A DNA stretch of 64,000 bases from Crambe crambe. Lineage: Eukaryota; Porifera; Demospongiae; Poecilosclerida; Crambeidae. Each line of letters starts with the position of its first letter. The stretch's first letter is position 1. The translations under genes were made by a program, and so were the position numbers. Under the pieces are notes generated by a model. The model was not told the origin of the DNA. It did not search any database and saw nothing but the letters and a program-made list of their open reading frames with translations. Positions 1 to 64,000 of this stretch are shown piece by piece. Location: assembly GCA_963924555.1 (NCBI GenBank), contig OZ004583.1, positions 8,942,582-9,006,581 on the forward strand, written 5' to 3'.

Positions 1-211
<211 letters not shown>

Positions 212-446
212 TTGTGTGGTATGTTTAATGCAGTAGCTACACCCGGTAGCTACCCATCTGCATGCTACAACTGTATATTGAGGATCTGGTCTTCAGTAGC
301 ATACATAGCATGGATTCCAAGTTCAACGTTACAGTATTTCGCTGTTTTCAAAAAAAACTTGGAGAATTAGCTGTATACAGCTATATAGCTATAATAGCTA
401 GCTACGTATAGCTATTGATACAGAAGTCTGTTGTCAGAAGTCTAAC

Positions 447-686
447 AGAGACATGGAACTGCTACTCTCATCCTGTCTAGAGCACACAAGTACAAGAACA
501 GCAGCTGCGGTTGCTAAGGAGTCTAGCTGGATGAAACTCTGGGACACAGCCCTGGATAGAGGCACAGCCAGCACCACTGCCTTACAGAACCTGTGTAGGG
601 AGCTGACCAGGCCCTCACATGGTTCCAGTCCTTGCCCTCGATGTGATGTGTCAGATTTGGAGGGCAATTCGTACTTTGAACACTAG
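447..686 (+). CDS. Probable 3'-terminal exon of an unidentified gene
   Basis: A 3' splice site (tctaacag) at about 446 leads into an open frame that ends in TAG at 684-686. The protein is compositionally normal, with WMKLWDTALDRGTAS, then an LCRELTRP stretch and a PCPRCD...SYFEH segment that looks like a small Cys/His zinc-binding end. The style (LWD-ALD, LxRELTRP, CPxC, SYFxH) resembles the C-termini of repeat-family ORFs I associate with sponge genomes, so a transposon-derived gene is possible. Earlier exons would lie left of the window. The product is not identified. Confidence 0.4.
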   Translation, partial: RDMELLLSSCLEHTSTRTAAAVAKESSWMKLWDTALDRGTASTTALQNLCRELTRPSHGSSPCPRCDVSDLEGNSYFEH

Positions 687-689
687 CTA

Positions 690-1790
690 TATCGCAACTC
701 ACTCCTCTCTCATCACCAGAACCCAACTTGTCACTTGTGTGCATAAGCCATAAACCAGCTGGGCACGGCATGTTTCTGTGTTTCATGAAATATGCCGTGC
801 CCTTGCGAATATATTGTGTTTCCTTCAAGTTTCTCTTCAAGACGCAAGGGAAATCTCATAGTGTCAATGAATGATAATCTATTCAACCATGAATTGGCTG
901 AACAAGCTATACATAGCTACAAACTAATGGCAATAATGAATGACTGGTCTTAGCTATTGAGTCATGTGGATCAAGTCTATAGCTATTCCGTAACATTGGC
1001 ATTGAGTTCTGTAAAGCATGGATTCCCCTCCATTTCAAGATTACTTGAGATCCACCATTTCCTACATCAAATAATTATTGGTCAGCAAGGTAGCTGTAGC
1101 TAGCTAAAGAGAGCAACAACAGATAAGACATCAAAAAGGTAGAGATGCCAAATACAGCCACCATGTAGAGAAATAAGTACTGGTATTGTAGCTAAATTCA
1201 AAATGCCTGAGACTATAGCTATATAATAGTTTTCTCTGATGTGCATGGAGGATATATACTGAACCATTCTGCTATATAGCTTACAACTAGGTCTCTTTTG
1301 TGCATGAAAGTGAAATGTTGCAATCTTGAACTGGAATACTTAATGTGCCGAGGCTTTGAATAGCTTCAGAAGTAGCAACCTGCAGTTGAATTATCTGCAT
1401 TTTGAAAAGTAGTTAATTCAATGAAGGGATAAGCTAGCTATAGCTAGCTTTGCTTAGGTACCAATTCTCTTACTTAGGATCCCCAAAATTTACTCCATTA
1501 AGTGATGTTTGTATCATGGTAGCTGAAGTGAATTTTAAGAACTGCTGCTGCAAAAGCAATGCTGCTCTAAGTAAGGGAGTTCAACATTATAATGAAATTG
1601 ACATTGAACTTGTATGCTAAGATTCTCCATATTATTCTTGGATTCTCCTGTGCCCATGAAGCCTAGCTATACTATTTACTTAGTGGAGTAACCCTGAAAA
1701 TGTACCTGGAAATACAGTGAGATCTGCAATATTTCCTTCCTCAACTGTAATGTCCCTTGGCTATACATTCCACTATCCTCACAGTTTCTG
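690..1790. other. Intergenic, no gene seen
   Basis: AT-rich sequence with scattered tagctagcta words. I see no exon with convincing splice sites and no tandem repeat. Confidence 0.5.
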
Positions 1791-1834
1791 AAATAGGCAC
1801 AGAATCTTATTATCATAGTTTATGTATAGATGGA

Positions 1835-1962
1835 CACATGATGACCCGCCTCTGAGATTATCTCCAAGGCATACATTAATCATGAATCTGAACCTCAGAA
1901 TTTTTTCTGTAGAGCAGAGTGATAATGGATCAACTTATCAATGCATTTTTTCATCTTAGCAC
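1835..1962 (+). pseudogene. Ig-domain exon fragment
   Basis: The plus strand encodes DDPPLR...LSPRHTLIMNLNLRIF, then VEQSDNGSTYQC, nearly identical to the second half of the Ig1 exon at 7,386-7,688. The first half, including the first cysteine, is missing. It stops soon after the second Cys, with no splice donor in the expected place. This is a decayed duplicate of the Ig receptor gene exon. Confidence 0.75.
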
Positions 1963-2010
1963 TATCAATTCACATACCATCACAGTTAGCTAGCTACACT
2001 GTAAAGTTAA

Positions 2011-2258
2011 GCTTTTATTTTGTTAGGAAGCTTGGAGCCCCATACCACTGACTGCATGGTCCCTACAGCTTTTATTTTGCTAGGAAGCTTGGAAAATTGA
2101 GGGAGCCCCATATCACCTATAGCAAATTTGCTAGGAAGTTTGGAAAATTGAAGGAGCCCCATATCACTGATTGGTCCCTATAGCAAAAGCTTTTATTTTG
2201 CTAGGAAGCTTGGAAAATTGAGGGAGCCCCATATCACTGACTGGTCCCTATAGCCCTG
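2011..2258 (+). repeat. Tandem repeat of about 58-65 bp, four units
   Basis: Units of the form ttttattttgctaggaagct, ggaaaattgagggagcccca and tatcactgactggtccctat are repeated about four times with indels. They are followed by a GC-rich purine/pyrimidine stretch (2,259-2,365: gggccccc, ggggatgggggg) that could form a local hairpin. Confidence 0.8.
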
Positions 2259-2369
2259 GAATATGGGGACTATGGGGTCCCCATAACCCTAGTTACATGG
2301 GCCCCCCCAGCCTTAAATCTCTAGTGATTTGGGGATGGGGGGCCCCAAAATCAGGGGCCCCCATTTCAC

Positions 2370-3280
2370 TACTACAACGGCAATGGACTTTCGGTGCATT
2401 ATGCGCATTGCATATTGGCGAGCGCGATTCGACTGATTATTTTTAGCGAAAATTTAAAATTCGCTAAAATTCGCTAAAATGAGTACCCGTTGCCTTAAGG
2501 TATTGCTGGCCAGTTGAGTTTAATATTCATGCATGGGTTTGTTGGCTCATGATTGCCATGATATCTGGTAGGTAGTCATACCTAATTAGGAGGGGTAAGG
2601 GATAACTTAACTCTCTTGTTCATGAAAGCCATCTCTATTATCTGTTTTATATATATATTTTCCCCTTTAGCTACTTGTAGAATATCCATGGGTGGATATA
2701 TTAGCACAATACAGCAGTGAGCAGTGTGCATATAGGCGGTGGAACAGGTATAAGGCCATTCAGGCCAAAGCCTGACTAATATTTTGGGAAAAACAAGTTA
2801 ATTTAATAAGGTTAATTATTATGTGGCTAGCTATCAATCAATAACTAAAATGTCCTATGATCATCCCATTGGCCTGTTGCAAGTTTTACTAAAACAGTGT
2901 ATTTACTATTGATTCTAGCTAGCTATAAGCTAATCACACATGATAGGGACTGGCACATTCTGCCAGCATAGTATCAAAGCAGGAAGCATAATGCAGCTAT
3001 CGAAAGTGAACTCCATGGTTGATCTTGAATGTATTTATCATGTGTGCCTACACTAGCTAGCCTAGCTTGACCAAACTTGTCTGCTAGTGAGATCGCAAAT
3101 AGCTATTTACGTAGTCTTTCAATACACATGACATCAGCTACGAGCATAATTAAAGAATAATATAGGTCAGTAAAAAAAGATTAATGACTTTATACAGCTG
3201 GAATTAATAAAAAAGCATAATGTGCCAATCCCTACTAATTGGACTTGACCCAGGCAACAGAGCAAGGAAATGAGTATGAG
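2370..3280. other. Intergenic, no gene seen
   Basis: AT-rich, with short direct repeats (aaaattcgctaaaattcgc near 2,450). No supportable coding exon was found. Confidence 0.4.
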
Positions 3281-3282
3281 AA

Positions 3283-3390
3283 TCACCCCTGGAATGGGAA
3301 TAGGACTGATAGAGTCACCTCGCTGTAGCTACATGTGGATAATGAGAATGATTTCTGCTGGACAATTATCAATAAGCAACCCACCAGTAA
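3283..3390 (-). pseudogene. PDCL exon 4 fragment
   Basis: The plus strand reads tcacctcgctgtagctacat, gtggataatgagaatgattt and ctgctggacaattatcaata, the complement of PDCL exon 4 (IDNCPAGIILIIHIYSE and its GTGAG donor, compare 46,021-46,080). The 5' part of the exon is replaced and no other PDCL exon is adjacent. It is a stray, decayed fragment of the family seen at 17-29 kb and 45-49 kb. Confidence 0.65.
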
Positions 3391-4168
3391 AGACACACCA
3401 ACTAACAAATGATCTGGGGTAGCTAACAATTAAGCACTTTATTGTGGAACTTCAAGGTCAAACAACAAAGGACCACCTAAGGGCAAGGCTGGGTCCCATT
3501 ATCCAGCTGTACCACTGTTGAAATGTGAGCACATGGTCGCCTCCATTGTACTAAAATCATAGATTGTATAGACTACGTAACCGGGATTGGAAACGCAATA
3601 TAAACTTCCCGGCCACTCCTTATTGCGCATGCCCGCATTAATTAATACAACATGAAAAAGACAAATTTGGGTATTAATGTGCAGCCATTGATCCTGGTGA
3701 TTTCTTTCAGGTTCTTCTTCACCTCTGCACCTTCTTGTTCTCTGCCTGAACTATGAGTGAAGACTCCCTATCTGTTGATCATCCCTGAGGACAGCTTTTT
3801 CTCGGCAAGGGAATGCACACATTTGGAAAGCATAGGTGGAGGACATGAAGGAATAACTACTTGATGTGAATATAAATTGAGGTCACTAGAAACAACTTCA
3901 CTTTTTCGAAAAAAGGTACGCAAAGACACACCCAGCAAATGTGAACTATTGGCTGAAACTCTTGAATACATATAAAGTTCACTACAATTTAGGTATGAAG
4001 TAGAGTGTAGAGTAAGTGATCAATCATCAGACGGATCAATTACTGGACACTTTTTCTGTTTATACCAGTACCTATAATTTAGGTATCAAAAGATAGCCCA
4101 TTGAAAACCGATTCAGAATCCTGACTTTCAGTCATGGTTGTTAATTCATATAGATTTTATACATCATT
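3391..4168. other. Intergenic with a dispersed motif at 3,556-3,602
   Basis: Mostly unassigned. The stretch catagattgtatagactacg followed by taaccgggattggaaacgca recurs in similar form near 13,231-13,278, so it belongs to a dispersed repeat or a shared promoter fragment. No coding exon is supported. Confidence 0.45.
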
Positions 4169-4169
4169 A

Positions 4170-4895
4170 AAGCAGGTGTCCGAAAAAATCAATAATCAAA
4201 AAAGTTATTATATTTCAGACGGCTACCAGTTTACAGCAGAGTTTTCTAGGTATGATTGCCAAAATACCACTGCATTATAAATCTGAAATTAAAGGCACCT
4301 TTAGTTAATCAATATTCAGACAGCAAAAAATGGGTTGATTAGTAATTTGACCCTTCACACTGAATATAAGCCAGATTCAACACCACCAGTGGAATCGGCA
4401 TCCCCTTTTTGCCTATTATAACAATTTTCGTAATGAAACTATAAACATTTATGATATTATGAATAATTGTTCACATTTTCTCAATTTTTTTTTTACATGG
4501 CTATTGAGAGCTGCACTTACAGATCACAATAATGACGTACAACAATAGTACCATTTATTTTTGGGACTTAAAACTTTGGGTATATCACATTCAGAAGGTG
4601 CTAATTCCACTGGTGGTGTTGAGTCTGGTTTATATTCAATGTGAAGGGTCAAATTACTAATCAGTCCATTTTTTGCTGTCTGAATATTGATTAACTAAAA
4701 GTGCCTTTAAGTTCAGGTTTGTAATGCAGTGGTATTTGAAGCTTGACTTCTATAAATGGAGACACAGATAAGGGAAGGATAGAACTTCTTGTCTTCCGAT
4801 TTCGATGATCATACCTAGAAAACTCTGCTGTAAACTGGTAGCCGTCTGAAATATGATAACTTTTTTTTATTATTGATTTTTTTCGGACACCTGCT
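4170..4895. mobile_element. Foldback (long inverted repeat) element, about 725 bp
   Basis: The left arm (about 4,170-4,405, beginning agcaggtgtccgaaaaaatc) is repeated inverted on the right (about 4,608-4,895, ending ttttttcggacacctgct). Matching internal blocks include cagacggctaccagtttaca against its complement, and ccaccagtggaat against attccactggtgg. The spacer of about 200 bp is AT-rich and has no ORF. This is a foldback or MITE-like DNA element with no coding capacity. A target-site duplication is not obvious. Confidence 0.85.
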
Positions 4896-5295
4896 TTGCT
4901 AATGCTTGTAATTCTCAGGAACTGTTGGACTTACTTGGATAATTTTTTCTCTCAGACACCTTCTATCTGTATTCTACAACATAACATTGAGTTTTTCTGA
5001 ATTTCAATATTAATTTTTAGTTTATGCTTATTTTTTCATGCCTGGCTGATTCGAACCAGTGATTCCTGAGATGTACGAAGTAATCAAAATTTTATGGTTT
5101 AAGGTATTTTAGCCACACCATGCCCCACCCCCTCTTAACTATTACATAGTGTGTAGATTGATCCTATCTGAAGATAAGACTATAAAATTATCCAACTAGC
5201 TGCAGTATAAGTGCAGGACAACCTTTTCAAATTCTAGAAATAGAAGCACGGGCGTTGCTATTGCAAGCACCCTTAAAGTTCGAGCGGCTTCTTTG
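4896..5295 (+). repeat. Dispersed repeat, partner of 16,676-17,060
   Basis: The segment from ttgctaatgcttgtaattct to ttgctattgcaagcaccc is present in inverted orientation at 16,676-17,060, including the stretches aggaactgttggacttactt, caggacaaccttttcaaatt and cacaccatgcccc. It is non-coding as far as I can see. The foldback element sits exactly against its left end. Confidence 0.8.
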
Positions 5296-7138
5296 ATCTT
5301 CGGGCTGGGCATGACACAACATAATTATATAATATGTGATAACATAAACCTGATAATGCACTTGTGGTAATATATCATTGAGCAATAATAAGCTTCTTTT
5401 AAAACTAAACTGGGTTCACTATCATTATTGTATCTCTGCACTCTGCCTAATTGTGATGGCTGAATTTACCCAAATTGCTTCCATGGTTGTATGATATCTG
5501 GTAGGCCATCTCTGCTTGTCTTTTTATAGTTTTTTCTTTTTATTTTTTTCTTTGTTGCTGGTGTTGTTATTGTTGTTGTTGTTTTTCCCCTTTACTTGTA
5601 GAATATTCATGGGTGGATGAAAATTATTTGCACAATACTATAACAGCATTGTATCAGCCTGCTCTTAGTATATGGGAGTAATAATTATAGCTAGAATATA
5701 GCTAGCTAGCATAAAAATATCAAAAAGTGGCCGGGAACCCCCCCCCCCCCCCCCCCCCCCCCAACTAATCTGTAAGTCTCTCATAGAGGCATCCATCTCT
5801 ATATACACAGTTAATCAGGAGCCTGTTAGCTAATAGGGGGAAAGTTTCTGTGAATTCTAGAGAAAAATCATTGGTGCCCTGGCCCTAGGTTAGTGGAAGA
5901 ACCTGAGAGAGCTGTGATGACTGTATGAGGAAATCATGATCCAATAAACATACTCCATGAATATCTATACACTTTGATTACCTCAATTGTATGTGCAATT
6001 ATGAAAACGAATGTTTTCCAGCACTGATCACCCCTGAATACTCTAGCTATACCTCTTCACTGAATTCGTTACATTTGCTATATTCATTACTACTAAAGTG
6101 GGTATGGTTATGATAAACTGAGACTTGTAATAGTAATGAGTGCAAAATAATACTATTATACTCAAGAGTCCTTATTTGATTCCTCATGATCAAGCACAGC
6201 TCAGTTACTGAACAACCTTTTCTGAGATGATTACTATAGCTACTATTCGCGATAAGCAACAAACACTCAACTTCTTGTGCTAGCTCTGATAAAATTATTC
6301 ACATGCATAACTAGCCTATGATTTAATTAATGATATAATGTCATCCCATCACATGATTCATGAATTAAATCCACAATGTAATAGCTATGGAATTCATGAA
6401 TTCCCCCTACACAGAAATTACCTAGCTTGAATAATAATGATAATGTCATCCATCACAGTCATGACTTGTGAATTATGAGATCTACGATGGAATAGGTATG
6501 GAATTCATAAATTTTACCTTTTTAGTCCTTTTACAAAAAAATTCTTCTTTCACACTTCATTATCATTCAACCTAAAGACTGTTCAGTCATTTTACACCTA
6601 GATATTGCATGCATGCTAAAGATGATCATACATGATTATAACTGATGGCAAAATTATGCTAACTTACTCTAAAATTTTGGGCAAGGTCAACCCCAATCCT
6701 TGTTAGTTACACATGAGTGACTGTGTTTTTTATTGCTCATCTTCTTGCATGCATTATTTGTGATAATGCCTTATCAAATTTCAATCACTGTGACTATGAA
6801 CCAATAAACCTGTAGCTATTCAACTTGGCCTCCCAAAAAATCAAAAGTATATCAAAACATGTTGATTCCTCATGTGAGGATGGGTATGGCTATAATGATG
6901 ATAACATTAATACACTAATGACACACCTGTGCATAATATATAGTACTGAATTTATCAACCCGAGGTTTGGACATACTAATAATTGCTTATTGTAGCTAGT
7001 CTAAATGTTTTGATATCTTAGACAGCAGTGTCACGTACAACATCATGTGAAGTCTAGCTAGCTATAGGTAGCCAGCTGTAATCCTACAAATATTGGTGCT
7101 ATAAACACGAGTGAAACAAGTTTATGGACTCTTTAACA
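5296..7138. other. Intergenic; poly-C run at 5,738-5,762
   Basis: AT-rich DNA with a run of 25 C residues at 5,738-5,762, a T-rich stretch near 5,520-5,590, and no convincing exon. It is the upstream flank of the Ig receptor gene. I recognise no promoter element. Confidence 0.45.
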
Positions 7139-10100
7139 ATGATCATAAGGATTATCAATGTCATAATATTGATTGCAAAGTCATGTAAGTATAAGTTAGG
7201 AAGTATAAGTTAAGACTGCTGATAGTAGCTAGATGTGCCTGCATGCCATATCCATGTGTTCACTGTATTGATAAGCTATTATTATTCATAGCTACATGTG
7301 TGGATTAAAAAGATAAGCAGCTGATAATATTGTTTCTGAGCACATGTAGCCTTCTAAAATTTAACTTTTATCTGTCATCTTGTAGTAACTCAACCAGTGT
7401 GCTATTCAGATGGTTCTTCTGATTTGATGACAGTGAATGCAGAAGTCAATAGCACTGCCATAATTGAATGCCCTTGCAATCAGACAGGACAAGTGATACC
7501 ACATTGGAGAATAAATGATGACCCACCTCTGAGATATGATGAGTTATCTCCAAGGCATACGTTAATCATGAATCTGAACCTCAGAATTTTTCCAGTGGAG
7601 CAGAGTGATAATGGATCAACTTACCAGTGTGTTTTTTTACCATTTGGTCCAGTTGGAATCAAAATAAAAATTATAATTAATTTTAGAGGTACTTACAATA
7701 ATATTATGTAGAATACATACTAGCTATAGCTACCTCTTGGTAGCCACAGTGTGGTCATAACTATTATGACCACCACATTATATATCTATTCCTTATTGAG
7801 CTTCCAGCAGCTGCAGGTAGAAATTAAAATATCATTTTAAACTTTCAGTTACAACTCAACCAGTGTGCTATTCAGATGATTCTGAGTTCGTGACAGTCAA
7901 TACAGAAGTCAATAGCACTGCCATAATCAAGTGTCCCTGCAATCAGACTGGACACATGATACCACATTGGAGAATAAATGATGGTCCACCTCTGAGAAAT
8001 GATGAGTTATCTACAAGGCATATGATAGTTATGAGTCTGAACCTCAGAATTTTTCCAGTGGAGCAGAGTGATAATGGATCAACTTATCAATGCGTTTTTC
8101 TGCCATTTGGTCCAGTTGGAATCAAAATAAAACTAATAATAACTCCTAGAGGTAGCTACACAACCATAACCTTATAATGAGACATAGCTATTGCTTTTTT
8201 TTTTCAATCTAGAAGCAATAAGGATAATAGAAGGTCCAGAGGACACCTCAGTGGAGGAAGGAGATACTGCTGAATTCTCCTGTTTTTTCACTGAAACTTC
8301 AAGTACTCCATGCTGGATAATAAATGGCACTGTATACTCAATTGATGAGTTACCCAGTGGTCATTCTTACAGAAACCACACATTGTTAGTGACTGATGTT
8401 GATTCGTCATTGAATTCAACTACTTATCAATGTCAAATTCTTCATATCATGAGCTCTTTGGCTATTCTCACTGTATTTCCAGGTAGCTACAGCATAGGTA
8501 GCTGCATAACTAATATACATAGGAGGCGGAAGGTGGAGGCTGGAGGGGCTAGAGCCCCCCCAATATTCAGAAGGTGGGGGCTGAGCCCCCTCAAAAATGA
8601 TGGATTATGACATCATAAGTGTAACTGAAATAGTTTGCTGCTGCTGTTGTTTTTTGTGGTTTTTTTGTTGTTTTTGTTTGTATTTTTAGGCAGCTTGAAA
8701 GTATTTAGTTAGCTAACGAGCTATAATATTCAGTGCATGGGAATTGAGACATCACCCTAGAACCTCAGAGAATGCACCAGATCGAGGCTTAAAATCCATC
8801 CTGGGGGAGCATGCCCACAGACCCCCCTAGAAGGCACGCTATGTAGTGTGGTCACTATTATTACACTCAGCCCCCCCAAAATAGATGACCTTCCTCCCCC
8901 TATGATATAGTGATAGCTATAGCTAGCTCCTTTAGCTAGAATTCAAAACAGTTGAGTGCATGGTTTACCTTTTTGTAGAGTCAGGTGCTGTCATATTTTA
9001 TTTTAAGTTAGTGTTGGTCACTAGCTACAGTTGATTATTAATATTCACAATGTTTCAAGCACCCTTTAGTGCACATCTTCAGGTGAAAATGATTTCAAAA
9101 AATTAAGCCTAAGATTAAACTCAGTTGAACCGTCAATTAAATTTACAGTAGAAGTCGAGGAAGATGGGAAGATTTCGTTTCTAGGGTACAAAATTATGCA
9201 CCATCAATTTGGTAAGTTGAAAACCACAGTTTAAGTATAAGACCTCAAGATTATCCCAAAATCGGATATAACAGATGGGACTGGCAAAGAACCACAAGCT
9301 ATATAATCTACTGTAGTAATTCCATGTGATGTCAAGCATGTTTCTGAAGAAGTAAAGTTGATATTAGAACTTGTTTCAGACCATACCAAACACTGAGGCA
9401 AGTGCTGGTGGCCTAGAGGCCTAGTTTAGCATTTCATTTTTTTGAAATCATTTTCACCTGAAGATGGGCACTGAAGAGTGCTTGAAATGTTGTGAATATA
9501 TAATTGACTAGTGACAAACACCAAAAATGGTTTACCTTATTACATCTCCACAATAGCTAATAGTTTCATGCTCTCTATAGTGAGCTAAAATACACACTTT
9601 TTTGTGTCTAGCTATAGCTAATAATATCAACACCTTTGATGCACACAGCACACTTTCATTTTTACAATGTATATAAGCAGGGTCTGTGAACTAGATCCCT
9701 GTTAGCTATGTTTTCCTTCACTAAAGCAAATGCAGAAACTTCAATTGTCTCTACTTCTGAAGTTATTCAAAGTCCCACATTAAGTACTGATCCAGTTGAA
9801 GATTGCAATATTTCACTTTCATGTCCACAAAAGACTCTCAACATAGGTTAGTATTGAGTCAATGTTGATTTTTAGTAGCTAACACAGTCTCAGGCCTGCA
9901 GTCATCTAAATAATATAGTGGATGTAAATAGAGAGCTGAGATATATAATCAGCTATAGCTACAATCTGGCTATAGAAGAAATTATTATTTGTAATTACCC
10001 TGCTGCTGAACTAGTTATATTTCTGTATAGTTATAGGTGTGTCTACAGTGGCTGCATTTGGCATCCTCATCTTTTTGGCAGTTTGTCTGCTGTTAATCTG

Positions 10101-10394
10101 TAAGGGTTTGATGCATTGTCACTTAACAGGTATTCAAAGTATAAATTAGAATATAGATTAATTTGTATACTTTCTTGAAGCAATTACCTTGCTGGCCAGT
10201 ATATAAAGTTGATGCTTGATGTGTATGTAGGCAATGGTGAATCTGAAAAGCAGCAAAATAAGATTATTGAAATGGAGGGGAATCCATCCTATGCTATCGT
10301 ACAGAAGAATGTCGGACTCAATGAAAATTTATGTTATGGAATTATTAGACCTGATCCACATAATTCAATGGTTATATATGAAACCATTACCTAA
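7139..10394 (+). CDS. Ig-superfamily receptor, three Ig domains, ITIM-like tail
   Basis: Seven-exon model: 7139-7184, 7386-7688, 7849-8151, 8213-8482, 9727-9846, 10037-10129, 10231-10394 (stop TAA). Every junction is GT-AG and phase 1, and the frame stays open for 432 residues, so the gene looks intact. Residues 1-15 are a hydrophobic signal peptide (IINVIILIA). Ig1 (16-116) and Ig2 (117-217) are near copies with CPCNQTG, HWRIND and STYQC cores. Ig3 (218-307) has EFSC...CWIING...TYQC. There are several N-x-S/T sites. A Ser/Thr-rich stalk (308-347) and a membrane helix (AAFGILIFLAVCLLLIC, about 351-368) lead to a 54-residue tail with tyrosines in SYAIV, LCYGII and VIYETI. The last two fit the ITIM consensus (I/V/L/S)xYxx(I/V/L). 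Uniform phase-1 introns are typical of Ig receptors. Inferred role: cell-surface receptor signalling through tyrosine phosphorylation; the ligand is unknown. Confidence 0.85.
8518..8905. mobile_element. Possible MITE in intron 4 of the Ig receptor
   Basis: A block begins ataggaggcggaaggtggag and ends with accttcctccccctat, an imperfect inverted match. It has internal runs of gagccccccc and ctgagccccc. No ORF is present. The ends are only partly complementary, so this is tentative. Confidence 0.4.
9010..9525. mobile_element. Inverted-repeat element with retroelement-like interior, intron 4
   Basis: Left end gtgttggtcactag, then attcacaatgtttcaagcac and cttcaggtgaaaatgatttc. The right end carries the same blocks inverted (gaaatcattttcacctgaag, gtgcttgaaatgttgtgaat, ctagtgacaaacac), giving arms of about 90 bp. 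Between them one frame reads IKFTVEVEEDGKISFLGYKI, like the end of reverse transcriptase in Penelope-type retroelements (IxFTxExExxGxLPFLD); other parts of that frame are broken. Inverted terminal repeats with a degraded RT interior would fit a dead Penelope-like element, but the family call is from memory of the motif only. Confidence 0.5.
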
Positions 10395-11008
10395 GACCAG
10401 TTTAGCTATAGCTATAATCATTCATTAATTATAGCTCTAGATATAAACTATGCAGTCATGCTAGTTGGGGCAAGCATGAGTGAGCCCCACACTAGTGAAT
10501 CAGCTGAGAGATTTCTACTCTATAATTAATTATAATTATATATATGTTTCGTACATTCTAAGATCATAGTTTCATCACAGTTACATGCACACTGAAGACA
10601 CATATTGCTTCAGTCAATTAAATTAGTTACCCCAACAAGGAATGTGAGCTATGATGTATGGATAAATAATGCCATGGAGTGCCTTGAATCAGTGTACCTT
10701 CTGAAAAGTATCATGATTATAATGTGTGTGCGAGCTCATGAATTAGCTAGTTATGAAAAAAAAAAAAAAAAAGGCTCGAGCAAAATACAATACTGTGACG
10801 GAATGGGGGGGGGGAGGGGGAGAGAGAGAGAAAGTATTTTAACGTAATAAGGAGCAAGAAATTTTTTCCTACACCTGTTCTTGTTCAAGTTATTTTATGT
10901 TTATTTATAGCAAAATAACATCAGTTAATGCAATAGCAACAGCAGGAATAAGGATAAAATTTAGCAACTAGAATATACAACAGTAAAAGAAGAATTCAAA
11001 AAGTGTTA
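10395..11008. other. 3' flank with A-tract and purine microsatellite
   Basis: Downstream of the Ig receptor stop. It holds an A17 run near 10,756, a G-rich/GA run at 10,803-10,832 and AT-rich DNA. No exon was seen. Confidence 0.5.
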
Positions 11009-11133
11009 TTAAAGTTTCTGATGGCCACATCGATTTCTATGACGATACTTCCAGATAATGCCTAGTAGTAGTCCAATCACAATAAGTAGGAGAACAAGGC
11101 CTGCAACCACTGATGGTAGTATTATTTTAAGAT
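11009..11133 (-). CDS. Terminal exon of a single-pass membrane protein
   Basis: On the minus strand a clean acceptor (ccttgcag) precedes an exon that, in phase 1, reads DLKIILPSVVAGLVLLLIVI, then GLLLGIIWKYRHRNRCGHQKL and TAA at 11,009-11,011. This is a helix of about 22 hydrophobic residues followed by a basic stop-transfer and a very short tail. Phase 1 matches the Ig receptor genes of this window, so it is probably the last exon of a minus-strand Ig-type gene. The nearest minus-strand Ig exon (15,485-15,800) is decayed, so the parent gene is unresolved. Confidence 0.55.
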
Positions 11134-11159
11134 CTGCAAGGTAATACAGTATAGGTTAA

Positions 11160-11186
11160 CAGTGGTGGATCCAGGATTTTCAGAAA

Positions 11187-11217
<31 letters not shown>

Positions 11218-11447
11218 TAGATGCAAGCTAATGGCTAAAATATTCGCGCGCTTGCGCACAAAACAAATTTTTACCCGGCTTTGGCTGACCACACCCTTTT
11301 TAGGGAAACTGCGCCCACGTACTTGATAATTAGCCAGTCTGCAGCTAACTTGCAAACTGTCATGCACCACTGTAATTCTTATAAGTGGCCACACCAAAAA
11401 GGGGGGGGGGCATGTGCCTGAAATGCCCACTCCTAGATCCACCACTG
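11160..11447. mobile_element. hAT-like MITE, about 288 bp
   Basis: It starts CAGTGGTGGATCCAGGA and ends TCCTAGATCCACCACTG, an inverted repeat of about 16 bp with the CAG...CTG ends common in hAT elements. The flanks taggttaa and ggtttaaa are an imperfect 8-bp duplication. A G27 run (11,187-11,213) and a G10 run near the right end are internal. There is no transposase. Confidence 0.7.
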
Positions 11448-11570
11448 GGTTTAAAATTTCTTTCATCCTAATAATTACAGTGAAAACAATAAGTATAGGG
11501 GCTCTTATATTAGAACACAGCTCTGTATATTCATAATACAAAATCAGATCTTCTAAACCTCATAATGCAT

Positions 11571-11656
11571 CACAGGGATACTAAGTGCCTAACAGTAGGT
11601 TTACTAAGTGCCTCGGGCACTTAGTAAACCTACGGTTAGGCACTTAGTACCCTGTG
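11571..11656. repeat. Near-perfect hairpin, arms of about 42 bp
   Basis: The left arm cacagggatactaagtgcct, continuing through gtaggtttactaagtgcc, is mirrored after a 3-base loop (tcg) by ggcacttagtaaacctac, continuing to cttagtaccctgtg. It also contains the direct motif actaagtgcct twice per arm. It is probably a small foldback element. Confidence 0.85.
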
Positions 11657-12006
11657 GTGGGCAGCAATTAGAAATATTGTTATGAATCCATAGTAACCAA
11701 CCAACCCCGCCTGGTGGGGGTGTGTTAGAAGACTTGTCAAAAAATGGTGAAAGCTAGTTTCTCGCCTCCTGACACTAGTGAGTACCAACTAAAGCCTAGA
11801 AAAGAGTAACAAGGTACCGAAGGCAGCGTAGAAAGCTTAGTTAGTTCATATTTTCAAGCGTATAAGCTAGAAAGCCTACCTTAGTTCTGGTGATTTTCAG
11901 CTGCTGGATTTTCGGTGCACGAAGCTTTCATGGCTGACTAGCTAAACTTTAGCGATTCATTTGAAGCCTTTCTAAGTTCCAAAACTATGTTGTTATGTTC
12001 TAAATA

Positions 12007-12119
12007 AGTTAGGCAACTTGACCAACGGGATCTAAGTTATTTAGAGACCCTCGGGTCGCTACAGCCCAGGGCCCTCGGGTCTCTAAATAACTTAGATCCC
12101 TAGGTCTCGTTGTCTAACT
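12007..12119. repeat. Hairpin, arms of about 45 bp
   Basis: A perfect inner stem (gggatctaagttatttagag at 12,027 against its complement ending 12,100) and an imperfect outer stem (agttaggcaac against gttgtctaact) surround a GC-rich loop. It resembles the neighbouring hairpin in build but not in sequence. Confidence 0.8.
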
Positions 12120-13205
12120 ATTATATAGTATACCTATAGTACATTCACCTTTGTTAGTTTAATGTGCTTAGTGTTTACCTGGTTCAAATCCGATTCCTAT
12201 CAACTTTGTTTCCAATCCCATAATAATGCAGAACCACTCTCATAGGAGTAGCTATATCATGTGAATATCATGTGAATAGCCCCTGGAGTAGCTATTTTTT
12301 TTATATTTTGTTTTGTTTTTTTGTTTTGTTCCCTCCCTTATTTATTACTGGCTATTTTTTAAATCTTACGTACTTTTGTTTGTCTCCCACCTAGGTATAG
12401 AGTGCAATAAGAGTAGAGCAGCAGGCTGGTAGCTAATTGCATAAGCATGTCAATTGAGAAAATAGTCATGTTTGCATATGAATTAACTTGTTATCAATGA
12501 AACGAGGCCAGCACTAACAAAATTCAGTAGCATATGTAAGCCAATTATTGCCTAGCTTAGCTGGTTTTAGAATTTAGCTACCATCATGTCAACAATCAAA
12601 AACTGTAAACAAAACACAGTCAACAACACAAGCCAAGGATGCACTGTTTAATCAAAGCTATTCATGCTTGTTGTGCTATTTGGTTTGCTATATAAAGAAT
12701 TTTCACTACACATCACCAAATAACTAATACAGAAAGACTACTTCAGCTGTATAGAAGTAACCTGAGTGAGTAAGGCACTTCCACCTGTAAACTACTAAGT
12801 AATCTAAGCTGCTGTTGAGTTCAACTGGAATCCCCAGCATTGGACAGGAAGAATAAAGCTTACTACATGCACATAGATGAACCAGCCTTGAAATTAGACA
12901 TAATTAGCCTGTTTCCAATCCTGTAAAAAAATACATCTTCTATCTATGCTACATGATAGCCCCCTCGATCATCAGAATGCACCAGTGGCTTCAATAGTAG
13001 CTATGCATGAATACATGGTTCATCTGATGCATAGCTGATTGATTTTCCTACCGATTTTGTCTTTGTTCCCTTCATTTTTCTTTTTTAGAGTATAGTCGGT
13101 TATTTTTAGTAGCAGATGACCTGACACATCCAACTAAAAGTTTCAATTTTACAACTGAAGCTCTGCTTCTGTCAAGTAAGAAATACTAGCTACCTCCGTG
13201 GCAAA
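12120..13205. other. Intergenic, no gene seen
   Basis: AT-rich, with T-rich stretches near 12,295-12,330. No supportable exon. Confidence 0.45.
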
Positions 13206-13414
13206 GTGAGCAGTTATCGGCTACGCGAGACCATAGATTGTACCTATAGACTAATTAACCGGGATTGGAAACGCAATTATTTACCGCGTAGTAGCGATGA
13301 CGTCATAAATTGTAGTCGAAAAACAGAAACTGTGCGGGTGTTTTGTATGGACTGTAACTGCCTCTTAGAAGCCGAAGAAGCAATATGGAGAGCACTTTCG
13401 GCTAAAGATGAAAC
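13206..13414 (+). other. ORF with downstream splice donor, unassigned
   Basis: A 70-codon open frame (internal RLINRDWKRNYLPRSSDDVI, later VFCMDCNCLLEAEEAIWRAL) ends just at a strong donor (cctag|gtaagt). It includes the dispersed motif shared with 3,556-3,602. It could be a first exon of a plus-strand transcript or chance. No family is recognised. Confidence 0.25.
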
Positions 13415-13639
13415 CTAGGTAAGTATTACTGCACAGTAAACACTGTTGCAAGCTATACAGGCAAAAAATTCAGCTATATGTTGCCTCTGTTGCTTGGCTA
13501 GTTTCATCACGTCATAGTGTTTCTTGCTAGAATTTTCGTTCCTGGCAGTGGACACTTCAGATTCTAGCTGAATCCTGTGCTGTAATGCTTGTATAATATA
13601 CAGTAGCAATTTTGTGGATGTAAGTATTGTAAAATGCAA

Positions 13640-14577
13640 ATATCACACCAATTCATCCTGTCTTTCATTTAGTTCATGTTCTTCATCACTCTCTACATTA
13701 TCTCCTATCAATTCATCATTCTGTTTGTGAAATCCATCAATGTTTACAGCTCCATCACTGCTTCAGGATGATTGAGACTGTTGTCATGGTAGCTATTTAA
13801 ACAGTTGACACACTTGCATCCTGGTCCACATTTGTATGCTTGTCAATTTTTAGCCACACCCATTGAAAACAAAATCCAACCTCTCCTGAACTCTTGCCAT
13901 GTTATCAGGAACGTCTAAGACACTTTGGACTTTTCCATCCAACCATTTCCAGCTATATAGGTAAATGTATGCGTGTCAGTGAGCTAGAAATCGAATCTTA
14001 ATTACATTTCTCAAACAGCTAACTTACCTGGAAGATCAATGTCGTTGGAAGTTGCATGATGCCACATCTCTAATACCACAGAGAGCAATTCCAGTGGAGC
14101 TTTAGAGCTTCGGTAGAGGGCATGGTCATGTCTGCTCGCTCCCACACTGTTCTCCTGATGATAGTGCAAGTCATGGAGAGACTCTGATTTCATTGAATAA
14201 AAGAGGGTGACTGGTGAAGATTGCTGAAATCATGATGAATGTACTCTAAAATATCCACAGCCAACAAGTCGGAGGGAAGGGGAGGCAGGATCTGCTGTCA
14301 CTTGTCCTAGTGAACCACACAGTGTTTCATTATTGATGAAGGAGAAAAATGATAGAATGTAGAGAGAAAACTGGTATTCCTGATCCCATGAAAAAGGAGT
14401 ACAGACAAAGTGTGGTAGTAGCTCTTCTGTGATAGAGTTCAAAGAGAGATAAGGGCAGGAACCTATAGCATCTTTAGTGTAACTCTTGCTCAATTGGATG
14501 AAAATCTTACTCCCAGGAAACATAATAGTATCAAACGTATGTGATACACATCTGTACCTATCAAGAGAGAATATCAA
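13640..14577 (-). CDS. Unidentified multi-exon gene with CXC-type cysteine motif
   Basis: Minus-strand exon candidates, in order: (a) about 14,240-14,577, with FPGSKIFIQLSKSYTK, LNSITEELLPHFVCTPFSWD and LRLVGCGYFRVHSS; (b) about 14,030-14,216, acceptor atttcag, SSPVTLFYSMKSESLHDLHY to ATSNDIDLPG, then a perfect gtaagt donor; (c) about 13,867-13,963, WKWLDGKVQSVLDVPDNMAR to FVFNG; (d) about 13,760-13,840, KCGPGCKCVNCLNSYHDN. The motif KCGPGCKCxNCxN in (d) is the hallmark of tesmin/TSO1-like CXC repeats. A different frame at 13,640-13,750 gives an acidic end (NVESDEEHELNERQDE). The clean splice sites suggest a real or recently real gene. I do not recognise exons a-c, and exon joins and 5' end are uncertain. 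Confidence 0.4.
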
Positions 14578-14599
14578 CTTTATCTGGGGTTGGCCTGGG

Positions 14600-15480
14600 G
14601 TATTAAAAGCTGTATGTCAATTTTTTACAGTTCTGAATACAACAAATTGTTTCTGTTCGTAGCTACATGCTTGGTTGGGCAGCCATCAAGGATGGAAATT
14701 TTTAATGTTAGCTAAGGGTTTTCCTTTTGATTTGCTTCATGGAAGCCTGGCAGAGGTATCCGTGTCTGAAAGTGTCCCATGATGATTAATAGTCAATCGA
14801 TATTTTTAAGTGTGTATCTGAACGATCACTGCTTACAGAGTGACATGGTCCATGGGCAAGGGTTGTCATTGCTATAGTGTGTGTATAGCTATAGTAAAAG
14901 ATTTGGATGGACTACTGCTAGCTAATAGCTAATACCAACACACCATTCTTATTCAGTAGGCCATTACTAATTGTTGTATATTCAATGAACAGTATAGCTT
15001 CAAGCTATGAGTAGCATTCAAAGGCTCTATAAAGCAAAGGCTGTATTACAGACATGCACTAATGGACAGTTAATTTTATTACGTATAACATGCCACTTAT
15101 AATAGGAGGAGCTCTACATACCTTCGAAGTAGTGGCAGGAAGTGTGAAATACAAATGTCACAGCCCACAACACGATTGATTATCACGACATCAAAGACCA
15201 AAAAAATGTAGCAGCTGCTTTGCACGTGCAGCTGCATTTGCTATTAAAATTATAGTGGAGTTAGTACCGTGCAAGGTGCAGCTACAGGCAGCTTTATGCC
15301 TTCTGTAAAGGGAAAATCTCGGCACTACAACTAAAAGAAGTGAATTTGACCACAAATACTCTCTCCGGATACTTCCGTAAACTGGTGAGTGATAAAAGTG
15401 TGTGTCTGTGCAATTAAAGTTGTATTAGCCCTATGGGCCTCGCCAACGCTGGCAATTAGACTGCACAGTTTCTGAAACAT
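14600..15480. other. Intergenic, no gene seen
   Basis: Mostly AT-rich. Around 15,330-15,395 there is a segment ending aactg|gtgagtg that might be a non-coding first exon on the plus strand, but nothing downstream supports it. Confidence 0.35.
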
Positions 15481-15800
15481 AAATCTTATTATCATAGTTT
15501 ATAGTTAAAATAGTTATACCATCAGGATTTATTATTTGAATCCAGCAGGACCAAATGATTGAAAAATGCATTGATAAGTTGATCCATTATCACTCTGCTC
15601 TACTGGAAAATTCTGAGGTTCAGATTCATAATTATTGTATGCGAGATAACTCATCATAATTATCTCAGAGGTGGGTCATCATTTATTCTCTAATGTGGTA
15701 TCATGTGTCCAGTCTGATTGCAAGGACACTCAATTATGGCAGTGTTATTGACTTCTGCCTTCATCCAGATGGCACATTGGTTGAGTTACTAAAAGATGAG
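15481..15800 (-). pseudogene. Decayed Ig-receptor exon
   Basis: The minus strand matches the Ig exon of the receptor family: VTQPMCHLD, NNTAIIECPCNQTGHMIPH, RINDDPPLR, then MNLNLRIF and EQSDNGSTYQCIF. The conserved Trp after MIPH is a stop (TAG), and there are frameshifts after DEG and before the second half. It is a pseudogene copy in the opposite orientation to the 7.1-kb gene. Confidence 0.8.
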
Positions 15801-16675
15801 AAGGAAGGCTTTTGTGTGCTTAATATGGTTCAGAAATACCACATCAATATCAGCTGCAACAGTAATCTTAACCTATGATTTATGACACTAATAATCTTTA
15901 TGATCATGCATTGTTAAGAATGAAAATTAGAGCGCTGGCAGTCACTCAAGATACAATGATTATAGCTTGCTCAACAATATAGGCTATAGCCAGCTACCTA
16001 GCTAACTTCAATAAAGGATTTCACATGTTGTAGCTATGTGAAATGATATTACAAATTTCTTAACCTTGGGTTGCCACAGGTGTGTCATTAGTGTATCAAT
16101 GTTATCCAAACATCCTTAGTACTCAGGAATAAACATGTTTTGATACTTTTTATCTTGGGAGGCCAAGTTTGAGAGATTCATAGTCGCAGAGGTTGAAATT
16201 CAATAAGGCAATATGAAATAATACATGCAAGAAGAAGAGCAATGAAACTTAATTAGAAAAACAGCTTCACATAATTAAGTAGGCAATTTTAGATTTTGAT
16301 TATTGGAAGAATTGCATGCTCAAAAGCATATTAGCTAAATAGAGGCTCATGCCTAACATGAGCTCTCTCTTTTTGGACTATTCATAAATATAGCTAATAA
16401 ATCAGGTGACTACTGAGTCAGGTTCAACTTGTTGACTCATAATAAGCTATGCATAATTTTTAGGTGCACTGATCTATAGCAATGAATTCCGCATGATTCA
16501 GGAGCTATGAATATTTTTAGACACATAGTTCAAGAAGTTGGGTGATAAATAGCTAGAAATAATCTCAAGATAATTAAGTCACTAAAACCTACCACCATGC
16601 ACTCCTTATGCTGAGTTGTGACCTCAAAGTCTAAGTCAGCAAAATTTCAATTTTCCCACCTAAAACACGCAAGGG
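15801..16675. other. Intergenic, no gene seen
   Basis: AT-rich. Parts (for example tgttttgatactttttatct near 16,135 and tgtgtcattagtgtatcaat near 16,081) are inverted relatives of DNA at 6,780-6,940 upstream of the intact Ig gene, so this is duplicated Ig-gene flank. No exon. Confidence 0.45.
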
Positions 16676-17060
16676 TGCATGCTTGCAATAACAACGCCCT
16701 TGCTTCTATTTCTAGAGTTTGAAAAGGTTGTCCTGCACTTATACTGCAGCTAGTCAGATAATTTTATAGTCTTATCTTCAGATAGGATCAATCTACACAC
16801 TATGTATTAATTATTAAGAGGGGGTGGGGCAAGGTGTGGCTAAAATACCTTAAACCATAAAATTTTGATTACCTCATACATCTCAGGAACCACTAGTTGG
16901 AATCAGCTCATTTTTGCATGCAGCTTTCATAAGCCAATGTAACAGTTATATCTAGCCTAGACTTTTCAAATCATAAGGTCGGGCATGTAAAAGGTGTCTG
17001 AGAGAAAAAATTGCCCAAGTAAGTCCAACAGTTCCTGAGAATTACAGGCATTAGCAAAAT
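16676..17060 (-). repeat. Dispersed repeat, partner of 4,896-5,295
   Basis: Inverted copy of the segment at 4,896-5,295, sharing caagcacccttg-type, ttctagagtttgaaaaggtt and aagtaagtccaacagttcct blocks. Non-coding. Confidence 0.8.
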
Positions 17061-17109
17061 TGTTCATAGCATCCACAAAAATTAGGCAATTTTTGTGTGT
17101 GTGGTAGTG

Positions 17110-17245
17110 ACATGGTAAGTTTTCAAAGTCCTCCACTGACTGTGGGTGCATGTCTGTCACTCTCACATGGTTACCAATCACCTCCACATCATTATACACT
17201 TAGTGACTAGCAGTGTGGGCAAGGCTTTCTCCTTCTGCACAAAAT
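17110..17245 (-). pseudogene. PDCL exon 7 fragment
   Basis: The minus strand reads QKEKALPTLLV, then after a small insertion that breaks the frame EVIGNHVRVTD and SVEDFENL, corresponding to the PDCL thioredoxin-fold exon (45,363-45,487). It runs directly into unrelated sequence on the repeat side. Decayed. Confidence 0.75.
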
Positions 17246-17639
17246 CAATGGCTATCTGCAAGTCTACACAAAGGACCCAAAGTTTGATGACTGAATTCGG
17301 CATAATTTTTCCTTTATTATGATCTGGGGGACTACATTTCAATTTCGGGCCTGACCATGCTTCCAACACCTCTGGTGTACAATGCAACATGTATTACTGC
17401 CCATTAACATAATAATTATTATTATGATCTCCACGTGATGAATGTGCATGGTGTATAATATACACCACTCCATACTACTGGAACATCCACACAGCAAAGG
17501 GATCGATTATGCCAATTCATAATAATACTTGGGAAGGAGTTTGCATCAGATAATGACATAATGCAACAACATACAGAGTATATAGAGTACACATTTAGAG
17601 AATAGCTACTATAGAGGAGGACACACAAACATAATAATT

Positions 17640-18745
17640 ATTATTTGGTCAGAATCAGAATCTACATTCTGTCCAGAGGTGGCCCCTAGGATGTTGGTGG
17701 CCCCTAGGATGTTATTAGCACCTCTCAATCCACTCCCTATCATATCAAGATCTGGACTAATAACTGATTGGTTAATGTTCTGTAATAGAAACTTACTCTT
17801 GTAGAAAGCTTTCCAAGTCTTCAACTGTGTAGTTAGTGCTGAGGGTGTCTGTCACTCTCACATGGTTACCAATCACTTCCCCATCACAATACACTAGCAG
17901 TGTGGGAAGGACTTTCTCCTTCTGCACATTATTCAATGATAATAATTATTGCTCAGAGTCAATGTATCCTACTTATGAAGGACTGGCTGACTCCCAAGTT
18001 TAATGACTGAACTCGACATAATTTTGCCTGCATAAAAATTGCACCTTAAGTCATAGCCAGTTGTATTGAGAATGATGCTAGCTATAATGCTCAAGGTTAC
18101 GTGAATGTAATGAACTGGCTAGTGCATTACATCACTGAAAGCTCATTCCACCATTATTGGAGCCAGATCTAATCACATAACTTGGACCATTCTTATGTGG
18201 TCACCCTTTACTTATTGAAGGATGATGAGGCACATTAGTCATAGTGCAGTCACTGGTGACTAGTGGCTGCACTGACTGCAAAGTCACAATAAATATGTTT
18301 AAGAGATTTAAATTTTAAACCTCAACCAGTGGCTGGAGCCAATAAATATATTTAAGAGATTTATAGCTCTTTTTGATTGGTTACAAGACATGTAATTCAT
18401 CCTAATAAGTACTAACGTTTAACATCACATGTGGTGGGGGATAAATAAACTGTATAAGAGTATTCATAGATGTCACGCATCTTAAAAACTTGCTGTTGGG
18501 TGGAGTTTGGCTAGTCTTCAAACACTGATTCATGTACACACATGCAGTCAATATACAGCTACAGGAGTTAGAAGTACACTCAATAAAATGGAATTAAGTA
18601 AAGGTATCACCCCTGGAATGGGAATGGGACTGATAGACTCACCTCGCTGATATGTAGATGACGAGAATGATTCCTGCTGAACAATTGTCAATAAGAGTGC
18701 CGTACTTGTCACCTCTGACCTCCACCGGGTTACCAAATCTTGTTC
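17640..18745 (-). pseudogene. PDCL pseudogene copy B (exons 4-8)
   Basis: Recognisable exons: exon 4 about 18,640-18,748 (TRFGNPVEVRGDKYGTLIDN), exon 5 about 18,490-18,565, exon 6 about 17,978-18,030 (KLCRVQSLNLGVSQSF), exon 7 about 17,795-17,925 and exon 8 about 17,645-17,755. Defects: indel frameshifts in exons 4 and 5, the exon 6 donor changed from gtaagt to ataagt, and the stop after VDSDSD mutated so the frame reads on. A duplicated ILGAT block occurs in exon 8. Exons 1-3 are absent. Confidence 0.85.
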
Positions 18746-19019
18746 TGCATGAGAATGAGAAAGAGGTCAAATTTTGCAATGCAAACATGTTTGAATTAGA
18801 AGTTCTGGAGAATGGCAGGTGAGACCTTACCTGATGCTGAAATTAGGAATGTTCATGAACTTTTTTGAACTTTACACACAGCCATCTGTTTTGTCTTCAT
18901 CAGAGAGTGTGTTAGCACTTAGAATATTATGGGTGAGTGCTGATTATTATTGACACAATAATTATAGAAAAGAGTAGCTAATAGCCACACACAATTAGAA
19001 TACCAGAATCTCCATCCAG

Positions 19020-19370
19020 AGGTGGACCTAGGATTTTATTAGCACTACTCAATCCACTCCCCATCTTCCTTCTATGATTCAATTCAGTGGTCAGGCAATT
19101 TCTCTGTAGAAAAAAGAAACTTACTCTTGGAGAACAAGTCCTCTACTGTGTAGTTAGTGCCGAGGGTGTCTATCACTCTCACATGGTTACCAATCACCTC
19201 TCCATCATGATACACTAGCAATGTGGGAAGGGCTTTCTCCTTCTGCACAAAAAGAAGTATTTAATGGCTTCCACATTATATCTATTGCTCACATGCTTAC
19301 TGCAAGACTATTTAACCGTTTCACTTATGAAGGACTGACTGACTCCTAACATAATTTTTGCCTGCACAGT
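19020..19370 (-). pseudogene. PDCL pseudogene copy C (exons 6-8)
   Basis: Exon 7 (about 19,125-19,250) reads KEKALPTLLVYHDGEVIGNH and VRVIDTLGTNYTVED, then diverges. Exon 8 (about 19,015-19,110) has deletions and lacks the end. Exon 6 (about 19,325-19,365) is shortened. It lies next to copy B, suggesting a tandem duplication that decayed. Confidence 0.75.
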
Positions 19371-19399
19371 AATTTTTTAGACACCTATTAAACTCATGA

Positions 19400-19455
19400 A
19401 TTCTAATTAATAATCATAGACACTCAATTATGGCAGTACTATTGACTTCAACTAT
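19400..19455 (-). pseudogene. Ig exon scrap
   Basis: A short match to the Ig exon on the minus strand (EVNSTAIIEC region: gacactcaattatggcagta and ctattgacttcaac). Nothing else of the domain remains. Confidence 0.55.
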
Positions 19456-20230
19456 CTGAGAGTGGAGGTAAAAATCAACAGCAGACTATTGAATTCTTAT
19501 TAATCAGAGAGTGCGGTAGCTAATACAAAAGTGAAATTCTAGTTCCCCCACTTAGACCTAACAAAAGCTACTGTGAATGATTATCCAGCCTACTAGAGCC
19601 TACTACAATGTGCAGACCAAGTTTCAGGACCAGGGAGCTTACCGTTTCAGAAATACGGCAAGCAGGTAAATCGTTGGATTCTTCTTCTTCTCTATTAGCT
19701 AAATTATTCTTCTTCTTAGACAACCATATCTCTCGAACCACTCAAGCTACAGCTATGATTTCTGGATAAATCCACTCCAAATTCTACGAACTACGATCTT
19801 TTCTACTCGTTGATCCTCGAAAGAGTCGATGAAAAAGGAGACACTACGGAGCACAGCACTCGACTAATTCAATTAGGAAGCCATCTTTCTATAATACGCA
19901 TGCGCATATATTTGATATCCAATTATTCGAAATTATAATATTGCTCAGCTGTCTCTAGCTAGCTAGCTAGCTAGCTAGCTCTAGATAATGATGATAGACT
20001 ACTGTATCGGCTCGGGGATTTACGGTAGACTCTATTTCAGCATCTTCCTTCGACCTCCAAGTATAGCTCAACAATAACACAACACCTTGAGGCTTGACTC
20101 GTTGATAATGATTGGGCTGGTGTGCTGAGAACTATTGGAGAACTATTCTTCTTTCATCTGTCCCTGCATACACATAGAAGAATGAACTCTATACATAGCT
20201 AAAACCATAAAAGAGAGGGAAAAAGACCAG
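19456..20230. other. Intergenic; (agct)n run at 19,954-19,980
   Basis: No exon seen. It contains an AGCT tetranucleotide run and a short T/C-rich repeat (ttcttcttcttctc). The region 19,600-19,870 has higher complexity and could be regulatory, but no feature is defined. Confidence 0.4.
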
Positions 20231-20534
20231 GAACAAGTAAGGGAAAAAGCATTTCATGAAATGAAAAAAGATGTAGGGATGACCACTGCTCAAAAAAGTA
20301 AGGAAACAAGAAGGATGGAAATAGGATCAATCTTTGTTCTGTATATCCAGCCAACAATCCCTACATATACGTACATTACCTGAAGCTACCCGACGTATAT
20401 GTAGGGATTGTTGGCTGGATATACAGAACAAAGATTGATCCCATTTCCATCCTTCTTGTTTCCTTACTTTTTTGAGCAGTGGTCATCCCTACATCTTTTT
20501 TCATTTCACGAAATGCTTTTTCCCTTACTTGTTT
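20231..20534. mobile_element. Foldback element, arms of about 143 bp
   Basis: The left arm from gaacaagtaagggaaaaagc to caatccctacatatacg is repeated inverted after about 15 bases (gtatatgtagggattgttgg to cccttacttgttt). Arms match almost perfectly, so it is young or gene-converted. There is no coding capacity. Confidence 0.9.
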
Positions 20535-20799
20535 TGTTTATAGCTGGTATTAGTGAGAATGAAATGCTTGATATTGTGGAAAATTTTTGTACTCTAACAA
20601 ATTGGATGTTCTGTACTAAAGATTCTTATTTTAGAGGATGCTGAATAGTGAATGTTAGCTAGCATACTTTTTATGCCACACAAAATCTCATTCCAGTTCC
20701 AAATGAGAAGAGAAATGGGCTATACCATGCAAATCTCTATATATGTAGCAGCTATTGTACATGTAGCTTCCAAAACACTTCTACTTTCTAAGTAATATT

Positions 20800-20981
20800 T
20801 AGTTCACTCTTTTCTAGCTCTAAGTGTTTTAATGCACCTGCACGAGAATGATGCTATAATGCTCGAGGTGAATGTAATGCACGAGCCGAAGGCGAGTGCA
20901 TTACATTACCGAGAGCATTATAGCATCATTCGAGTGCACCATGCATTAAAACACATGGAGCTAGAAAAGAGTGATCTAAAC
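20800..20981. mobile_element. Palindromic MITE-like element
   Basis: Arms tagttcactcttttctagct and gttttaatgca, then gaatgatgctataatgctcg and gtgaatgtaatgcac, pair with their complements around a short centre near 20,885. A diverged relative of the core (atgctagctataatgctcaa, gtgaatgtaatg) lies at 18,070-18,140. Confidence 0.85.
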
Positions 20982-21890
20982 ATTTTAGTGCTGATCACAT
21001 GACTTATGACCAATCAAATTCCAGTTGGTCCTTACAGAACCCTAGCCTTAGCCTAGCCCTAGCCTAGTACCTAGCAAGCTCTGACACACTTTGGTTCAGT
21101 AAGAATGCTCTAATTTAATGATATTCAAAAAAATAAATGAGGTAAATTCCTGAGGTTTTCCTGTTTGAAACCCAATGTAAAAAGTGAAATGCTAAAGTCT
21201 ATAAAAGGAGACATTAAGAAGTAGACTTACTGTAAGCACTAGGGACTGAGGCTGGAAGGTCATAGTCCTAGTGGATCTTCCACTAGGCTCCTATGTACAG
21301 TTCCTCAAGTGTGCACTAAATATTTAGTGCACATGAAAGTGTGCTTTATGAGATTTAAAGTACACTTTTCAGAGAATCTGATTGGTCACAAGTCATGTGA
21401 CCAGCACTAATATACAATGAATATTATTTCTGACTCATGATCTCATGTGTCATTGATTACAAGCGCAAGATATTTGTGCCACATAAAATCTCATTCCGAT
21501 TCCTATTAAGTTAAGATCCATAGAGCCTACTTACCTATTCTATGGGCATGATTAGTTAGGGTGTGTGACAGAGTGCAGAAAAGTGATCAGCTTGTATGAT
21601 GATTTATGTTTTACACTGTTGGTCCCCCATAGCTACGTAAAACAAATCAAGATATTATATCAACCTCTGAGGAGATTGATAGCTAAATCAAAATCAACTA
21701 ATCCTTATACCTTGTACACACATGAATAATCATGTGATTGATAAATATGACTTATAAAGAAGACAGAACATTAATTTTAGAGTGAGTGCAGTGAAGATAT
21801 TTGCATCAGATATCAACATAGTACAACACACACAGAGAATATCAAATGGGGGTGGGCACACATAATAATTAGCTATTATTGTCATATTAT
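20982..21890. other. Intergenic flank of PDCL copy D
   Basis: No gene. It contains the short palindrome gtgcactaaatatttagtgcac (21,312-21,333) and sequence duplicated at 26,810-27,240 and 44,680-45,120 (3' flank of the PDCL units). Confidence 0.5.
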
Positions 21891-21894
21891 TTAG

Positions 21895-22812
21895 TCTGAA
21901 TCAGAATCTACACTCTTGTCCGGAGGTGGTCCCTAGGATTTTATTAGCACCTCTCACCATCATTATCTAGATCCTCTTTCTTTGATTCAGGGGGCAGGCA
22001 GTGTTTCCTGCACAGTATACACTGGCTTTATACTGGTCAGTTGAATATTTTTTGTAATAGAAACTTACTCCTGTAGAAAGCTCTCCAAGTCTTCCACTGT
22101 TTGTAGTTAGTGCCAAAGATATCTGTTACTCTCACATGGTTACCAATCACCTCTCCATCATGATATACTAGCAGTGTGGGCAGGGCTTTCTTCTTCTGCA
22201 ATTCATAAATGATTAGATGTAGCTCTGTAACTAAATCATACTTACAAAGGACTGGCTGACACCTAGATTTGAAGACTGAACTCGACATAACTTTGCCTGA
22301 AAATGAACACAAGTAATTAAATAACACTTTCCCACTCAATAAGGGAGTGCATGGCTAAGAGTGAAGCTATGCCTGGCTCCTCAATCTAATAACCAATCAG
22401 ATAATAATGGTGTCATGTGGTTTTCAAGGCCCCCACTCACTGTGCATGGGCATGGGCTGCCCCATTATATTTTAATTTAGACATATTAGGCAATACATGA
22501 TTGCATTCATGCTAATTGCACAGTCATGCTAATTCCAGACAATGATGAATATTATTGCATGCAGCTGTCAAATAATTGAGGGCATAACAGCAGTGGGATA
22601 GAGTTTGCACACAGACAATGTACAGCTGCAGGAGTTAGAGAGTACACTCAATAAATAAGATAGAATGGAATTGAATATGGACATCACCTCTGGAATGGGA
22701 ATGGAACTGATAGACTCACCTCGCTATATATGTGGATGATGAGAATGATTCCTGATAAGAGTGTCATACTTGTCACCTCTGACCTCCACCAGGTTACCGA
22801 ATCTTGTTCTGT
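21895..22812 (-). pseudogene. PDCL pseudogene copy D (exons 4-8)
   Basis: Exon 8 (about 21,897-22,015) is frameshifted after KEDLD. Exon 7 (about 22,070-22,196) carries a 2-base insertion after GTNY. Exon 6 (about 22,245-22,297) is intact. Exon 5 (about 22,590-22,630) is partly deleted. Exon 4 (22,720-22,812) has lost the IDNCPA codons. Exons 1-3 are missing. It cannot make the thioredoxin-fold domain. Confidence 0.85.
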
Positions 22813-22849
22813 AAAATCAAGCATGAAAAATTAACCAACCCACTAGTAG

Positions 22850-23080
22850 CTATGTATTCTCTGGCCCTTCTATTATCCTCACACCTCCTTGAATGAACAC
22901 CAGGAATGAGTATTTCATAGCTCATTATACGCAATAAAAATTGAGGCTTAGCTATATTCAATAAGTTTCTTTACCTATATTCACTAGTCTTATTTCTGGT
23001 CCTGATAATACCTTGGCTGAAAACACTGTCATGATAATATTTAGATAATACTTGTAATCATGATCAATTGTCTCTGAAGA
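22850..23080 (-). pseudogene. Ig receptor remnant next to copy D
   Basis: The minus strand contains FIQGGVRIIEGP (start of the Ig3 exon, compare EAIRIIEGPED at 8,213) and, further along, the decayed signal-peptide exon (atgatcatgattacaagtat on the minus strand). The Ig1/Ig2 exon is deleted. The same pair is better preserved at 43,760-44,315. Confidence 0.7.
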
Positions 23081-23423
23081 TTTAATAACTAGCACTGCAC
23101 AGAGCTGATGCTGAACTTCATGCATACGTACTGTGTTGTAAACACAAGTACTGTATGATATGTAAGTTTTGCAATGTCTATTTTGATTGGTATTGAGCAA
23201 CAGCATTATTTTTAATTCATAATTACGCCACACAAAATTTTATTCCGGTTCCAAATGAATATTTTGTCAATACCATGCACATCTCAATAGCAGCTATTGT
23301 ACATAAGTCTGCAAAGGACTTATGAATAACAATACGTATTATTATTATTTCTGACTCATGATCTCATGTAGCTATGATTATAAGCAACAGGTAGATATTT
23401 GTGCCACACAAAAATCTCAGTTA

Positions 23424-23545
23424 TATGGTGGCTTTTTAGGGCCACTTCCTTCTATTTCATTTCCATGTACTTCCATTCCATTTCCATCCTACTTCCATCT
23501 CACTTCCATCCTACTTCCATCTCACTTCCATCCTACTAAGCATGC
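23424..23545 (+). repeat. Left terminal inverted repeat, copy 1
   Basis: Begins TATGGTGGCT, then gggccacttccttctatttc and a run of cttccat-type 10-11 bp units ending tactaagcatgcgcaaatgg. It is the complement of 26,678-26,802. Confidence 0.9.
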
Positions 23546-23589
23546 GCAAATGGTGCACGCATTATAATTAATGCACACCAGGTACCAAA

Positions 23590-25288
23590 ATGGACTCAGC
23601 TGCAGCTCGTGAGAATGTATTTTGAGGCAGGATTTTCTTATAGTGTCATCTTAAGATTTTTAAAGGGCTTACATGGTATGACTTTATCTCTCAGAACTTT
23701 GAAAAGGCTATTACGAAAAATGGGTTTGAAAAGAAGAGGTATATCCACCAATATCGTACTTGCTGAAGACTTTATACAGGTATAAATTATAGTTACAGGT
23801 GGAAAACCAGCCAATTAATTTTTCTTCGATTTAGGCTGAGCTCTATGAGTCTGGATCACTCCTGGGATACCGAGCTATGCACTTCAGGTTACAACAACAT
23901 GGGCTTAAAATATCCAGGTTTGTGTAAAAGCACACACTGGCAAAATGGCTGGGTAGCATATCAGTCACATTAAATAATCTTGGGTGCTTTCACGTGTGGT
24001 TTTCTAGAGAGGAGGTTCGGCTACTGCTTGGATTATTGGATCCAGTAGGGGTGGCTGTTCGGAGAAAGAGAAGACTGAACAGGAGGGTGTATTCATCTAA
24101 GGTGTTTATGGATTATAGAGAATGGGATATTTTTCAATTTATCCTCTTCACCTAGGGCCCTAATCATTGCTGGCATATAGATGGCAATGATAAATTATTG
24201 CGGTATGGTTTTGCTATCCACGGAGCAATCGATGGGTAAAATAGTATAACTCTCTCTAATTGTGGACTACTGATTATTACTGTAGTTATTCAAGAAAAGT
24301 GTTATGGTTAGAAGTCTCTCCTACAAATAAGGATTCTAAGATCATTGCAGGATATTACTTGCGGGCAGTTCAAAACTATGGTGGTCAAGGTTATAGTACT
24401 TGATCATTTTATTAATCCATATTATATTTTGATAGGGTGTCCGAAGATTGTACGAGCTAACAAAGGCACAGAGAATGCTAAAATTTCATTTTTGCAACCT
24501 TTCTTGCGCTATCAAGGAACTAATGGAAGAGATAACTTACCAGAGAATACTTTTCGTTACGGTAGATCGGTTAATAATCAGGCAAGTATATACATGCAGG
24601 CAGTCCCGGTTGTTACATGCTGTATAATTAACATTTGCAGAGAATCGAGCGTTTTTGGGGAAGTTTGTATCAGTGGTTCAATGGGTTTTGGATAGACTTG
24701 TTTAAGGTATATAGCTGTATTATAGCAACTTTACTGTTTTGGTACTGGGAGGTTAATATTATCTCTAAATATAGACTCTACTGGATAAGGGTTACTACCA
24801 AGATGCCAATATCATTCACAGGTATTTAACAATCGATTATGGCTAGCTATTATTTTTGTTATACATTTCATTAAGGGAGTGTTTGAAGTTTTCATTTATG
24901 GGAGTTCTACAAGCTGGTTTAGATAGAATGAAGAACGAATGGAACAGGCATCGAATTCGCTCTAACAAAATCCATCCAAATGGAATTCCAGACTATTTAT
25001 ATCATTTACCCCAGCACAGAGGTATTTTTTTTATATTTTTAATTCAACTTTGCCACCTTACACCTACTCCAAATAGGACTCCAGGACTATTCTTGTGCTT
25101 GCAATGATGCTGACCTAAATGTATGTTGGCAATATGCTTCTGACAAGCCAGCATCCAATATCCCTGAGTTTGTCACTCTAGCTGAAATTTTAATGGAAGA
25201 GGAGGATCTTCAAGTACCTTCCAATGGAATGGAAGCATTATCACTGTACATTGACCTCGTTAATCTGATTACCCAGACTAACACTTGA
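23590..25288 (+). pseudogene. DDE integrase-like gene of copy 1, inactivated
   Basis: Exons in order encode LYESGSLLGYRAMHFRLQQH (about 23,835), EEVRLLLGLLDPVGVAVRRK (about 24,009), GPNHCWHIDGNDKLLRYGFA (about 24,156), KIIAGYYLRAVQNYGGQ (24,330-24,389), CPKIVRANKGTENAK (24,438), RIERFWGSLYQWFNGFWIDL (24,641), CLKFSFMGVLQAGLDRMKNE (24,880) and a Cys/acidic end to TGA at 25,288. Order and motifs match animal 'integrase core domain' proteins with HIDG, RADRGTEN and RIExWW signatures, the presumed D-D-E triad; the role would be DNA cutting and joining. Defects: the N-terminal exon (ATG 23,590) runs into a stop after 11 codons, and the second Asp is Asn (RANKGTEN). It probably makes no active enzyme. 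Confidence 0.8.
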
Positions 25289-25435
25289 CATTGAATCACA
25301 CACCCAAGAAACATTAAATGAAATGGTCTTTGAATGAGGATGTATAGTTGATGACAGACAGAAAGTATAAGTAAACAAGGATGAAGGACATAGTTTGATG
25401 ACATGTGAATTGAGCAGTCTGATGATGAAGCTTAG

Positions 25436-26125
25436 CTAAAGCAAGTTGCACAGTGCCTTTAAAAAATGTGTTGCTGGTATTCGCAACTCCACACTTGTGA
25501 AGCACTGATCTATTATGGACTTTATTTCATCTCCTACGTGGGAAGTGGAAGGAAATGACCCCCCAGCAACTCTAAGTATAATAGTGTGGGGGGCCAATCC
25601 TTCCCACAGTGGTTTCCCTCCAAATAGCTCAAAAACAATGCAGGCAAGGGCATAAATATCAGAGCCCACCCCCACCATCTCCCCTCTCAGCTGTTCCGGA
25701 GGTTGAAATGATGGAGTTCCAGCCCTCATAGTGGTGCAGCTAGCAGTACCGCAATTCGTCAACATCTTCCCTAGCCCAAAATCAGCTAGAAATACATGAA
25801 AAGTTTGTTCTTCAATCTATGAGAGAGAGAGAGAGAGAGAGAGACTACTGACCAGGCCTATTCATATGCTCTAGCTAACTAGACTATATACTTACCATAA
25901 CATTCTCAGGCTTCAGGTCAAGGTGTACCATTAGAGGGGAATGGCCATGCCCAGTGCCGTCAGCCATATAGTAGTCATAACCATCAGGAGAGGAATCACC
26001 CCACACGTATTCTTTGCATTTTTCATTCAAATCTGTATAAGAACTCTCTTTATGTATTGGAATTTTTACAGAGGGAAACGAGCGATCCAAGATTCCCTTC
26101 GCTTTCTCAATGTCAAACTCCATTC
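25436..26125 (-). CDS. Protein-kinase gene of copy 1 (partial catalytic domain)
   Basis: Two minus-strand exons: about 25,896-26,125 and 25,436-25,816 (stop TAG). The first ends VHLDLKPENVM at a gtaagt donor; HLDLKPEN is the kinase catalytic loop (Asp, Lys and Asn in place). The second starts IEEQTFHVFLADFGLGK with the Mg-binding DFG, then AGTPSFQPPEQLRGEM (activation segment end, PPE for APE) and SDIYALACIVFELFGGKPLW (helix F region). The style is of tyrosine-kinase-like Ser/Thr kinases. A glycine loop and VAIK lysine are not found upstream; 26,150-26,560 holds only a possible exon (FMRAARAKKQKQSVDTG). Either the N-lobe is lost or I cannot see it. Convergent with the integrase gene. Confidence 0.7.
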
Positions 26126-26532
26126 TACCCACATTTATCTATTTAAAGAGAGCACTCATAGAACTAGCCAGCTTCAGAATATCTACCTTCATACCAAAAC
26201 TTGGCCAACCAATGGGTCCAAATTAGTAGTGGCACCAGTATCAACACTTTGCTTTTGTTTTTTTGCTCTGGCTGCCCTCATAAAGTCATTTAGTGCTATA
26301 CACAATATAGGATGAAAGATAGCACACCAAAGAGCTCCACAACGACTACCTTACCTTCTTCGCGCCTTGAGTCTGATCGCAAAGTCCGAGTAGTAGTACA
26401 ATGGCTACACTCACGTGGCACTGCAAGTAGGAAGTATAACTATCGACTCACCACACAGAAAAAATGTCTTTACCTTCACTCCTCGAAGCATTTGAAGTAA
26501 TGGTACATCTACAGTGGCAGCAAGAACTGCAT

Positions 26533-26650
26533 CGCGTCGACATTCTGATCTCTCTCTAGTCACTCCACGTGTTGGTGTGCTATAAATAGAGTAGACATTC
26601 TGATCTAGCTCTAGTCACTCCACGTGTTGGTGTGCTATAAATAGAGTAGC
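26533..26650. promoter_or_regulatory. Duplicated CACGTG + TATA-like block
   Basis: A unit of about 55 bp (gacattctgatc...ctctagtcactccacgtgtt, then ggtgtgctataaatagagta) occurs twice. Each has a CACGTG E-box and tataaata, which also reads tatttata on the minus strand. It lies between the right inverted repeat and the kinase gene, where the kinase promoter would be expected. The same cacgtgttggtgtgc motif is near the right end of copy 2 (35,248-35,263). Confidence 0.5.
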
Positions 26651-26677
26651 ATGCCTGAGATGCTTTTGCACATGCTC

Positions 26678-26802
26678 AGTAGGATGGAAGTGAGATGGAA
26701 GTAGGATGGAAGTGGGATGGAAGTGAGATGGAAGTAGGATGGAAATGGAATGGAAGTACATGGAAATGAAATAGAAGGAAGTGGCCCTAAAAAGCCACCA
26801 TA
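26678..26802 (-). repeat. Right terminal inverted repeat, copy 1
   Basis: Units of ggatggaagtgagatggaag and related, ending gaagtggccctaaaaagcca ccata. It has one 11-bp unit more than the left end. Confidence 0.9.
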
Positions 26803-26852
26803 CAGTTAAGATCCATAATTAGCTATACACTTTGCTATGGGTATGATTAGTT

Positions 26853-26884
26853 ACAAGGGCTAGGGCTAGGGCTAGGGCTAGGGC
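26853..26884 (+). repeat. (gggcta)n short tandem repeat
   Basis: Four to five copies of agggct. A one-base variant of the animal telomere hexamer, but short and internal, so an ordinary microsatellite. Confidence 0.7.
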
Positions 26885-27272
26885 CACGGGTGTGTGTAAC
26901 AGAGTGCTTGGCTTGTATAGAGTACCATACTGTTGGTCTGACACTAAACAGTTCAAGATAGTATATCAACCTCTGAGGAGATTGATAAATCACTAATGGA
27001 GCAATCACTATTGTCCAATTCTCATAATTATGAATTCAAGTGCTGAAAAAGTGTAGCTAATCCGCACAATTATGCATGCTCCCACGCACATGAATAATCA
27101 TGTGATGTATTACCTCTTGATAAAGATGACTTATAAAGAGGACAAAACATCTAGAGTGCAGGGAAGACATTTTGCATCAGATATTGACATAGTACAACAC
27201 ATGCACACAGAGAATATCAAATAGCTATAGAGGGGGCGGGGCACACATGATAATTATTATTGTTATAATAAT

Positions 27273-28944
27273 TTAGTCAGAATCAGAATCTACATTCTGT
27301 CCAGAGGTGGTCCCTAGGATCTTATTAGCACCTCTCAATCCACTCCCCATCATATCTAGATCTTCCTTCTCTGATTCAGGGGGAAGACAGTGTTTCCTGC
27401 AAAGATACAATGTCGTACAGTATGCATACACTGGCCAATAGTAACTGTCATAATCTAATGGATAAATTTTAGCTGTGATAGGCCTAACTTACTCTTGCAG
27501 AAAGCTCTCCAAGTCTTCCACTGTGTAATTAGTGCCGAGGGTGTCTGTCACTCTCACATGGTTACCAATCACCTCTCCATCACGATACACTAACAGTGTG
27601 GGAAGGGCTTTCTCCTTCTGCAATTCACAAAAATTAATGATTAGATGTAGCTGTGCATGTCACTGTCACTTGATTATACTTACAAAGGACTGGCTGACAC
27701 CTAGATTTGAAGACTGAACTCGACATAACTTTGCCTGAAAATAATGTAACAACACTCAATATACATTATAAGGGAGTGCAGGGCTAAGAGCAAAGCTATG
27801 CCTGGCTCCTCAATCTAATAACCAATCAGTTTTCAAGGCTCCCCACATGGGTGTGGGCTACCTCATTATGATTTTAATTAGACAATACATGATTGCATTC
27901 ATGCTAATTCCAGACAGTGATAAATATTATTGCTTGCAGCTGTCACTTAATTATGAGGTGCATAACAACAGTGACGTACTGTGGGATAGAGTTAGGCTAG
28001 TCTTGTCAAACACTGATTCATGTGCACACAGTCAACGTACAGCTGTAGGAATTAGAGAGTACACTCAAATAACACAGTGCATGACAGAAAGGAATTGAAT
28101 ACGGACATCACCACTGGAATGGGAATGGGACTGATAGACTCACCTCGCTATATATGTGGATGATGAGAATGATTCCTGCTGGACAATTGTCGATAAGAGT
28201 GTCGTATTTGTCACCTCTGACCTCCACCAGGTTACCAAATCTTGTTCTGTAAAATCAAACATGAGAAAGAAATCAACCCACCAGCAGCCACACCACCTCT
28301 AAGTGAAGACTGGATAGGGATAACAAGCAGTGCATCTTTATTGGACAGTGGAACCTCAATAAAGGAGAGGACAAACCTTTCTTTCAATAAAGGACAATCT
28401 AAAAGTATCTTGTATATAAAATAACCTCCATAAGAGCTTTAAAAAGGACTAAAGTTGGTCTTTATTTGAAGGTTCCACCGCACATGGTCATGATTGATCT
28501 GATCCGATTGAGGTTTCTCAGGTGGTGACCCTTTACCTCTTGCTTCCAACGGATGCTTGTTTCTTGAGTTCCTCCATTCTCTTTGCCCTATACTGCTGCA
28601 TGAATGGATCCTGGTCCAGTGAACCCTCGTCCAGAGCTTTGGCCACATTCATAATGGCTGCTGCTTCTGCTGCCTCTTGAGACTACATGAAGAATTAACT
28701 GTTCAACTAAAATTAATGAGTAAAGGGTCTCCATATTTAAAAACTCAATTGGATGGGTAAAGGGTCATCATAGCAACTAGTACTGTATGATCAAGTCCAG
28801 TATGGTCATGTGACTTACATGTGACTGTACAGTAGCAGAGTGTTGTATGATAAGATCCTTTCTTCCCTTCTCTGCCAATATCTCTGCTTGCTTGTTCTCC
28901 GCCATCTTGCGGTAGTAGTCCGTCAACACACCCTTGGGACCAGT
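27273..28944 (-). pseudogene. PDCL: PDCL pseudogene copy E (exons 2-8)
   Basis: Exons align base for base with the intact gene: 28819-28944 (TGPKGVLTDYYRKMAENKQA), 28537-28682, 28144-28246, 27980-28042, 27684-27734, 27493-27617 and 27273-27396, all with usable splice sites. Two faults: the first exon (MASLDDKL...) is absent because the DNA between about 29,866 and 29,950 replaces 1.7 kb present in the other copy, and exon 5 has an in-frame TAA at 27,992-27,994 (CTA GCC TAA, where the intact gene has AAA). It is a recent duplicate killed by few mutations; it may still be transcribed. Confidence 0.9.
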
Positions 28945-29112
28945 CTAAAACATTGAATCATCGAGGAGTCATCAACAGTGTAATAAAAAGATGATCATTA
29001 CTTTATGGAGCAGCCATAATCAAGTTCAGGCAGATCCACATGGTCTATGCAACTATTTGCTGTCACAAACAAACGAGGCAATTGGCGTCCCTCTCCCCTC
29101 CCCTCCCTTCCC

Positions 29113-29147
<35 letters not shown>

Positions 29148-30840
29148 AGTGGTAGCTTCACGCTTCACTGGATCCCTTGATCATTCGCTATATCTGCTCT
29201 AACTTTCTCAATTCTTGACCAAATTAATTTCAAGCAATTACCCACTCCATGACAGTCAAGGGATGAAGTGAATGCAAATAGACTACAGTACTCGGAATAA
29301 GACATGATATTATCGTCCCAATGGCATCTGATGGTAAGAATTGATAATTGACTGGAAAAATGTCCTGTCTGTGTCACTTCAAACTACACTGATCATTGTC
29401 ATTGTCCTGATACATGTACAGTATCTGATGAAGAATGTCAACTATGAATGCACGATCAATGCAGACTCGTTGCACTCTGCACTCTATTATAAGCACCAAA
29501 TCAGAGCTTCCGTCACATAACAGATGAGCCTCATCATAAAACAGATGAACAATCTCTCAATACAAACACAATCTCTCAATACAGACAAATCATGGAATAG
29601 GCACTAAAGAGGTTTCCTTATTCAAGGGAGTGGATTGGACTAGAACTGGCTAGGACTAGGGCTAAACAGATTATGATAAAGAAAGTATTCTGATAGGTCA
29701 ACTACTGATTGTTTTCAGGGAAATGGTTGACCAACAACTCTAATTCCCAGGTCTTTATTCCTACAATCCTTCGATCGTTTGTTTGATTGATCAACATGCA
29801 GAGCAGTTCTTCTGTTCCAGCTCCACTTATAAGAATTCCACAGTCTCCAATTGCATCATGCATAGTGTGAGTTTGCGCACTTGCCCACCCTCTAATGTCC
29901 AAGCAGTAGCAACAATAAAAATGTTAATTAGAAGTTACATACAGGTAGATCTATCTAATTACTCTTATTCCTACTTATCAGTGAGGACAGGAGGTATATG
30001 TATTTAACATTAGTGCATGCACTGGCTGGTAAGAGACATTTTAAGGAATGTCCATTAAAATCTCCAGCTACCAATTCAAACTTGAACAGCTGCCAAACAT
30101 GAATGTCCATTAAATGTCCATCCAATCTCTGGCAAATGGGTTTGCTCTGCCAAGTGGGACCCAAAAATGCAGTATATGGGATACAGTAAAAGGACTTTCC
30201 CTCTCTCTCCCCTGGCCCCAACCCTATACTACTTACATCACCAAGGAGATACTGATCCGTGGTAATAAACAGGACCCCTCTCATTTATAGCCACACCCAG
30301 GAAGGAGAAAGACCCTTCCCCCTGCCTGCTCTGCTGCATATAACCGGCAGACAAACCACACTTTCACTGTGACACACACATGCTATAATAAGGCCAGACT
30401 TGTGTTGACATATCACTCTCACTAAAAGTAACTATGACAAAGTTTCTTCAAAAAAAAATGGCTAGAGAAACACTTACTCCATTATCCTCAACTGATACTG
30501 AGCTTGGATACATGCAATCTAATTCTGACCAATGAGATTCAACCCTCTCTGATAGGTAAAGCATTGACACGCACTCCATGCAGCAATCTGATAGGTCTAG
30601 GTTAATTAGGATGTAGGTAAAGCATTGACACGCACTCCATGCAGCAATCTGATAGGTCTAGGTTAATTAGGATGTAGGTTAAGCATTGACACGCACTGCA
30701 TGCAGCATATTCACTATCAATGGTACCTTCCTCTAAAATTTAAGCTTTGTTCCTGACCTAATGGCGGTTCTCACAGCAATAGTCCATATTTCCTTCAAAG
30801 CTACATGACATTGAGTCTGGATCAAGTGGAACATGAAAAA
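28945..30840. other. Duplicated non-coding DNA; poly-C and 62-bp repeat
   Basis: Contains a C-run at 29,115-29,147 and three copies of a 62-bp unit (aggtaaagcattgacacgca, ctccatgcagcaatctgata, ggtctaggttaattaggatg) at 30,556-30,705. No exon is supported apart from the pseudogene described. Confidence 0.6.
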
Positions 30841-30873
30841 GATTTCTCACCCACTTGAGAGTCTTCCAGGGAT

Positions 30874-31089
30874 ATGGCGGAGGATGGTATGACATTGTGT
30901 GTGGATGATAATGGGGACGTGTTGAGTAACAGCATTAAAGGACACAATTATTCCTATACTACTTCTGTGGTTTCTGGCAAGTTTGGCAGATTTCAAGTAC
31001 CACCAGGGAAAGTTTATCACATGAGCACAGCACGCACGCACACACACACACACACACCTCAGTTATGTACGGCTATTAGATTTTCATAA
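30874..31089 (+). other. Conserved ORF of unknown meaning
   Basis: MAEDGMTLCVDDNGDVLSNS and then SGKFGRFQVPPGKVYHMST, ending in a (CA)n microsatellite. The same frame is kept at 51,088-51,285 in the duplicate with few changes (one Ser/Phe). No splice donor is clear and no family is recognised. It may be a first exon, a decayed exon or non-coding. Confidence 0.25.
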
Positions 31090-31390
31090 AAACACACACA
31101 CACACACTGATGAGTGCTGGGAGGAAGCTAACAAATGAGAATTTCGACTCGAAGAACTAGAAGACAGATAATGATATCGGATAATAATATTGTGCTAAAG
31201 AACTATACATATTATAATTGCATTCAGTATCATATTTATTATGGTTGGGAATGAAGTAAGTTATGAAACATTGGGGACTCTCACTGGAGGAAAACAAAAC
31301 GAATTTTTAGATGCTTTTTCTGGTACTGGTAAACTGAAAGTGGTTACTGAGCTGTTCAGGCTATCTACATTTGAGCCCCCTCAGTCCTCA

Positions 31391-33081
31391 ATGCACACAT
31401 ATGCGACACATATCATCACACATGAAATTATAACATGGATTCTGATTTGAAGATCAGGCTTGTCAAGCTATAGCTACCTTGAAGCTGGGTATTCCTACAA
31501 ACTGATTTTAAGATTTTTAGCTTGTCTCCATGGATTTTTTTGGTCACTGAGAACCTTGAAACGACTATACTACGTTGAGAAGAAGAGGCTGTGGTAGTGA
31601 TATCAGACTAGTGATTGATTCTGTTGAGGTTTGTTAGCTGTAATCATAATTCCCCATGTAGTCTGAACTTTCTCAATCTAGTTCTCCCCTTGGTTACCAT
31701 GTTATGCATCTCAGATTGCTACAAAGATATGGGCTTCAAGTATCAAGGATTTATAGAGTGATAGCTTTAGAATTGTTTCTTTTGGTGCAAAAATAATAGG
31801 GAGAAAGTTAGAATAATACTGTCATTCATGGATCCCGAAGGTGTGGCATTGGGGAAACAATAGGAGATTGTATTCATCCAAGGGAAATAGCCTCCTATAA
31901 CAGAATAGTGCATATCATACTCCTCTTGTATGTAATAAAGGGCCCGAACACCCAAACTATTGCTGGCATATCGATGGCAATGATAAATTGGATTTGAAAT
32001 CCACGGTGGCATCGATGGGCGAGTATTGAATCATAAAATATAACGTTCCAACTTCTATTCATGAAAGATTTGTGGCTAGAAATTTCTCCTACCATTGCAG
32101 GATAGCTACTATATTTAAAAGCTGTACAAAGATGTGGTAAATTGCTCTAATCAATGTCACCTATTTTTCATAGGATGTCCTAAAATACTACATTAATGTT
32201 ATCCACAGGTACGTACTTATTGCATAGCTGTGATTAGCTGTGCACTAGGATTGTTTGATGTAGCTATGCGAATATGCATTTATGAATGTTATCCAAGCTG
32301 ATCTAGACAGGATAAAAAGAATGTGGAATGGACCAATATAGTTCATAAATGGAATTCCTGACGAGTTGTATTACTTACATGAAGAGTTGTATTACTTACA
32401 TAAAGAGAGAGATAAAGCTATACATGAAATTTCTCCTTTTTTGCTATTAGCTAACCTTCATTCAGCTAGGTTATGAAGATTCACAATTGTGAGATAACGC
32501 TGATCTGCAGTTATGTAAGTTAGTGAAAAGCCACAGTCCAATGCACCAGAATTTATAAAGTTATGGTAGAGGAGGAAAACCTATCCATCAACCTTAGAAG
32601 AAGCATTATCACTGTATATTTAATTCACCACATTAGCATGATATGAGAAGTACAGAACTGTTGAAATGTTTAATGAATGATAGGAGGAAAAAAATCAATT
32701 AATTAGAACAATAGAGCCGGGATGCTGCTGTAGCCCTTCTTTCGGTAGGAATAAAACACATGCTCATGATCTTATTGGGGAGATAGGAAAACTTCCCCCT
32801 GCTACCTTCAAAATGATGGTGCTTTGCACAAAGATACGCACAGGCATGACTATATTTATAGAGTAGAAGTAGGTTGGAAATGAAGTGGAAATACCTTGAA
32901 TAGAGTGGAAGTGGGTTAGAATTGAAGTGGAAATATTGTATACGAGTGGAATAGGGGTGGAAGTAGATTGGAATTGAAGTGGAAATATCACATTAGAGTG
33001 GAATAGAGGTGGAAGTAGGTTGGAATTGAAGTGGAAATACCGTATTAGAATGGAAGGAAATGGCCCGAAACAGCCACCATA
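31391..33081. mobile_element. Integrase-plus-kinase element, copy 4, left-truncated
   Basis: The right end is intact (ggaagtaggttggaattgaa repeats, ending ggcccgaaacagccaccata at 33,081). There is no left TATGGTGGCT end; recognisable element sequence begins where the segmental duplication stops (about 31,391). Integrase pieces: MDSDLKIRL (31,437), LEAGYSYKLI, REKVRIILSFMDPEGVALGK-like (about 31,800), HCWHIDGNDKLDL (31,965), VIQADLDRIKRMWN (32,288). There are many frameshifts. A kinase remnant on the minus strand (about 32,765-32,830) reads TIILKVAGGSFPISP, matching HTIILRVAGGSFPSTS of copy 1. Confidence 0.8.
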
Positions 33082-33618
33082 AGTAGCATTGTTAATTTGC
33101 TCTACCACTGAGCATGGATGGCTATATCACCATGTAGCTATGCATGAACAGCTTGAACACCCAAATATTGAATCCTTCACAGCACAACCCTTCACCATCA
33201 GTAGCTATCATCTTCTTGAAATATCATGGCCAAGTTGGAGACTATATTTCCACAGTCTGCATGTGTGGGCTCATTATTCTGTCCAGTGCATCCACACAAG
33301 ATTGACTGGTGCATTGGCATGCTATGACTTCTATAAGTAAGAATTGTGAATGTCTTTATAGGTAGCTAGCTAGTTAGCTAGCTAGCTAAGAATCGGAATG
33401 AGACTTCATGTATAGTAGTAAGACCATGCAGTGTATCCTTAAACAGCTAGTGCAAACCCTCATCATTGATAATTCTCCTCTAACATGTGAACTTGCTCTC
33501 AAAATAGTAATCATGTAGTCCACATAGCTGCTTTGATGTAGAGACCTATGACATGATTTAAAAAACAACAGGATATTGTTATTATAAAAACAGTGACAAA
33601 ATACAATAGTATGGTGGC
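33082..33618. other. Spacer between element copies
   Basis: AT-rich, with a short (tagc)n run at 33,365-33,387. No gene seen. The short direct repeat tatggtggc at 33,610 precedes copy 2. Confidence 0.5.
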
Positions 33619-35437
33619 TATGGTGGCTGATTCGGGCCACTTCCTTTCGCCTCATTTCCATTGTATTTCCATCTCAGTTCCATCCCAGTTCCATCCTACT
33701 TCCATTCAAACGAGCATGCGCAAATAATGGCACTCGAACACGTGTGAATTTATGAATCATGGATTCAGACTTCAAGCGAAGTCTTCTCAAGCTGTATTTT
33801 GAAGCTGGTTATCCTTACAAACTGATATTACATTTTTAGCTGTCCTTCATGGCATTGTGTCCTTCGCAAGAGGAGAAGAGGTATTACTTTTTAGCGAGTT
33901 TTACATGTGATAATCACTCTCTCAAATTGGTGCTCTACTTGGATATAGAGCTATGCAGCTCAAATTACAAGGATATGGACTTATACTATCAAGGCAAGGC
34001 TTCTTTTTTTAACTTGGTATTAAACTTAGCATAAATTTCCTATTAGGGAGAAAGTGAGAATACTTTTATCAGTAATGGATCCAGGAGGTGTGGCATCCAT
34101 AAAAAAGCACAGACTAAACAGAAGAGTGTATTCATCTAAAGTATTACAATTGCCCACCTAGCCACTTGTATTAGTGTTCTCCTCCTCCTTTACCGGGGTC
34201 CGAACTACTGTTGGCATATTGATGGATTTGCCATACATGGTGGAATTGATGGGTAAATTTGAATGGATTCTATGATGACAGGCATTGTCCACGGGTATAT
34301 TATTGCACTGTAGTAGCTAGCTATAGTTGCATTAGCTATGAAACTTAATATACATAGCTAATAGGGATTGCTTAAATTCTCCTTTATGAACGTCATAGCT
34401 AAAAGCTGATCTTGACAGAATGAAAACGATTTGGAACAGACATCATATCAGAGCCAATAGACAGTATGCAAATGGAATACCCAATGATTTATTTATCTGC
34501 AGAAAGAGCTCGAGGTACGTGTGCCACAAGCCTGTTTTATATATACCCTGTCATTTTTGTTCAGGAGTTGAAGATTATTCCCACGAGTGTGATGACACTG
34601 ATATTCAGCTTTGTTGGCAGTATGCATGTCAGAAACACCTTCCAACAGTCCAGAATTCTAACTCTTGCAGAAATACAGAAAATCATGCTTATTGCTGTAT
34701 TTTGATTTGATTCACCACATAAAAAATATTTAGTCTTTAGTTGAAATGCGTGATTTAAACATGAAAAATGATGCAGCGAGGTACCAGGAAAAGTTGAAAT
34801 AATGAAAATGGTTCAGTGACAATTGTATGAAATTGTTGCTCCATATAATTTAAGCAAGTTCACAAATATACTGTAATATGGAGGCTGTAGATGGTCGGAT
34901 AGTCGACAGGAACAGAACAATGGTGATGTTAGGAAGGTGGTTGGTCTGAGGGTGGTATTGGTTGACAGACCTTCCCACCCTGGCCTTTCTCCACTATGAT
35001 GCATGCAAGTGCATATACATATACATCAGTGCTGACCCCTATTGCCTTTCCCTTCAGCTGCTCCGGTGATTGAAAAGGAGGAGTGCCAGCCTGCATGCGC
35101 TCAGATTCTATTTTTAACCTCCACAATGGCAGCGTGATGGAGCAGACATAGTCCTTGACTTTCCTCTCTCCTCGTGGAACGAAGTACGTGTGTATCAGAC
35201 AATTATTCAGTAAGCTAGGCTACAGTAGAATGCACATGTGTGTGCACACACGTGTTGGTGTGCATTAATTTGAATGCCATTATTTGCGCATGCTTGTTTG
35301 AATGGAAGTAGGATGGAACTGGAATGGAAGTAGGATGGAACTGGGATGGAACTGAGATGGAAATACAATGGAAAATCAAATGCAATGGAAATGCATGGAA
35401 ATGAGGCAGAAGGAAGTGGCCCGAATCAGCCACCATA
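33619..35437. mobile_element. Integrase-plus-kinase element, copy 2, internally deleted
   Basis: Left end TATGGTGGCTGATTCGGGCC and right end GGCCCGAATCAGCCACCATA with ttccatc-type repeats inside each. Integrase parts on the plus strand: MDSDFKRSLLKLYFEAGYPY (33,761), EKVRILLSVMDPGGVASIKK (34,049), CWHIDGFAIHGGIDG with the NDKLLKY block deleted (34,210), then a jump to ADLDRMKTIWNRHHIRANRQ (34,405) and EDYSHECDDTDIQLCWQYAC (34,570). The regions with the second Asp and the Glu are gone. The kinase gene is reduced to AGTPPFQSPEQLKGK and YALACII on the minus strand (34,950-35,110). It can at most be moved by an enzyme supplied from elsewhere. Confidence 0.85.
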
Positions 35438-35574
35438 CTAAACAGCCACCTATGGTGGCTGAAAAGGGTCACTTCACTTCCATCAAACTTCCACTCTACA
35501 TCTGTACTTCCACCCTACTTCCACCCTATTTCCATCCTACTTCCACCCTACTTCCACCCTACTTCCACTCTAGG

Positions 35575-35712
35575 ATCACATGTGCAACACATGACCACCA
35601 TGTGACAACCTCCATGTGCTAACACGTGCTGTATCAAGTAGTCACTCCAGGATCACATGCACAACACATGACCATCACGTGACAACCTCCATGTGCTGTA
35701 TGAAGTAGTACC
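35575..35712. repeat. Two-unit direct repeat of about 67 bp inside copy 3
   Basis: ggatcacatgtgcaacacat, gaccaccatgtgacaacctc and catgtgctaacacgtgctgt recur with small changes. The units are rich in CACGTG/CATGTG E-box-like hexamers and lie between the left inverted repeat and the integrase start, so they may be its promoter. Confidence 0.55.
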
Positions 35713-35746
35713 AGTCATTTAATAATTGTATCTAGGCAATTGAAGA

Positions 35747-37294
35747 ATGGACACACTATCTCTTGTGAGAGGGTATTTTGAACGAGGATATTCCTATCAC
35801 CTAATACTCTGCTTTTTGGCTGGTCTTCATGACAAAGTGATATCAATGAGTACTCTAAAACGTCTCATATGTATGTGATCTCTAACAGTCTGTAGTACAT
35901 TTACTACTAGATTGAACTCAGCCATTCAGGTTCTTTACTTGGCTATCGTGCCATGCAAAGGAGACTGCTTCGCAAGTATGGAATAAGAATTCCTAGGTAA
36001 TACACTGTTCCAATTTTGTGCCCCAATTAATCAGACCTTTTACAGAGAAGAAGTGCGAATAATGCTTACAACCATAGACGCTGAAGGTGTGGCTATGAGA
36101 AGACAACACAGACTGAACAGAAGACAATATGTTGTTAAGGTAAAAGAGCTGCATAGTAGCAATGCATGGCAATTCACTATTAATATAATAGGGCCCCAAC
36201 TACTGTTGGCACATGGATGGAAATGATAAATTACTGAAGTATGGATTTGCTCTACATGGATGCATTGATGGGTAAGTTTCTCACAGAGGGCATGCATGCT
36301 CCTAACAGTTGAATACTCCATTACACAGTTTCTCTCGTAAGGTGATATGGTTGCAGGTGTCTCCTACTAATAAGGACTCCAGTGTCATTGCTGGGTATAC
36401 GGTAGGTTTGAATAGGCATATCTGTAGCTGTATATTATAGCTAATGAGTTTCTAAGATGTCCAAAGATACTGCGGGCTGATAGAGGCACAGAAAATGCAA
36501 GAGTAGCATATCTCCAACCCTTCCTGCGGCGAAACGATAGTGATAGCCACTCGGGGGAAAATAGCTTCTTTTATGGTCCAACCAGGTAAGAAGTCAAAAA
36601 TGTCTAGAGTAGCCCTAGGGTAAACAGCTTATTGTGTTTTGTATTCAGAGAATTGAGCGATGGTGGGGCAGTCTCTACCAATGGTGCACAGGATTTTGGA
36701 TAGATTTATTTCAGGTACATAGGTATAATATTTAAACGAAATGCATGGCATTGACAATGGAGTTGTAAAAATGCATAGCATCTTACAGCTGAAGGACTTT
36801 TTGACGACTCCAATTCTATTCATTGGTATACAATTATAGTTTATCATGTGCATTATTTAGTCTCTATACTACTGCTATTCAGTGATTGTCTGAAGTTCGC
36901 TTTCATGGACATTATCCAAGCTGATCTTACCACCACAGTAGAGGAGTGGAATACTCATCAGATCAGGGCGGGGCAGGGCACAATTGAAGGGATTCCTGAC
37001 GAGTTGTTTTTCTTGCCAGAAATGAGAGGTACCTATTAGGTTACTATGAGTACTGATTGTGATGTTTGTTTACTTCAAGGTTATGAAGATTATTCATGCA
37101 GTTGCTTTGATGAAGATGATCTTGAAGAATCGTGGGAGTATGGATGTGAAAAACCTGATGCCACAATCCCGCAGTTTACAAATCTTGTTCACATAATAAT
37201 GGGTGAAGAAAATCTTCACATGCCACAAAATGCTGCTGAAGCACTGTCATTTTATCTGGTATTAGCAGAAATAGTATCGAACATAGACTATTGA
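35747..37294 (+). CDS. DDE integrase-like transposase, copy 3
   Basis: Exon pieces: MDTLSLVRGYFERGYSYHLI (35,747), IELSHSGSLLGYRAMQRRLL (about 35,911), EEVRIMLTTIDAEGVAMRRQ (36,048), GPNYCWHMDGNDKLLKYGFA (36,193), FSRKVIWLQVSPTNKDSSVI (36,329), CPKILRADRGTENARVAYLQ (36,457), RIERWWGSLYQWCTGFWIDL (36,649), EGLFDDSNSIH (36,791), DCLKFAFMDIIQADLTTTVE (36,883) and YEDYSCSCFDEDDLEESWEY to TGA (37,080-37,294). The presumed triad is complete: Asp in HMDG, Asp in RADRGTEN, Glu in RIERWW. GT-AG introns of 50-100 bp separate the exons. The block matching YYLRAVQNYGGQ of copy 1 is missing between exons 5 and 6, so the join there is doubtful. The N-terminal part is a small helical, basic region. Possibly functional, more likely slightly damaged. 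Confidence 0.7.
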
Positions 37295-37365
37295 TGAAGA
37301 ACTATTGATGAAGAATGATATGGTATTAAAAAATGATCTGGTTGTTTGCTCTATCTAAAAAAAAA

Positions 37366-37940
37366 TCAATCCTTTGCCAGCAGGTACAGTTGCTTCAAGA
37401 TAGCTACAGCAGTGGCCCGCTCTTCAAACACAACAAAGCAAAGCTTTGTTATGTCTCTAACACGCTGGGGTAACTCAGCAGTGGAAGGATATTCCCCACT
37501 CACCACCTTAAAAATAACAGTGTGGGGGGATAAGCCCGGCCAAATCTTTTTCTCAGAAAACAGTTCAACAATGATGCATCCTACTGCATATACATCGGAC
37601 TCTGTGCCAACCATTTCTCCCTTCAGCTGCTCAGGGGGCTGGAATGCTGGAGAACCGGCATTCATGGTTGTTCTGCCAGCTCCAAGCAAGGAAGTAGCTA
37701 GCTTCCCTAAACCGAAGTCAGCCAGCCACAACTTCAGTGACCCACTCTCAATCTGAGATATGAAAGTGAATAACAACTTTGGCACTACAATGTAAATCTA
37801 AATGGGCAATAGGTGGGTCGCTTGTGTGCATTGAGCTATCTGCAGTAGAGGAGTTGTCTCGTTCAAATCAAACCCATTATGTTGCCACATATATTTGCTG
37901 ACACCATGGTAACCATTTATGGCCACACAAGCCAAAAGAG
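37366..37940 (-). pseudogene. Protein-kinase gene of copy 3, catalytic loop damaged
   Basis: The last exon (37,366-37,752) is open: IESGSLKLWLADFGLGKLAT, then AGSPAFQPPEQLKGEM, SDVYAVGCIIVELFSEKKIW and a C-terminal helix ending LLAKD before the stop. Upstream (about 37,790-37,850) PPIAHLDLH aligns with SPLMVHLDLKPENVM of copy 1 but the KPEN residues are lost. DFG and PPE are kept. Protein identity to the copy 1 kinase is moderate, so the two diverged for a long time while staying open. There is no visible N-lobe. Confidence 0.65.
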
Positions 37941-38236
37941 AAATAGCATTTACTGAAAAGGCCCCACACCATAATTGTTGCTAATTAAGTTAGAGTTATG
38001 CTACTCCCCTGCCTCTATCAGCTCATACCCAGCGATGACGCTGGAGTCAATGCAAACTATGACAGAATCTGTGTTTCTTCTTCAGATGGTCATATGACAA
38101 TCACGTGCCTGTCATGTGCACCTCCTGGAGTGGAAGTAGGGTGGAAATAGGGTGGAAGTAGGATGGAAATAGGGTGGAAGTACAGATGTAGAGTGGAAGT
38201 TTGATGGAAGTGAAGTGACCTTTTTCAGCCACCATA

Positions 38237-39480
38237 TCAAATATAACCGAATACATTCCAAGCAAAGGGAACAAATCAGGTGAAAAACAACAACAAACTA
38301 TTGCTATACAGTAGCTATATATGATCAGCTTTTATTTCCACATAAATGCCCTGAGTAGACCTTGGCACATTATGCTCATGCTCATGTGTATAAAGTTAGT
38401 ATAATTATGCTCATGTGCAATATGCAATGTGCACGACCTTTAACTTCAGTATTCTGATTTGTGGTAGCTAGCTAATTGTGTTCATGGCTCGTGAATTAGC
38501 TGATACTGAAAGAGTTTTTTCAATGATAAAAAGACTTTTACTGATAAACAAGCTAGCTCACTGCAAGACTGAGTGTATTCAAAATGAATATAATTATTGT
38601 GATGATTGTGCTCCTATATGAGTGCTGATTATGATTATGCTTGCCTTATATACTGTTATTATGCTCAAAATTATGTGCCGACATAATGTGCCAAGGACCT
38701 GAGGAATTTGGCTAGATATTGGCCTATCAAGTTACTTACACCTAAGTCGTCACTACACAGGTAGCTACTAGCTTTTATTCTTTGACGCTGCTACCAGAAA
38801 TAGCTAGCTACCTCCCAATCAAATTTATAAACATAACATAATTTATAACTTTACTTTCTACAGGTACAAATGTCATCATAAGAATAGCAGTTGGGATCTC
38901 TGTATCTCTTATAATGCATTATCAGTACGGTTATGTCAGTTAATTTAAACCATTTGGAATGCTACTTTTATTGCTTTAATGCGTTTTGAGAGTACAACAC
39001 TTGCAGTATATGATATGGCCATGAACTTCCTCTTGCTAATAGCCACATCACTCTATCATTCCTATACAATGCCCCACGGGTCGATATTAACCTCTCTAGG
39101 AGCTTGATGGTATGAATTTTAATATACTTGCTCCACACCATGCATCCACTGACATTTTACATAAGCTATATGCATCTTGATCACATGTATAATACGTGTA
39201 TGAAAAGCTTAAACATGCACTACAACACAAACCCTCACCATGCATTGCATATATCCTCCTCAAACATAAATGTGGGATCACATCATCAGCATGTTATATT
39301 CATTAGTAGTATGAATACCTGATTATATGTGCATAATGAGCAGAGCTAGCTATAGGAATTGGAATGAGATTTTGCTAATTGGTAATGAATACCTGGGTAG
39401 CTATAGCTAAATAATTTGACTGTTTATATACATTATTATAGATACAATAACAGTATTTTCATGTTACTTGTGACAATAAA
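38237..39480. other. Intergenic, no gene established
   Basis: AT-rich. At 38,864-38,930 on the plus strand an acceptor (ttctacag) leads to GTNVIIRIAVGISVSLIMHY, a hydrophobic stretch that could be a decayed membrane exon, but no partner exons are seen. Confidence 0.35.
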
Positions 39481-39482
39481 AA

Positions 39483-40590
39483 TTATACCAAAACAACAGT
39501 GACAAAAACAGAATACATACAAAAAATGGTGATAGTTATTCCTGAAAAATGAGAAAAAGTTATACTGAGAACACAATAATGCGTCATGATCACTAGCTAT
39601 ATAAATTTGGGGTGGGAAGGAACTTTATTTACGGGTACAAAATTTAGCAATTTCAATTTTTGTGATTTCGTGGTAGCTAGCTAGCTATTAGTTTAGTAGC
39701 TAATCTCTTGGAGCTGACATACAATAGAAGCAATTTACTAAATAATTATTAACCTTGCTTTCCTCCTGATGTAGTCATACTTGTCATCACTGTAGTGACT
39801 GAAATCGTTGGAAAAGTCTTGTCTATAACTCTATACATGTAACAATATTCTTTACCTTCTTTTCCTATTGAATTCACTATTAGCATTGTAATTGGTCCAA
39901 TAGAATCAAAATGATTGGGTAAGTTGAAAAAGCACTGGAATGTTGTACCATTATCAATAGATTCCACTGGCTCAATCAGTACACGCAAACCAGTAATTCT
40001 ATATCTGGGAGGGAGATTTATAGAATCATAAGTCAGAGGTTGACTGCTATTGATGCGCCATAGAGGTATCTTCCCATTTGTCTGGTTGCATGGACACTGT
40101 ATCGGGAAATCTCTGTCACTGACTTGTGCATATTCCTTCTTTGTCAATTGATTTGAGCAAATTGGTATGGATTCTGAAGGGGGGATAATAACCATAATTA
40201 TGCATACATTATTTTGCAGCTATAGCTACATGCATAATTTTGTATAGCAAGTAGTCTGGCCGTTGCAGTGACACTAAGCCAAGGGGGGGGGGGGGGGGGG
40301 GGAGGAGGGGGCGGGGGGGAGGAGGGGGCGGGAGGAGGGGGCGGGAGGAGGGGGCGGGAGGAGGGGGCGGGAGGAGGGGGGGGGGGGGGGGGGGGGGGTG
40401 TTCGATAATCGCGAGGGGCTCGCTAGCCAGCCCTTTGGTGTAGCGAACTGATGAATGGACAGACTGTCTTGTCTCGCAGTAGAAGACGACCGAGAGCTAC
40501 ATAACTACCTGTAATTGTAAATCCAAGAATCAGGATAATCAAAATGACCTTTCTGCTTGCATATACCGGAACATAGTTAGTCTGGTGCAT
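39483..40590 (-). CDS. One-Ig-domain membrane protein
   Basis: Four minus-strand exons: 40509-40590 (ATG), 39856-40173, 39754-39822 and 39483-39541 (stop TAA). The first three joins are phase 1 with GT-AG sites, as in the receptor at 7,139. Residues 1-28 include VILIILILGFTITG, a signal peptide or anchor. The Ig exon has QCPCNQTNGKIPLWRIN, then EPVESIDNGTTFQCFF (Cys, Trp, Cys in place; several N-x-T/S sites). A Thr/Ser-rich stalk (ISVTTVMTSMTTSGG) is followed by GITITIFCMYSVFVTVVLV, a hydrophobic C-terminus of about 19 residues. The product would be about 175 residues with no cytoplasmic tail. The last exon is the least certain (the stalk donor gttaat is weak). Intron 1 holds the G-rich tract. 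Confidence 0.65.
40279..40398 (+). repeat. G-rich minisatellite, possible quadruplex
   Basis: Runs of G interrupted by a gaggagggggcggga unit repeated about five times, flanked by pure G runs. It lies in intron 1 of the Ig gene, whose transcribed strand would be C-rich in RNA. Dense G-runs meet the usual quadruplex pattern many times over. Confidence 0.9.
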
Positions 40591-40727
40591 TTTTCTCCTC
40601 TTCTTTATTCGATATTCAGAATTTTGCGAATGAGCCCCGCCCAACGTTCAAAAGTCAAAGTTTCATCATAGTATAGTATAGTATCTACTCTGGCTTTGTC
40701 AACCCTTTACCTTCCTTTTAGGGGAAG

Positions 40728-41302
40728 GTGTCGTTTAATACTTTTGCTGAAAGAGAGCGCACAAACGTTGTTGCGAAAACATGGTCTATGCAACCACCGA
40801 GATGCATGGCTACTGACTTGTGCCTGGCTTGTGGCGAATCAGCTATAAAGAAGGACAGACGACTTCTTGGAGGAAGCGGTAATACTTCTGAGCAAGTGAC
40901 AGCAAAGACATCGCTCCAATATTCCTGCCATACACGACCTGCAACTATTCTGGCTTGATAGTTCTTGCTCCAAGCTCCCTGGATGCTTTAGACGCTACTC
41001 TCTCAAACTCGGTCACGGTTGAACGCAAAGTTTTCAACCGCTTTTATTCAGCCACGTGTCTGGAATGCAATTATCAGGAATACTGATTGGGTCGCAACAA
41101 TACTTTGTTGCAAGTCGTTGATGCTAACAACACCACTCACACCAGACCCTTTCCAATTCCCCAATAAAAGGAAGGTAAAGGGTCGGCAACGCCAGACTAC
41201 AAAATGTCACCGTTTCAGGAATCTCATCCAGCAGAAGTGCTGGGAATGCTCCACTACCACAAGATTCCTACTATGTCATCACATTGTGGTTGTCACTTGG
41301 TA
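40728..41302 (+). other. ORF fragments, head-to-head with the Ig gene
   Basis: An open frame contains MATDLCLACGESAIKKDRRL then LGGSGNTSEQV (ATG at 40,806), with a CxxC pair that could bind zinc. Further frames to 41,300 (SLDALDATLSNSVTVERKVF, FYSATCLECNYQEY) look like pieces of the same protein broken by frameshifts. Probably a decayed transposon-associated gene. Not identified. Confidence 0.3.
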
Positions 41303-41344
41303 ACCCCATTAACGTACTCTCCACTTGGCTATTAGCTAGCTCTG

Positions 41345-41560
41345 CAGGTGTCAAGTAAAAATGGGGACCCCCATCCCCATTTTAGGGGACCCCATGCCCA
41401 AATTTATCGGGATCCCTCAAGAATTCTAGGGACCCCCTAATTATGGACCACCATCCCCATTTTTAAGTAATTTTGGGCCTAAATTTTAGGGACCCCCTAA
41501 TTATGGACCCCCATGCCCAATCATAAAATTTGGGAGATCCCTGGGGACCCCCTAATATCT
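41345..41560. repeat. Irregular tandem repeat of gggacccc units
   Basis: Repeats of gggaccccctaattatggac and ccccatccccatttt of about 60 bp with decay. Similar in character, not in exact sequence, to 2,259-2,365. Confidence 0.65.
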
Positions 41561-41936
41561 GATAGCTATTAGCTAATGATTTTTTATATGATTGTTTCCA
41601 AATTCCAACTGTCTACTTGGTACATGGACACACCCTTCATGAAACCATTCCTTGCAAGTCATTGTTTCAACCATCCTGGCTCCCTGCATGTGCAGTAGAC
41701 GTTGAATCTCATTATATTACGAATCTTGGGTCTTGTCCTCTTGTTTGTTTGAGGAAAGGGGTAGAGCCATTGGTTTTCAATGCAGTTAGCAAGGTGGGAA
41801 CGAAATTTATCTCAACTATAAGTTAACTCTGCGGGATTCTTGCCTGCACAAAGTGAAGCTGCAAAAGCTATAGTGCAAAGAGTCCACAATCATAACTGCC
41901 TGAACATCAATGAAGTTCACAGTAATGGTTGAGAGG

Positions 41937-42197
41937 TCAATAAACAAAATGGATGCTATTTGCCTTTTTGTTTTTACTATAATATAATGCACAATTAGGA
42001 AGGCTATCATATATTATGTTGACAGTCCCAGGAGAACTATCACCAGCTATAGTTATCCAGTGTGGGTCATACACATTCAGGCACTGAACAAATTCCCTTC
42101 TCTGAATTTCAAATCCAGAATGTACTGCTAGTGAAATGGGCTGTAATCCTTTCACATTTGGAAACTGTTCCCTGAGAAGCTTAATACCAGCTGACAT
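41937..42197 (-). pseudogene. Ulp1-like protease domain fragment (transposon type)
   Basis: Minus-strand frame with IKLLREQFPNVKGLQPISLA, then DPHWITIAGDSSPGTVNIIY and DSLPN. The order 'QFPxVxGLQ ... HWI ... G(T/V)VxxYDS' is the pattern I know from Ulp1/C48-like cysteine-protease domains fused to transposon proteins in sponges and cnidarians, with His of HW as the catalytic His. The catalytic Cys region is not present. A fragment only; the family call is from motif memory. Confidence 0.4.
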
Positions 42198-43740
42198 TAT
42201 AGCATCAGTAAGCCACTTGCCCTGTAGTAAGGCAGTTTTCTCCTCATCAAATAACCTTCTTCCAATATTGAAAGTTTTTAAACAAGATCATTCTTTGTCA
42301 AATCAATATAATCGTCTACAATAAAATTATGCACGAGTTTGAAAGATCATAATATATACCTTCCAATTGACATTCCTGTCCATGTCCAATGTTCTTGCTG
42401 CAATGTGAAGACAGTTAAATCTTGTCAACTGTGTCTTCACACTGTGGCTTGGGGTTACAAGGAACTAAAAAGGAATTACTTCTGATTAGCAAAGATTACA
42501 GCCACACACTTATCATGACCCTTTGTCAAATGAGCATGTTGTGTAATTTAATCTATATCTAGCAGTTTGCCTATAATAATTAGGGCTTTGGGGCTATAGG
42601 GGGCTAGGGCTTTTGGGTAGGGCTAAGGGATGCGTATATTCACGATACGTTACATGGCAGTGCATGCATGCTGCTAGCTATAATATATTTCATTAATTCA
42701 AGCATGACATTGCACTGGCTATGCCACATTAATATATATATACATTAATAGCTACTATAATACCATCTTAAGCATCTTAAGTAAAGCGAAAATTAGAGTT
42801 GCTGTTTGGGGTAAACGTATTAACTAGTTTAGACAATACCTGTTTGAATAAGTCTTCCTTGGATAAAAGAAAATTAGCCACTTACTCAAATTGTGTACTA
42901 ATGGCATTACTGTGATATTACATCTTTCCTGCATGTATGCATGTGGTCCTTATGACTGTAATACATATGTCAGCAACATTCTCAGCTTTCCACAAACACT
43001 CTTAGTGAAATCATTATAGCTGATACATTCCGACACCTGGAGATGACAACATTTTAGCTATCAGGTACTCACTCTTCCATTTGTAGTATCATAAATAATG
43101 GAAGAGATAGATACGTACTATCTTTGCAAGTAAACTTCCTGGATTCATTTCTTGAAGTTGTCTAGCATATATCTCAGGCTGCTGAAATTTAATTGATGCT
43201 GCAAAGATAGCTACAGGTAAGTTTTAGTATACAACAGTGTAATGGTAGTATGTAACTAAAAGATTCAATCATCTGAAGCAGATGATGGCAAATATGACAT
43301 GCATGTTACCTTGAGATTCTGCTTCAACAGGGCTGTGGTTTGTAGCAGCAGGTGGTTGAATATATGATGATGACGGTGATCCAAGTTTTATATCATCTAC
43401 ATTGGAATCCTCAAGGAATGAGTGGTGTCAACATCTTTGCTTAGTAGGTTGCATTGACTGCACACTGTGATAATCATCATCACCAGAAGAATATTGAAAT
43501 ATAAATATATCACTAGCTTCAAGTTTGTAGGGTGGCTGTATCCTGACAGTTTTACAGTTTTCTACATCTTATTATATTACCTGCACTTCTCCTTTTAGTG
43601 GGGTGGCTTAGAATTATTGCATTATGTTTACACGGCGGACAAAAGCACTAATTTTTTTTTTTTTTTTGGGGGGGGGGGGGGGGGGAGTTTATATACTCCT
43701 ACAGCTGTATATTGACTGTGTGCACATGAATCAGTGTGAG
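42198..43740. other. Intergenic, no gene established
   Basis: Mixed AT-rich DNA, with a T19/G20 homopolymer pair at 43,649-43,686. Possible short exons between 42,360 and 43,440 (acceptor/donor-like sites, glutamine-rich coding flavour) cannot be joined. Confidence 0.4.
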
Positions 43741-43759
43741 AAATCAACCCACCCACCAG

Positions 43760-44315
43760 TAGCTATGTATTCTCTGGCCCTTCTATTATCCTCACACCTC
43801 CTTGAATGAATACCAGGAATGAGAAGAAACTAGCTATTTCATAGCTCATTATATGCGATAAAACTAGTCTTATATTCAAACAAGTTTCTTTACCTATATT
43901 CACAACTAATCTTAAATCTGGTCCTGATACTAGACCATGGCTGAAAAAAAAAAGACACACTAATAAGTTGATCCATTATCACTTTGCTTCACTGGAGAAA
44001 TTTTAAGGTTCTGATTTGTACCTTAATGGCAATTCATCTTGTCTCAAAGGTTGACCTCGATTTATTTTCCAGTATGGTACAATCCCCCCTGTCTGATTAC
44101 AAAGACACTCAATTATGACAGTACTGTTGACTTCAACTACTGTTATCTGAGAGCCATGTGGGTAACAAGTTGGTTGAGTCACTGGAGGAAAAAAATAATA
44201 ATAAATCAGAAATGCAACAGCATGATTGTATGCAGGCTATAGGATAATTTAACTTACATGACTTTATGACAAATCCCGTCATGATAATAATGATAATACT
44301 TGTAATCATGATCAT
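43760..44315 (-). pseudogene. Ig receptor pseudogene downstream of PDCL
   Basis: Minus strand: signal-peptide exon 44,258-44,315 (MIMITSIIIIIMTGFVIKS with gtaag donor), Ig exon about 43,965-44,189 (VTQPTCYPHGSQITVVEVNS, CLCNQTGGIVPYWKINRGQP) that frameshifts after RYKSEP and stops, and the beginning of an Ig3 exon about 43,763-43,805 (GGVRIIEGPENT). It is the same family as 7,139-10,394 but not able to make the receptor. The same remnant, more decayed, lies at 22,850-23,080. Confidence 0.8.
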
Positions 44316-45155
44316 AGTCTCGTCAGTCTCATCAATAACAAAAGGGATTTCTTTACTGAAGATTTTGCATAGAGCTGATGCTGAACTTCATGCATACGTA
44401 CTATGTTGTAAACACAGTACTGTATGATGTGTAAGTTTTACAATGTTATTAATCTTGACGATTGATATTGTAAACACAACATCTCATTCCAGTTCCAAAT
44501 GAGAAGAGGATTCAGCTTAATATTTTGTCAATACCATGCACACTTCTATGCAGTACAAGCAGGGAAGGACTTATGAATATATAACAATAATTATTATGAA
44601 TATTATTTCTGACTCATGATCTCATGTGTTATTGGTTATGATTAGCTATAAGCACAGGTATTTATGCCACACAAAATCTCATTCCAATTCCTAAGAAGTC
44701 AAGATCCATAATTAGCTGTACACTTTGCTATGGGCATGCTTAGTTACAGGGGAGGGTAACAGAGCACTCAGCTTGTATAGTTTACATTTACAGTATCATA
44801 TACTGTTGGTCCAACACAATACCCCATAAATAAAACAGACCAAGACAGTATATCAACCTTGAGACAGTATATCAACCTTGAGGACATTGATAAATCACTA
44901 ATGCAGTGATTACGAATCCAATGCTGAAAAAGTGTAATCCGCACAATTATGCATGCTCTTACACACATGAATAATCATGTGATGTATTATCACTTGATAA
45001 AGATGACTTATAAAGAGGACAGAACATCTAGAGTGAGTGCAGGGAAGACATTTTGCATCAGATATTGACATAGTACAACACATGCACACAGAGAATATCA
45101 AAATTAGCTATAGAGGGGGCGGGGCACACATGATAATTATTATTGTTATAATAAT

Positions 45156-48100
45156 TTAGTCAGAATCAGAATCTACATTCTGTCCAGAGGTGGTCCCTAG
45201 GATCTTATTAGCACCTCTCAATCCACTCCCCATCATATCAAGATCCTCCTTCTCTGATTCAGGAGGCAGACAGTGTTTCCTGCAAAGATACAATATCATA
45301 CAGCATACATACACTGGCCAATACTAAATGGATCAATTTTAGCTGTGATGGGCCTAACTTACTCTTGTAGAAAGCTCTCCAAGTCTTCCACTGTGTAGTT
45401 AGTGCCGAGGGTATCTGTCACTCTCACATGGTTACCAATCACCTCCCCATCACGATACACTAGCAGTGTGGGAAGGGCTTTCTCCTTCTGCAATTCACAA
45501 AATGATTAGATGTAGCTATGCATGTCACTTGATGATACTTACAAAGGACTGGCTGACACCTAGATTTGAAGACTGAACTCGACATAACTTTGCCTGAAAA
45601 TGAACACATTATACGTGACAACACTCAATACACATTATAAGGGAGTGCAGGGCTAAGAGTGAAGCTATGCCTGGCTCCTTAATCTAATAACCAATCAGTT
45701 TTCAAGGCCCCCCACATGGATGTGGGCTGCCTCATTATAATTTTAATTTAGACATATTAAGCAATACATGATTGCATTCATGAATTCCAGATAGTAATAA
45801 ATATTATTGCATGCAGCTGTCACTTAGTTATGAGGTGCATAACAACAGTGCATAACAACAGTGACGTACTGTGGGATAGAGTTTGGCTAGTCTTGTCAAA
45901 CACTGATTCAGGTGCACACAGTCAATATACAGCTGTAGGAATTAGAGAGTACACTCAAATAAGACAATGCACGACAGAAAGGATACGGACATCACCACTG
46001 GAATGGGAATGGGACTGATACTCACCTCGCTATATATGTGGATGATGAGAATGATTCCTGCTGGACAATTGTCAATAAGAGTGTCGTACTTGTCACCTCT
46101 GACCTCCACCAGGTTACCAAATCTTGTTCTGTAAAATCAAACATGAGAAAGAAATCAACCCACCAGCAGCCACACCACCTCTAAGTGAAGACTGGATAGG
46201 GGTAACAGGTCAGTGTATCTTTATTATGCAGTGGAACCTCACACTCTCAGGGCCGTAGGAAGTATTTTAAAGGTGGGTAGGCAAACTATAGTTTAGCTTG
46301 ACCACACCCACTTTGCGCATTTCTATTTTGTATCGGTAAATGTTCCAAATATACTAAATCTGTGTTCAGTTTTCCTAGCAAATTCATTTGCAATATCAAT
46401 CAAATTTAGAGTGTCTGTTTTGTCCTATGAACATGAAGAAGCATTAAGTTATTTAGCCGAACTTGTTTTTTCTGAGTAAGGGCATTTCAACATAAATAGC
46501 TAAATTGCTACCCTCTTCATAATCCAACTATGGATGCAAATCAAACTGATTCGAATGAACGACAAACGATATTTTTCTTTCCAAACTCTCTTAAAGGAAA
46601 ATGGTATATCCTTTGGTTAGGACCAATCTTATCACTCATACTTGTACCAGAATCTGAACTGGAGCTAGAGGCCATGATTCAGCTGCTAGTGCTCGCACAC
46701 ACTATTATTGGACTATTGACTAAGAAAAAAGTGGGTAGGCAAATGCCTACCCAGTCAGATCGCTTCCTACGGCCCTGACTCTGAAAGAGGACAAACCTTT
46801 CAACAAAGGACAATCTAAAAGTATACACTCTGTATCATAAGAACTCTATATCAAAAGAGCTCTAAAAAGGACTAAAGCTGGTCCTTATTTGAAGGTTCCA
46901 CTGTATGTGAGCACACGATCCAATCCTCAGGTGGTGACCCTTTACCTTTTGCTTCCAACAGATGCTTGTTTCTTGAGTTCCTCCATTCTCTTGGCCCTGT
47001 ACTGCTGCATGAATGGATCCTGGTCCAGCGAACCCTCGTCCAGAGCTTTGGCCACATTCATAATGGCCGCTGCTTCTGCTGCCTCTTGAGACTACATGAA
47101 GAATTAACTGTTCAATTAAAATTAATGAGTAAAGGGTCTCCATATTTAAAAACTCGATTGGATGGGTAAAGGGTCATCATAGCAACTAGTACTGTATGAT
47201 CAAGTCCAATATGGTCATGTGACTTACATGTGACTGTACAGTAGCAGAGTGCTGTATGATAAGATCCTTTCTTCCCTTCTCTGCCAACATCTCTGCTTGC
47301 TTCTCCTCAGCCATCTTGCGGTAGTAGTCTGTCAATACACCCTTGGGACCAGTCTAAAACATTAAATCATCGAGAAGTCATCAAAGGATGATCATTACTT
47401 TATGGAGCAGCCATAATCAAGTCCAGGCAGATCCTCATGGTCTATGCAACTATTTGCTGTCACAAACAAATGAGGCAATTGCCGTCCCTCACCCCTCCCT
47501 CCTCCCTCCCCCCTCCTCTCCCCTCCCCCTCCCCCCTCCTCTCCCTTCCCCCCCTCCTCTCCCTTCCCCCCCCCCCCCCCCTCCCCAGTGGTAGCCTCAC
47601 TAGATCCCTTGATCATTCACTATATCTGCTCTAACTTTCTCAATTCTTGACCAAATTTCACACTCTATGAGCTGGTTTCTGAAATTTACAGTCAAGGGAT
47701 GAAGTGAATGCAAATAGACTACACTACAGTACTTGGAATATTATTGTCCTGATAATATTATGGTATCTGACGGTTAAGAAATTGACCAAACAATAATTGA
47801 CTGGGAAAATGTCCTGTCTGTGTCAACACTGATCATTGTCATTGTCCTGATACAGTATCTGATGGCAAAGGGAAAAAATAATCAACACTGTGTCAGGCTC
47901 TCAAATAGTGATCATTACTGCATAATGGATGAGTCACAGCAAAGAATGATTGACAAGTAGAAACAGTTAGCATTGTTGCTATTGTAACTATGCAAATCAT
48001 TCATTCAAGAAGTTAACAACTTCCTCCAACAAAGAATGTCAACTATGAATGCACGATCAATGCAGACTCATTGCACTCTGCACTCTATTACAAGCACCAA

Positions 48101-48688
48101 ATCCGAGCTTCCATCACATAACAGATGAGCCTCCATCACAAATACATCATAAACAGATGAACAATCTCTCAATACAGACACAATCTCTCAATAAATCATG
48201 GAATAGGCAATAGAGAAGTGTCCTTATTCAAGGGAGTGGATTGCACTATCACTAGGGCTGAACAGAATGTGATAAAGGAAAGTATTCAGATAGGTCAACT
48301 ATTGGACTGGTTGTTTTCAAAGAAATGGCTGATCAACTACTCTATTTCCCAGGTCTTTGTTCCTACAATCCTTTGATTGTTTGGTTCAATGATCAACATG
48401 CAGAATAGTTCTTCTGTTCCAGCTCCACTTATAAGAATTCCACAGTCTCCTATTGCATCATGCATAGTAACACAACATGGATCATAGGGACAGTTAGGAT
48501 AGGTGCATAGCCACAATAATCCATTCAGTGCAATACATAGAGGAAGATCATCTCCTTACTTGAGGCAGCCCATCTGATACTGGAGGTGATGCATATGGAG
48601 AAGGTCCCTCCTCCCGCTCTGAGTCCGACTCCCCGCCCACATAGTTCTCCTTCCGATTACCCCTCAATTTGTCATCCAAGCTGGCCAT
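45156..48688 (-). CDS. PDCL: Phosducin-like protein, intact
   Basis: Eight exons: 48560-48688, 47228-47353, 46946-47091, 46026-46128, 45870-45932, 45543-45593, 45363-45487, 45156-45279 (stop TAA). All are GT-AG and phase-consistent; 288 residues (human PDCL has about 301). The N-terminus MASLDDKLRG matches the family start MTTLDDKL; TGPKGVLTDYY matches the Gbeta-gamma-binding motif TGPKGVINDW; DQDPFMQQYRAKRMEEL matches the helix FLQQYRKQRMEEM; then a thioredoxin fold with KLCRVQSSNLGVSQSF, LPTLLVYRDGEVIGNHVRVT and YTVEDLESFLQE; acidic end VDSDSD. Family role: cytosolic co-chaperone working with CCT to fold Gbeta and assemble Gbeta-gamma. An element of 530 bp sits in intron 3. It is the only complete copy in the window. 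Confidence 0.93.
46248..46777. mobile_element. DNA transposon insertion in PDCL intron 3
   Basis: Ends CAGGGCCGTAGGAAG ... CTTCCTACGGCCCTG are a perfect 15-bp inverted repeat; actct lies on both sides (46,243-46,247 and 46,778-46,782), a 5-bp duplication. A second internal repeat gtgggtaggcaaa occurs near each end. The copy at 28,350-28,365 lacks it. An 82-codon frame (46,530-46,778) is not recognised as a transposase. hAT-like ends but a shorter duplication than hAT's usual 8 bp, so the superfamily is open. Confidence 0.85.
47480..47586. repeat. C-rich minisatellite
   Basis: Units of ctcccctccccc and ctcctctccctt ending in a C run. The matching place in the duplicate (29,090-29,147) is a C run preceded by ctcccctcccttccctc. 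Confidence 0.85.
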
Positions 48689-48739
48689 TCCCTGAGGCAA
48701 TAAAACATACCAAACCATAAATTTCGAAACACTCACCAT

Positions 48740-49155
48740 GAGTCACTGCATCAATTGCTGCAGCTTATGGTTTGTGAAGTAGCTTTCAGTTTTGACTAAT
48801 TCACTTTCCTTAAACTAATAATTAGTCTTCGAGGCATCAATATGCTAATTACATGGGTTATACCCCTTAGCAATTCACTTTCCTTCAACTAACTAACTAG
48901 TCTTCCTTGAGGCATCAATGTGCTAATTACAGGGGTTACCCCTTCATAAAGATCACCACCCCTGGGGGAGGGGAAGAGTATGACATTAGTCACACTTGCT
49001 GAAGAGCCATACCGTCACACTTTGTAATCCGATAGGATACTGACCCCCAATGACCTGTTAAATAGGACACATCATTATGATAACTTGACCCCTTAATGTG
49101 ATGACCTGGGACAGACGACACAACCAAGAAATAAAATTATCATCTCTTCTAATAA
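48740..49155. promoter_or_regulatory. 5' flank of PDCL
   Basis: About 400 bp between the PDCL start and a minisatellite. It contains two diverged copies of a block (caattcactttccttaaact, aggcatcaatatgctaatta). No TATA box is recognised at a fitting distance. Absent from the duplicate at 29 kb. Confidence 0.35.
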
Positions 49156-49158
49156 CAT

Positions 49159-49629
49159 ATGTACCCTAGTGATGAGGTTGTCCCTCTAATTAGGATCCCT
49201 AGTGATGAGGATGTCCCTCTAATTAAGATACCTAATGATGAGGATGTCCCTCTAATTAGGATCCCTAGTGATGAGGGTGTCCCTCTAATTAGGATCTCTA
49301 ATGATGAGGATGTCCCTCTAATTAAGATACCTAATGATGAGGGTGTCCCTCTAATTAGGATCTCTAATGATGGGGGTGTCCCTCTAATTAGGATACCTAA
49401 TGATGAGGGTGTCCCTCTAATTAGGATTCCTAGTGATGAGGATGTCCCTCTAATTAAGATACCTAATGATGAGGATGTCCCTCTAATTAGGATTCCTAGT
49501 GATGGGGATGTCCCTCTAATTAGGATACCTAATGATGAGGGTGTCCCTCTAATTAGGATTCCTAGTGATGAGGATGTCCCTCTAATTAGGATCCCTAGTG
49601 ATGAGGATGTCCCTCTAATTAGGATTCTA
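49159..49629 (+). repeat. 33-bp minisatellite, about 14 units
   Basis: Unit tccctagtgatgaggatgtc cctctaattagga, with variants. Because the unit is 33 bp one frame stays open (11-residue repeat PSDEDVPLIRI with S/N, D/G and R/K swaps, 49,159-49,656). No splice sites or start context argue for translation. It lies upstream of PDCL, in the block missing from the duplicate. Confidence 0.95.
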
Positions 49630-49656
49630 TCCCAAAAGACTGGAACTAACCACTAA

Positions 49657-51087
49657 ACAAATCACTGACTTCCGAGGACAGTTCCATGTACCAAACATCA
49701 AATAGGTGAGGTGAATTCCATGATGGCCAGACATACACCTACTACTATGGAATGGTAAATTCCATGGGCCACATGACCGTACATGTGACGTACATGTACA
49801 TGTCTGTATGTACTCGGTACATGGTGTCATTATGTAGTAGAACTAGAAGTCCAGATACAGACACAGCTGCTACGAAAACACTCCATGCTAATCTCTCCTC
49901 AGTACCTGTTTCCAGGAAACGATGCACTACAGAATACCTTCTTGATGATTGGTCCATGTACAATCAAGTAACATTAGCCTAATACACAACATGTCTCCAT
50001 AACCGCTAAATTGAGTGCAATGATGCGTCACATTTCAACCTCCTACCTGTTATGATAACACTAAATGTATCATCTTCAAACTGCTAAACGAATGACTCCA
50101 TTAATTTGCTATTCTTATGAATATGTATTAAAATAATAATGATGATAGGAACCGCCAAGAGTCATCTTCATTACTGCTAAATTGCTTCTACTTATGCTAT
50201 CTTCATTCTATCTAATTACTCTTATTCCTACTTATCAGTGAGGACAGGAGGTATATGTATTTACATGCACTGGCTGGTAAGAGACATTTTAAGGAATGTC
50301 CATTAAAATCTCCAGCTACCAATTCAAACTTGAACAGCTGCCAAACATGAATGTCCATTAAATGTCCATCCAACCTCTGGCAAATGGGTTTGCTCTGCCA
50401 AGTGGGACCCAAAAATGCAGTGTATAGGGTCTATGAGGCTCAATGCAAATTAATGGCTGTCTTACATATAAAAGGACTTTCCCTCTCTCTCCCCCAGCCC
50501 CAACCCTATACTACTTACATCACCAAGGAGATACTGATCCGTGGTAATAAACAGGACCCCTCTCATTTATAGCCACACCCAGGAAGGAGAAAGACCCTTC
50601 CCCCTGCCTGCTCTGCTGCATATAACCGGCAGACAAACCACACTTTCACTGTGACACAAGCATGCTATGATAAGGCCAGACTTGTGTTGACATAATTATC
50701 ACTCTCACTAAAAGTAACTATGTTTTTAAAAAATGGCTAGAGAAACACTTACTCCATTATCCTCAACTGATACTGAGCTTGGATACATGCAATCTAATTC
50801 TGACCAATGAGATTCAACCCTCTCTGATAGGTAAAGCATTGACACGCACTCCATGCAGCAATCTGATAGGTCTAGGTTAATTAGGATGTAGGTTAAGCAT
50901 TGACACGCACTGCATGCAGCATATTCACTATCAATGGTACCTTCCTCTAAAATTTAAGTTTTGTTCCTGACCTAATGGCGGTTCTCACAGCAATAGTCCA
51001 TATTTCCTTCAAAGCTACATGATATTGAGTCTGGATCAAGTGGAACATGAAAAAGATTTCTCACCCACTTGAGAGTCTTCCAGGGAT
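49657..51087. other. Duplicated non-coding DNA
   Basis: 50,210-51,087 matches 29,945-30,873. It contains two copies of the 62-bp repeat (three in the partner). No exon. Confidence 0.6.
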
Positions 51088-51602
51088 ATGGCGGAGGATG
51101 GTATGACATTGTGTGTGGATGATAATGGGGACGTGTTGAGTAACAGCATTAAAGGACACAATTATTCCTATACTACTTTTGTGGTTTCTGGCAAGTTTGG
51201 CAGATTTCAAGTACCACCAGGGAAAGTTTATCACATGAGCACAACACACACACACACACACACCTCAGTTATGTATGGCTATTAGATTTTCATAAAAAAC
51301 ACACACACACTGATGAGTGCTGGGAGGAAGCTAACTTTGAGAATTTCGACTCTAAGAACTCAATTATTGGTAAACAAGAAGACAGATAATGATATCGGAT
51401 AATAATATTGTGCTAAAGAACTATACATATAATTGCATTCAGTATCATATTTATTATGGTTGGGAACAAAGTAAGTTATGGAACATTGGGGACTCTCACT
51501 GGAGGAAAAAAAACGAATTTTTAGATGCTTTTTCTGGTACTGGTAAACTGAAAGTGGTTACTGAGCTGTTCAGGCTATCTACATTTGAGCCCCCTCAGTC
51601 CT

Positions 51603-52740
51603 CAAATCCCTGGAACCCTCAAATCCTTGGAACCCTCTAACCCCCTGGCACTCTCAAACTCCCCCCCCCCCCCCCCCCCCACCCCCGAATAATCACCATA
51701 CTTTGTGTGCCTCCAGTGTAACATGACACACACAGTTCTCACTTGGGAACTGTGTGTGTATCAGATTATAAGAATCTCAAGCATTAAAAATAGGACTCAG
51801 GAGAGCCATCCTCACATGACAGTATTGCTAAACACATCACACGTTCTCTCCAATGAAGAAATGAGGGTATTGTGAAACCACATGAGGGTGTCAAATTACC
51901 ATTATTGCTGGTAACGCGCTACCTTAGCACCTCATCAAGTTCATAAAATTGTAACTAGATCAGTTCAAGAGAGAATAATAACAATGAACAGCACAACTAT
52001 ATACAGTAGGTGAAATATTGTGGCTCATGGCAAATTCGAGCTAAAAATAATCACATGCTGTACATTGTCCAGCTGGCTACCTACACTGCTTCACAATCAA
52101 ATTATGATTTACAGAAAATGCAGCTAGATACAGCAGATGAGACCTCCCCTGACATTTTAGGGAGATAACAATCATACATTATGGTTTATTTATATTATGA
52201 AGCCTCCAGCAAAGTGCCTCCAGCAAGCCAAATAGTCTGCAATGGTACACAATCAGCTGCTAGATTCGTGCAGCAACGGATTATGCCACAACTAAGGATG
52301 CATGCAGGCGCTAGGCTAGCTATAAAGGTTTTAATACTGTACACATGACTTACTTTTGCCACCTAAAGTCGTACTTAACAATATTACCAGTCACGAGGTT
52401 AGACCATAGACTATCTACTTTGATCGACTTCGATTTTTCGCCCTAGGCGTAGACTAGTAGTTGCGATAGCTGTACTTCAAGTGAGATGGTTCAATGCTTG
52501 ATTGATTTTGTAGTACTTGTCCCACCCCCAGAGAATTTACATACTAATTGAATAGTGCGCTTTAAATAGAAACTCTACACGCGCATGGGCAAAAGGTAAG
52601 CTTAATAATTTACCACCGTGTCACGCCCACTTAATTAACAGTCAATTAATTCTTCGTTGCTATGAGAAGTAAATATAAAGTATTTGAGATTGGAGCAAGC
52701 AAGGTGCAGTTTTTAATAAGGATCTTTGCACGACCTGCGT
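51603..52740. other. Intergenic before IQSEC; C run at 51,661-51,680
   Basis: Right of the duplication boundary. No exon. The last 150 bp before 52,747 (cgcgcatgggc, cacgcccac, ttctatgagaagtaaatata) would be the IQSEC promoter and 5' UTR; no defined element. Confidence 0.4.
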
Positions 52741-52746
52741 GTAAAA

Positions 52747-55261
52747 ATGTCTAAGAGCAAAAGAAAACCGTCCAAGAGTCGAACATTGCCGAATGGTGCA
52801 CACCAAGATCAGAGAATTAGCGAGCTGGAGATCTTGCTTGCAGAAAAGGAGAAGAAGATCTTGGACCAGTCACAGCTGATCAAGAAGCTGACCAAGGAGA
52901 GGAATGAGCTGAGAAATAAGAATGCAATGCTGGTGGGGAAATTGGCAGAAGTCAGTAGGAAGCATAGTGGTACCTTGCCTCCAGGACCTCAGATAACCAG
53001 GTATTCATCTATAGGTCTCTAGCTAGGATAGCTTGCATGGTGTATAAAGAATAATACAACCTCACTGTATAACATTGTTGATTCTTAGTAGACACTACTT
53101 GTCTTAGCCCTAGGGCTTCTTATAGCAGCCATGAGCAAGTATGCAACTTGGTTTTGAATACCTAATAGTCCCCCCAAAAAACTTGGGAAATCATCAACAC
53201 GTCAAGGTTTATTCCCAAAATGGAGCACAAATTACGTTAGCTCAGCTGCACTTTCTCTCTGAGCTGAAACCACGCACCCACAATAATTTGTAATCTCTCA
53301 AGTGCTCAGTTTACAATACAATCCCAAATTATTATCTGGTGCTATTGTGATATTCTTGGCATCGGTTCAAATTATTATTCCGTCTCTATTTTAATTTAGC
53401 TCTTTGTCTCCTTCCTTCTCCTCCTCCTCCTATCCTTTATTCTTTCTGCTTGAATAAGAGTTATTTGGTCAAGGGAGCGTCTTTCCTTAGCTTTTTTTCT
53501 TCGTGTGAATACTTGTGTGGCTGTATGGCCAGAGGGCGGCATAATGATTTGCATTCCATTCCATCCAACCACTTGCACATGAAGACCAGTAACTAAGCAA
53601 GAGAAAACATGCTAAACATGAAATGTTTCACTGTTCAAGAGCCGGGAAGGGATTTTTAAGATGCACACAGACTATAATTTCGATAGCTAGCAGTACTGAA
53701 GTTAGTCACTGGTAGGTCAAATCAGTGGAAAGATATGGTTCATTAAGCAAATAGTACACTTAAAACGAGAGCTCATTTGAAGTGAATTTACTACTCTATT
53801 GTGGACTGGACCACAACCTCCAACCTCGGCCTCTTCTAGCTCTGGTATGCTCACCGGAGGATGAATAACCTCATAAATCACTGACCTTTTCGTCCACCGC
53901 TGCATGCTCACATCATGGAGGACATAATCTCATTAAAATATTCCCTCAATGTCAAAGTTTTTAATTAAGGCCATGTTACTTGTCTGATGGATTAAAACAT
54001 GGCTGCCTCTACCTTAAGACTATGTGTCCTAGGCATTTTTGCAGATGTTTTAAATTCTTGACAAAGTTTAAGGCATTTGAACTAGTCTCTAGCTAATTGC
54101 AGCAAGTGAACACACACATTAGTAGCATCAGCCATTTCACTCCTACATAACTACTTGCAACATGGCAATACAAGTTGGAGCATTTGACACATCTCCTGTT
54201 CCACATGCTAAAACCTGTTCCTATTAAAGTTGAGAAAACTGTTTAGTACCATAATGGGCAACCTGTTTATCACTTTGAAATTTTATCCTCCTCTTCCTGC
54301 TGGTTTTTTTCTCACTCAATATGCTGAAGTCTGGTCTACTCCAAGTTAAAAGAAAAACACTTGCTATATTTTCGCTACCTTATGTGCAAGAAACCTGTTA
54401 TTGATTTGATTCGTAGCTATGTGTGCACTGTTTTGAAATTGTATCCACACTTTCCTTCTGGTTTACTGTTTCTTTTCTTCCGTGATTATCTAACTCAAAC
54501 CTTTTTAGCAATAATCGAAATTATCTTTGCCTGCAGTATCCAAATAACAAAACTGTGTACGGTTCAAATTCGATCTCACTCGCATATACTGTAAGAGCAG
54601 TTGGGAAACAATGTAATCCCATGCAGTTTTTATAGTTTCTCAAATTGTGAAACCACAGGGGGATACATAGCATGATCTTGTCCACAAGCCAGGGCCAGCT
54701 GACCTATGACCTCTGAAGTAGCCAATAGTACATCATTCCTCCATAACAATTCCCCCTTCTCCAAACAAGTCCATTGCATATCCTGTTATCATGTGTAAAC
54801 CTTGTCGGTGCAACAGTGATGGGTGTTCACAATATCCCCTCTCCTTTGCCTACCTGAACCTTAATTCCCATAGTTTCCCGGACAGAGACTCACTCCCTTC
54901 CCTTCAGTGTAGTAAAGTACCCCACTCCCTACAAGTACACGCTACTCTCCTCCATCTCTGTCCCCCCCCCTGTCTCTCTCCCCTTCCCTCTCCCCGTGGA
55001 GCATACATGTCATGTGTCCTCTACTTTCCTCTGTCCACACCATTGACTGAACTGGTTGCATGTGGATCACAGAGAAGCTCTCCTGCAAGGACCTCTTGAA
55101 TATAATGCACTTCTCAGTAGCCACATCAAAAGGATCAATGCCACACATCAAATGCAAGCCACTGACTCTTACTGCACTTCTCTATGTGTGTCAATTGAAG
55201 TGAGCACACCCTTTATAGTCTGCCCTGTTCATGTTTGCATAGTGGAGGGCTGGGGGGCATG

Positions 55262-55295
<34 letters not shown>

Positions 55296-58200
55296 TGTAT
55301 GTATGTATGGAGTCACTGGCAGTAAGTGGTTTGCACACTCTGGGCTTGAGTTCGAGTCCCACCAGTGACATTATGGTGTTTATCCATTTCAAACATGGAT
55401 TTTCCAGGGTGCTGGCTATCTTTCCAATATCAGTTGTGTCCTACCCAGTACCCCTAGCCCGGGCTCCAGCACTGGCTCATAGTGCCTGGCATCCTGGCTT
55501 GACCAGGTGTGCGTGACCGCTCAGCGGCAGCTAGATGATTTGCATTTGCATTTTGCATGTATGTATGTATGTATGTATAAATGTATGCATGTACGTCTGT
55601 ATGGTACGTATGCATGAGGTGGATGCGTGTGACCATGCCTTGCTATGCCAGTTCCCATGTTCTTGATTGGAGCTGATTTGATTCGATTGCCTTTGCTCTA
55701 CACTCGAAGTTTAACAGTTTTGACTCACTTGTCGGACTTCAGTGTGGCCTCTTGTTCATTATCCTCCAGTGTCTTGATTCAATAATACCTTCCCACATGA
55801 CACACACTCAACTGGTCTGAGTTTCTTCTCAATTTACTTCTATGGTCTCTCTGTTCAGCTGTGCTTGTTAGGGATCGATCGACCTAAACTTTTGCTGACA
55901 GAGTATGAGTTTGTCTCCATCCACCATAAAGCACACAGCTTCCTCACTGATGATAGTCATCCCATGATAGAAGTCACAGTATAATTTTTCTCTCTTCACT
56001 TATTAGCATTATGCTTCACACACATAATAATAGTAATATTTGAGGATCGATTTCTTTCTTTTGGAAGTGATTTATTATGTTTCCTTGCACTCATTCAACT
56101 TCTGTTTGATAACTGCATGACTCCTTCTCTTCTCCACTGCCACTTGAACTATTCCTATGGTAACAGCAATGGTGCCAATCCCCTTATAACAGAATTTGAC
56201 TGAAAATTAGATTTAAATGCCAAATACCAGAGTATGGAAAATTAGAAGCACTAGAGGTCAATAATAATGAACACCTGATGGAATTCCTTGCAAATTCCTG
56301 AGGAGTTGTTCAAAGTGTGGCTGATCACAATCCCCTCACTTGGACCTGCTCCATTGATTGCACACACACATAGAGTAAAGTGGATAAAGGAGTGTGTGGT
56401 GTTTGATGGAGGCGTGGCTCAGTGCTTCATCATTCATAGCTCCTCCATCTAGTCATAATAATAAGAAAATATATCCCAAAATTCACACACGATGGTTCTC
56501 TCTCATCCTAGAGATGTTATCATGTAATGGTGAAGGAGGACTGAAGAAAAACCGGCACCCCAAGTGACCCCGCAACCCACCAGCTGAGTATTGAATCTGC
56601 AGCAACTGACTGTAGCCGTTATAGCCACAGGAGCCACCAGGCACCCAGGAACCAGCTCTCTCCATGTGTGTGAAAATATCCCAAAATTATTTTGCTGACT
56701 CTGCAATTATCATAACTTGCAATATCTCTGCCTCCTGGTTGGGGTCAATTCCTATCATTATTGACTTCTGGACGGTTAAACTTGATGAGATGTCTCACTA
56801 ACCATTTCCTCCTTTTGGTTATCTCTCACCATCACTGAAAGAATTCAAATGCCCAGGTTGCAATGGTATTCATAGGCTTATAGAATTCATAGGCTGAAGC
56901 TGGCCAGGAATGCAGAGATTAAAAGAGTAATGAATAGCTTGTTCTTCACATACAACAATGAATATGGTGTGTAGGTAGGTAGGTAGGTACTGTGCATACA
57001 TATTGTGATAGCTGGAATAATTGCTTCTTCTTCGATAACTGCCCTGCATCACATATCTAGCTAAATGAAATTGACCCTGTATCAAGTAGTAAAGTATCGC
57101 TCTCCTTCCCACCTTGTTTGGAATGAGAATTTCCTTTTGGCCAATGATCACAAAAATTAATATGCTGAGTTCCTCTCAAACTATCCATGACATGTCGTGT
57201 CTGGTAAGTGTCAGCATGGGAATCACCAACAGCCACCAGCAAAGACTCCAGCTACTGGTTCTGTTCATTGATTCATAGCTATCACCATCATATTCACTTC
57301 TTGGATGCTGCACTTATCAAACTCATAATTCAACAGTTTAATTAGATCAAACTGCATCAGTCAACATGGTCCTTGATCAGTTAACTGGGTCCTTGATCAG
57401 TCAACATGGTCCTTGATCAGTCAACATGGTCCTTGATCAGTTAACATGGTCCTTGATCAGTCAACATGGTCCTTGATCAGTTAACTGGGTCCTTGATCAG
57501 TTAACTTGGTTTCAACCTAACCAGATCAGTGCATAGGGTTTACATCCTGAGTATCGAGAAAACAACCTCAATAGAGAAAGCTATCTCTTTTCTTCAAACA
57601 CTCAAGTCGTTACAACACCCTGGGTGACACCAAATATTGGTATGCAGGTTCATGTAGGTCGATGTATAGGTCCTTGTAGCATGTCTTGTACATCTCCATA
57701 ATCCATAATAGTTATTCTTTCCTCCTGGGTGTCAAAAACTGACGTGAATCCTCAAGAGGAATTGCTATTTCTCCAAAGAGAGAGAGAGATGCATTTGTTA
57801 TTTACAAATCTTCCCGGAATGTATGAATTTGCCAATACCAGTATGAATAACATCAATTGTTTAGTTTTTTACCTTCGTGAAAGGAATTGACCAACATAAA
57901 ACTGTGTCACACACATGAGGTGAACCACTTAACGGAGGTGCAGCAAGTTTCCTTACAGTGGATTGCAGTGATCTTGCATCATGAAATTCAGAACACCAAA
58001 CCGAATTTACATTGCTTCCTTTTTAAGTAGCCCAACTCTAGAGCCACAATTAAGTCCTTTGAAAGGAGGCTATGTAAATTTTGGTTTGGTGTTCTGAATT
58101 CCATGTTGCAAGATTACTGCAATCAATCCACTGTACAAACCTTTGAGTCACAGTGTACATAGACCTGGGTGATTTCTTTGAGAACAAAATGCTTGGTCTA

Positions 58201-60265
58201 GAGGCTCTAGCAGTGGCAAAAGTGAGGAAACTTGCATGAAGGTGAGGTAACCATGGCTATATAACCATCAGAATTATCATAAACCTTTATGTAAACTTGT
58301 CTGCAAGGTTAATGCAATTAAGCTGGGATTGACACAGGTGCACTATTGTCATGTCATTGACACACAACTACTGCTTCTGCATTAGAGCAGGAAATTAATG
58401 AATTTCTTGGAGCCTTTTCTTGCCAGGATAGTTCTTAGCTGGCTGGGTGAGTTTGTAAGTCTTATGGAGGCCACCACAAAATAACAACAGAGCCAAGAGG
58501 CCACTTCCACCACTAATTAATGTAACAAGTTCCATCCTCAAGGAAGGAAGCCATAAAATGCTCAACCATAATTGCCGAGTCAGCACAGAAAAAAAAGATA
58601 GGCTCATGGGCGGGGCATGTATTTCAGCTGCTTACATAATTGCTCGATGGCATTTTGGTAGAAGTTAGTAGCGAGTCTCTTACTCCGTGATTGTGTGTAC
58701 CCGCGAGGCAGTAAAGTTACATACATACTGGATGTCAAGGTAAGTTCAACTATTGGCTAGCTAGCATAAAACTAAAGCTTGAAAGTCGTCATGAATATTG
58801 ACTATTGGCATAGATATGCATTGAGCGTGGGAATCTTTTATCCAGCTGGTTAGTTTGACCGTATCAGCTATCTAGCACATGCAGTAGCAGCTGGAATTGA
58901 GTATTATGGCTAGAGCTGCCTACAGCTGAATATGTAGCTATTGTAAACTTGGACTAGCTATTTATCCAGTCAAAAGTCAGTCTTTGAATTGTGACTGACT
59001 GCTATTTAGCAGCTAACTATCCTGCCTAGTAGTAGCTAAGTAGGCCTACTGCTAAGTTACAGTCAACTATATATCATTTAGCTGTTTCAGTATAACCACC
59101 TTATATCAGACACATTCAGTGCTGTATATATTGTGTCAGAAAATTGTCCATCTTGGTGATTTAGAGCATGCATGAAGCATAGTTGTTTACGCAAACCTTT
59201 TGTTCCCTGACAGGGACAACCCCACAGCAAGAAGGTGATGAAATAAGAGTAGTTGTGTGCATGTACGTATGCACCTGAAATCTGACCTGACCAATCCTGT
59301 TACAGGCTCATTTTACCAAAAAAATCTGGTTTTCCGCCAGTTCTGTCAGTTTTGAGTAATTATTGTTTTGAAGTTTGTGTATGCATACAAGTATTTCTTC
59401 TGATTTGAAGAATGTAGTGTTGTTATTTTGTAAGCAGCTGCGAGTGCAAAGTAACAGGGCAGTGTGTTGTTGCTGTTGCTGGTTACTTAGAACCACTAGA
59501 TTGTGTGAATAGAGAACTTGTGGTAGTCAAGGAGAGGTCACAGTGTAAAAGCAGGAAGGTAAATAAGACCACCACGGTTAAAGGTGTCACATTTGGATAG
59601 TTTGCTATTAATGGGTCATACACTACTCCCTTACAAAAGAGGATGTGGAGAAAGAAGACATTCCCATGGTGATGAGATCGGGAGAGAGCTCATTTAGGAT
59701 TTTGTGACATGTAATGATGTAGATAAACAAGGACTTCTTAGGACTTCTTTGTGTTAGCGCACACTCCCTATGACCTCTTTGGAGAAGCACCACCAGATTA
59801 CACAACTACATCAAAAGTAGTGCAAATTCACTTATTAGGTTGACTTTCAGTATACTATAATATACAGATTTGGATACTATAGTGACTTTGAGTGTGCAAC
59901 ATCGATGTATCCCAAGCATTAGGGGAGTGCTGGGGGACATCACAAGACTCCCGAATAAGAGGGAACAAGATATCCCATAATGCCATGTAAAGGAAGACAA
60001 GGGTGTACATAGGTACAATATACAGTCAAGCCAGGCCGGCCAGGCCAGGTGATCGACACTAAACATGATGGAGGCTAGCCTATAGACCACCTTCATTTCA
60101 TGTAAAGTTATCCACAATACATAACAATTCCCCAGTGACGTTCAGAGGAGAGTAAGTGAGATAAAGAGAGGAGAGGAGTAATTGAGATCGAGAGAGGAGT
60201 AAGTGAGGTCAAGAGAGACTTCCTGTAACTCAGTGTAGCAAGACACCGTCTGTGATTTAGCAAGA

Positions 60266-60306
<41 letters not shown>

Positions 60307-63300
60307 TTCCCCAGTAATAAGGAAAGGGAAAGTGCATGACCTTACCTCCTGCCATTTCCATTAATGTGTTGATCCATAATGTGTAGATTGTTACTTTGAT
60401 AACTACAAGTACTGTAGGTGGTGCTGTGTGTATTACATGTACTGTAGGTGGTGCTGTGTGTATTACATGTACTGTAGGTGGTGCTGTGTGTATTTGTAAG
60501 GTTGAAGTGAAGGAAACCACTCGTAAATAATCATAAGCTTGAGTCCCAGGTGGGACAGAAGAAATTTCAGCCTCGGTTCTCATTCACTGACCTTCTCCCC
60601 AAACTCTTGTAGATTGAACACCCAATCCTTAGTCTGTCTCACTGGAGGACATAGAGAGTGCATGCTTTTAATTTAAAAGAACTGACTTACTAGGATATAA
60701 TATGAGGGTATGGGGGTACAAAGTAATTAAAAGTCATTATGGTTTTAGTTTTCCATCTGATTAAATGTAGCAGAGCCTTTGCTTGACGTCAGTGGTGGAC
60801 TTATAGGTCAGTGGTGGACTTATAGGTCTGGTTACAAGGCGTGTCAGACATCACATAACTTATTAATGCAAGCCTTTTAGTATCACTAAAACGATCGAGT
60901 GCCAAACAACTACGCATCAGGTAACTACCATAATGCATTTGTGGCAGTGGCACATTCGTCACTTTTTTACATTATTGGAATTAAAGAGAATTATCGTTTA
61001 TATACAGAAAAGAGCTGTCATGCCTTCCATCCTTTGGCACCAAGTTGATTCCTGTATTATTCTGAGAATTAATGATTATTTACTTCTTCTCCCCTCCTTC
61101 CCCCCGTGCAGGTCCCTCCATCGGTCATCTACTTCCAGGCTACCCTCCATTCCACCCACCCCCAACGCGGTGCTCCACCCCCAGTACTCCTTCCCTGTCC
61201 CCTCTTCCAACGGCAAACCCTCTCCACCAGAATCGGGTCAAGACACACCCTCTTCAGACCACCTCCCCCTCCCTGCGTCAATCAAAGCATCCAGTCACGT
61301 AGAAGAAGACAGTGACACTGATTATTCTGATTTGGAAGAAGACAAAGAACCTGTTACTATCGACAGCAAGAAAACTCCAACCAGTGAGTCAAACAAAATG
61401 GAGATATCTCTCTCTGAGGATGCAATGATCAATAAAGAACTGGCTGCTGTGATGGGTTCTAAATGGAATCACCCATCCTCCAATTCACCTCATCTCGCTC
61501 AGTTGCACAGAGAACGACAGAAGAGTAATTCCAGTACCAGCTCCAGTACCAGCTCCAGCTCCAGCGATGGGAAAGAAAGTGGTTACACTGTGAACAGTCT
61601 AGCCAAACAGGTTATAGTCGAGGCTGATACAAAGCCAATTCGGAAAATTGGCAGTAGTGAAGGATTAGCATCAAGGATACGACAGATGCAACTGCCAAAG
61701 AAAAACTCACCACCTGATTCTTCAAAAAGGACGAATTCACTAAAGTTTAAATCCAGTTCTGAGAAAGAGAGAAGTACAGTGGCCGATAAGAAACCGGATA
61801 AACCAAGTTCCACCCCAGTGCAGAATGGGAATGCACATTTACCTGGTGACTCCACTGGTTCCGAATCCAAAACACGTCCCATTTCCATTCCAAGTTCTTC
61901 GGAGTCACTAATGAAGGGAGAGGTTGCCAAGAGACGGGCCATATTTGAGACCTCACCGAGTGTCGACTCCATTGACTTCAGCCTCACCAATGGCCGTAAG
62001 GACAGTGTTTCTAGTGAATACACTAACACTGACATGGAGTCCAGCATAGACACATCTAGCCCCCAGCAGGCACCACCTCTCAACAAACCTCTTGAAAATT
62101 TAAAGAGCACGCTGAAGAGTTTACCTGATCTTGCAAACAAAAATAAGTCAAAGTCGAAGAAGAAGGTGACTCTGAATCACAAAGTGCAGGATGATTCGAA
62201 TATTGTCGATGAAGAAGAGGAGGACCAGTTGAACGAATTGGAGAGCTTTGAGATGAACGTTCGCTCGCGTACGCAGACACTTTCTGCTCTCACAGGAGGA
62301 AAGAGGCGTGTGGAGATGGGACGTAAGAGACCCAAGGTTCATCGGAGAGAACAGATGAAGCGAGCGAACAGTACTTTTGTGACCAGTCCATCGTCAGAGG
62401 AGGTCGAATCAATCCCACTGGACAGGACCAAATTCAGAATGGAGCTGGAACTCTTTTCACCTCTGCTGGCTACAAAGATCAAAACCATGACCCTGAAGCG
62501 AATCTACATTGAGTATGGTGGGAAAGACGTGGTCACGAGAGCTGTTAAAGTGATTGAGGATGCCTACCAGACATACAGGCTTAGAAAGAGGTTCTTAGAA
62601 CGTTTGAAGGAGTCCAAGGAGAATCGTACAATGAAGCGTAAGAAGGAGAGAGCTCACTCCATGCGTCACCCGAACAGACGACCGAGCATTATGAACAAGC
62701 AAGGACGGTATGGGAATAGGCGGGGCTCAAATGTCGATCCCATGGCCAAGTCAAAGGAGACAGTTGAAAGGATGGCAAAGGAGAGGCTGCCACATGCCCA
62801 CTCTGGTTCACGCATGCAGCTGGTTGAGAGGAGAAGGAGTGCAAACAGCTTGAGAGGCGAAAGTGTTGGAGAAGATGAAGAAGAAGAAGAAGAAGGAATA
62901 AAGACTTTGAAGGTGAAGACTGAAAGCAAAAACCTGGTGAGTCAATGAGTTTGTGACAGGTTGGCAGGGGATGTGTAATGTACAGGTGTAATTTCCTGGA
63001 CAGGTACAGGCTAGTCATGTGACATAAATAAATCACTCTAGGAAAGCAAAACTGTTATATCCACAAACCACTGACTCCTGCAGCTCAGTGGACTAGGTTG
63101 AGAAAACTTCCTGTAGTGTAGGTGTGTAAGCCACAGTGGGTGTGTTAAAAACAACACTTCTTTGAATTTATTTGTTTATTTCCTGTGAGTGTGAGTTGAT
63201 GCCATGCACCTCTAGGTTTATTGTTTTAGCTGAATCTGGGTATCCTTTAAAAACATGTTATCTAGTCGTCTTGGCCACTGTTGTGTTTATTGTACCAGTG

Positions 63301-63557
63301 CAGATGCATAATAGTTTGGTTGAATTAATGCTCTGATTGCATTCCAGGGGCAAAAAACAACGGGAGAGTCTTGTAGCTAACACAATCAGAAAGTGCTTGG
63401 ATGAGTAGATGGAAGATCTAAGCTGTCATGTCAATTTTCCAAACCATTTAGAGAAAGAGACTAACCAGATTTCAGTATTTAATTACAGAATACATCATGA
63501 TCATTCTAATTGCAGGACCAAAAGAGCCATATCTGCTCTGATATTATGCTATTTTAT

Positions 63558-63633
<76 letters not shown>

Positions 63634-63887
63634 CCCCCCCTCTCTCTCTCTCTCTCTCCCCTCTCTCTCTCCTCTCTCTCTCTAGCTTCCTACAATATCA
63701 GTGAGTCAGATTGAGTTTAAAGAGGAGGAGGAGACTTGTGAGGTGAAAGGGGAGAAGGATCACATCCTGTACACTTTGAAGAGCATCCGTGATGATGTGT
63801 GTGATAATACGCCCCCTGACATAGTCACCACCACCACCGTTGCTGTCAACCAGGAGGAGAAAAGAGATGAAATTGATGGAATTGCTG
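52747..63887 (+). CDS. IQSEC: IQSEC/BRAG-type Arf-GEF, 5' part of gene
   Basis: Exons 52747-53000, 61112-62936 and 63686-63887 join in frame (phases 2, 0, then 1), 760 residues so far; the gene runs off the right edge. Residues about 20-68 form a heptad-like coiled coil (ISELEILLAEKEKKILDQSQ...). Residues 85-540 are Ser/Pro-rich and disordered (SSTSSSTSSSSSDGK). Residues about 550-590 read EYGGKDVVTRAVKVIEDAYQ, TYRLRKRF, LKESKENRTMKRK, which aligns with KYGGRFVSRHAARTIQTAFR, QYQMNKNF, LRSSMSENRMSRR of human IQSEC proteins, the IQ region. Here the IQ Gln is Glu. Expected Sec7 and PH domains lie beyond the window. Family role: nucleotide exchange on Arf6-type GTPases at the plasma membrane. The start ATG at 52,747 (aaaATG) is the first in frame. 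Confidence 0.85.
53001..55255. other. IQSEC intron 1, first part
   Basis: No exon fitting phase 2 was found. It contains a C/T-rich stretch (54,955-54,995) and AT-rich DNA; nothing else defined. Confidence 0.5.
55264..55308 (+). repeat. (ATGT)n microsatellite
   Basis: About eleven atgt units just before the SINE-like head; a shorter atgt run follows its body. Confidence 0.9.
55312..55557 (+). mobile_element. tRNA-headed SINE-like element
   Basis: gtcactgg (55,312-55,319) pairs with ccagtgac (55,362-55,369), and before the second arm lies gagttcgagtcccacc, a good B-box/T-loop (GTTCGAGTCCC). An A-box-like stretch (tggcagtaagtgg) follows the first arm. A body of about 185 bp follows, ending in a run of atgt tetranucleotides (55,557-55,578). 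The head is too short for a real tRNA (58 nt). Pol III SINE is the best reading. Confidence 0.5.
55620..57340. other. IQSEC intron 1, middle part
   Basis: Unassigned; a short (gtag)n run at about 56,971-56,988. No convincing exon. Confidence 0.45.
57355..57510 (+). repeat. 20-bp tandem repeat, about 8 units
   Basis: Unit ggtccttgatcagtcaacat with variants (ttaac, tgggt). The core ttgatcag includes the palindrome tgatca. Inside IQSEC intron 1. Confidence 0.92.
57950..58236. mobile_element. Foldback element in IQSEC intron 1
   Basis: Outer arms gcaagtttcctta and gaggaaacttgc; inner arms cagtggattgcagtgatctt, gaaattcagaacaccaaacc against their complements at 58,072-58,133. No coding capacity. 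Confidence 0.8.
58395..58607 (-). CDS. Small single-pass membrane protein (candidate)
   Basis: A single-exon frame of 70 codons. An inner Met (residue 25) would give a 46-residue protein: MELVTLISGGSGLLALLLFC, GGLHKTYKLTQPAKNYPGKK and a basic end. One strong helix (LLALLLFCG) is followed by a Lys-rich tail, a normal small membrane-protein layout. It starts within about 120 bp of a plus-strand first-exon candidate. No family is recognised; a chance ORF is possible. Confidence 0.4.
   Translation of the reverse strand: MSLSFFSVLTRQLWLSILWLPSLRMELVTLISGGSGLLALLLFCGGLHKTYKLTQPAKNYPGKKRLQEIH
58608..58739 (+). promoter_or_regulatory. IQSEC: Candidate alternative promoter and first exon of IQSEC
   Basis: Relatively GC-rich for this intron (gcgagtctcttactccgtga, acccgcgaggcagtaaag). 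ATG at 58,732 is followed by ATG TCA AG and the perfect donor gtaagt at 58,740. Eight bases of coding leave phase 2, exactly what exon 2 (61,112) needs, giving Met-Ser-Arg-Ser-Leu-His. That would make an IQSEC form without the coiled coil. Confidence 0.5.
58740..61111. other. IQSEC intron 1, last part
   Basis: Contains the (CT)n run at 60,269-60,303, the three-unit repeat at 60,411-60,494 and an 18-bp direct repeat (gtcagtggtggacttatagg) at about 60,790-60,827. It ends in a C/T-rich tract and cag acceptor at 61,109-61,111. The open frame from 60,933 to 61,111 is intron read-through. Confidence 0.6.
60411..60494 (+). repeat. 30-bp tandem repeat, three units
   Basis: Unit tactgtaggtggtgctgtgt gtattacatg repeated three times, the last incomplete. 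In IQSEC intron 1. Confidence 0.93.
63561..63683 (+). repeat. (CT)n microsatellite as polypyrimidine tract
   Basis: About 120 bases of CT repeat with a C10 break run directly into the acceptor ctctctctag of IQSEC exon 3 (63,686). The repeat itself serves as the splice-site pyrimidine tract. Confidence 0.95.
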
Positions 63888-64000
63888 GTAAGATGAGATG
63901 TTAATAGGGTCTTTAATTAGCAGGATTTCACCCTCAATGAGAAGGATGCTTCAGCGATATCTGAGCAATTAGTGCATAAAGGAGCATTACTTATCGTGAT

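Follow-up and report, generated by a model that had tools for sequence, protein, structure and literature searches.

The window analysed here, a 64,000-nucleotide stretch (C5:8942582-9006581) of the genome of the sponge Crambe crambe, which comprises 143,139,886 bases on 119 contigs, contains a DNA transposon, designated element A, at positions 23424-26802. Element A begins with TATGGTGGCT and terminates with AGCCACCATA, and is flanked on both sides by cagtta, an exact 6-bp target-site duplication (left copy, 23418..23423; right copy, 26803..26808). Its terminal inverted repeats lie at 23424..23537 (plus strand, with 11-bp internal repeats) and 26689..26802 (minus strand). The inverted-repeat arms, called at 23414-23537 and 26689-26812, are 124 nt long and 93% complementary, a call that overruns the ends and leaves approximately 114 bp within the element.

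Two genes are present between these ends. A spliced DDE transposase gene covers 23606..25270 on the plus strand (span of protein matches, introns included), which was found by matches to the intact transposase of a related family, family 2. A protein kinase gene lies on the minus strand, convergent with the transposase gene, and is represented by a C-lobe exon with the DFG and PPE motifs at 25436..25816 (PF00069, 4e-13) and by an exon at 25893..26123 (PF00069, 0.011), in which the N-terminal element-specific region is joined directly to HLDLKPEN. In the latter exon, residues 14-75 and then residues 517-537 of the full-length relative are encoded on adjoining bases, and the N-lobe of the kinase is therefore gone. 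The original prediction had described inverted ends with repeats of about 120 bp, the cagtta duplication, a spliced DDE integrase-like gene and a convergent gene with HLDLKPEN, DFG and PPE motifs, both genes being strictly inside the ends; all of these features were confirmed, and element A is a real element that goes beyond chance. It is a dead copy that cannot be active by itself, because the kinase has lost the N-lobe and the transposase has Asn in place of its second catalytic Asp (within 24435-24509), an Asp that is retained in the sister copies L017 and L018. As part of the best overall explanation considered below, element A is probably an internally deleted member of a two-gene IS3EU DNA transposon lineage. 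The dead state of element A, two additional copies in the window and a HECT ligase in sister families were absent from the original prediction.

Both of the additional window copies are related to element A, have both ends, and are flanked by sequences that do not match as a duplication. Element B (33619..35437) is shortened and contains remnants of the transposase (33759-34647, plus strand) and of the kinase (34950-35096, minus strand). Element C (35451..38236) has a transposase whose matches span 35750..37288 on the plus strand and whose catalytic core retains D, D and E, a kinase C-lobe exon at 37369..37758 on the minus strand (protein match and open reading frame), and upstream kinase remnants at 37793..37977 on the same strand, which correspond to residues 516-528 and 275-318 of the relative and do not include the N-lobe. 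In both elements, the sequence of the two genes is found in the same convergent order as in element A. The kinase N-lobe is absent from all three window copies, implying that a functional kinase is not required for a copy to amplify or persist. No match to Rfam at gathering scores was found within the window.

The complete form of the element is seen in family 2 (approximately 5.3 kb), a young family whose six copies (L019-L024) are 96-99% identical and are distributed on contigs C12 (two copies), C9, C15, C17, and C3. Exact 6-bp duplications surround four of the six copies (L019, L020, L022, and L024); L021 has both ends with differing flanks, and one end was found for L023. The inverted repeats of L020 are identical over 161/161 bp. 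The family-2 transposase (386 aa) is open in four of the six copies, and the kinase (661 aa) is open in two (L022 and L024) according to a predicted exon model; both genes are open in only one copy, L022. This kinase model is our own prediction from the sequence and requires skipping of an A-rich exon 2, whose inclusion would cause five of the six copies to lose the frame in its A-runs; L020 stays in frame through this exon and reaches a stop ahead of HLDLKPEN. GT/AG is present at the splice sites of the model in all six copies. In the remaining kinase exons, L021 has two stops, and L019 and L023 have frameshifts.

The predicted 661-aa protein consists of an element-specific N-terminal region (approximately 400 aa) followed by a kinase domain, which matched PF00069 with an E-value of 2.9e-39 (hmmscan, Pfam). 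The nearest solved sequences in PDB are CTR1 (5e-36), TNNI3K (1.2e-24), and B-Raf (9e-23), which places the kinase in the TKL group. The family-2 kinase aligns with these proteins over the domain, and the glycine loop, VAAK, HLDLKPEN, DFG, and PPE are all present; it differs from them by its unmatched N-terminal region and its location in a transposon. The catalytic motifs are retained in kinases as distant as F2, L031, and L033. The domain is a canonical TKL-type Ser/Thr kinase domain, predicted from these motifs to be catalytically active. The alpha-kinase domain, whose family has no sequence relationship with PF00069, was not found, hmmscan of the 661-aa protein yielding only PF00069, PF07714, and a sub-threshold ABC1 match. 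The N-terminal 367 aa had no PDB sequence match up to an E-value of 5 and no Pfam match above the cut-off. This region has at least 45 matches in the genome, and among the matches listed, most are located in known elements. Basic stretches, recognised in it by eye, may represent nuclear signals.

The 386-aa family-2 transposase matched the integrase core PF24764 (4.7e-43), and the residues D134, D192, and E232 are invariant across nine aligned transposases. A search for PDB relatives of the transposase yielded three chance-level matches (E-value 0.67 or worse), and a search of viral contigs gave two pattern matches and no relative of the transposase. The published definition of IS3EU elements comprises 6-bp duplications, TA..TA ends, and an integrase-like DDE transposase (PMC10045372). 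With regard to these features and the IS3EU/GingerRoot termini TAYGG..CCRTA, element A has TATGG..CCATA, a TACGG terminus occurs in L022 (at one end) and L031, the transposase is of the integrase-like DDE type, and the 6-bp duplication is exact in nine of the 12 two-ended clade elements, including element A (absent from B, C, and L021). Element A thus fits the published IS3EU definition in these features. Two other identities were considered and do not agree with the 6-bp duplications found here, namely Ginger1/Ginger2, for which duplications of 4 or 5 bp are given, and IS481EU, for which approximately 4, 15 or 25 bp are given, both in the same source (PMC10045372).

Whether the kinase is a regular part of the element can be judged from its recurrence across the genome. 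The 12 two-ended elements comprise A, B, and C of the window together with L017, L019, L020, L021, L022, L024, L026, L028, and L031; kinase sequence is present in 11 of them, in every case convergent with the transposase. The only one without a kinase match is L028, which has both ends and the duplication and is shortened to 1.4 kb. Both genes in convergent orientation were also found at seven loci without two recognised ends (L018, L023, L027, L029, L030, L033, and L034). Among all fetched loci with a transposase of the clade, kinase sequence is present in 19 of 22 and convergent in 18 of these 19, the exception being L032, which has both genes; the three loci without a kinase are L028 and, within the fetched stretches, L037 and L038. 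Kinase sequence with no transposase found was seen at L060 and L061, and end-like sequence with no gene match at L025, L035, and L036, the absence of genes at L025 being based on DNA comparison and on its not appearing among the genome protein matches. Short end pairs were also observed at C1:4616625-4616810 and C6:4446991, outside these counts.

The age of the association was approached through substitution patterns and trees. For the kinase C-lobe, comparison of family 2 with A and C gave a dN of 0.38 with saturated synonymous sites (proportions of 0.77 and 0.755), and comparison of A with C gave a dN of 0.44 and a dS of 1.85; this conservation between families reflects strong purifying selection. 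Among the 15 pairs of family-2 kinase copies, synonymous changes numbered 3 to 11 over about 428 sites and non-synonymous changes 1 to 7 over about 1546 sites, ranging from the strongest pair, L021-L022 (11 synonymous and 4 non-synonymous), to pairs such as L020-L024 (4 and 7). Selection on the kinase within family 2 is visible in some pairs and weak in others. In the kinase tree, six of seven element kinases formed one clade (support 97/96) that was distinct from ten sampled host kinases. The L033 kinase fell outside this supported clade, and the split between all seven element kinases and the ten host kinases, which are lower-scoring genomic kinase matches representing part of the host kinome, had a support of 76/78. 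The transposases of nine kinase-bearing elements, assembled from tblastn matches guided by family 2 with some rows short, formed one clade (100/100) with subgroups similar to those of the kinase tree; in both trees, L031 groups with L032, and F2, C, F1, and L030 stand apart. The two clades with similar subgroups fit one capture followed by joint descent; the kinase has diverged alongside the transposase for a long time.

In addition to the kinase-bearing clade, nine IS3EU loci outside it were examined (L039+L042, L040+L041, L043, and L044-L049), a non-random set taken from the best single-frame transposase matches among the matches listed. The scan for HECT domains took in eight of the nine loci, and L043 was covered by its open frames only. 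HECT was identified by Pfam above the cut-off in six loci (L040, L045, L046, L047, L048, and L049) and below the cut-off in L044 (E-value 0.0013); in L042, Pfam gave no HECT match, and phmmer comparison with the HECT proteins of L047 and L049 gave 26 and 22 bits, respectively. In seven of the eight loci, the HECT or HECT-like gene and the transposase gene converge, whereas in L039+L042 they are divergent. End structures on the HECT side rest on L040+L041, a 5784-bp element with 20/20 matching end bases and an exact 6-bp duplication, CAGCAC; long inverted repeats are present in L039+L042, where TAYGG ends were not found. The HECT-side loci examined yielded no kinase, nor did the kinase elements that were compared yield any HECT. 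Both types of element have in common a PF24764 transposase and a second gene for a protein-modifying enzyme, whereas the HECT-carrying elements differ in coding for a HECT ligase where the others have a kinase, in a transposase that is mostly a single open frame, and in a separate position in the transposase tree (100/100). An N-terminal domain shared by the kinase-type and HECT-type proteins, which look alike by eye, was also considered; the comparison, made between profiles, gave a probability of 0.2% and a score of 11.4, and shuffled columns scored higher (17.4), so that it offers no support for such a domain. An SH2 domain was seen near one examined locus.

Kinase genes in IS3EU elements are not wholly new, since a study of rust fungi (Pucciniales) describes IS3EU elements with TET/JBP and alpha-kinase genes, the kinase being opposite to the transposase (PMC12730594). 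The original prediction had treated a resident kinase gene as not standard in any family known to it; the reading that no known family carries a kinase is not borne out in view of that description. The rust-fungus elements have 6-bp duplications and TAYGG..CCRTA ends, and their kinase is mentioned in one passage without analysis (PMC12730594). The elements reported here have in common with them the duplications, the ends, and the position of the kinase opposite to the transposase, and differ in that the enzyme is a canonical TKL-type kinase instead of an alpha-kinase; moreover, unlike in the rust-fungus IS3EU, no TET/JBP gene was seen in the elements here. In comparison with the IS3EU elements of PMC10045372, the duplications, the TA..TA ends, and the integrase-like DDE transposase are shared, whereas no kinase is mentioned for those elements; the word kinase does not occur in the text of that paper. 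In literature searches, which covered sources other than Repbase entries and subscription journals, only PMC12730594 linked IS3EU with a kinase gene in the passages retrieved, and neither a canonical kinase or HECT ligase in IS3EU nor a long co-inheritance of the kinase or an alternation between kinase and HECT was found.

In this genome, one branch of IS3EU usually has a kinase facing the transposase and its sampled sisters have a HECT ligase, which suggests that these elements retain a signalling enzyme to serve their own ends. The explanation that appears best as a whole, and that we consider probable, is a two-gene lineage with a single kinase capture, in which the kinase is a selected helper acting on a host protein. 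The kinase gene would have entered the lineage once, before the families split, and would have been retained by selection because it is helpful to the spread of the element. The transposase would cut and join the DNA, and the kinase, a putative helper encoded on the opposite strand and made together with the transposase, may act in the nucleus by phosphorylating a host protein that otherwise limits transposition or its repair. The HECT ligase of sister lineages may play an equivalent part, tagging a protein of this kind so that it is removed. The occurrence of chemically different enzymes in the same slot suggests that the helper acts on a process that can be shifted by phosphorylation or by ubiquitin; a barrier set up by the host, for example silencing or repair, is the most likely target, and a host protein is the favoured substrate of the kinase.

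The main rival to the host-barrier reading takes the transposase itself as the target: the kinase may switch transposition on, or restrict it according to copy number or cell cycle, whereas the HECT ligase of sister lineages may adjust the amount of transposase. The co-divergence of the two proteins, with the kinase-bearing transposases in one clade and groupings that recur in both trees, is in line with this alternative, and two genes that converge within a single small element could be co-expressed. However, co-divergence is also expected from simple linkage, and the different enzyme chemistry in sister elements would need different control logic for similar transposases; action on the transposase is a serious possibility that we regard as somewhat improbable. 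A different kind of alternative is that the kinase is a passenger, i.e., a host gene caught once and copied along without benefit to the element. Such a history would account for the many copies in which the kinase is broken or truncated, and for two-ended copies that have become shorter, among them L028 and L026, but the transposase is equally broken in many copies. Amino-acid conservation across families despite saturated synonymous sites, the catalytic motifs of F2, L031, and L033, and the kinase in all but one of the two-ended elements also argue against a passenger, making this a very unlikely explanation.

It might also be supposed that a DNA transposon landed beside, or trapped, a local host kinase, as the one copy described in the original prediction would allow. 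This is refuted by the other copies and has a negligible probability: the same gene is found inside the same ends on seven contigs (C3, C5, C9, C11, C12, C15, and C17), and the recurrent N-terminal region, among the matches listed, mostly lies in known elements. The view of the original prediction that the kinase is resident in the transposon was substantiated, since its same place and orientation in 11 of the 12 two-ended elements, at different chromosomal positions, indicate that it belongs to the transposon and is not a local host gene. The pattern that the original prediction had named as refuting, copies with the same ends regularly lacking any kinase, was seen in one of these 12 elements, L028, and its suggestion that the kinase was captured once and kept, rather than being a passing capture, fits the long co-divergence with the transposase.

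A broader and more tentative extension of the preferred host-protein explanation is that IS3EU elements reserve a slot opposite to the transposase for an enzyme that modifies proteins. This slot would have been filled by HECT ligases and TKL kinases within one genome and by alpha-kinases in rust fungi, each of which might disable or redirect the same host pathway that limits transposition. If so, these would be the first DNA transposons known to us to use signalling enzymes against the host in the manner of viruses. Should the kinase be of use to the transposon, an otherwise simple cut-and-paste element would own a signalling enzyme, as viruses do. The alternation between kinase and HECT ligase provides a natural comparison, in which two types of enzyme that occupy the same slot in related elements of a single genome would be expected to act on a common process, and opens the host barrier to IS3EU transposition to direct test. 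Moreover, kinase and HECT genes that are counted as host families during annotation may partly be transposon genes.

Besides the kinase, HECT-type genes are a second accessory type within this same genome; single-frame IS3EU transposases with genes for HECT-type proteins on the opposite side were found at L040+L041 and L044-L049, loci that lie outside the kinase-bearing clade of element A. Another related locus outside this clade (L043, G000:C1:8463000-8471500) contains two copies of an IS3EU transposase region, both within an inverted duplication of 2.17 kb with 99.4% identity.

A more divergent relative of the kinase protein, with approximately 35% identity in its N-terminal part, was detected at L060+L064 (G000:C6:2383000-2391400), and no transposase was found there within 8.4 kb. 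Matches to the kinase C-lobe, all with the same 34% identity, were present at three places on one contig (G000:C3:607078, 3284264, and 3558026), and possibly represent a further repeated element.

Three identical 76-bp end matches were located approximately 40 kb apart on a single 115-kb contig (G000:C7:17300, 57256, and 97208), which appears as if built of repeated 40-kb units. In the window, a lone right end of the element A type was identified at 32858-33081, with tandem repeats and terminating in CAGCCACCATA at 33081; no left-end partner could be found for it. A little beyond the right end of element A itself lies a short array of AGGGCT units (window 26856-26884).
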